Virus record (IMG/VR): IMGVR_UViG_3300036886_000004
Span: 1-32,245 of that record
Direction: 5' to 3' (one strand)
Length of the DNA: 32,245 nt
From: a virus
Each line of letters starts with the position of its first letter. Position 1 is the first letter of the stretch. Below, piece by piece: positions 1 through 32,245 of the stretch. A model generated the notes under the pieces. That model made no database searches. It was not told the origin of the DNA and worked only from the letters and a program-made list of their open reading frames with translations. The translations under genes were made by a program, and so were the position numbers.

Positions 1-552
1 AACAAATTACTTTTCTTTCGGAGAATGACTGATGCTCCTAAACCACCCCGGTTGGTACCCTGGACTAATAGTCAGTATGAAGCTTTGAAGTGGTCAGATG
101 AAGGTAAAGTTATTGTTTGTCGAACAGTCTTGACAGGACATTCAGGGCATGGTATAATTATTGCAAGTACTCCTGTTGAACTTGTCAAAGCTTCACTATA
201 TACCCAGTATGTACCTAAGAGCCATGAGTTCCGAGTTCATATCATCCGAGGAGACATTATAGATGTCCAGCGAAAAATACGAGATCCAAATAAGGAACCA
301 ACTGACTGGAAAGTTAGAAGCCACGATAATGGGTTTATCTATGTCAGAGGAGGATTTGTTGTGCCTGAGGACGTTAAACGTCAGTCACTATCTGCTTTCA
401 TGGCTTCAGGGTTGGACTTCGGAGCTGTTGATGTTATCTGGTCCGAGAAACAGCAAAAAGCTTACGTCTTAGAGATCAACACCGCGCCAGGACTTGAAAA
501 CACAACTGTAGAGAGTTATGCTAACGGGTTTAAAAGACAATTAGGAGGATGA
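1..552 (+). CDS. ATP-grasp domain protein, 5' end outside the window
   Basis: The reading frame is open from base 1, so the gene is cut by the window edge; an ATG at 25 exists but would begin inside the fold, and the residues before it (NKLLFF) continue smoothly. About 183 residues are visible. Seen: a glycine-rich nucleotide-binding stretch (VCRTVLTGHSGHG), a strand-rich EFRVHII segment, and a C-terminal metal/ATP-binding block ending DFGAVDVIW...VLEINTAPGL, where the E-x-N pair is the usual Mg-binding site. ATP-grasp enzymes make acyl-phosphate intermediates and ligate amines or amino acids to carboxylates. Phage members are often found with amidoligase and glutamine-amidotransferase genes, but the neighbours to the left are not visible, so the substrate is unknown. 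It ends two bases before the next gene. Confidence 0.8.
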   Translation, partial: NKLLFFRRMTDAPKPPRLVPWTNSQYEALKWSDEGKVIVCRTVLTGHSGHGIIIASTPVELVKASLYTQYVPKSHEFRVHIIRGDIIDVQRKIRDPNKEPTDWKVRSHDNGFIYVRGGFVVPEDVKRQSLSAFMASGLDFGAVDVIWSEKQQKAYVLEINTAPGLENTTVESYANGFKRQLGG

Positions 553-553
553 T

Positions 554-745
554 ATGTTCTTTTCACCTAGAACACCTTGTGCAGCGCACGATTATGAGTC
601 GCAAAGCGACGGTACGCTAACTTCGTTAGCTGAAGATCTTAACGGTCAACATCCATGTACTGATGAAGAGTACTATACCGAGTTGACATCAGAAGATTGG
701 GAAGAGATTTACTCACAGAATATGTATGATTCAAGAGGTGGGTAG
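554..745 (+). CDS. Small acidic hypothetical protein containing a palindromic insert
   Basis: 63 residues with no recognised domain. The start is well supported: AGGAGG lies just upstream, within the end of the ATP-grasp gene. The C-terminal half is acidic (EEYYTEL, EDWEEIY). The middle of the gene is unusual: three adjacent short hairpins occupy 579-589, 598-610 and 616-630, encoding HDYESQSDGTLTSLAED. Nearly the same DNA and peptide occur in the giant virion protein on the other strand, so this part may be an inserted palindromic element rather than ancestral protein. The function is unknown. Confidence 0.7.
   Translation: MFFSPRTPCAAHDYESQSDGTLTSLAEDLNGQHPCTDEEYYTELTSEDWEEIYSQNMYDSRGG
596..637 (+). 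repeat. Two-hairpin repeat element, copy A (in frame in a coding gene)
   Basis: Hairpin 1 is GTCGC-AAA-GCGAC (598-610). After the spacer GGTAC, hairpin 2 is GCTAAC-TTC-GTTAGC (616-630). The 42-base segment matches the minus strand of 20344-20303 at 33 of 42 positions by eye. Differences fall mainly in the loops and in stem 2, where a T-A pair here is a C-G pair in the other copy. A further hairpin, GTGC-AGC-GCAC (579-589), lies just upstream only in this copy. The element is translated here as ESQSDGTLTSLAED. Confidence 0.7.
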
Positions 746-943
746 TTGATTAAATACCTAGAACCACCTGATCCAGATTATAAACTAACGAAACTCCAAG
801 AGAATGAACTCATAGCATTAGTGGCAGGGAGTATTACATTGAATGATCTAGGTTTTAGCACAAAGGTCACAAAGCTGTGGGTCAGAGACGAGACAGAATC
901 TGTAGGATATATTGAGTTAGTCAGAATAAAGGATATAAAGTGA
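746..943 (+). CDS. Hypothetical protein
   Basis: 65 residues beginning at TTG directly after the previous stop codon, with AAGAGG seven bases upstream. The N-terminus IKYLEPPDP resembles the start of the DNA polymerase gene (IKYLTVEDP). No domain is recognised; the composition is soluble and mixed-charge, with one hydrophobic stretch (ELIALVAGSITL) too short to be a confident membrane segment. It overlaps the next gene by four bases. Confidence 0.65.
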   Translation: MIKYLEPPDPDYKLTKLQENELIALVAGSITLNDLGFSTKVTKLWVRDETESVGYIELVRIKDIK

Positions 944-1173
944 AACCACATAAAGGTAAATTGTACTCCTGGAAGAAAGTGCCTATAGAACGAAGAGAAG
1001 ACTGGGAACTTCTGTATGGAGAGTCTCTAGGATTAGGGTATGTTATCACAGGATTTACTACTAAAACTCCTAAATTAGGTTCTATGTGGCGTACTAGTTG
1101 GGTTGTTAGTCACAGGGATAATGAAATAGAAACTAGGAATTCACGTTATACATTAGTAGGAAAAGGGACATGA
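940..1173 (+). CDS. Hypothetical protein
   Basis: 77 residues from a GTG that overlaps the previous stop as GTGA; AAAGG lies upstream at normal spacing. The protein is rich in tryptophan and basic residues in its N-terminal third (KLYSWKKVPIERREDWELLYG). No domain is recognised. The tight overlaps on both sides indicate translational coupling in one early operon. Confidence 0.65.
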   Translation: MKPHKGKLYSWKKVPIERREDWELLYGESLGLGYVITGFTTKTPKLGSMWRTSWVVSHRDNEIETRNSRYTLVGKGT

Positions 1174-1286
1174 AGGATACAATACAAGTAACCTTAAATA
1201 TTAAAGACTTCATTGTGTGGTTGCAGAAGCAGCCTCAAGATAAAACAATTGAGATTATAGCCACCTTTCCAAAGGTAATTCCATAA
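1170..1286 (+). CDS. Small hypothetical protein (38 aa)
   Basis: A 38-codon gene starting at ATG 1170, overlapping the previous stop as ATGA, with a purine-rich GGAAAAGGG Shine-Dalgarno stretch. It ends in TAA, whose last A is the first base of the next ATG (TAATG). The peptide (MKDTIQVTLNIKDFIVWLQ...) has an amphipathic pattern. The exact fit between two genes supports its being real. The function is unknown. Confidence 0.6.
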   Translation: MKDTIQVTLNIKDFIVWLQKQPQDKTIEIIATFPKVIP

Positions 1287-1525
1287 TGCGTTGTTTCGCC
1301 TGCGACCGAGTAGTTACTGACGGGTATGATAAAAAGACAGACAGATGGTATTGTTTTGAGTGTTTCTCTGCTACTAATGATGTCCTTGTGAAGCAACTAG
1401 ACGATGAAATGGAAGCCTTGTTCGGGTTCGGTAAGGATACTTATCAGCTGATAGAAGAATGGGGCTCGGATACAGGAAACTTAGAAGTCCCTAAGGAGAA
1501 TGAAAGGCAATTTGATTATGAATGA
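1286..1525 (+). CDS. Small zinc-knuckle protein
   Basis: 79 residues with two cysteine pairs, CFAC at residues 3-6 and CFEC around 24-27, separated by a short hairpin-like segment. This is the spacing of a treble-clef or zinc-ribbon site. The C-terminal half is acidic and helical (KQLDDEMEALFGFG). It starts at the TAATG junction with the preceding mini-gene and overlaps the RNA ligase start by eight bases. It is likely a small zinc-binding phage protein, possibly binding nucleic acid or a host protein; no specific role can be assigned. Confidence 0.65.
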   Translation: MRCFACDRVVTDGYDKKTDRWYCFECFSATNDVLVKQLDDEMEALFGFGKDTYQLIEEWGSDTGNLEVPKENERQFDYE

Positions 1526-2069
1526 CACAGATAAAGTTAAGTTTGAGTCCTTTGGTAAGATACCACGTCTGCTTAAGATGCCTATGATCATTACGGAGAA
1601 GATTGATGGAACGAATGCCCAGATTTGTATCTCGGACGACGGAAAAGAAATACAAGCTGGTTCCCGTAAGCGATTTGTCACACCGAAAGACGACAATTTT
1701 GGGTTTGCTAGTTGGGTCGAGCAGTTTAAAGATGAGCTTTTGGCTCTTGGCCCCGGACGACATTTCGGAGAATGGTGGGGTCGCGGTATCCAGCGAGGAT
1801 ATGGACTCTCTGAAAAGAGGTTTTCTCTCTTCAACACTGGCAAATGGTCTACTGGACGACCCAAGTGTACGAGTATCGTACCGGTTTTATACTACGGGGA
1901 ATTCTCCCAGCAGGGTATTGAGGATGTCAAATCTGAACTCTTGGCCGGTGGTAGTAAAGCAAGTCCAGGATTTATGAACCCTGAAGGCGTAATCATTTAC
2001 CTCCCAAAGGCCAACCTGCTGTTTAAGAGTACATATGACGATACACATAAAGGAGCAGATGTTGAGTAA
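1518..2069 (+). CDS. RNA ligase family protein
   Basis: 183 residues with the covalent nucleotidyltransferase motifs in order: motif I EKIDGTNA with the adenylated lysine at residue 28, a motif III-like HFGEWWGRGIQRGY, motif IV EGVIIYLP and motif V LLFKST. This is the catalytic core of the RNA ligase / DNA ligase superfamily, closest by motif style to the Rnl2-like RNA_ligase group. It joins RNA 3'-OH and 5'-phosphate ends through ligase-AMP, and phages use such enzymes to repair host-cleaved tRNAs. No kinase/phosphatase partner is visible. I prefer ATG 1518 over ATG 1500: AAAGG is well spaced for 1518, while 1500 lies almost on its Shine-Dalgarno. Confidence 0.85.
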   Translation: MNDTDKVKFESFGKIPRLLKMPMIITEKIDGTNAQICISDDGKEIQAGSRKRFVTPKDDNFGFASWVEQFKDELLALGPGRHFGEWWGRGIQRGYGLSEKRFSLFNTGKWSTGRPKCTSIVPVLYYGEFSQQGIEDVKSELLAGGSKASPGFMNPEGVIIYLPKANLLFKSTYDDTHKGADVE

Positions 2070-2253
2070 CCGCTGGGAACTTCAAGAATTAGTTAAAGAA
2101 TTGTTTGATGAGTATCTCGATGTAACTGAAGAAAGTGATTCAGGCAGGGTATTTCATCCGATTCAGGTTTCGTGTTGTAGGGCAATGAAAAGCGAACCTT
2201 TAGGTGCATTGTTAAAAAGAATGAGAGAACTTTCAGGAGCAAAGAATGAATAG
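2059..2253 (+). CDS. Hypothetical protein
   Basis: 64 residues from ATG 2059, chosen because AAAGGAG sits immediately upstream; an earlier in-frame ATG at 2035 lacks a ribosome site. It overlaps the RNA ligase end by 11 bases. The N-terminal half is helical and acidic (WELQELVKELFDEYLDV), followed by a segment with two adjacent cysteines (SCCRAM). No domain is recognised. Confidence 0.6.
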   Translation: MLSNRWELQELVKELFDEYLDVTEESDSGRVFHPIQVSCCRAMKSEPLGALLKRMRELSGAKNE

Positions 2254-2458
2254 AGAAGAGTATTATCAAGGGCTCTTTTGGAGTAAACAGATCTATTTAG
2301 ATCTATTATACGCTGGAACACCTCATATTTACCCTGAGACTAGGCAGATCAAGAGAGCAGAACTCCGTGAACTTCAACGTGAGAAGGCAAGTATGAAGAA
2401 GCGTGCAGCTAGGAAGAATAAACGTCTCCCAGAAAGCAATACAGTAGGGAATAACTGA
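2246..2458 (+). CDS. Small basic hypothetical protein
   Basis: 70 residues, strongly basic in the C-terminal half (REKASMKKRAARKNKRL), with an aromatic N-terminus (MNREEYYQGLFW). AGGAG lies upstream inside the preceding gene, with an 8-base overlap. The basic helical tail could bind nucleic acid, but this is inferred from composition only. It ends in TGA, sharing a base with the next ATG. Confidence 0.6.
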   Translation: MNREEYYQGLFWSKQIYLDLLYAGTPHIYPETRQIKRAELRELQREKASMKKRAARKNKRLPESNTVGNN

Positions 2459-2640
2459 TGCTTCAAATTGAGTGTGATAAGTGTAAAAAAGAATTAAATA
2501 TACCAGGAGCTATTTTGTTCTCACCTCCTAAAGATGAGTCAGATTGGGAAGTTTATAAATTCCACTTTTGTTCAAAGTGCTATACGTCATTATTAGATTG
2601 GATTTATACAGAGGATGGAGTTAAGATATCAAAAATGTGA
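2458..2640 (+). CDS. Small zinc-ribbon-like protein
   Basis: 60 residues with a CDKC pair near residues 6-9 and CSKC around 38-41, a typical four-cysteine zinc site. It lies directly before the primase-helicase and overlaps it by 26 bases, so translation is probably coupled. No specific family is recognised. It is one of at least five small CxxC proteins in this arm. Confidence 0.6.
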   Translation: MLQIECDKCKKELNIPGAILFSPPKDESDWEVYKFHFCSKCYTSLLDWIYTEDGVKISKM

Positions 2641-4243
2641 CAGTTGCGGTTCAAGCAACGGAAAGACTTATTATGATGACCATAGTTTCTGTTACGTATG
2701 TAGGAGAGTAGATAAGAAATTGAACTTCAATACCAAACCGACCGAAGAGCCGGTAAGTAAACCCATACTTCCTATTAATGTCAATCAGTTCCAGGCGCTG
2801 ACTGACCGAGGAATAATTAAAGACGTTTGTGCTTTTTATGGTGTATGGATAAATAACAATGACCACGTATACCCGTATTATAGTCTGGACAGCAAGACAC
2901 ACAAAGCTAATAAATTTAGGACCGTTGCAACCAAGGGCTTCATGGTCCAAGGGGATATCTCCAAGACAGGACTCTTTGGACAACAACTCTTCCCCGCAGG
3001 TTCTGCTAAGCAAATTACTATAACTGAAGGTGAACTAGACGCGTTATCAGTCTTCCAAATGGCTGGGAGTAAGTTTCCTGCTGTGTCAGTCAAGTCAGCT
3101 TCTTCGGCACCTAAGGACTGTTCGGATAACTTTGAGTACCTTAACAGCTTTGAAAAGATCGTCCTGTGTTTCGATAAAGATGAACCTCATAAACGAGCAG
3201 ACGGCACTGTATTCCTTCCTGGACAAGAAGCAGCTGAGTCAGTAGCTAAACTCTTTCCGTTAGGCAAGGTCCGTCTGTTAACTCTTAAGGATGCAAAGGA
3301 TGCCAACGACTATCTCCGACAAGGCTGGGGTGACAGATTCGCCAAGGAATGGTGGGCTGCACCTATATTCTCCCCTGTTGGTCTTAAAAATGCCAAAGAT
3401 ATGTGGGACGATTTTATTAAAGAGGATGAATTTGAGAGTATTGATTACCCGTGGGAAGGCTTAAATAAGTTAACATATGGTTTAAGAACAAGTGAGTTTG
3501 TGACGATTACTGCTAATCCTGGTGTAGGCAAAACAAGTGTAGTTCGTGAAGTAGTTTTTAATATCCTTCAAACTATCCTTAGTAATAAAGACGATACTAG
3601 ATGTGTTGGGTTAATGATGCTTGAAGATAGCAATACAGAATCCTTAAGAGGGTTAGCTAGTCTTGTTGCTAATAAGCCTTTACATCTTCCGGATATTCGG
3701 TCTCAACTCACTAAAGAAGAAATGAAGAAGTACTTTGATGCTGTTTACGGTGATGGGAAAGTTATTCTTTGGGAGCATTTCGGGAGTAACGAAGTTTCAA
3801 AAGTTATAGACTATGTTCGTTATATGTCTGCTCTTGGAGCAAAATACATTGTCCTCGATCATCTTAGCATTGTGGTATCAGATCAACATGGAGATGAGCG
3901 CAAACAACTAGACGAGATAAGCACAAAACTTAAAACACTTACTATGGAACTTGGTATCTCCTTGATCTGTATTATTCATCAAAATCGTCAAGGAGAAATT
4001 CGTGGTACTATGGGGGTCGAACAACTAAGTAATATCGTTATAAAGTTATACCGTGATATTAAATCAGATGATCCAGAAATTAGAGATACACTAAAAGTCT
4101 CGGTGGAAAAAAACAGATTCTCGGGGCGCACTGGACCAGCATGTCTCTTAAAATATGATGCAGAGACTGGACGACTGGTTGAACTCCCTCAGGATAATTT
4201 AGCTGAATATCTTGCTAAAAGTAAAAAGAGTGATGAATGGTAA
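2615..4243 (+). CDS. T7 gp4-like DNA primase-helicase
   Basis: 542 residues. The N-terminal zinc-binding domain has cysteine pairs at 8/11 and 26/29 (CDSC...CYVC) for template recognition. The TOPRIM primase core follows, with ITEGELDAL near residue 138 and the metal site VLCFDKDEP near 185-190. The C-terminal RecA/DnaB-type helicase has Walker A ANPGVGKTS near residue 303 and a Walker B-like YIVLDHLS near 412; a late GTMGVEQLSN segment fits the helicase signature. By family it unwinds the fork as a hexamer and makes RNA primers, working with the polymerase encoded about 1 kb downstream. Its length is close to T7 gp4 (566 residues). The start overlaps the preceding zinc-ribbon gene. Confidence 0.95.
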   Translation: MELRYQKCDSCGSSNGKTYYDDHSFCYVCRRVDKKLNFNTKPTEEPVSKPILPINVNQFQALTDRGIIKDVCAFYGVWINNNDHVYPYYSLDSKTHKANKFRTVATKGFMVQGDISKTGLFGQQLFPAGSAKQITITEGELDALSVFQMAGSKFPAVSVKSASSAPKDCSDNFEYLNSFEKIVLCFDKDEPHKRADGTVFLPGQEAAESVAKLFPLGKVRLLTLKDAKDANDYLRQGWGDRFAKEWWAAPIFSPVGLKNAKDMWDDFIKEDEFESIDYPWEGLNKLTYGLRTSEFVTITANPGVGKTSVVREVVFNILQTILSNKDDTRCVGLMMLEDSNTESLRGLASLVANKPLHLPDIRSQLTKEEMKKYFDAVYGDGKVILWEHFGSNEVSKVIDYVRYMSALGAKYIVLDHLSIVVSDQHGDERKQLDEISTKLKTLTMELGISLICIIHQNRQGEIRGTMGVEQLSNIVIKLYRDIKSDDPEIRDTLKVSVEKNRFSGRTGPACLLKYDAETGRLVELPQDNLAEYLAKSKKSDEW

Positions 4244-4710
4244 CCCAAGAACGTCAAGAGTATAATAGAAATTATTATCAAAAACATAAAGAGGGTTGGT
4301 CAAAACGTACAACCGCGACACGTAAGAGACGTAAAGAGAAAGATCCAAAAGCTTTTAGAGAAAAAGAGAATGCCAATCAAAAGAATAGGAAAACTAAACT
4401 TAAAGCAGAGAATCCAAATTTACTTATGTGGCGTAGAACAAGACAGTCTGCAAAAGAAAGAAACCTAGAGTTTACAATTACACCCAAAGATTTTACTATT
4501 CCTGAGATCTGTCCCATTCTACACATCCCTCTCTATTTCGGTGAAGACACAGCTTCAGGAAATTCTCCTTCTCTAGACCGGATAGATAACTCTAAAGGTT
4601 ATATTCCAGGCAATGTCGCTGTTATCTCTAATCGAGCTAATCGTAATAAATTAGATATGTCTATTGAAGAGATAGAAAGATTGTATAAATATACAAGAGG
4701 CGAACTATGA
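4237..4710 (+). CDS. HNH-type homing endonuclease-like protein (copy 1)
   Basis: 157 residues. A long basic coiled N-terminus (about residues 1-75, rich in K/R/N) precedes a compact nuclease-like domain with CPILHIPLYF, then PSLDRIDNSKGYIPGN and NRANRNK. This is the phage HNH-like family with a degenerate ββα-metal core built around the SLDRIDNSKGY motif. A related copy lies at 16229. Freestanding genes of this sort are mobile and nick or cut DNA near their insertion site. Its position directly between helicase and polymerase genes is typical of homing endonucleases. The start overlaps the helicase stop. Confidence 0.8.
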   Translation: MVTQERQEYNRNYYQKHKEGWSKRTTATRKRRKEKDPKAFREKENANQKNRKTKLKAENPNLLMWRRTRQSAKERNLEFTITPKDFTIPEICPILHIPLYFGEDTASGNSPSLDRIDNSKGYIPGNVAVISNRANRNKLDMSIEEIERLYKYTRGEL

Positions 4711-4850
4711 TACCCACATTCACTATCCCACAAATCAAAGACATCATTCTAGGTCTCAAAGAAGAGATTCAGAGATGGGAAGCAATGCTCGTAGAGTTAG
4801 ATAGATTTAAACCACAAGAGGCCAAGAATGAAGAACAAAACCCTTCTTAA
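4707..4850 (+). CDS. Small helical hypothetical protein (47 aa)
   Basis: 47 codons from ATG 4707 overlapping the endonuclease stop as ATGA. The sequence is predicted helical with regular charged spacing (IKDIILGLKEEIQRWEAML). It overlaps the next small gene by 23 bases. No homolog is recognised; it is supported by the overlap pattern and the absence of another explanation for this stretch. Confidence 0.5.
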   Translation: MIPTFTIPQIKDIILGLKEEIQRWEAMLVELDRFKPQEAKNEEQNPS

Positions 4851-4971
4851 GTTACTACAAAGAGAGAAAGAATATTGGATTCAGATCATTGAGTACCAAG
4901 AGAAATACCTTGATAGGTTATATGACCAACTCAGCACTATCGTAGAAGAACTGGAAGTCTTAGATGAGTAG
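4828..4971 (+). CDS. Small coiled-coil-like protein (47 aa)
   Basis: 47 codons from ATG 4828, with GAGG upstream. It is leucine- and glutamate-rich throughout (LLKLLQREKEYWIQ...LYDQLSTIVEELEVL), consistent with one long helix or coiled coil. It is nested by overlap between two neighbours, 23 bases upstream and 8 bases downstream. The function is unknown. Confidence 0.5.
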   Translation: MKNKTLLKLLQREKEYWIQIIEYQEKYLDRLYDQLSTIVEELEVLDE

Positions 4972-5227
4972 ATGCCACGAAGTATATCACCCAGATGCCA
5001 CTGAAGAAATGATTCAGAATTACTCTGATGAAAACACTACAGACAGTTACGGCACTGTTTTACCCGGATGGCGTCGGTTCCGGATCGAGTACGGTTTTGA
5101 GTGTTCTTGTCCGGAAGGTACTGTGTATATAAAGGACGGCCCTGATATTTATGACAGATTAGACAAGATCTTAGAGCTAATAGGTGATCCAGTGCAGTAT
5201 GTAACTTTATTAGAGGATGGTTCATAA
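4964..5227 (+). CDS. Hypothetical protein
   Basis: 87 residues with a CSCP cysteine pair in the centre (FECSCPEGTVYI) and an acidic C-terminus. No domain is recognised. Its last codons matter for the next gene: AGAGG at 5212-5216 and the stop TAA (5225-5227) form the ribosome-binding and reinitiation site of the DNA polymerase. Coupled translation of the two is likely. Confidence 0.65.
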   Translation: MSRCHEVYHPDATEEMIQNYSDENTTDSYGTVLPGWRRFRIEYGFECSCPEGTVYIKDGPDIYDRLDKILELIGDPVQYVTLLEDGS

Positions 5228-7068
5228 TTAAATACCTTACAGTAGAAGATCCGAATAAGTTCTTTTATATAGACATAGAAACAGACGGACTTGATCCAAC
5301 TCTGATCTGGTGTTGTGTCATTAAATGTAAAGGAACAAAACAGGTCTTAAGATTTACTAACCCTTCGGGCGCAGACCCGACCATGTACCATGAGCTAAGG
5401 AAGTTCTTTGAAGACAATCACTCGGCTGTATACTGTGGTCATAATGCTCTTAGTTTCGATTCTGTTTACTTGGCCAATTTTACTGGGTATGATCTTAAAT
5501 TATCTTCCGTTGTGGATACGTTGGTTCTTTCATATCTTTACAATCCTGCTCTCGAAGGTGGTCACTCATTAGAAAGTTATGGACAAAGGTTGAAGTTTTC
5601 TAAGGGCGACTTCTCGGACTGGAGTAAGTATAGTCCTGAGATGCTAGAATATTGTGAACGTGACGTAGAATTATTAGAAAAGGTACACGATGCTTTATTA
5701 AGTAAGATGAATCGAATAGGCTTTTCAGAATTATCATGTGAAATAGAACACAACATTAGGGTTATAATTGATCAACAACAGCGTAACGGCTTTTGGTTCG
5801 ATCAAGTCAAGGCCGAGGAACTCTTATGTACACTTAATACTAAATTAGAAGAACTCCTCAGACCTATCCAGGAACTCTTTCCGCCTAGGTTAGAGCCTTT
5901 GAAAACCTATCCCCGGAGGTTCAAGAAGGACGGCTCTGATTATAATAGTTACCTTAGACATACAGAAACTTGTGATGCCATACAGGATAACGATGACGGG
6001 ACTTATACGACTTTTGAACTCCGTCCATTTAACATCCGAAGCAGTAAGCAACGCCTAGAAAGACTCCTAGAACTCGGCTACGAACCTACAGCCAAGACAC
6101 CTAACGGCAATCCAAAGATTGATGAAGACTCTTTATTAGCCTATGCCGACCTGTCCGGGAAGCCTGAGATACGACTAATGGCTGAGTACCTTGTAACGGT
6201 AGGCCAAGCCGGTATGGTAGAGACATGGCTAAAGGCCACTGGAACTGACCACAGGATACACGGCAAGGTTCTCTCATGTGGGGCTACTACCCGTAGAATG
6301 ATCCACAAGGCTCCTAACACGGCCAATATTCCCAGTGGGGCTAAGGCCCGTTACGGCCATGAATGCCGCTCCCTGTGGTCTGTAGAGCCAAATAAGGGCC
6401 TTTGCTTAGTAGGTGTAGATGCTGCTGGTCTAGAGACTGTTGGGTTATGTCATTACCTGGGTAATCCGAAGGCCACTGAGATCCTTCTCCAGGTCAAGCC
6501 TAATGATATCCACAGCATGAACTCCCGTGCCCTCACAGAGGCCCTACAACGGCCTGTAGACAGGGAATGGGGGGCTAAGACCAGTTGGTATGCGTGGCTG
6601 TACGGAGCCTACCCACCGAAGTTAGGGAGCATTGTCAAGGGTCCACCCAGCGATGGGGATATAGTAATTAAGACATTCTTTAAGAACGTACCAGGATTGA
6701 AAGGATTAATAAATGATGTACAGGCAGAATGGTCCGGAAGAAACGGACTTCTTAGGTGTATTGACGGCGGTTTTGTTAGGTGCGGTAGTATTAATGCTGC
6801 TCTTAACTATAAAATACAATCACTAGGCGCTATAGTTATGAAGCTGGCAGCTATCCTCTTAGACCAGAAAGCCAGAGCAGAAGGATTGTGGTTCCGGTTT
6901 GTAGGGAATATCCACGATGAATTCCAGATGGAGACGAAGGACAGTGACGGTATCAGGTTAGGGGAGTTGGCTGTCTCGTGCATCACAGAGGCCGCTAAAC
7001 AATTAAAGTTCAAAGAAACACTCCTCGGAAGCTATAAAATCGGACAGAATTGGAGTCAAACTCATTGA
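5227..7068 (+). CDS. T7-like family A DNA polymerase with 3'-5' exonuclease; probable AUU start
   Basis: About 613 residues. Exonuclease motifs: Exo I YIDIETDGL (D16, E18), Exo II GHNALSFD (about 71-78), Exo III YCERD (about 141-145). Polymerase motifs: A GVDAAGLETVG (about 396), B AKTSWYAWLYGA (about 449-460), C NIHDEF with the catalytic HDE near 563. It is shorter than T7 gp5 (704). The first ATG in frame (5383) would delete Exo I, and the frame upstream to the stop at 5185 contains no ATG, GTG or TTG. The best start is ATT 5227, overlapping the previous TAA as TAATT, ten bases after AGAGG; ATA 5224 is the alternative. With the nearby primase-helicase and SSB it forms the replisome. Confidence 0.93.
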   Translation: MKYLTVEDPNKFFYIDIETDGLDPTLIWCCVIKCKGTKQVLRFTNPSGADPTMYHELRKFFEDNHSAVYCGHNALSFDSVYLANFTGYDLKLSSVVDTLVLSYLYNPALEGGHSLESYGQRLKFSKGDFSDWSKYSPEMLEYCERDVELLEKVHDALLSKMNRIGFSELSCEIEHNIRVIIDQQQRNGFWFDQVKAEELLCTLNTKLEELLRPIQELFPPRLEPLKTYPRRFKKDGSDYNSYLRHTETCDAIQDNDDGTYTTFELRPFNIRSSKQRLERLLELGYEPTAKTPNGNPKIDEDSLLAYADLSGKPEIRLMAEYLVTVGQAGMVETWLKATGTDHRIHGKVLSCGATTRRMIHKAPNTANIPSGAKARYGHECRSLWSVEPNKGLCLVGVDAAGLETVGLCHYLGNPKATEILLQVKPNDIHSMNSRALTEALQRPVDREWGAKTSWYAWLYGAYPPKLGSIVKGPPSDGDIVIKTFFKNVPGLKGLINDVQAEWSGRNGLLRCIDGGFVRCGSINAALNYKIQSLGAIVMKLAAILLDQKARAEGLWFRFVGNIHDEFQMETKDSDGIRLGELAVSCITEAAKQLKFKETLLGSYKIGQNWSQTH

Positions 7069-7502
7069 GAGTACTTGTATGCGGAGGAAGAGACTTCGCT
7101 GATCTTCATTCCAGGAAAAGAACCGATCCTGATTGGGATCAGAAAGAGAAGGAGTACAAGTTCGTTCATAGTTATTTAAACAAGTTCTGTATAGAGTACT
7201 CTGAAGAGTACGTCCCGAATGATAACTGGTTGCCGACTGATATTACGGTTATCGCAGGTGCAGCAAAAGGAGTGGACACAGCAGCAATAGATTTTGCAAT
7301 AGTTAATTACTGTCCTTTTAAAGAGTACCCCGCAGATTGGGATAAGTATGGTAGATCAGCAGGACCTATCAGGAATAAACAGATGCTAGATTTCGGTAAA
7401 CCTGATCTGGTGATAGCCTTCCCTGGTGGTAAAGGAACGGAGATGATGATTAAGTTAGCTAAAGACAAAGGAGTTCCAGTAATTGAAGTTAAGTATGAAT
7501 AA
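7065..7502 (+). CDS. SLOG/DUF2493-like nucleotide-binding protein
   Basis: 145 residues from TTG 7065, which overlaps the polymerase stop as TTGA and has TTGGAG nine bases upstream; this gives the family-typical N-terminus RVLVCGGRDF. The Rossmann-like SLOG motifs are present: GGRDF at residues 6-10, VIAGAAKGVDTAA in the middle, RNKQMLDFGKPDLVIAFPGG towards the end. The superfamily (YspA/DUF2493, DprA, LOG) binds nucleotides or nucleotide-derived ligands. Phages commonly carry this form, but its role is not established; ligand binding or defence interference are possibilities. Confidence 0.8.
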   Translation: MRVLVCGGRDFADLHSRKRTDPDWDQKEKEYKFVHSYLNKFCIEYSEEYVPNDNWLPTDITVIAGAAKGVDTAAIDFAIVNYCPFKEYPADWDKYGRSAGPIRNKQMLDFGKPDLVIAFPGGKGTEMMIKLAKDKGVPVIEVKYE

Positions 7503-7794
7503 TTTAAGTACAGCTGTATATACAACAGGGACAGGACAGAAGTTACTAACCCACGATCTAGGAAATTGTAAAGGTAAGAACTGTGTCATCCATAACCCTA
7601 GCGACCATAAGATGAAAGACTTTCCGACTCATTGGCGGGCTGATAGGTATCTTATGGAACGAATATGTCCTCACGGTATAGGCCATCCTGATCCAGATGA
7701 TCTAGCTTACAAAAGGTTAATAGCTAAGACAAAGGCAGATTATATGAATCTAGAATATGAAGGGGTCCATGGGTGTGATGGGTGCTGCGTATGA
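7495..7794 (+). CDS. Conserved phage protein with Cys/His motifs, unknown function
   Basis: About 99 residues. The conserved-looking blocks are CKGKNCVIHNPSDHKM, WRADRYLMERICPHGIGHPDPDD and a C-terminal HGCDGCC. I recognise this combination as a widespread phage protein family without a known function; the cysteines and histidines suggest a metal-binding fold. The start is ATG 7495, but TTG 7483 in the same frame has a better spaced AAGGAG and would add four residues. It overlaps the SLOG gene end and the next small gene. Confidence 0.7.
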   Translation: MNNLSTAVYTTGTGQKLLTHDLGNCKGKNCVIHNPSDHKMKDFPTHWRADRYLMERICPHGIGHPDPDDLAYKRLIAKTKADYMNLEYEGVHGCDGCCV

Positions 7795-7934
7795 TAGCAT
7801 GTAAGTATGCAAAGAAGTATAAAGCTAAGAAATACCCAAATTGTAATAAAGGGGATCCTTGTCAAATCTGTTTATTGAAATGGCAGATAGCAGAGATGGA
7901 ACGGGAGTACTGGCAACATAGACATTATGTATAG
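7791..7934 (+). CDS. Small cysteine-containing protein (47 aa)
   Basis: 47 codons from ATG 7791, overlapping the previous stop as ATGA. Four cysteines, including CNKGDPCQIC, suggest a small metal site; the rest is basic and aromatic. No family is recognised. Confidence 0.5.
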   Translation: MIACKYAKKYKAKKYPNCNKGDPCQICLLKWQIAEMEREYWQHRHYV

Positions 7935-7980
7935 GGATCTTTATCGGTGCCGTCTAAGTACTATTTTACCATATAAATGA
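7927..7980 (+). CDS. Possible 17-codon leader peptide
   Basis: ATG 7927 opens 17 codons (MYRDLYRC...PYK) whose TGA overlaps the ATG of the next gene as ATGA, filling an otherwise empty gap. The next gene lacks its own clear Shine-Dalgarno, so a coupling role is conceivable. There is no strong ribosome site for this ORF either, so the call is weak. Confidence 0.2.
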   Translation: MYRDLYRCRLSTILPYK

Positions 7981-8153
7981 ACAAAAGTCAAGCACTAAAT
8001 GGATTCTTAACAACGAAATGGCTAGACGCTTATAGAAATGAAAGGGATTTTCAAGAGATATATGAATTAATTCAATACGTTAAAGAACTTGAAGACATTA
8101 AAGAGAAATATTATTACATGAAAAAGGTCCATTATGAAAGCACTGAGTACTGA
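7977..8153 (+). CDS. Hypothetical helical protein (58 aa)
   Basis: 58 codons from ATG 7977; the codon just upstream in frame is a stop. The peptide is charged and helical (DFQEIYELIQYVKELEDIKEK). There is no clear Shine-Dalgarno upstream, and a 17-codon reading frame ends exactly on its start. It overlaps the next gene by 20 bases. The function is unknown. Confidence 0.5.
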   Translation: MNKSQALNGFLTTKWLDAYRNERDFQEIYELIQYVKELEDIKEKYYYMKKVHYESTEY

Positions 8154-8328
8154 GAAGCAGGAAGAACTACTTGAGTTAGTCCTTCAATTGGTTGAGTATG
8201 GTTCTACCCCAGGACAACTTCTTCCGTCTAATTATTTACATGATTTACAATACTGGGCCATAGAGTTGAAACCTAAGCGTGTACGGAGGAACAAGATAGA
8301 CAAAAGTAACCAGAAGGTAGTAGAATGA
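8134..8328 (+). CDS. Hypothetical protein (64 aa)
   Basis: 64 residues with AAAGG upstream of ATG 8134. The N-terminus is a leucine/glutamate-rich helix (EKQEELLELVLQLVEYG) and the C-terminus is basic (KRVRRNKIDKSNQK). No domain is recognised. It overlaps a tiny membrane-protein gene as ATGA. Confidence 0.6.
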   Translation: MKALSTEKQEELLELVLQLVEYGSTPGQLLPSNYLHDLQYWAIELKPKRVRRNKIDKSNQKVVE

Positions 8329-8399
8329 TGTACGGGGGAGCAGCACTTATTTTAATAGGGTTTTTACTTATTTTCTTTGTACTGCAAAATAGCCCTTGA
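8325..8399 (+). CDS. Putative single-span membrane micropeptide (24 aa)
   Basis: 24 codons from ATG 8325, overlapping the previous stop as ATGA, with AGAAGG upstream. Almost the whole peptide is hydrophobic (ALILIGFLLIFFVL), long enough for one membrane span. Its stop codon lies within the -35 box of the promoter at 8396. Such peptides in phages may act on the host membrane, but no role can be assigned. Confidence 0.45.
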   Translation: MMYGGAALILIGFLLIFFVLQNSP

Positions 8400-8424
8400 C
8401 AAACGACTAAAAGTATGGTATACT
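8396..8424 (+). promoter_or_regulatory. Strong sigma70-type promoter
   Basis: A perfect -35 TTGACA (8396-8401) is followed by a 17-base spacer and -10 TATACT (8419-8424), with an extended -10 TG at 8416-8417. Transcription would begin near 8430, giving a leader of about 55 bases before the SSB gene. The leader carries only a modest Shine-Dalgarno (GGAAAC). TGTTGTT just after the -10 and AACAACA near 8474 form a 7-base inverted repeat that could be an operator. This is the clearest promoter in the window and implies use of host RNA polymerase. Confidence 0.85.
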
Positions 8425-8485
8425 GTTGTTATGCTGTTGAAAGACGGCTAAACAAAGCAAATAGCAATAAGGAAACAACATAAGA

Positions 8486-8950
8486 ATGATGATTTCAGGT
8501 AAAGCATATTGGTTCAAGGCCCAAGGAAGTCCGAAAGCAAATCGCTTTAATCCAGACATCCCGCAGTGGACGTTTGACCTAGCAGTGGATGACGAGAATG
8601 CCCAGAAGCTTCTAGAGTTGGGTATGAAGAAGACGTACCTTCGTAACAAAGATGACGAGCGTGGAACATTTATCTCCTTTGCCCGTGATGCAGTTAAGAA
8701 GGATAAGTCTCCTGGTAAGCCGTTTAATATCGTAGATGCTCAAGGTAAGCCTTGGGATAATACAAAGAATGTAGGTAATGGTAGTGAGTTGAACGTCGTC
8801 GTCTCCTTGAATGAGCGGACGTTTCGTGGGGATACCTTCCTCAAGCCGAGCGCAGTTGCCATCCAGGTTTGGAATCTGGTGAAATATGACTCCGGCGCAT
8901 TCCCGACAAAGGCTGCTGAGCCAGAACAAGAAGGGGAAACAGAGTGGTAA
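8486..8950 (+). CDS. Single-stranded DNA-binding protein, T7 gp2.5-like in role
   Basis: 154 residues (ATG 8486, with a second ATG at 8489). The N-terminal segment (SGKAYWFKAQGSPKA) and β-rich core (TFDLAV..., LNVVVSLNERTF, AVAIQVWNLV) fit an OB-fold phage SSB. The C-terminal tail is acidic and ends with an aromatic residue (EPEQEGETEW), the signature tail by which T7 gp2.5 contacts polymerase and helicase. It is driven directly by the strong promoter just upstream, as expected for a protein needed in stoichiometric amounts. Assignment rests on tail, size and context rather than a diagnostic catalytic motif. Confidence 0.8.
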   Translation: MMISGKAYWFKAQGSPKANRFNPDIPQWTFDLAVDDENAQKLLELGMKKTYLRNKDDERGTFISFARDAVKKDKSPGKPFNIVDAQGKPWDNTKNVGNGSELNVVVSLNERTFRGDTFLKPSAVAIQVWNLVKYDSGAFPTKAAEPEQEGETEW

Positions 8951-9153
8951 CAACTGATCGTCTTCCGAAGGAACAACCAACATTAGCGTATATCCGTGAC
9001 TCTGTTCGACGTGGTTCTTATACTGGTGATTTGTTCGATGCTTTAGAATTCCTTCTATCTGAGTATGATACTGTGTATAGTAAGTTAAAGTTATATACTA
9101 AACCTGTTGAGTATTCTGTTCACTCAGGTCCATATAAAGGAGATGTAGTCTAA
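8944..9153 (+). CDS. Hypothetical protein (69 aa)
   Basis: 69 residues from GTG 8944, overlapping the SSB end, with AAGGGG upstream. It contains a helical segment (GDLFDALEFLLSEYDTVYSKLKL). No domain is recognised. Its last codons carry AAAGGAGAT (9136-9144), the Shine-Dalgarno for the following nuclease, and its TAA overlaps the proposed ATT start of that gene. Confidence 0.6.
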   Translation: MVTTDRLPKEQPTLAYIRDSVRRGSYTGDLFDALEFLLSEYDTVYSKLKLYTKPVEYSVHSGPYKGDVV

Positions 9154-10025
9154 TTAACTTTGATACACTGCTGGCCGATATAGAAACTGTCTTTAAAGGC
9201 AAGGATTTAACACAACGTATTCACCATTTGACATCTAAGTTAGGCGATACCTTTGTAGACAGGTTTAATGAGTATACAAAGGAACGTAAAGCAACTCTTC
9301 GGTTAAGTAACGTTGGTCGTCCGAACCGTCAGTTGTGGTATGAACTTCATGGATATCCATTTACACCATTGAGCAGTACTGCGAAGTTCAAATTCCTCTT
9401 CGGATCAATTCTTGAAGAACTAGTTCTGTTTCTTGCAATGGAAGCCGGACACTCTGTAACAGATCAACAAGGCACAGTAGAATTAGATGGTGTCACTGGT
9501 CATATTGATGCAGTGATAGACGGAGAAGTCCTTGTTGATGTCAAGAGTTGCTCAACTAGATCCTTTGAGAAGTTTGAAAGAGGTACGTTATTCTCAGATG
9601 ATCCGTTTGGGTATGTTGGTCAGTTAACAGGGTATACTAAAGCTAAGGGGTTAAAGAGAGCAGCGTTCATTGCGATTGATAAGACGTTGGGTAAGATTTG
9701 TGTCTTAGAGCTTCCACAAGAAGTAATGGATAAGTATAATATCAGTAAGCGTATTACTGAAGTCAATAGTATGCTTAAGTCTGATACACCTCCAGAACGT
9801 TGTTATGAGCCTAAGAGTATAAGTAAAACTGACAAGTCAGGGAATCTTATTTTGTCAGTTGGGTGCAGTTACTGCAACTGGAAAGAAGAGTGTTGGAAGG
9901 ATAGCAATGACGGGAGAGGATTACAAGCAAGACATTACTCAAGTGGTGTCAAACTGTTCACGAAGATAGTAAAAGAACCACGTTTGAAGTACGAAGAATT
10001 TGAACCTTTTCAGGTGCGAGAATGA
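9153..10025 (+). CDS. PD-(D/E)XK exonuclease with C-terminal cysteine cluster; probable AUU start
   Basis: About 290 residues. The core reads GHIDAVIDG...VLVDVKSCS, the D...(D/E)xK active site of the λ-exonuclease/Cas4-like nuclease superfamily, followed by a QLTGYTKAKG helix. The C-terminal cysteines (RCYEP, GCSYCNWKEECW) resemble the Fe-S-linked cysteines of Cas4/AddB-type nucleases. In T7-like phages this slot holds the 5'-3' exonuclease that degrades host DNA and removes primers. Coding character continues upstream of the first TTG (9228) as NFDTLLADIETVFKG, and a strong AAGGAG lies ten bases before ATT 9153, which overlaps the preceding stop as TAATT. No ATG or GTG is available in that region. 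Confidence 0.85.
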   Translation: MNFDTLLADIETVFKGKDLTQRIHHLTSKLGDTFVDRFNEYTKERKATLRLSNVGRPNRQLWYELHGYPFTPLSSTAKFKFLFGSILEELVLFLAMEAGHSVTDQQGTVELDGVTGHIDAVIDGEVLVDVKSCSTRSFEKFERGTLFSDDPFGYVGQLTGYTKAKGLKRAAFIAIDKTLGKICVLELPQEVMDKYNISKRITEVNSMLKSDTPPERCYEPKSISKTDKSGNLILSVGCSYCNWKEECWKDSNDGRGLQARHYSSGVKLFTKIVKEPRLKYEEFEPFQVRE

Positions 10026-10267
10026 TTCAATCAAATAGTATCTATAATGAACATCTCTATGATAAAGTAGTAACGTTTGGTGAATATGAAACTGCCGTCA
10101 ATTGTAGTTTTAACGGCTGTAAGATAAGATTCACTGCTGATCATGTTCACTTGACTGGATGTAGTTTTAATTATTGTGACATAGATACTTCTTTAATACC
10201 ATCAAATAATGATATTCTTTACAGTGAGTGTATAATTCAAAATAGTTTTTTTACAGGGAATAATTAA
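10022..10267 (+). CDS. Pentapeptide-repeat-like small protein
   Basis: 81 residues. Spaced CSFNGCKI, LTGCSFNYCDI and SECIIQNSFFTGNN segments follow the A/C-x-L/F-x-x periodicity of pentapeptide repeats, which fold as a four-sided β-helix and can mimic DNA. The repeats are few and imperfect, so the fold is an inference. The start overlaps the nuclease stop as ATGA with AGGTG upstream. Confidence 0.5.
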   Translation: MIQSNSIYNEHLYDKVVTFGEYETAVNCSFNGCKIRFTADHVHLTGCSFNYCDIDTSLIPSNNDILYSECIIQNSFFTGNN

Positions 10268-10270
10268 TTA

Positions 10271-10636
10271 ATGCAAGACAACGATAATACAAGTGGCCCC
10301 TCGGAAGAGACAACCACTTTTACAGAAGTAATTGATTTAAGTAAGTATAGAAAGAATAAAGCCGAGGGTATTGCTCAATCTCAGTGGCCTACAGGATCTC
10401 CATCGCCTACACCAGATACACCGTTGTACGTCTCTCAGAATGATCCTACAGAGCGTCGTATCCTGATCTCAACTGTAGATGGTGATATTGTGATGGATGG
10501 TCATCTTGGGCTGTCTCAGACATTCCTAGCAATAGGTGATGCAAAGGGTCAGATTAAGTTTGCTGCTGCTCCGGGGAAGTGGACATACTGTACAGACGTG
10601 ACAGACAATCCTAAGTATCAAGACGACGTTGCCTAA
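10271..10636 (+). CDS. Hypothetical protein (121 aa)
   Basis: 121 residues. The N-terminal 55 residues are low-complexity (T/S/E/P-rich, GSPSPTPDTP) and probably disordered; the remainder (ERRILISTVDGDIVMDGHLG) looks like a small β-rich domain. The start ATG follows a TTAATTAATTA stretch and has only a distant Shine-Dalgarno. It lies between nuclease and endonuclease VII genes. No family is recognised. Confidence 0.6.
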   Translation: MQDNDNTSGPSEETTTFTEVIDLSKYRKNKAEGIAQSQWPTGSPSPTPDTPLYVSQNDPTERRILISTVDGDIVMDGHLGLSQTFLAIGDAKGQIKFAAAPGKWTYCTDVTDNPKYQDDVA

Positions 10637-10961
10637 GAAAACTGCACGAGAAGGGTATCTGTTACGGACGTACGGGATAACAGAAAAACAATACAACTCC
10701 TTATTAAAGAAACAGGACTTTTCTTGTGCTGTGTGTGGGAAGCATGAGAGTCTGGAGAAGCGCAAGTTATGCGTGGACCACTCTCATCGCCCTCCAAAAT
10801 TCATCCGTGGGCTTCTTTGTAATTTCTGCAATAGGCGAGTTATCGGAAAGCACACAGACCCGGAGCTTCTTTTAGAAGCAAGTAAATATCTTAGACAGAA
10901 TACGGGTTGGATTGTTCCCGATAAAAAGAAACGTAAAAAGAAAAGAAAGAAACGTTCATGA
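10629..10961 (+). CDS. Endonuclease VII-type junction-resolving nuclease
   Basis: 110 residues from TTG 10629, overlapping the previous gene. The family pattern is complete: YGITEKQYNSLLKKQ, a CAVCGK zinc pair, VDHSH active-site histidines, RGLLCNFCNRR second zinc pair, then LLLEASKYLRQ. Recombination endonuclease VII enzymes cut four-way junctions and branched replication intermediates before packaging, a role played in T7 by the unrelated gp3. The C-terminus is a very basic tail (KKKRKKKRKKRS). The Shine-Dalgarno is weak, so coupling to the upstream gene is likely. Confidence 0.88.
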   Translation: MPKKTAREGYLLRTYGITEKQYNSLLKKQDFSCAVCGKHESLEKRKLCVDHSHRPPKFIRGLLCNFCNRRVIGKHTDPELLLEASKYLRQNTGWIVPDKKKRKKKRKKRS

Positions 10962-11134
10962 CTACTAATGTCAAGATCACGAATCAACCAGAGAATAAAC
11001 ACGATATCTCTGTGAATTGCCCACAAGGATTGTGTATCCTTAAACCTGGAGAAGATCTTATCACTTATGTCTACGGTAATACAGTTGTCTCAGTGATCGA
11101 AAGCATGACTGATGCTCCTGAAGGGAAGGTGTAA
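10958..11134 (+). CDS. Hypothetical protein (58 aa)
   Basis: 58 codons from ATG 10958, overlapping the endonuclease stop as ATGA. The sequence is β-strand-rich with two cysteines (VNCPQGLCILKPGEDLITYVYG). Its end carries the AAGGGAAGG ribosome site for the following gene. It has the look of a small all-β protein; no family is recognised. Confidence 0.55.
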   Translation: MTTNVKITNQPENKHDISVNCPQGLCILKPGEDLITYVYGNTVVSVIESMTDAPEGKV

Positions 11135-11135
11135 G

Positions 11136-11543
11136 ATTACTGCAATTATTTATGACGGTAAAACTATAGCTGCTGACCGGCGTATGACTCGTGATGATCG
11201 CATATCAGGAGAAATGAAAAAAATTCATAAGTGGTCTGATGGTTATTGGGCCGCAGCAGGACGCCTAGATGATGCTTGTGAATTTGCTGATTGGTTAGAA
11301 GACAGAACGTATAAGTTTAAACCTCATACAGGATTTCAGGCTGTTTATTCAGAAAGTGGACGTGTGTATGAAATTCTAAGAAGTCTTATTCCGATGCCTG
11401 CTCTTGCCCCTCTTGGTATTGGTTCGGCAGGAACTGATTGCGAGTTATTAGTCCGGTTAGGTTACACAGGAAAAGAAGCTATTGAGGCAGTTAAGAAAGT
11501 CCATCCTACAGTAGGTGGCAAAATAGACGTGGTAACGATTTGA
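11136..11543 (+). CDS. Ntn-hydrolase (HslV/proteasome-like) protein; probable AUU start
   Basis: About 135 residues. The N-terminus ITAIIYDGKTIAADRR matches the start of HslV/proteasome-β-like phage proteins, where threonine at position 2 becomes the catalytic N-terminal nucleophile after methionine removal. Further blocks are ISGEMKKIHKW, GYWAAAGRLDDA and a C-terminal GIGSAGTDCELL. Starting at ATT 11136, with AAGG six bases upstream, places Thr exactly at position 2. The only standard alternative, ATG 11112, would add eight residues and bury it, with a poor ribosome site. The family is common in phages with unknown substrate, so protease activity is an inference. It lies two bases after the preceding stop. 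Confidence 0.7.
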   Translation: MTAIIYDGKTIAADRRMTRDDRISGEMKKIHKWSDGYWAAAGRLDDACEFADWLEDRTYKFKPHTGFQAVYSESGRVYEILRSLIPMPALAPLGIGSAGTDCELLVRLGYTGKEAIEAVKKVHPTVGGKIDVVTI

Positions 11544-12322
11544 GCAGTCCTAGAATTGCTTTTATTGACATTGAGACTTCACCTTTACTTGGCTATGCTT
11601 GGGCTTGTTATGACACGAATATCCTAGGAGTTGTCCAACCTGTCTCTGTGTTATGCATGGGCTGGAAGTGGCTGGGTGATAAAAAGGTCAACATTCGTTC
11701 ACAACCTGATTATACTAGTTATAAGCCTGGAACAGTTGATGACAAAGATCTTGTAACTGATTTATGGAAAGTCTTAGATGAAGCGGACGTTCTTATCGCT
11801 CATAATGGTGATGCATTTGACCTTAAGATTTTGAATGCTCGATTTGTTGCCAATGGGTTGAATGCTCCATCTGCTTATAAAACAGTAGACACTTTGAAGG
11901 TCGCAAAGAAATATTTTAAGTTCAACAACAACTCTCTGAATGAACTGGGCCAGTATCTACAAGAAGGTAAGAAAGCTCCGACTGGTGGGTTTGAGACATG
12001 GACTAAGTGTATGGCCGGAGATAAAGAAGCCTGGAACAGGATGACTAAATACAACATCCAAGACGTAGAGCTTCTTGAGCGTGTCTATCTGCGTCTCAGA
12101 CCATTCATGGAGGCCCATCCGAATCTTAACACCATAGCACCACCTAAAACTAAGACAACAGAATTTGCATGTCAGACTTGTCAATCAACTAATACAACTA
12201 AGAGAGGCTTTGCCGTAACCAAGATGGGACGATATCAACGCTTTCAGTGCAATTCCTGTGGGTCCTGGAGTTCTGGGTCATATGAGCGTGGTAGTCGTTC
12301 TAATGTAGGGTATGAAGAATGA
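11540..12322 (+). CDS. DEDD-type 3'-5' exonuclease (RNase H-like) with C-terminal zinc ribbon
   Basis: 260 residues from TTG 11540, overlapping the previous stop as TTGA. The exonuclease motifs are FIDIET (residues 8-13), LIAHNGDAFD (about 87-96) and a late YNIQDVELL for the third acidic site, giving a DEDDy-type active site. A C-terminal four-cysteine ribbon (CQTCQS...CNSCGSW, about residues 213-236) is fused on. It resembles stand-alone RNase_H_2/YprB-like exonucleases. In addition to the polymerase's own proofreading domain, it may process DNA or RNA ends; the ribbon could guide it to nucleic acid. Confidence 0.82.
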   Translation: MSSPRIAFIDIETSPLLGYAWACYDTNILGVVQPVSVLCMGWKWLGDKKVNIRSQPDYTSYKPGTVDDKDLVTDLWKVLDEADVLIAHNGDAFDLKILNARFVANGLNAPSAYKTVDTLKVAKKYFKFNNNSLNELGQYLQEGKKAPTGGFETWTKCMAGDKEAWNRMTKYNIQDVELLERVYLRLRPFMEAHPNLNTIAPPKTKTTEFACQTCQSTNTTKRGFAVTKMGRYQRFQCNSCGSWSSGSYERGSRSNVGYEE

Positions 12323-12474
12323 GCAAAGATACTATTAAAATGAGATACAGTTATGAGCAATGCACAACTAAAGATAAACTACATGATAACGAATTAATAT
12401 ATAAAGATGGCGAACCTGACTATTGGCTGTGCAAGATTTGTGGTCGTCGTGCTGGACTTATGAGACCCGCATGA
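12319..12474 (+). CDS. Small zinc-knuckle protein (51 aa)
   Basis: 51 codons from ATG 12319, overlapping the exonuclease stop as ATGA. A CKICGRR pair near the C-terminus plus an upstream cysteine (EQC) suggest a partial zinc site. The charged N-terminal half has no recognised domain. Confidence 0.5.
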   Translation: MSKDTIKMRYSYEQCTTKDKLHDNELIYKDGEPDYWLCKICGRRAGLMRPA

Positions 12475-12653
12475 TGTCCAAAGATAGAGAGTTATTAGAT
12501 GAATATCTCCAGCATTTATCTGACCGCTACTACGCTTACGAACTCGTAGAACGTCTAGAGGCACTAGAGATTATCACGATCTGGGACATTCTAAATGCCT
12601 TTGAGGATCAAATCATAGAAGCTAAACCGTTATTGGAAGAAGAGAATGGCTAA
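12471..12653 (+). CDS. Hypothetical helical protein (60 aa)
   Basis: 60 residues from ATG 12471 (overlap ATGA); a longer reading from TTG 12423 is unlikely because it would lie inside the preceding gene. The protein is acidic and helical (DEYLQHLSDRYYAYELVERLEALE). The Shine-Dalgarno is weak. The function is unknown. Confidence 0.55.
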   Translation: MMSKDRELLDEYLQHLSDRYYAYELVERLEALEIITIWDILNAFEDQIIEAKPLLEEENG

Positions 12654-13164
12654 GGTAGTATACCTCATAGGATCATTAAAGAACAGGGCAATCATTGAAC
12701 TCGCTAATAAGATCCGTTCTTTGGATTTTGACTGTTTTGATGACTGGATCGGTCCTGGTGAAGAAGCTGATGACAAGTTCGATGAGTACAGAAAAGGTCG
12801 TGGATTAAACTACAAAGATGCTCTTAATAGCTACGCTGCTCAGCATATATTTAAATTTGATAAGACACACTTGGATCGTGCAGATATTGTTATCTTGGTT
12901 ATGCCTGCTGGGAAATCTGGTCATCTTGAACTCGGTTACAGTGTGGGAAAAGGTAAAACAGGCTACATCCTTATGGACGGTGAACCAGCTCGTGTTGATA
13001 TCATGCATTCTTTTGCTGATGAAATTTTTATGACAGAGCAAGACCTTCTTAATAAGCTGACTTCATGGGACATCAGACGAACAAATAAACAGGCTATGGT
13101 TGATGCATATCTAGAACATCTTACTAATCCACCCAAGTTTTACAGGAATGACCACGGATGTTAA
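12646..13164 (+). CDS. Nucleoside 2-deoxyribosyltransferase-like / deoxynucleotide N-hydrolase-like protein
   Basis: 172 residues with VVYLIGSLKNRAI at the N-terminus, then LDRADIVILVMPAGKSGHLELGY, the flavodoxin-like deoxyribosyltransferase pattern in which E within the HLELG motif is the catalytic nucleophile. Family members move or hydrolyse the base on deoxynucleosides, or on deoxynucleotides in the RCL/DNPH1 branch. It opens a run of nucleotide-metabolism genes reaching 15881. The residues after the core (EPARVDIMHSFADEIF) fit phage members. The exact substrate cannot be read from sequence. Confidence 0.7.
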   Translation: MAKVVYLIGSLKNRAIIELANKIRSLDFDCFDDWIGPGEEADDKFDEYRKGRGLNYKDALNSYAAQHIFKFDKTHLDRADIVILVMPAGKSGHLELGYSVGKGKTGYILMDGEPARVDIMHSFADEIFMTEQDLLNKLTSWDIRRTNKQAMVDAYLEHLTNPPKFYRNDHGC

Positions 13165-13286
13165 GACACAGACATATATACCAATGGATAAGCTTATACA
13201 AACCTTTGCCATATCCGTTATTTAAATACTGTCCGATTTGTAAGTGCCATCCAAAATATTTAACAGGTCAAAATGCTAACAAATAA
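13158..13286 (+). CDS. Small CxxC protein (42 aa)
   Basis: 42 codons from ATG 13158 with CPICKC near the C-terminus, and an aromatic, basic N-terminus (MLRHRHIYQWISLYK). It overlaps both neighbours, by 7 and 14 bases. No family is recognised. Confidence 0.45.
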   Translation: MLRHRHIYQWISLYKPLPYPLFKYCPICKCHPKYLTGQNANK

Positions 13287-14235
13287 GAAGGCGCTTGGAT
13301 TTCGGGATGTCCTTATTCAACCACAATCGAGTGATATCAAGAGCCGAAAGGAAGTTTCCTTAGAACGAACTTTTAAGTTCAACAACGGACTAGAGAAGAC
13401 ATTTACCCCTATCATAGCCGCTAATATGTATGGCATAGGAACATTTCGTGTAGCTTCTATTTTGTCTCGGTATAAGATGTTGACGTGTATCACTAAGGAT
13501 GTAAATATCTTTGACTATGAAGAATTACTTTCTAAGTATCCTAAAGTATATCCATATATCGTGCCAACGTTTGGGTTATATAAGAATCTACAATTAGTCC
13601 ATTTCTTTAATGAGTTTCCTGGGATTGATTTCATTTGTCTAGACGTTGCTAATGGATATATGTCTTCATTTATAGAATGGGTTAAGACAGTTCGTAGTAG
13701 TTATCCTGATAAGGTTATCATTGCAGGTAATGTAGCGACATTTCAGGGTGCAGCAGATTTATATTTAGCGGGAGCTGATATTGTTAAGGTTGGTATTGGT
13801 AGTGGGAGTGTGTGTACTACTCGTTATAAGACAGGCGTTGGGATACCTCAAGTGACAGCTATTACAGATTGTGCTCATACTATGGGGTTGACTTGTTCTG
13901 ATGGCGGGTGTACGTCGCCGGGAGACATCGCTAAGGCATTCGTAGCAGGAGCGGATTTCGTTATGATAGGAGGAATGTTAGCTGGAACAAATGAAACAGG
14001 AAGCGTATATCAGGGCTCAGCTTTTACGGAAGATACAACTTATAGGGTCTCAGAGGGAAAACGGGTTAATTTCTCGGAACCGATTCAATCGCTTGATGAA
14101 AGAATACGGGAAATCCTTGGAGGACTTAGATCAACAGGAAGTTACATTGGACAGAAACGCATCGAAGACTTCTGGAAAGCAGACTTGATACAAACGAATG
14201 AACAAACGAACGACTACTTTGGACCACCATCATGA
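13273..14235 (+). CDS. guaC: GMP reductase
   Basis: 320 residues. The IMPDH/GMPR TIM-barrel signatures are clear: LGFRDVLIQP, PIIAANM, DVANGY, AGNVAT, then IVKVGIGSGSVCTTRYKTGVG with catalytic Cys181, and SDGGCTSPGDIAKAF...FVMIGGMLAG. It resembles Escherichia coli GuaC (347 residues) rather than IMP dehydrogenase: no CBS domains and the ERxFTF-like N-terminus. The segment between GGMLAG and the final ILGGLRSTGSYIG is shorter than in GuaC, so the flap loop is reduced. The reaction is GMP + NADPH to IMP + NH3. A phage copy inside a deoxynucleotide cluster suggests deliberate change of the guanine pool. Confidence 0.92.
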   Translation: MLTNKKALGFRDVLIQPQSSDIKSRKEVSLERTFKFNNGLEKTFTPIIAANMYGIGTFRVASILSRYKMLTCITKDVNIFDYEELLSKYPKVYPYIVPTFGLYKNLQLVHFFNEFPGIDFICLDVANGYMSSFIEWVKTVRSSYPDKVIIAGNVATFQGAADLYLAGADIVKVGIGSGSVCTTRYKTGVGIPQVTAITDCAHTMGLTCSDGGCTSPGDIAKAFVAGADFVMIGGMLAGTNETGSVYQGSAFTEDTTYRVSEGKRVNFSEPIQSLDERIREILGGLRSTGSYIGQKRIEDFWKADLIQTNEQTNDYFGPPS

Positions 14236-14381
14236 TAGGACCTTTACTCGGAGTTACGACACTTATTTACACAGTTATCTCAGTTGAGTACTTTCAGAAC
14301 CATCAATACGGGTTGAGTATGAGTTTCTTTCTCTACGGACTGGCTAATCTGGCGTTGTACTTCTCAGGAAGAGGTTGGTAA
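14232..14381 (+). CDS. Small two-span membrane protein (49 aa)
   Basis: 49 codons from ATG 14232, overlapping the GMP reductase stop as ATGA. Two hydrophobic segments (IGPLLGVTTLIYTVISV and MSFFLYGLANLALYF) flank a short polar loop, giving a hairpin-like membrane topology. Its end forms a TAATG junction with the nucleotidase gene. The function is unknown. Confidence 0.5.
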   Translation: MIGPLLGVTTLIYTVISVEYFQNHQYGLSMSFFLYGLANLALYFSGRGW

Positions 14382-14899
14382 TGCTGTATCTCGATCTTGA
14401 TGGCGTGTTTGCTGACTTTGACGGACAACTGGTTAAGTATGGTGTTATTAAGAATGACCAGACGTTTCATCACACACATCCTAGTACTTGGACTAGTTCT
14501 CAAACAGAACTTTCTCGTCGTGTAGAACAGTGTATGGGTACTCCTGGTTTCTGGGAAGAGATACCATTGATGGATGGGGCTTATGAACTCTGGGATTATT
14601 GTCTACAGTATCATCCAGTTATTCTAACTGCTATACCAAGTAAACCCGAGTGGGCCGATTGTATTATTTATGAGAAGAATAAATGGATTGATACATACCT
14701 TGGTTATAACGCAGATAGGAGAATTTGTCTACGTTCGGAGAAGAAAGACTTCGTAAAGAATGGTATCAAGGACATTCTCTTAGACGATACAATCCAGAAT
14801 GTCACTGAGTGGTGTGAAGCCGGTGGGCTAGGACTGCTCCATACTGACGTTGAGAATTCGATTAGAAAGCTTGATTACATTTATAAGGAATTACATTGA
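14381..14899 (+). CDS. HAD-family 5'(3')-deoxyribonucleotidase-like protein
   Basis: 172 residues from ATG 14381, which has AGGAAGAGG upstream and shares TAATG with the previous gene. The HAD motif I is LYLDLDGVFADFD (D5 nucleophile, D7 acid/base), motif II falls at ILTAIPS, and the late motif is DILLDDTIQN. This matches the 5'-nucleotidase, deoxy (NT5C) group, which removes phosphate from deoxynucleoside monophosphates. It lies in the nucleotide cluster between GMP reductase and the diphosphohydrolase-type gene. Substrate choice is not visible. Confidence 0.78.
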   Translation: MLYLDLDGVFADFDGQLVKYGVIKNDQTFHHTHPSTWTSSQTELSRRVEQCMGTPGFWEEIPLMDGAYELWDYCLQYHPVILTAIPSKPEWADCIIYEKNKWIDTYLGYNADRRICLRSEKKDFVKNGIKDILLDDTIQNVTEWCEAGGLGLLHTDVENSIRKLDYIYKELH

Positions 14900-15417
14900 G
14901 CACAACTATACGTGTACACATTGATCCAAACAGTATCGTAGACAGAAACTGGTTGATAACTAAGAGTTCAAACCCAAAGCAGGCTCAAGGTATAAAGAAA
15001 GTCCCATTTCATGTCATACCAAGTAACGTTGTAGCAGAAGTCGGGTTAGCTCTTTTAGAAGGTGCATTGAAATATGGGTCATATAACTATCGCGCTATCG
15101 GTGTGCGGAGTAGTACTTATTATGATGCTTGTCTTAGGCATCTTTCTGCGTGGTTTAATGGCGAAGATATCGACCCCGAGACAGTATCGTATGATGAAGC
15201 AGGCCAACCTATACAAGGGTCGGGAATCCACCATATCACCAAAGCGATGGCGTGCTTAGTAGTTCTTAGGGACTCACAAATGTACGGCAACATTAACGAT
15301 GATAGACCCCCTAGGATGCCGGATGGTTGGCAACAAGAACTTAACAAGAAGGCAGAAGAGTTGATTAAGAAGTATCCTAATCCGAAAGAACCGTATACTC
15401 AGTTAGGTACGTTATGA
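14896..15417 (+). CDS. Phage dATP/dGTP diphosphohydrolase-type protein (DUF5664-like)
   Basis: 173 residues from TTG 14896 (TTGA overlap). The family blocks are KVPFHVIPSNVVAEVGLALL, GALKYGSYNYR, CLRHLSAWFNGEDID, HHITKAMACLVVLRD and NDDRPPRMP. The helical core with paired E/H/D residues fits a MazG-like metal-dependent nucleotide hydrolase; the family name comes from a phage enzyme that hydrolyses dGTP/dATP to the monophosphate. The same domain is, to my knowledge, present in MazZ of the 2-aminoadenine (Z-genome) phage φVC8, but it is also common in phages without base substitution. No PurZ is visible in this window. Confidence 0.72.
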   Translation: MSTTIRVHIDPNSIVDRNWLITKSSNPKQAQGIKKVPFHVIPSNVVAEVGLALLEGALKYGSYNYRAIGVRSSTYYDACLRHLSAWFNGEDIDPETVSYDEAGQPIQGSGIHHITKAMACLVVLRDSQMYGNINDDRPPRMPDGWQQELNKKAEELIKKYPNPKEPYTQLGTL

Positions 15418-15881
15418 AAGATCAAACAGTTTGGGATAAACGCTTCCTTCATCTTGCCAGAGAGATCTCAAGCTATTCAAAAGATCCGTCAACAAGAGTC
15501 GGTGCTGTTATTGTTAATAACCGTCAACAGGTCGTAGGTTCAGGGTATAATGGCTTTGCTAGAGGTGTCTCAGATGATCCTGAACGTTACCTAGACAGAG
15601 AACTGAAGCTTCGACTAATCATCCATGCAGAGGTCAACGCCTGTATCCAGGCTGGCAAGGAAGCCCAAGGCAGTACACTATACGTCTGGCCTTCATTTAT
15701 CCTTCCTCCTGTGTGTCATGAGTGCGCCAAGGTAGTTATCCAATCGGGTATCAAACGAGTAGTCGGCTTCACCCCTAATCCAGAAGATTTTGAAAGAGGT
15801 AAGCGTTGGGAAGACAGTATATATTGGAGTCATGTAATGTTTCGTGAAGCCGGAGTTCAGCAGGTAGAGATATATCAGTGA
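15414..15881 (+). CDS. dCMP deaminase-like zinc deaminase
   Basis: 155 residues. The zinc deaminase signature is complete: HAEVNA with H71 (zinc) and E73 (proton shuttle), then PPVCHECA with C101 and C104. KDPSTRVGAVIV and GYNGFARGV are the usual substrate-side segments of the dCMP/ComEB branch. It converts dCMP to dUMP, feeding dTMP synthesis; no thymidylate synthase or dUTPase is visible here, so the product may be used by host enzymes. It overlaps both neighbours by four bases. Confidence 0.87.
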   Translation: MKDQTVWDKRFLHLAREISSYSKDPSTRVGAVIVNNRQQVVGSGYNGFARGVSDDPERYLDRELKLRLIIHAEVNACIQAGKEAQGSTLYVWPSFILPPVCHECAKVVIQSGIKRVVGFTPNPEDFERGKRWEDSIYWSHVMFREAGVQQVEIYQ

Positions 15882-16057
15882 GCAGCCCAGATGATCGTGC
15901 AAAGAGACGTTCTAGGAGGCATAACCACGTTGCCAAGGACCTCCGAACTCCTTTGTATAAACAACGTATTATTGAGGACAAAAAAAAGGTCCCTGCGATT
16001 AAGGACCTGACACATGCTGATCTTATTAAGTTAATTCAGGAAGACGACGATCTATAA
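15878..16057 (+). CDS. Small basic conserved phage protein (59 aa)
   Basis: 59 codons from GTG 15878 (GTGA overlap). The N-terminal half is arginine-rich (RAKRRSRRHNHVAKDLRTP) and the C-terminus acidic (LIQEDDDL). The RHNHVAKDLRTP stretch followed by a lysine-rich run looks like a small conserved protein seen in many phages, function unknown. It carries AGGAAG, the likely ribosome site for the next gene. Confidence 0.6.
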   Translation: MSSPDDRAKRRSRRHNHVAKDLRTPLYKQRIIEDKKKVPAIKDLTHADLIKLIQEDDDL

Positions 16058-16232
16058 AGAGCTTTGTTATGAGTGTAATAAATTCAGAGAACTAGATGAT
16101 CTCTTTTATATAGATAGATATCCGTTGTGTATCCCGTGTCTAGAGAAGAGAGTTACTGTGTTATTAGCAGATAAAGCCGCTAGAAGAAAAAAGGTAAAAG
16201 ATTTATATGATTATCAGAACAGGAAACGATGA
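16050..16232 (+). CDS. Small zinc-ribbon protein with probable AUC start
   Basis: About 60 residues with two cysteine pairs, CYEC (6-9) and CIPC (27-30), then a basic helix (ARRKKVKDLYDYQ). The frame is open from the stop at 16032 but contains no ATG, GTG or TTG before the first cysteine pair; the first usual codon (TTG near 16119) would destroy the zinc site. AGGAAG at 16038-16043 lies six bases before ATC 16050, giving (M)YKELCYEC. The end overlaps the next gene as ATGA, supporting a real gene. Confidence 0.55.
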   Translation: MYKELCYECNKFRELDDLFYIDRYPLCIPCLEKRVTVLLADKAARRKKVKDLYDYQNRKR

Positions 16233-16696
16233 CAGCTGCACGTAATCCCCCATCAGCTAGATCTATTTATTCTTCTAGATACTATAAAGAAAATAAAGAG
16301 AAAATAAAAGTGCAACGTCTGGGATATCATATCAAAAATAAAGAAGCAATAAAGGTTCAAAGATTTAAACTTCGACAAAAGAAACCACTTCAAGATATGA
16401 TTTCTAAAAGTAGGTCAAGAGCCAAAGAAAAAGGATTAGATTTTAATATCTCTCAAGATGATTTCCTTCAATTACCTACTAATTGTCCTGTTTTAGGTAT
16501 CCCTCTTATTTACTGTAATCAAGGTGAGGCGTGTAGCAATTCAGCTTCTTTTGATCGTTTTGATAATTCTAAGGGATATGTAAAAGGTAATACAAGAATT
16601 ATAAGTCATAGAGCAAATACACTTAAAAGTGATGGAACTCTAGATGAATTTAAGAAAATTGTTAAATATCTTGAAGAGGAAGGGGTTGTATTATGA
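16229..16696 (+). CDS. HNH-type homing endonuclease-like protein (copy 2)
   Basis: 155 residues, the paralogue of the protein at 4237. The basic N-terminal region has a short internal duplication (YKENKEKIKVQRL and IKNKEAIKVQRF), followed by CPVLGIPLIY, ASFDRFDNSKGYVKGN and SHRANTLKSDG. The family is HNH-like and typical of mobile freestanding phage endonucleases. In the diagnostic motif a phenylalanine replaces isoleucine (DRFDNSKGY against DRIDNSKGY). It starts at an ATGA overlap with AGGAAA upstream. Confidence 0.8.
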   Translation: MTAARNPPSARSIYSSRYYKENKEKIKVQRLGYHIKNKEAIKVQRFKLRQKKPLQDMISKSRSRAKEKGLDFNISQDDFLQLPTNCPVLGIPLIYCNQGEACSNSASFDRFDNSKGYVKGNTRIISHRANTLKSDGTLDEFKKIVKYLEEEGVVL

Positions 16697-17118
16697 GTGC
16701 ACGGGCGGGCGGAAGTTATTATCTCCATAAGTACGTCAAGCAATACCGAGACCGTATTAAGACTAAACTAGGTCCTAAGATTGGGCCTATCCAAGTCTGG
16801 ATGGTAAATGGTGAAGTCATTCGGGACCATATTTATATAGATTACACCGAAGGGGGGAACAGCGAGGCATATGTTTGGATGGACCCTGACGAGATATGGC
16901 TCGATGTAGATGTTAACCCGAATGAAGTCAAGTACGTTCTATTGCACGAGTTAACAGAAATGAACCAGATGCGCTGGGACGGTCTGGGGTATGAAGCAGC
17001 CCACGTCAAGGCTAACTCACAAGAACTAAAAGCCCGTAAAGATCCTGCGTTGTATCAAGAACTTCTAGACAAACAGAAACAGATTATGATTGATAACTCG
17101 AAAGGTGGTGATGCTTAA
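16693..17118 (+). CDS. Putative zinc metallopeptidase-like phage protein
   Basis: 141 residues. The centre reads LLHELTEMNQM followed about ten residues later by GYEAAHVKAN, giving an HELxE...H arrangement that could bind zinc. The preceding segment (DPDEIWLDVDVNPNEVKYV) is β-rich. This resembles a conserved phage protein of unknown role; a peptidase activity is an inference because the classical second histidine of HExxH is replaced by glutamate (HELTE). It is the last sizeable gene before the terminator, and overlaps the endonuclease gene as ATGA. Confidence 0.55.
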   Translation: MSARAGGSYYLHKYVKQYRDRIKTKLGPKIGPIQVWMVNGEVIRDHIYIDYTEGGNSEAYVWMDPDEIWLDVDVNPNEVKYVLLHELTEMNQMRWDGLGYEAAHVKANSQELKARKDPALYQELLDKQKQIMIDNSKGGDA

Positions 17119-17180
17119 TACCAGAAACTGTGCCATATCCTGATCCTTATACACGAAGAGGCCCGTATCAGTTCCTATAA
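17118..17180 (+). CDS. Possible 20-codon mini-gene with AUA start
   Basis: A short proline/tyrosine-rich frame (ETVPYPDPYTRRGPY) begins at ATA 17118, overlapping the previous TAA as TAATA, with AAAGG 12 bases upstream. It ends in TAA inside the loop of the terminator hairpin, whose left arm it encodes. It is too short to be trusted; recorded because the start arrangement mirrors the AUU-start genes. Confidence 0.15.
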   Translation: MPETVPYPDPYTRRGPYQFL

Positions 17181-17205
17181 AGGTTCCGATACGGGCCTCT
17201 TTTTA
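17157..17205 (+). terminator. Rho-independent terminator between converging arms
   Basis: A perfect 13-bp stem (AGAGGCCCGTATC at 17157-17169 with GATACGGGCCTCT at 17188-17200) encloses an 18-base loop that itself contains a small CCT-ATAA-AGG hairpin. TTTTTATTTG follows on the + strand, so it ends the early/replication operon. For the opposing late transcripts the stem would also form, but the T-tract is lacking on that side, so termination in that direction may be weaker. Confidence 0.9.
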
Positions 17206-17214
17206 TTTGTCTTA

Positions 17215-17442
17215 TCATTTAAACCATTTCTTCACTGTAGGCCAGATAACCTTCCTAGCCCAAGAATAGCAATGATATCCTGCCGGAGGAATCAATAACG
17301 CGAAGTACACCGTCTGAAGGGTAGCAGAAGAAAAGAACGTAGGTACTATACCAGCAAGGATAAGACTAGTACCGATATAAACATGATCTCCCTTAGTAGC
17401 AGCGAAATCAAAGAGATGAAACATTGGATGAGGTGCTGACAT
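17215..17442 (-). CDS. Small membrane protein, holin candidate
   Basis: 75 residues with two adjacent hydrophobic segments (roughly YIGTSLILAGIVPTFF and TVYFALLIPPAGYHCY) and a basic C-terminal tail ending KKWFK. This topology and its place at the end of the virion operon, next to another small membrane protein, suit a holin or spanin-like lysis factor. No sequence signature proves it. It is the last gene of the late arm. Confidence 0.5.
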   Translation of the reverse strand: MSAPHPMFHLFDFAATKGDHVYIGTSLILAGIVPTFFSSATLQTVYFALLIPPAGYHCYSWARKVIWPTVKKWFK

Positions 17443-17687
17443 TACTTAGCCTTCGTGTCTTCTACAGACTTAAGAATTACCGTTAACAAAGCAGAGACAT
17501 CTTGTGTTGTCTGAGCAGATTGCTTCTGGATTGCTAGTCTTTGAAACCCGATACCAGCGAATCCACACAGGACATCAACCCATCCAGGAATAGGGTACCC
17601 CAATGCCTGGGCCAAACCGAGGCTTAACCCTACAAGAACTGTCAGATAGGTCTTCTTGCCTGAAAGGTATAATATTACTTTATTCAT
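17442..17687 (-). CDS. Small membrane protein, holin-like
   Basis: 81 residues. Hydrophobic segments TYLTVLVGLSLGLAQALG and WVDVLCGFAGIGFQRLA follow a short basic N-terminus (SGKKT); a polar helical C-terminus (QTTQDVSALLTVILKSVEDTK) completes it. It resembles small phage membrane proteins annotated as holins. It overlaps the giant virion gene as ATGA. Together the two membrane genes are the likely lysis unit, although no free endolysin is visible. Confidence 0.55.
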   Translation of the reverse strand: MNKVILYLSGKKTYLTVLVGLSLGLAQALGYPIPGWVDVLCGFAGIGFQRLAIQKQSAQTTQDVSALLTVILKSVEDTKAK

Positions 17688-20600
17688 TGTAACCCCTCTG
17701 CTAATTCTTTCTTCATTTTAACCGATTCTTCTGGGATGTCTTGGTATTTAGTCATCAAATCTGCTTGGGCTGACTTCCGGGCTTGTTGAACATCTCTTTG
17801 CAGGATATCATGCTTCTGTACCGCAGAGAAATTCTCAAATCCAGGTATCTTGACATCATTATCTAAGAGTTCTTTTGCTGCTTGTCCTGCCTTAACAGCG
17901 AATTCATGGTATTGTTCTTCCGAGAGTTTATATCCATTGATATCCTTAGGAACTGCAGTAGGAAAATATCCACTAGTTTTAAAGGCTTGATATACAGGAT
18001 CTTTGTTGATGTGTTCGGCATAAACTCCGTACCATTCTTTTGCAGGTACAGGATTACCGAATGTATCAACCTTAGGATACAGCATACTTTCTCTAAGTCC
18101 TGGTATATTCTGTGCCCAACTTTTCTTTAATGAGTTCCATTCCCCAATAGAGAACATCCCGGAGTTATCCCCAGATGATAATTCTCTTTGGTAGGGATCT
18201 GAAAGTTTAGCCACTTGAGACATACCGACACTAAATGGTGTAGCGACTGTGGCTAATAATGAGTTTACGTAGTTCTTACCGTATCTTCCAGAATCTGATA
18301 CTGCATCAAATAATTCAGAGATACCCGAGACAGGTCCTGATTGCATCAACTGATGACCTATCGAGTGCATCAACGTCATAGTAGCGGCGTCGAAACCTTC
18401 CGTGTGCTTCTGATCCCAGAAGTGGTATATATCATTAATAACAGCCATCTTAAGACCGATAGAACCCAGTCGCTCTGTCTGGTACGTCATGTCACCGATC
18501 TTAATCCCACCAGGAACTCCGTCAGACATTTCTTGGACTAGTCGTTCATTCGGTTTTTCGGATGCAGGAGGGTTCATAGTCCCAGCGGCATTCATGCCCC
18601 ATATAGCCCCAAAGAAAGCTGTCCCTAAAGTCATCTTGCCGATTTCAAGATCTCTAGCAACTGCTCCGTTTTTACCGCTGAGATTATCACGAACCGACTT
18701 ATAGAACACAGGAGCAGCGCCGGGGATGCTATAAGCGAGCCCTTTAGTTGCCTGCTTCCAGACGTTACTAACGATACTAACGAATGGTTGAGCTATACCA
18801 AGAAGAGGTGTAGGTCCTAAAACTGGTACATTCCATTCATGACCTAGTAATTTCTTAAACTTACTTAATCCAGTACCGTACTCAGAAGAAGTCAAGAGAT
18901 TTTCTTCTAATGCAGTCTCTTTGGCTTCTTTGATGATACCGATGGGTGTGTCATTTTGGAGTTCTGCCATTCTCTGGGCGACTTCCGAAGTGCCCCAGCC
19001 CTTGGCATCACCTTCCATACGAGCTTCACGGGAGACAAGTTTACGGAGATTACTCACTAAAGAAATCGTATAATTCATAGAATGAATAGGTGCTACTAAT
19101 CTCTCACCAGGGGCACGAACGATATCTCCTATGATACCCGACTGCTTAGGTCTAGAAGAACTTGTCATACTTTCATAGGCTTGTGGTGCTTGACTCTTTG
19201 CTATAAGACTTAAAACATCTTGATACTCAGAAGGTATCTTCCTGTCTTCACCACGACTTGAACGTTCTTCATCCTCAAAGATATCCTTAGTGGAAAAGTT
19301 TTCTCTGAACTTAGCAATCTTTTCATTAATCTGGGCAGCACGAAATGGTTCAGATCCGTGTTGAAGGGTTCCGGTATCCACTTCATGTTGGACACGATCA
19401 GATACAAGTTTATCTAGTTGGAGCCCTTGCTGTGTCTTTAACTTCAACGAAGCCTTAACAGCCCTTAGACCATCAAATGTTCCAAACCACATAGCATGGA
19501 GTTCATCACCTACTTCTCCCCAAGTAACCCGATCTGAGATATGCTCCTTAGAGAACAGCTGGCGGGCTGAACCTACTGTGGCTGACAACGGGCTTTCAAA
19601 GACAGCACGATTAACGATATTAGCTGTGATACCCATGGCGTATGTGGCATGAGTCAACGGACCAGAGATATAATTATTCAAGATATAAGTAAAGAGGTTC
19701 TGGCCCCAAGAAGGCTTACCTAGTTTATTGCTTAGCTTTGATATTTCTTCTGTTGAAGAAGCCATCTTAGCAGTCTTCATAGCAGAATACAATTGATTAT
19801 AAGTCAACCCGATATTATCTCTGAGCATATCTGATAACTCTGATTCATTACCAGAACGTTCGAGCATCTGCCCTAGAGCACGACCTGCTCGACCCCATTC
19901 TCCACGAACACCCAACAGCGTCTCTGCGGCTAACCTGTGACGAGTAACAGCCTCAGTAAAGGAGATCATGTCTTTATCAGACGGGTTGTCTTTACTAAGA
20001 ATGTCTTTGATAACTGCGGCGTTCTGCTTAAGGAACTCCCCGAGACCCCAGATACGTGAGGCTAACGGGATATCATCCTCAACAGACATCTGGCGGAGCT
20101 TTTCCATGTTTATGTCATGGGTGCTTAGTCCGGCTTTCTGGGCTATATCAATCCTGTCTTGATCCGATATTTTGCCTTTCTTGGCATTTAAAGCGAAGTC
20201 ATTCAAAGCAGCAGATTGTTTACTTGCAGCTATGAGATCTCCATAACTCTGAATGTTCTCTAAGTGGAACTTACCATCTGATTGGAGATATTCATTCTTA
20301 GTCCCTTCAGCCAACTTTGTTGGTGTACCGTCGCTTCGCGACTCTGGTTTCTGTTCACCTTTATCACCTTTAGCCTCTGGTGAGAAGGACCTAGGAGGAG
20401 AGTCTACAGGAGCTTCATCAGGTGCTATTACAGGACCGTTATCATCATGTTTGAGAAGACGGTCGAAGACACCACGGATATTGTCATTTATTGGGGCGTT
20501 TAGTTCAGATACTTTCTTATATAACGAACTTAACCAACTTTTGAACTTCTCAAAGACATCTGACAGCCCTTTACTTGGAGCACGACCTTCTAAGAGGTAT

Positions 20601-22276
20601 CTCTCGAACCCTCTGGCGAAACGTTCATGCTGGGTACGATTAATCGCCTTGTCGCCCTTGATGCCCATCCAATCACGGACAGTTTGAAGGTCAGCCTTTA
20701 TAGAGTCAGGGGCTTCAGGGTGTCCTGCATCTTGTTGGAGTTCTTCTAGGAACTGATGGCCGTGTTCGTGGATAACAGTACTAGCATCGGCTGATTTAAA
20801 TAATCTAAGGGTGTTCTTAGCGTCCTTATTAACATCCAGCGCACCCTTGCCCTTCGCCTCTTGACCCTCCTTAGGTTGATCTGTGACGTTGGGGTGTTCT
20901 TGGTCGTATAGTTCTTTAGCTGTGCCTAATTTACCTTCAAAACGACTAGCCCTGGAGTTATATCTCTCCTGGATCAACCTCCCTAGGGCATCTGACTCAT
21001 CCTTGCTCCTACCAGCATCCTGGAACTTCTTTGAGGCATCGGCAGCTATGCCTGAGTCCTCTACCTTAGCAGACAACTTCTCCTGAAGGCCCTTAGAAGC
21101 CTCTAGGAAGGCCGTGGAGACCGATTGCTCATGCTCCTGGTCAATGGTCAGGGCAGACCTAGGACCGGTCTGTACGGGCTCTACAGAGGCTTCTGGAGCC
21201 ATTCTGGACTGGGCCTCCCTGTAGATTGCCCTATAATCAGGGGCTAGTTCCTGCATCTTCAGGAAGTTCTCATAGTGAGCCTGTTTAGCAGCGACTTGCT
21301 CTGGGGTATCTACTGAGAGGTAGTCCTCTAGGCCCCCACGGATATCGGCTAGGCGTTCAGTCTGTTTCCCGGTTAACTGAGGACGACTTTCTAGCTTCTG
21401 GATGTCTTCCTGGGCTTTAAGTACCTTAGGGTCATTCTGACGGGCATCGTTTAAGTTACGTATACTCTGGGTTAATTGATCATGATTATCTCGTAGTGCT
21501 TCGTATTCTGGTACGATATCCCTTCCGGACTGTTCATACAGGCTCTTAGAGATATCTCCGGCTATGTCATGGATACTACGTTGATTCGGGGTATAGGGTT
21601 CTGTCTCAGGTAAAGCCCCTGTAGCTTCATTCCTGGCTTGTTGTTCCTGAGGAGTTGGTTCCTTAGTCCCTAGGAAGGTCTCTTTGTCCTCTGCAATACC
21701 ACCTACAGCCCTAGCAGCAGTGATGTGCTGTGGAACGATAGGTTCTAAAGGATGGGGTACCATCAACAGATCAGGGACTTGTTCCGGTAAAGACCCGATT
21801 ATTTCACCGGCTTCACCAATCGGAGCAGCTAGATAAGGATGACTCACTCTAAGGGCTTCAGCTCCGCCTGTTACCTCTTTACCAGTTTGTTGGAGTCCTG
21901 CAGCTATACCACCTAAGGCAGACAGCCCAACAGCCCCTAAACCGTATCCGGCGTTAACCGTAGGACGAATCCAGGCTTCGTTGAAGCCTTTTATGATATT
22001 ATGTTGGTCCTTGGTGTGATCATTATATACACCTGCTTTAGTAAGAGCATCCTGGGCCTCTTTAGAGTACTCTACAGTACTGCCCCAGTTATCTTTAGCA
22101 CCTTGACCTACGGCATCTAAGACATGAGCAGCAGGGTTGCCTTTCCAAGAGAACCAGGAATCGTTCTGTTCACCTGATAACGGGCTTTTAGGATCTTGTG
22201 GTTCTTTACCAAAGGCATCTTCATCAGACTGCACTTCATGACCAAAAGCCTCAGAGTCTAGAATAGGATCAGCCAT
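17684..22276 (-). CDS. Giant internal virion/ejection protein with HEXXH motif
   Basis: 1530 residues from ATG 22276, which forms TAATG with the upstream stop; a TTG 15 codons earlier is in frame but lies inside the upstream gene. The T7 gp16 position suggests the last ejectosome component. The N-terminal 500 residues are helical, repetitive and charged. A zinc-peptidase-like site follows (ADASTVIHEHGHQFLEEL, H503-E504-H505-G506-H507). The C-terminal half has membrane-prone segments (ISGPLTHATYAMGITANIV, GTAFFGAIWGMNAAGT). It would enter the host with the DNA, crossing the envelope. The HEXXH may act on cell-wall or host proteins; catalysis is inferred. A two-hairpin repeat lies inside it at 20303-20344. 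Confidence 0.8.
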   Translation of the reverse strand: MADPILDSEAFGHEVQSDEDAFGKEPQDPKSPLSGEQNDSWFSWKGNPAAHVLDAVGQGAKDNWGSTVEYSKEAQDALTKAGVYNDHTKDQHNIIKGFNEAWIRPTVNAGYGLGAVGLSALGGIAAGLQQTGKEVTGGAEALRVSHPYLAAPIGEAGEIIGSLPEQVPDLLMVPHPLEPIVPQHITAARAVGGIAEDKETFLGTKEPTPQEQQARNEATGALPETEPYTPNQRSIHDIAGDISKSLYEQSGRDIVPEYEALRDNHDQLTQSIRNLNDARQNDPKVLKAQEDIQKLESRPQLTGKQTERLADIRGGLEDYLSVDTPEQVAAKQAHYENFLKMQELAPDYRAIYREAQSRMAPEASVEPVQTGPRSALTIDQEHEQSVSTAFLEASKGLQEKLSAKVEDSGIAADASKKFQDAGRSKDESDALGRLIQERYNSRASRFEGKLGTAKELYDQEHPNVTDQPKEGQEAKGKGALDVNKDAKNTLRLFKSADASTVIHEHGHQFLEELQQDAGHPEAPDSIKADLQTVRDWMGIKGDKAINRTQHERFARGFERYLLEGRAPSKGLSDVFEKFKSWLSSLYKKVSELNAPINDNIRGVFDRLLKHDDNGPVIAPDEAPVDSPPRSFSPEAKGDKGEQKPESRSDGTPTKLAEGTKNEYLQSDGKFHLENIQSYGDLIAASKQSAALNDFALNAKKGKISDQDRIDIAQKAGLSTHDINMEKLRQMSVEDDIPLASRIWGLGEFLKQNAAVIKDILSKDNPSDKDMISFTEAVTRHRLAAETLLGVRGEWGRAGRALGQMLERSGNESELSDMLRDNIGLTYNQLYSAMKTAKMASSTEEISKLSNKLGKPSWGQNLFTYILNNYISGPLTHATYAMGITANIVNRAVFESPLSATVGSARQLFSKEHISDRVTWGEVGDELHAMWFGTFDGLRAVKASLKLKTQQGLQLDKLVSDRVQHEVDTGTLQHGSEPFRAAQINEKIAKFRENFSTKDIFEDEERSSRGEDRKIPSEYQDVLSLIAKSQAPQAYESMTSSSRPKQSGIIGDIVRAPGERLVAPIHSMNYTISLVSNLRKLVSREARMEGDAKGWGTSEVAQRMAELQNDTPIGIIKEAKETALEENLLTSSEYGTGLSKFKKLLGHEWNVPVLGPTPLLGIAQPFVSIVSNVWKQATKGLAYSIPGAAPVFYKSVRDNLSGKNGAVARDLEIGKMTLGTAFFGAIWGMNAAGTMNPPASEKPNERLVQEMSDGVPGGIKIGDMTYQTERLGSIGLKMAVINDIYHFWDQKHTEGFDAATMTLMHSIGHQLMQSGPVSGISELFDAVSDSGRYGKNYVNSLLATVATPFSVGMSQVAKLSDPYQRELSSGDNSGMFSIGEWNSLKKSWAQNIPGLRESMLYPKVDTFGNPVPAKEWYGVYAEHINKDPVYQAFKTSGYFPTAVPKDINGYKLSEEQYHEFAVKAGQAAKELLDNDVKIPGFENFSAVQKHDILQRDVQQARKSAQADLMTKYQDIPEESVKMKKELAEGLQ
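20303..20344 (-). repeat. Two-hairpin repeat element, copy B (in frame in the giant virion gene)
   Basis: Read on the minus strand: GTCGC-GAA-GCGAC, spacer GGTAC, then CCAAC-AAA-GTTGG, continuing GCTGAAG as in copy A at 596. It is translated as ESRSDGTPTKLAEG, against ESQSDGTLTSLAED in copy A. The C-G pair here replaces T-A in the second stem, and the loop TTC becomes AAA: structure kept, sequence changed. The host genes are otherwise unrelated. Confidence 0.7.
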
Positions 22277-24663
22277 TACTGAACAGCATTCGGTACTGGA
22301 ACAGAAGGAGCAACCGTCCAACCGCGACCATGTGAGTAATCTACAGCTTGCTTTCTAGTAATTTTATTATCCTTCAAAGCTTGTTGGAGTTGTTTGATGC
22401 CTTCAGGGCCATCCTTAACCGTTTCTAGTGATTTGAAATCAAAAGGATTCGCAGAAGCAGGGAGCAGTTTATTCATTGGACGATTATTAACAACAACAGC
22501 CCTATCTTGCATTTTCTGTGCCTGGGTTCTTTTGTCGTAATCTCTGTAGTCTCCTACGAAATCTTTACTGTCTTCATCGAATAACTCTCCAGCACCTTTA
22601 CCATCACCACGACCGGCTTGGATCTTAGGCAACGCTTGACGCATCATCCCTTCAAAGATTCTCTCACCATTAGGATTATGGACATTTGGACCACCAACTA
22701 TTTCTGTATGAGCCTTTTGGAAGTATTGTTGTTCGGCATGCAGAAACGCAGCTCCTTCTGGAGATGATTGACCATATTGGATTTCTTTAGTAAGCGCCCC
22801 GAGACCTGTATTAGTCAATGGTGAGTCTCTATTAGGGCCTGAGTACCCGGCATAGTCAGAGAACTTCGGAGGATTATCTGTTCCAACTCGGGAGACAGCA
22901 TCCTGGAAGTGTTTATAGAAGTCCGTACCGTATGTTAACTGAGGTGCCTTGGCTTTGGCATTGTTGTCGATGACTCTCTTAGCTCCATTGGCAGCAAAAG
23001 AGTCAGATACCTGGAGATCTTTCCAAGCTTCAGCAACTTCAGGTGGTCCATTAGTCAGTTGGTCTTCATGAGTAACAGGACTTCCGCCCTGACCTTCACC
23101 AAAGATAAATCGACGGACGAGTTCGCTATTAGCAGCCCTCTTTGAGTGATAGTCCCTTATGACACCGTTGTAATATTGCTGACCCTGACGAACTGCTTCA
23201 TCCTGAGTCCTGATGTCATTAGGGAACCTAGCTTGAGCGAGGTCACGGATATGTTGGTCTAGTTCACCTTGATGGAGTTCAAAGTACTCTGCCTTAGGAC
23301 GGTATACAGAACCCTGATCCTGACGGATTTGTTGGGCTATTTGATCCTTCGTCTGTCCGCCTGTGATATCCGAGACATACTGAGAAACAGGTTTAATCGG
23401 ATTACCGTTATGATCTTTATTAATATCGTTGATGTATGGGGTGACAGAATTCGGGTCTTTATTTACGTTACTGGGACCAGAGTAATAAGCCGTAGCCATC
23501 TTACCAAGATCATTCCCGTAATCATGAGCATATTGAGTCATCATACGATCAAAGATCTTATCACCATCCTTGGAGACTGTTTCACCCGGATGCCCAAACT
23601 GAGCTAATGCCGCTGATTGAATTTGATACGGATTTTCCTGCTCAGCCTTGGGATTGCCTCCTGACTCTTGCTGTTTAAATCTTGCTCTTATAGAATCCAA
23701 CTGAAGGGGGAAGTCCGCACGGCCAACTTGACCAGACCACACAGGTTCTCCACTCTTAGCAGTCACTGGAGGTAGTTCAGATTTAGTCGTAATACTATCA
23801 GTATATTTCTTATCATAATCAGCTATACCGATAGCAGCCACCGTCTTGGCACCAACAGTTCTAACTTGAGGTTCTAGGAATTGTTGGAGTTTAGCCATAG
23901 TAACAGCAGGTACGATATCTTTATGCTGATTGAGCCAATCTTGAGCAGCTATAGGGTCTCCACCAGGGCCTTCTGTCAACGTCTTGACAGCTAATGAAAA
24001 TGCTTTATCTTTTACTTTATCAAACTCTTGGTTGTATATCGCTTGGCCTTCTTTGGTATTTAAGTTGGCACCTGAGTTGATAACAAGATGCTGTGTTGTA
24101 TCCTGAAGGGCAGCCATGGAATGTTCAAGAGCTTCAGGGTCTGTCAGCGTGCTGTTTCTAGCAAATTGATCAATCGTATTCTCTTGGAGAGCTGAAGTAG
24201 CCTCAGTATCTGCTACCTTTACTTGAGCGCCTTGATAGTTACCATAGTCACGAAGAACGAATCCTTCGGAACGCGAAAAGACCTGATTAAAGGCACGCTT
24301 AGCGGCTTCATTGGGTAATGTCTGCAAAAGATTTTGACGGACTTGTTGGACACGCTGTACTGCTTCTGGAGCGGCATCAACCGCTGCTTGCCCGCGTAGT
24401 GACTTATACCAGCCATCAATAGCACCGTACTGTGTGTTACCGGAAGTTTCAGCATTAGCAACAGCGGCTTCGTTTAGTTGACCTTGACGAATCATCTCAA
24501 CGTCATATTGGCCTGTACCGGCTTGTTCTGCTGTTTGGCCTAAACGTTGAGTAGCAGCACCAACCTGGGCACCAAAATCTTCAGGAGAAGCGTGAGCTGA
24601 AATAAGGTTGTTGGGTGAAGATACTTCAGGAGAGACAGTTTGATTTGGATTATAATTGTCCAT
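22276..24663 (-). CDS. Internal virion protein with lytic transglycosylase domain
   Basis: 795 residues. A soluble lytic transglycosylase-like domain lies near the middle: RFKQQESGGNPKAE with the catalytic glutamate at about residue 333, YQIQSAAL, and a late MATAYYSGP. Long helical regions flank it. In T7 this activity is in gp16; here it sits in the protein one position earlier, corresponding to gp15. It would locally open peptidoglycan during DNA entry. It starts at TAATG after the gp14-like gene and ends with TAATG into the giant virion gene. Confidence 0.82.
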   Translation of the reverse strand: MDNYNPNQTVSPEVSSPNNLISAHASPEDFGAQVGAATQRLGQTAEQAGTGQYDVEMIRQGQLNEAAVANAETSGNTQYGAIDGWYKSLRGQAAVDAAPEAVQRVQQVRQNLLQTLPNEAAKRAFNQVFSRSEGFVLRDYGNYQGAQVKVADTEATSALQENTIDQFARNSTLTDPEALEHSMAALQDTTQHLVINSGANLNTKEGQAIYNQEFDKVKDKAFSLAVKTLTEGPGGDPIAAQDWLNQHKDIVPAVTMAKLQQFLEPQVRTVGAKTVAAIGIADYDKKYTDSITTKSELPPVTAKSGEPVWSGQVGRADFPLQLDSIRARFKQQESGGNPKAEQENPYQIQSAALAQFGHPGETVSKDGDKIFDRMMTQYAHDYGNDLGKMATAYYSGPSNVNKDPNSVTPYINDINKDHNGNPIKPVSQYVSDITGGQTKDQIAQQIRQDQGSVYRPKAEYFELHQGELDQHIRDLAQARFPNDIRTQDEAVRQGQQYYNGVIRDYHSKRAANSELVRRFIFGEGQGGSPVTHEDQLTNGPPEVAEAWKDLQVSDSFAANGAKRVIDNNAKAKAPQLTYGTDFYKHFQDAVSRVGTDNPPKFSDYAGYSGPNRDSPLTNTGLGALTKEIQYGQSSPEGAAFLHAEQQYFQKAHTEIVGGPNVHNPNGERIFEGMMRQALPKIQAGRGDGKGAGELFDEDSKDFVGDYRDYDKRTQAQKMQDRAVVVNNRPMNKLLPASANPFDFKSLETVKDGPEGIKQLQQALKDNKITRKQAVDYSHGRGWTVAPSVPVPNAVQ

Positions 24664-25190
24664 TAACCTGAGAATCCTCCAGCTAACTGATACTTCTGGA
24701 AACTTGTACTAGCCTGGGAAGCACCACCTAAGAAAGTACTAGCGGCATTTAATTCACCAGCAACAGCGGCATTCTTACCCTGCGTATCTGATAACGTGGC
24801 TTGGTCTTCTTCGGATTGTGCCTGAGCTTTATACCCGTAGGCAGTTCTAGCGGCATTACTTCTAAGAGCCATAGCATCTAGGGCACCAATCTCACGTTCT
24901 GAAGAACGGACATCTGTGTAACTACCGCCCTGTGTATCAACACCTGAAGCCGCTTGGTGTGCCGTTGTGTCGGCTATTACAGCTTTAGTCTTTTGACCAG
25001 AGATACCTACTTGAGCTTCACCAGATTGTTCTGCTATCTGGGCATTCATCCTAGACACAGCAGCATTCTGACGTTGGATATTAGCGTTGTAGTGAGCCGC
25101 ACCTGCTTCAGCTTGACCCGAAGAATACGCCCCGAACGCCCCTATCACGGAACCAACGGCTTGTAATCCAGGACCTGCAAATTGACCCAT
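24663..25190 (-). CDS. T7 gp14-like internal virion protein
   Basis: 175 residues. The N-terminus is a glycine/alanine-rich hydrophobic segment (GLQAVGSVIGAFGAY), followed by a long alanine/glutamine-rich helix (ANIQRQNAAVSRMNAQIAEQ) and a DVRSSEREIGALDAMALR segment typical of gp14-like proteins. Such proteins insert into the outer membrane as part of the ejection channel. Size (T7 gp14 is 196 residues), composition and gene order all agree. It overlaps both neighbours by TAATG. Confidence 0.72.
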   Translation of the reverse strand: MGQFAGPGLQAVGSVIGAFGAYSSGQAEAGAAHYNANIQRQNAAVSRMNAQIAEQSGEAQVGISGQKTKAVIADTTAHQAASGVDTQGGSYTDVRSSEREIGALDAMALRSNAARTAYGYKAQAQSEEDQATLSDTQGKNAAVAGELNAASTFLGGASQASTSFQKYQLAGGFSG

Positions 25191-25639
25191 TACTGTGTTC
25201 TCTTGAATTTATAAAAGGGATTGTCGTTTACCATCACTGGTCCTTCTAATGTGAATCCTGCTAACTTAAGGAGCTTAACAGCGCCTGTATAACTGGCATC
25301 TACGTAGTTCTCTAAAACAGGAAAGATATCATTCATAATCTTTGCTTCAGACGTATATAACCTTGCAAACCGTACTGGAGATAATCTAACGGCGTCTGTG
25401 CCTGTGATGAAGTACGGTATACCGGTCATAGATAGAGGTGTACCGATGACACCCCACATAGCAGCTACATGATCATCCAGGAGAGCTGTTTTTCTGTATA
25501 CTGCCTGTCTATAAGCAGAGAAGATACTCTTCCTGGGGTCTAACCCTAACCTGACAGCTTCAAGGGCATCCTCAGGACGTATTGTCTTAGCGAGTTCAGC
25601 ACAGTGTTTCGCTACAGAGTCTATGACAATCAACTTAAT
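25190..25639 (-). CDS. T7 gp13-like (DUF2833/acetyltransferase-fold) protein; probable AUU start
   Basis: 149 residues from ATT 25639, or 147 from TTG 25633. The family core reads HVAAMWGVIGTPLS...GIPYFITGTDAV with RLYTSEAKIMNDIFPVLENYVDASY and a C-terminal LKLAGF, a degenerate GNAT-like fold found at the gp13 position of T7-like phages, helping virion assembly. TTGGAG lies eight bases before the ATT and 14 before the TTG, favouring ATT and an N-terminus (M)KLIVIDSVAKHCAEL. A longer frame from 25729 exists, but its first 30 residues read through a separate membrane-peptide gene in another frame. Confidence 0.7.
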   Translation of the reverse strand: MKLIVIDSVAKHCAELAKTIRPEDALEAVRLGLDPRKSIFSAYRQAVYRKTALLDDHVAAMWGVIGTPLSMTGIPYFITGTDAVRLSPVRFARLYTSEAKIMNDIFPVLENYVDASYTGAVKLLKLAGFTLEGPVMVNDNPFYKFKRTQ

Positions 25640-25760
25640 GACGCGAACTCCAATATTTATTACTAAGATACCAAAACAAACCGACAGCCAAGATACCGAG
25701 AATAACTGTACCAAAGACAAGGTGTTCAATGAATGAGAAGATATCGCCGATTATGGTCAT
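25635..25760 (-). CDS. Small single-span membrane protein (41 aa)
   Basis: 41 codons from ATG 25760, overlapping the tail tubular B stop as ATGA, with GGGGA eight bases upstream. One clear membrane span (HLVFGTVILGILAVGLFWYL) follows a short amphipathic N-terminus, and the C-terminus is basic and polar. Its stop overlaps the proposed start of the gp13-like gene. The position between tail and ejection genes suggests a virion or lysis accessory role, not proven. Confidence 0.6.
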   Translation of the reverse strand: MTIIGDIFSFIEHLVFGTVILGILAVGLFWYLSNKYWSSRH

Positions 25761-28700
25761 ACTGTGTCCCCGAGATTCCAATAAAGTATAACGCTAAGGA
25801 TATTAGCTGGTAAAGGATACGTTTGTTGCACAGCCAATTGACCTTTTATCCCCCACTGAGCTGATACTAGCTTATAGTAATCTCCAGTGAATAACGGTAT
25901 AGCTGTTCCTGCGAAGACACTCCCTGTACGTTCTTTGATCTCATTCATATTATTCCATGGAGGATTCGTCGGAAAGTTTTGTAGAGTGCTTTGATCTGGT
26001 TGATCAGTACCGACAGACAACCCCCTTGTGGCTTCGACACGCAACCCAACGGCTGAGATCAACTTTCGACGGTCTTGTGCCGTTCCTGTTTGGTCTTGGT
26101 GGTCTACGTATAACGTTTGCATCTGACACACGTAAGGCAGTCCGATGACGATCTTTGTAGCAGGTTGAGATAACGTCACTCTGCCATTCAAAACAACCTG
26201 AGTGTCTGAAACAGAACCGTCAGCAAGGACACTTACTTCTAATCCTTCAAGATGGTTCAATCCTGTGATAACTGTAATAGGCGTCGCGATAGACCACTCA
26301 CCAGCCATAGCAGGAGCAGGAGTGTTATTCGGATCATTAGGTATCAACGTAGTTATATCTTCAGTAATTTGACAAACTACCTGAGTAGCAGATGTATACC
26401 CAGTGACAGTCGCCTTACCACCATCGACACGTATGATATCACCTATATTCCCTGAAGAAAATACCCCTGAACTCGCTATGAAAGAAACGGAACTACCTGT
26501 ATTTCCTGCCGGGGACAGTGTTGCATTCGGTGTATTCAACGGAGAAGACAATCCAGAGTCAACACAAAAGGAGTCTTCAACGTTCTGCCAAAGACGGTCG
26601 TTCATTCTTTCAGAATAATATCTCCAGGCCCCTTGGACGTATCTCTTTGTTATAACGTACACAGCGTCAACTAACGGTACGAGATTAGTACTTGCATTTT
26701 GATTCCCGGATTCTGTTATTGAGCACACAGAGACAAAGAAACCATTAGTATCATGTCTGGCCCAGGAAGAGACTTCTTGTTCTTTCAGGTAAGTCAGACT
26801 TAATAACCCGCCGTCTGTTTTTAATGCCCATACGACTTTCCAGGGTTCCTCTGCCCATGCCCATTGTTCAATCTGGGTATTCAAGAACAGATGATTACTG
26901 AGAACAGTCAGATCAGTTCCGGTATAGATATTAAGATAAAAAGAGTAACTCAAATCACGAACAATATTACCCTTAGCTTGAACGTATAGGATGTCAGAGT
27001 TAATAACTATCGGTGGTACGTGGAAGTGACTTCCGTTGTAAGCCTGAGGAGTAGCAAATTGGTTACTCGGAGTAATGGGGACATTTGAACCACCGCCATT
27101 AATCTGCCATGCCCCTTTGCCTGTTAATACTACTAACCCCCCTGGCATAGGCACTAGCCATTGAATACCATTGACTTGTTGAGCCCAAGGATTTCCTGTG
27201 ATATAATCAGAAGCTACCGATGGTATACTGAAGTCCATGTTATTGTACAACCCTGGTTTACTCATCCAGTACGTATCAGGGTTATTCAAACTATTAGCGT
27301 ATACACGACGTTGTTGAAAGTAAGCCGGGACAGAAGGATAAGTTCCAGCAAGAAGACCGACAGTCAGAGTAGCAGTTGCTCCGGTTCCAGCAGTACCACC
27401 GCCTGTTAGTGTAGCACCTGAGACTGTAGCCCCAGAGACAGTTCCTGCCCCTAAGGTATATGAATTCCCTGCGGCACCGAATGTCTTATACGTGACGTTG
27501 ATCTTATTCACACCATCAAATGTATAAGTCGCTAACGTCCAACCAAAGATCACGGAAGAATTCAAAACATTAACCAGTGACTCAAGGGTATAAGCAAGTG
27601 TACTTTGAATAGTCGTTTGTTGGTTACTCAACCCGGATGTACCGGCTACGAACTCAATAGCAAAGCCGTTGAAGACGACATTACTTGTAGCTATTGGATT
27701 AGTAGTAAACTGAATATACCCTTTAGCTGTACCACCACCACTGTCAGTAATTGCAATAGTATCTGTATTCCTGTAGTTCTTTCCACGGCTACTGATACTA
27801 AATCCAACGAATTGACTATTAATAACAACAGGCGTACCTGAGAACCCGCTTCCAGTACTAGTTGTTATAGTATATCCGATTGTACTTTGGGAATAATTCA
27901 TCCCGTTGGCAGTAGGGATTACATCAGTAATAGGACCTTGAGCGAATGGGTTGTTATCAGTCGGAGGAGGCTTTGAGAAATCAGGGATGATATTCGTGTC
28001 AACAAAGCCTTGGCCTACACTCGTTCCGATGAATCCAAAGACACTTCCTACAGGAGGTATAAGACTATAACTAGGAGTAGCAGCGTAGACGTTGTAGCTT
28101 CCGGCTGTATTCACTGTAGTCCAAGCTAATGTATTACTACCGGCATTAATTCCTATATCGTTATTAAAGACATAAGCAACAGGACTTGCAACAGATTCTT
28201 CTCCAGTACTTTGGTCTACGGCTGTAACAACATAACTATACCATGTACTAGGAATAGTACTGCTTGCAGCAGTTGCAACTAAAGACACAGGGGGTTGAAT
28301 CGTTGTTTGAAAGGTATCAGCCGTAAAGACCCAGTTTGTATTTCCATGACGGACGAGTTCATAACTAGAATATTCTACCAAAGTCTCTTGATTAACTAGG
28401 CATAACGTCATAGTATCTGCTGATTGAGTATACTTCAGAAAAGGAAGATCTACGGCTGCATACGGTGCGGCTACAGTGTAAATCCTAGCAACCGTTCCGC
28501 CTGTTGATGGCACAGCTGAGTATACTGTATTTCCGAAGAGATCGTTTACAGTAAAAGTCGTACTTGTCACTGTGTTTACGATCCATGTCAGCCCGTTGAA
28601 TCCTGTATTGCCTTGATCGTAGACCCAATCACCTACAGAATATCCGTGAGGGGCTGTAGTAGTAAATACAGCTGCATTGCTTACACTAGTAACAGAAATA

Positions 28701-29005
28701 GACGGTTCAGTGACATACGCACCATTGACCTTGATACGCATATATTGATCACCGAACTCAAGTGCATACCCCTGAGACAAAGAAAATTGAAAAGGAATAT
28801 CCCTTGGAGGGGCAGAAGTTCCAGGTTGTTTACACGTACCTACGTAAGCCAGTCCGGCACGGGAGTTCACACCACCACGATAATTACTATAAAAGTTCCT
28901 ACAAGTACTCAACCCAGAATGCCACGACTCCTGATCCATTCTACCGAACAGGGCTGGAGACAGCTCACCTTTTGAAAGCGAATTCTGGATACTTACAATA
29001 GTCAT
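25757..29005 (-). CDS. Tail tubular protein B / nozzle protein (T7 gp12-like)
   Basis: 1082 residues. The N-terminus is diagnostic: SLSKGELSPALFGRMD, then CRNFYSNYRGGVNSRAGLAYVG, the start of the podoviral nozzle family. A fibronectin/Ig-like insertion is likely around residues 240-310 (WYSYVVTAVDQSTGEESVAS...GSYNVYAA), and several glycine/threonine-rich β segments follow. It is longer than T7 gp12 (794), apparently through these inserted domains. It forms the hexameric distal tube below the tail tubular A ring. It starts directly after the gp11-like stop. Confidence 0.85.
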   Translation of the reverse strand: MTIVSIQNSLSKGELSPALFGRMDQESWHSGLSTCRNFYSNYRGGVNSRAGLAYVGTCKQPGTSAPPRDIPFQFSLSQGYALEFGDQYMRIKVNGAYVTEPSISVTSVSNAAVFTTTAPHGYSVGDWVYDQGNTGFNGLTWIVNTVTSTTFTVNDLFGNTVYSAVPSTGGTVARIYTVAAPYAAVDLPFLKYTQSADTMTLCLVNQETLVEYSSYELVRHGNTNWVFTADTFQTTIQPPVSLVATAASSTIPSTWYSYVVTAVDQSTGEESVASPVAYVFNNDIGINAGSNTLAWTTVNTAGSYNVYAATPSYSLIPPVGSVFGFIGTSVGQGFVDTNIIPDFSKPPPTDNNPFAQGPITDVIPTANGMNYSQSTIGYTITTSTGSGFSGTPVVINSQFVGFSISSRGKNYRNTDTIAITDSGGGTAKGYIQFTTNPIATSNVVFNGFAIEFVAGTSGLSNQQTTIQSTLAYTLESLVNVLNSSVIFGWTLATYTFDGVNKINVTYKTFGAAGNSYTLGAGTVSGATVSGATLTGGGTAGTGATATLTVGLLAGTYPSVPAYFQQRRVYANSLNNPDTYWMSKPGLYNNMDFSIPSVASDYITGNPWAQQVNGIQWLVPMPGGLVVLTGKGAWQINGGGSNVPITPSNQFATPQAYNGSHFHVPPIVINSDILYVQAKGNIVRDLSYSFYLNIYTGTDLTVLSNHLFLNTQIEQWAWAEEPWKVVWALKTDGGLLSLTYLKEQEVSSWARHDTNGFFVSVCSITESGNQNASTNLVPLVDAVYVITKRYVQGAWRYYSERMNDRLWQNVEDSFCVDSGLSSPLNTPNATLSPAGNTGSSVSFIASSGVFSSGNIGDIIRVDGGKATVTGYTSATQVVCQITEDITTLIPNDPNNTPAPAMAGEWSIATPITVITGLNHLEGLEVSVLADGSVSDTQVVLNGRVTLSQPATKIVIGLPYVCQMQTLYVDHQDQTGTAQDRRKLISAVGLRVEATRGLSVGTDQPDQSTLQNFPTNPPWNNMNEIKERTGSVFAGTAIPLFTGDYYKLVSAQWGIKGQLAVQQTYPLPANILSVILYWNLGDTV

Positions 29006-29809
29006 TTAATACCCATAAGCCCCGCTAGTGGGCCAACAGACATTCGTGAATCCACCCCAGGTACTGAAACCATAACCAATTCCAAATCCTTGACCTCCTG
29101 CACGAGCCTGCATCCAATCAGGGAGATGGTCCATTGTTGTTACACCTTCATTACCATCCTGACGACGAGCTACGGCAATAGCTGTTTCTGCAATCTTGAT
29201 TTGTCTGTCGATCAAAGGCATTGACAAAGATAAAGCAGGTACTAAAAAAGCGGCTAACGAAGCAACCATTGCTGCTTGGAATAAGGAGTCCCATATAGCA
29301 GGATTTGAGTTGTTTGCGTTATAGACCGCTTGGGCTAGATCTTGATTAGTAAGTACAATCAGAATAGGTGAATTGTGAGAATCACCGATACTTGAAACAG
29401 CAAAAGGTATTTGCCCTTGAGTAGGAAGCCAAGTACCAGCAGCGTTATTTACAGTAGTTGCAGGAACAGTACTCCCAGTATTAACAGGAAGACTGGGAAC
29501 TACAAATCGGAAGAGAAGACAGTCACTAGGGTATGAATACGCATATAGCCAAGGAGTCGGAGGAACCGGTAATGAAGTGCCATTAGGATTCTCAGGAGTT
29601 CCTTGAGCAGCCATTAATAGTGTTAATGTGACTTGCTTAGTTAGGACATTCCACGGGGCTGCACGGCCTAAAGATTCGAAGGTTGGCTGCCACAATGTTG
29701 AAATAGCAGCAGCTTCAGTGCTTCCATCTGAAGGATTCAGTGAGGAGATCTGTGCGCGGGCACCAATACTTAAGAGGGCTCTATTTGCGATTGAAAGTTG
29801 ATCAGCCAC
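29006..29809 (-). CDS. Tail tubular protein A / adaptor (T7 gp11-like)
   Basis: 267 residues from GTG 29809. The N-terminus (DQLSIANRALLSIGARAQISSL...EAAAISTLWQPTFESLGRAAPWN) is the typical gp11-like pattern; LYAYSYPSDCLLFRFV follows, and an alanine-rich helix (AAMVASLAAFLVPALS) precedes the C-terminus. It forms the dodecameric ring joining portal to nozzle. It lies immediately before the nozzle gene, as in T7. Confidence 0.87.
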   Translation of the reverse strand: MADQLSIANRALLSIGARAQISSLNPSDGSTEAAAISTLWQPTFESLGRAAPWNVLTKQVTLTLLMAAQGTPENPNGTSLPVPPTPWLYAYSYPSDCLLFRFVVPSLPVNTGSTVPATTVNNAAGTWLPTQGQIPFAVSSIGDSHNSPILIVLTNQDLAQAVYNANNSNPAIWDSLFQAAMVASLAAFLVPALSLSMPLIDRQIKIAETAIAVARRQDGNEGVTTMDHLPDWMQARAGGQGFGIGYGFSTWGGFTNVCWPTSGAYGY

Positions 29810-29811
29810 AG

Positions 29812-30168
29812 TTAACTCTTATATAGTTTGCTTGCTACGTCTCGCTTTGGCTTGTCTTCCTTTTTATCGTCTTCTTCATTTTCATCATCTTCTGACTCAG
29901 CTGAAATAAACTTTATCTGTAGCTCAACGCGACAACTCGATCCACCAACAGTGTCATGACTTGAAACTGCAGTTACTGAAGCAAGGCAATGCAGATGAAG
30001 CATATCACCTACTTGAAGATCATCTTCTTCTAGCCCGAGTTTTTCTAATTCATCTTCACACAAAGAAATACATAACCCATAAGGATACTGAGAAGGCTCA
30101 GGCATACTATCAGCCATGACTTCTTTACTAGTCTTCGCCATATCTACCATACTTTTAATTCGATCCAT
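29812..30168 (-). CDS. Small head-associated protein (capsid staple/decoration-like)
   Basis: 118 residues. The middle holds QYPYGLCISLCEDELEKLGL, then VGDMLHLHCLASVTAVSS and SCRVELQIKFISAE, a compact β-domain followed by a very acidic segment (ESEDDENEEDDKKEDK). A PYGL...LDE...LEKLG pattern is familiar from small head proteins of several tailed phages, thought to stabilise the capsid. Its position before the tail genes is consistent. The family assignment is from memory of the motif and remains moderate. Confidence 0.45.
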   Translation of the reverse strand: MDRIKSMVDMAKTSKEVMADSMPEPSQYPYGLCISLCEDELEKLGLEEDDLQVGDMLHLHCLASVTAVSSHDTVGGSSCRVELQIKFISAESEDDENEEDDKKEDKPKRDVASKLYKS

Positions 30169-30622
30169 TATACTTATCTTTCTTTAAATATAAAATTGCA
30201 TTAAATAAGAAATCAGTATTATCCTTGAACATACCTAATCCGCTATTGCATTGTTGACACAGAATGCCTCTGACTTCTCCTGATATATGGTCATGATCTA
30301 CGCAGTACCCATTTTCCATTTCTAGAGGAACTTTTAAACAAATAGCACAAGTAAAATTCTGATCTTCTAGAAGTTTTTCAAAAGCTTCCTTAGATAGATT
30401 ATATCTCTTTAGTAATTTCCAGAATTTTTTATAAACCTTATTTTCTTCTTTTTTATTCTGTGCCTGCCATTTTTCTGGATGACTCTTAGAGTAAATCGAA
30501 GCTCTTTTAGTTGCACACACTTTACACCAAGAGTTCTTACCTAATTTACCGTTTTCTTTTTTATGGAATTCGGAAAGACTCTTCACTTCTTCACATTTTT
30601 TACACTGTTTAGTATCTGTCAA
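30155..30622 (-). CDS. Endonuclease VII-like HNH endonuclease inserted in the virion operon
   Basis: 155 residues from TTG 30622. An N-terminal zinc ribbon (CKKCEEVKSLSEFHKK...CKVC) is followed by the endonuclease VII core: YNLSKEAFEKLLEDQNFTCAIC, CVDHDHISGEVRGILCQQCNSGLG and a LFNAILYLKK helix. Unlike the shorter junction nuclease at 10629, it has the extra ribbon and sits between tailspike and head-protein genes, typical of a mobile freestanding HNH. Its DNA is visibly more AT-rich than its neighbours, supporting recent arrival. It overlaps the downstream start by 14 bases. Confidence 0.82.
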   Translation of the reverse strand: MTDTKQCKKCEEVKSLSEFHKKENGKLGKNSWCKVCATKRASIYSKSHPEKWQAQNKKEENKVYKKFWKLLKRYNLSKEAFEKLLEDQNFTCAICLKVPLEMENGYCVDHDHISGEVRGILCQQCNSGLGMFKDNTDFLFNAILYLKKDKYNGSN

Positions 30623-30649
30623 GACGGAATCTTTTCCATTTAAATTTCC

Positions 30650-32245
30650 TTATTTTCTAATACCAATTGTAAGATGTAGTTGTCCGGCCAAAATATCCGC
30701 TGCACCAGCCGTGGAAATACACTCAATAGACCAAAGATCGGCGAAAGTCATGGGGATAGAAAAAGCATCACTTGCAATACCCCCACTATGAACAACTGTT
30801 GCTTGAAGACCCTGAGGATTCCCATTTTTATAAAAGGTAAATTGATATTGTTTGCCCACACCTGGATCAGGAACAGTTTCAACATACATATATTCGACAG
30901 TTGATCTACCTATCCAGATAGCTCTAGCATTTCCTTGTGTGGTTACGTCCCCTGCTAAATTAGAAGGAGAGATATAAATAGTTGTCCCGTTGGCAATTGT
31001 TCCAGTATTTGTTAAATACACCTGATCCTGACCAATACTATCATTTGAGTAAACTGTGCCTGTAGTATTATCTTCAATATCAGCACTTGCACCTATGATA
31101 GAATAATTCATATTACATAGAGAATTGGCACCAGAAGAGGCTCCGATGATAATCTTACGATGGCCAGTAGCTGAAGCGCCAGCAAATGGAGTAATAGTTA
31201 GTCCGTCTAAAACACATCTAGTACCACTGGAAATATTAAAACCACTGCCAGCCGTCCCATCGTGTTTTCCATAATCCTGGCATCTGCCATTACTAAAAAC
31301 AATATGATTAGCACCATTTGCAATAGTTACTGCATCAAGAACTGTATCTCCGTTATCTTCAAAATAGAATCCATCAACGGTTAAATCATCCACACTGGCA
31401 TCAGTGCCTGAAATATTAAAAAACTGGCCTACGACACCCTCAATATCAAGATTAATAAATTTATTTCCTGACCCACAACGAGCATCAATACCTACACCTA
31501 CGTTATTCAAAATTTGAAGATTGATAAAAGTATTGACACTGGGAATGAAAGTTAACCTTTGAACGAATCTCATACCACCCGTTTTAGTGCTTTCAATTAC
31601 AATATTTGTAAAGGTATTATTTAAGACATTTCCTACTAAACCTAAACCCCAATTAGCGTGAGAATTACCAGATTGATTTCCATCAATATAGAAGTTAGTA
31701 TAGGTTTGGCGTGAAGCTCCCCCACCATAAGCTGAATCATCTAGTTTAACAGTATATAGGTCAGTTGAAGTTGCATTACGTTTTAAACGGGTCTCAATAC
31801 TGCTCGCACCATAAACAGAAATACCAGATAAATCAAGTTGAGTCCCTAGCATATAGGTTCCAGAAGGAATATATAACGTAGACTGTCCTTGACCAGTATT
31901 ACGGGTTGTGGAAACAGCATTACTTATAGCATTATAATCATCTGTTGAACCATTGCCTGTAGCACCAAGCCATTTAGCATTAACAATACCACCTACAGTA
32001 ATAGTTACTAACCCCGTTCCAGCTGGTTCTGAGATTGCAATATCCCCAGCAGAAACACTACCTAAAAATGTAAGTGTATGACTTCCTCTGGTGATAATTC
32101 CACCATAGAATTGAACAATTTTTGAAGACAGTGTGGTATTAGAACCAAGAGTTGCATTTTCATCAATAACTAAAACCCCATTAGCGACACTTGCAGCTGT
32201 ATCTGCTAGTGTTAAAGATGCGTAATTACTAAGAAAGAATAACTT
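30650..32245 (-). CDS. Tailspike / pectate-lyase-like tail protein, 5' end outside the window
   Basis: The frame stays open to the right edge, giving at least 531 residues; starting at the internal ATG 31852 would remove 131 residues that clearly belong. These include ADTAASVANGVLVIDENATL, a β-rich region, and the pectate-lyase superfamily signature AKWLGATGNGSTDDYNAI followed by STLYIPSGTYML. The body repeats short β-helix turns rich in N, G and V (FTNIVIESTKTGG, INLQILNNVGVG, NLDIEGVVG). The C-terminal 100 residues look like a trimerisation/β-sandwich domain. Tailspikes of this fold bind and often cleave host surface polysaccharide; the catalytic residues cannot be identified here. Confidence 0.85.
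   Translation of the reverse strand, partial: KLFFLSNYASLTLADTAASVANGVLVIDENATLGSNTTLSSKIVQFYGGIITRGSHTLTFLGSVSAGDIAISEPAGTGLVTITVGGIVNAKWLGATGNGSTDDYNAISNAVSTTRNTGQGQSTLYIPSGTYMLGTQLDLSGISVYGASSIETRLKRNATSTDLYTVKLDDSAYGGGASRQTYTNFYIDGNQSGNSHANWGLGLVGNVLNNTFTNIVIESTKTGGMRFVQRLTFIPSVNTFINLQILNNVGVGIDARCGSGNKFINLDIEGVVGQFFNISGTDASVDDLTVDGFYFEDNGDTVLDAVTIANGANHIVFSNGRCQDYGKHDGTAGSGFNISSGTRCVLDGLTITPFAGASATGHRKIIIGASSGANSLCNMNYSIIGASADIEDNTTGTVYSNDSIGQDQVYLTNTGTIANGTTIYISPSNLAGDVTTQGNARAIWIGRSTVEYMYVETVPDPGVGKQYQFTFYKNGNPQGLQATVVHSGGIASDAFSIPMTFADLWSIECISTAGAADILAGQLHLTIGIRK

Follow-up and report, generated by a model that had tools for sequence, protein, structure and literature searches.

Bacterial genes that begin at near-cognate codons amount to a handful of regulated cases, and AUU is, to our knowledge, almost never used as a bacterial start codon. 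The Escherichia coli pcnB gene begins at an AUU that is limited by IF3, and OrfB of the mobile element IS911 has an AUU start within an overlap. IF3 normally keeps near-cognate starts in check; it limits the AUU start of E. coli infC and represses the GTC start of Streptomyces sigR (PMC5472188). One survey counted a single change to AUU among 61,358 ancestral AUG starts (PMC5622118). For standard starts, re-initiation at stop/start overlaps of the ATGA and TGATG types is well established (PMC6728339, PMC2268962); non-AUG re-initiation was shown only with mutant initiator tRNAs in one of these studies (PMC2268962).

The locus described here, a polymerase gene within a viral DNA stretch of 32,245 nucleotides (the window), resembles each of these systems in part. 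As in infC and pcnB, AUU appears to be the natural start of an essential or regulated gene preceded by a Shine-Dalgarno (SD) sequence. Those two, however, are single regulated host genes, whereas in the phage clade of the window AUU, AUA, AUC and CUG seem to recur over the replication genes, with the codon varying between relatives. The likeness to sigR would be that of a non-standard start codon setting a protein ratio in an operon, but sigR is a single gene with a GTC start that was demonstrated experimentally. IS911 OrfB differs in being one gene tied to a programmed frameshift. The geometry and the SD are those of ATGA and TGATG overlaps, except that the overlapping start in the phage clade is ATT, ATA, ATC or CTG. 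A homologous polymerase and replication module are found in T7-like phages (gp5) and in the marine podoviruses HTVC103P, HTVC115P and SIO1, yet ten T7-like and marine reference phages, unlike the window clade, have no convincing near-cognate start. Single near-cognate genes are already known, and in the open-access literature we came across no phage clade described as using such starts repeatedly.

Results

The polymerase gene and its start region

The window encodes a family A DNA polymerase whose reading frame matches DNA_pol_A (PF00476; 6e-29) and DNA_pol_A_exo1 (PF01612; 4e-6) in Pfam, PHROG_17 (4e-95) and T7 DNA polymerase (8e-37). Because it specifies a 613-aa family A polymerase with Pfam and PHROG_17 matches, the ORF is not a chance one. 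The palm and 3'-5' exonuclease motifs of a T7 gp5-like enzyme are present, including exonuclease motifs DIE, HNxxxFD, YCxxDV and HDE. The features of the gene and its surroundings are as follows.

4964-5227, plus strand: upstream 87-aa gene; its TAA at 5225-5227 overlaps the polymerase start
5212-5216, plus strand: SD-like AGAGG, 10 nt before ATT 5227
5224-5226, plus strand: alternative near-cognate start ATA; ATG or GTG here in L113-L116, L025/L137 and L108/L109
5227-5229, plus strand: proposed AUU start codon, its A common to the upstream TAA (TAATT)
5227-7068, plus strand: family A DNA polymerase containing a 3'-5' exonuclease domain; 613 codons when read from ATT 5227
5266-5292, plus strand: exonuclease motif I, YIDIETDGL, 5' of the first in-frame ATG
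5383-5385, plus strand: first in-frame ATG of the polymerase, too far 3' for a complete exonuclease domain

In the polymerase frame (codon starts = 1 mod 3), a TGA stop at 5185-5187 is followed by TCC AGT GCA GTA TGT AAC TTT ATT AGA GGA TGG TTC ATA(5224) ATT(5227) AAA TAC CTT. As a first-pass annotation of this DNA had reported, no ATG, GTG or TTG occurs in this frame from the stop to ATG 5383, and motif I, encoded from TAT ATA GAC ATA GAA, precedes that ATG; its placing of AGAGG ten bases before an ATT whose A is shared with the preceding TAA also proved accurate. The gene thus has no AUG, GUG or UUG 5' of its conserved coding sequence, an SD at workable spacing and, at 5225-5229, the overlap of stop and start that characterizes coupled genes. 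The 16 nt upstream of ATT 5227 form an SD duplex of -8.9 kcal/mol. The SD lies 7 nt from ATA 5224, a more usual spacing than the 10 nt of ATT 5227. Two details are additional to that annotation: a further in-frame ATT is found at 5209, and an out-of-frame ATG at 5217, just after the SD, opens a 4-codon frame, ATG GTT CAT AAT TAA (5217-5231).

Motif A of the polymerase reads DAAGLETV, with the arginine of the usual ELR replaced by V, and motif B is R-x4-K, not R-x3-K. These deviations look like lineage divergence rather than decay, because the closest relative departs at identical places. The window also carries a second, DnaQ-like exonuclease at 11540-12322 with a TTG start (PHROG_403, DNA polymerase exonuclease subunit), although the polymerase has an exonuclease domain of its own.

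Comparison of the polymerase start with relatives

The closest relative, found by a primase scan, is IMG/VR contig 3300050821_000159 (L105; full contig L190/G001), which is identical to the window at about 76-78% in the primase, 56% in the polymerase and about 76% in the protein encoded upstream of it. A search of viral contig and phage collections for a close second copy of the window virus yielded one relative only. The L105 polymerase begins at TTG (CATAATTGAAATATTTA) with a TAA of the polymerase frame directly before it, and the corresponding window sequence (CATAATTAAATACC) is one base off a standard start. The polymerase of L026 is like that of L105, with TTG at the codon equivalent to 5227, and reading the window from ATT 5227 gives the N-terminus KYLxVEDPN, the same as in L105. 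An alignment of relatives, which the first-pass annotation had proposed as a check, extends this picture: beyond the TTG of the nearest relative, more distant ones have TTG, GTG, CTG or ATG at 5227, or ATG or GTG at 5224. Conservation of AUU among orthologs, expected of an AUU-specific switch, was not found in this alignment, TTG, GTG, CTG or ATG standing there instead.

Between the window and L105, polymerase codons 2-52 have a pN of 0.28 and a pS of 0.74, as compared to 0.31 and 0.73 in the remainder. Purifying selection acts on these codons as it does elsewhere in the gene; they are therefore translated, which sets the gene start 5' of ATG 5383. The nearest orthologs, the SD, the TAATT overlap and a second window gene of like design support AUU 5227, the start originally put forward, as the best polymerase start. 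The alternative offered with it, ATA 5224, is weaker: it retains the backing of the ATG or GTG found there in distant relatives, but an in-frame TAA occupies that codon in the closest relative.

Several peculiarities of the relatives were observed in passing. In L105/L190, the polymerase C-terminus occurs again in incomplete form at 4752-4967, 3' of the intact polymerase, with 39% identity to that of the window. A few codons past its start, the L190 ortholog of the 87-aa gene carries an in-frame TAA (2236-2250) in place of the GAA of the window. In L132, L133 and L144 (3001-5439), the polymerase match stretches over about 2.4 kb rather than 1.8 kb, which suggests that the gene contains an insertion, for example an intron, an intein or a homing endonuclease.

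A second putative AUU gene in the window

Gene-by-gene comparison with orthologs identified another window gene that has no standard start, a Cas4-domain exonuclease matching PHROG_1990, with the following features.

8944-9153, plus strand: gene upstream of the Cas4-like exonuclease, GTG start; its TAA at 9151-9153 overlaps ATT 9153
9136-9142, plus strand: SD sequence AAAGGAG, 10 nt before ATT 9153
9153-10025, plus strand: Cas4-domain exonuclease, with a proposed ATT start at 9153-9155 in a TAATT overlap; the ortholog has ATG at the same codon

The start region reads AAAGGAGATGTAGTCTAATT in the window and AAAGGTGATGTAGTTTAATG in the L105 ortholog. The first standard in-frame start of the gene, TTG 9228, falls within the conserved region, and no in-frame ATA accompanies ATT 9153. 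Among the TAATT sites of the window from which a frame of 60 codons or more opens, 5225-5229 and 9151-9155 are the only ones located at the stop of a preceding ORF that is 20 codons or longer; the geometry expected of coupling is therefore present at both genes. Here, too, an out-of-frame ATG follows the SD (ATG TAG, 9143-9148), and the ATGTAG is kept in the relative.

Near-cognate starts across the clade

An alignment-based scan gave about 25 further relatives with polymerase identities of 39-48%, several of them contigs of 47-50 kb. An ortholog-based start test was applied to 14 clade contigs and to ten reference phages (T7, K1F, gh-1, K11, HTVC103P, HTVC115P, SIO1, ICBM1, CRP-403 and CRP-143); it is stricter than, and supersedes, a first unrestricted survey whose 231 flags were mostly shadow ORFs. 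A standard start was lacking in 23 of 494 testable genes of the clade, as compared to 4 of 253 in the reference phages. Roughly five of the 23 were dropped as fragments, short HNH-like ORFs or ambiguous cases. About 18 hold up with varying certainty and, together with a G002 amidotransferase found by direct comparison, make up a final list of 19 cases curated by eye. Inspection of the four reference flags left no credible near-cognate start in the ten phages: SIO1 PhoH has a frame break and is given in the record as a misc_feature only, and each of the other three is an ORF, short or overlapping, in which a standard start follows after a few codons. The candidate near-cognate starts are listed by gene.

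DNA polymerase: ATT in the window, CTG in G008
Cas4-like exonuclease: ATT in the window, ATC in G003 and G007, ATA in G002 and G004, CTG in G010
Class II glutamine amidotransferase: ATT in G002 and G003
Ribonucleotide reductase: ATT in G003, ATT in G005 (small subunit)
Thymidylate synthase: CTG in G008
Resolvase-like endonuclease: ATA in G004
Phosphoesterase: ATT in G004
PHROG_5033/dATP-pyrophosphohydrolase-like gene: ATT in G004
Primase: ATT in G002 and G006, ATA in G003

In this clade of uncultured podoviruses, AUU, AUA, AUC and CUG thus appear to start from about 1 in 30 to at least about 4% of conserved genes, mostly replication genes, a clade-wide feature that the first-pass annotation did not include. 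In the two amidotransferases, ATT stands directly before a Cys codon, where orthologs have ATG, GTG or TTG followed by TGC or TGT (MCGLVG). Less weight attaches to the primase cases: there the region specifies the C-terminus of the upstream protein as well, which makes the N-terminal conservation ambiguous. An SD motif is mostly present and is weak in three or four of the 19 cases. Contigs of four metagenome sets (L120, L122, L123 and L139) share one and the same CTG polymerase start, and those of four sets (L113-L116) share the Cas4 ATC start. Since some identical starts recur in independent assemblies, assembly error is unlikely to account for the near-cognate class as a whole.

Position and frame of the near-cognate codons

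In genes that have no standard start near the conserved N-terminus, we counted ATT, ATC, ATA and CTG triplets lying 5-10 nt behind an SD core. Because related genomes are counted, the p-values are guides only: in the clade, such triplets occurred in frame in 23 of 71 cases and out of frame in 10 of 143 (p=3.6e-6), or in 20 of 65 and 9 of 131 when the primase is left out (p=2.3e-5). For ATT alone, the counts in the clade were 10 in frame and 0 out of frame. The signal was weaker in more distant IMG/VR relatives (5/35 vs 0/70, p=0.003), and none was seen in the control phages.

Among testable genes, 69% could use ATG in the clade (those with at least two orthologs), 83% in distant relatives and 87% in the controls. 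Weak starts were over-represented at the polymerase: among 26 distinct clade polymerases whose upstream frame is complete, ATG is usable in 9, only GTG or TTG in 15 and neither in 2, and the 9/26 compares with 69% clade-wide (p=4e-4, with the same caution). The near-cognate starts were also concentrated near the polymerase and on its strand, in the replication and nucleotide module (15/192 vs 1/199; p=1.7e-4, again a guide). At 14 of the 19, the start lies at the stop of the upstream gene, between -2 and +16; the enrichment of this arrangement over standard starts (121/248) is borderline (p=0.055, read likewise).

Discussion

The comparisons point to coupled initiation at AUU 5227, and to AUU, AUA, AUC and CUG as recurrent starts of the replication genes of the clade, a reading that we consider probable. 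Host ribosomes would translate the polymerase mRNA from AUU 5227, using initiator fMet-tRNA. The particle placed over UAAUU would be either a ribosome that has finished the 87-aa gene at UAA 5225-5227 or a 30S subunit bound to AGAGG 5212-5216, and initiation at this overlap would give fMet-KYLTVEDPNKFFYIDIETDGL. The Cas4-like exonuclease would likewise be started at AUU 9153, and the near-cognate starts of the clade would act mostly at overlaps with an upstream stop, in genes of replication and nucleotide metabolism. We infer that initiation employs fMet, that the coupling is a re-initiation and that the weak starts either hold replication proteins low or are merely tolerated. An AUU-specific switch is disfavoured and a weak-start regime favoured, because the start codon turns over among relatives (ATT/TTG/CTG/GTG/ATG).

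Other accounts of the polymerase start are less persuasive. Initiation at AUA 5224 rather than AUU 5227 would benefit from the 7-nt SD spacing, from the standard codons that several relatives have at that position and from the apparent use of AUA by other clade genes. It is nonetheless unlikely, for in the closest relative this codon is TAA and the polymerase begins at 5227, and the Cas4 gene of the window has its ATT in the same TAATT geometry with no adjacent in-frame ATA. Less probable again is an assembly or sequencing error in a virus whose real start is TTG or ATG. The window is a single assembly of the virus, and its polymerase codon is one base from the TTG of the relative or from a TAATG overlap; an identical geometry in a second window gene, the recurrence of near-cognate starts in other contigs, some of them identical across four metagenome sets, and the otherwise intact state of the orthologous genes in the window all argue against an error.

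Two further explanations were considered and rejected. Were a -1 frameshift ahead of 5225 to join the upstream protein to the polymerase, no start codon would be needed, and at both window genes the downstream frame is indeed -1 with respect to the upstream one. Against such a fusion, which we regard as very improbable, no classical slippery heptamer lies near 5188-5225, an in-frame TAA immediately precedes both the L105 polymerase start and the CTG of the G010 Cas4 gene, and the SD spacing and the enzymes with N-terminal Cys favour initiation. The least credible account has the polymerase starting at ATG 5383, its first standard in-frame start, with the upstream part untranslated or degenerate: exonuclease motif I would be lost, orthologs align across the region upstream, and codons 2-52 carry the purifying selection described above.

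Beyond coupled initiation at AUU 5227 itself, start-codon discrimination may conceivably be relaxed during infection, as a host trait or by a phage factor that acts on IF3 or the ribosome, such that AUU, AUA, AUC and CUG would be ordinary replication-gene starts; we hold this broader idea to be rather doubtful. The suggestion of the first-pass annotation that the AUU start could tune polymerase dose through IF3 is speculative; AUU itself varies among the orthologs, although weak polymerase starts as a class persist. A phage-encoded IF3 was sought in the clade phages and was not found, nor was a phage initiator tRNA, the only tRNAs being those for Leu, Tyr and Thr in a few contigs. A scan of genome contigs for polymerase relatives and an exact tRNA-Tyr search did not identify a host.

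If the proposed starts are real, start-codon choice can relax as a group trait, with the near-cognates nearly all in the replication module, and the phage clade would provide a natural setting in which to study how initiation fidelity depends on coupling and IF3. Gene callers restricted to ATG, GTG and TTG would shorten or miss replication genes in these phages. Possible near-cognate starts were also observed beyond the core clade, at the polymerase of L146 (2995-4833; CTG or ATC) and at a Cas4-like exonuclease of L129 (about 2495; ATC).
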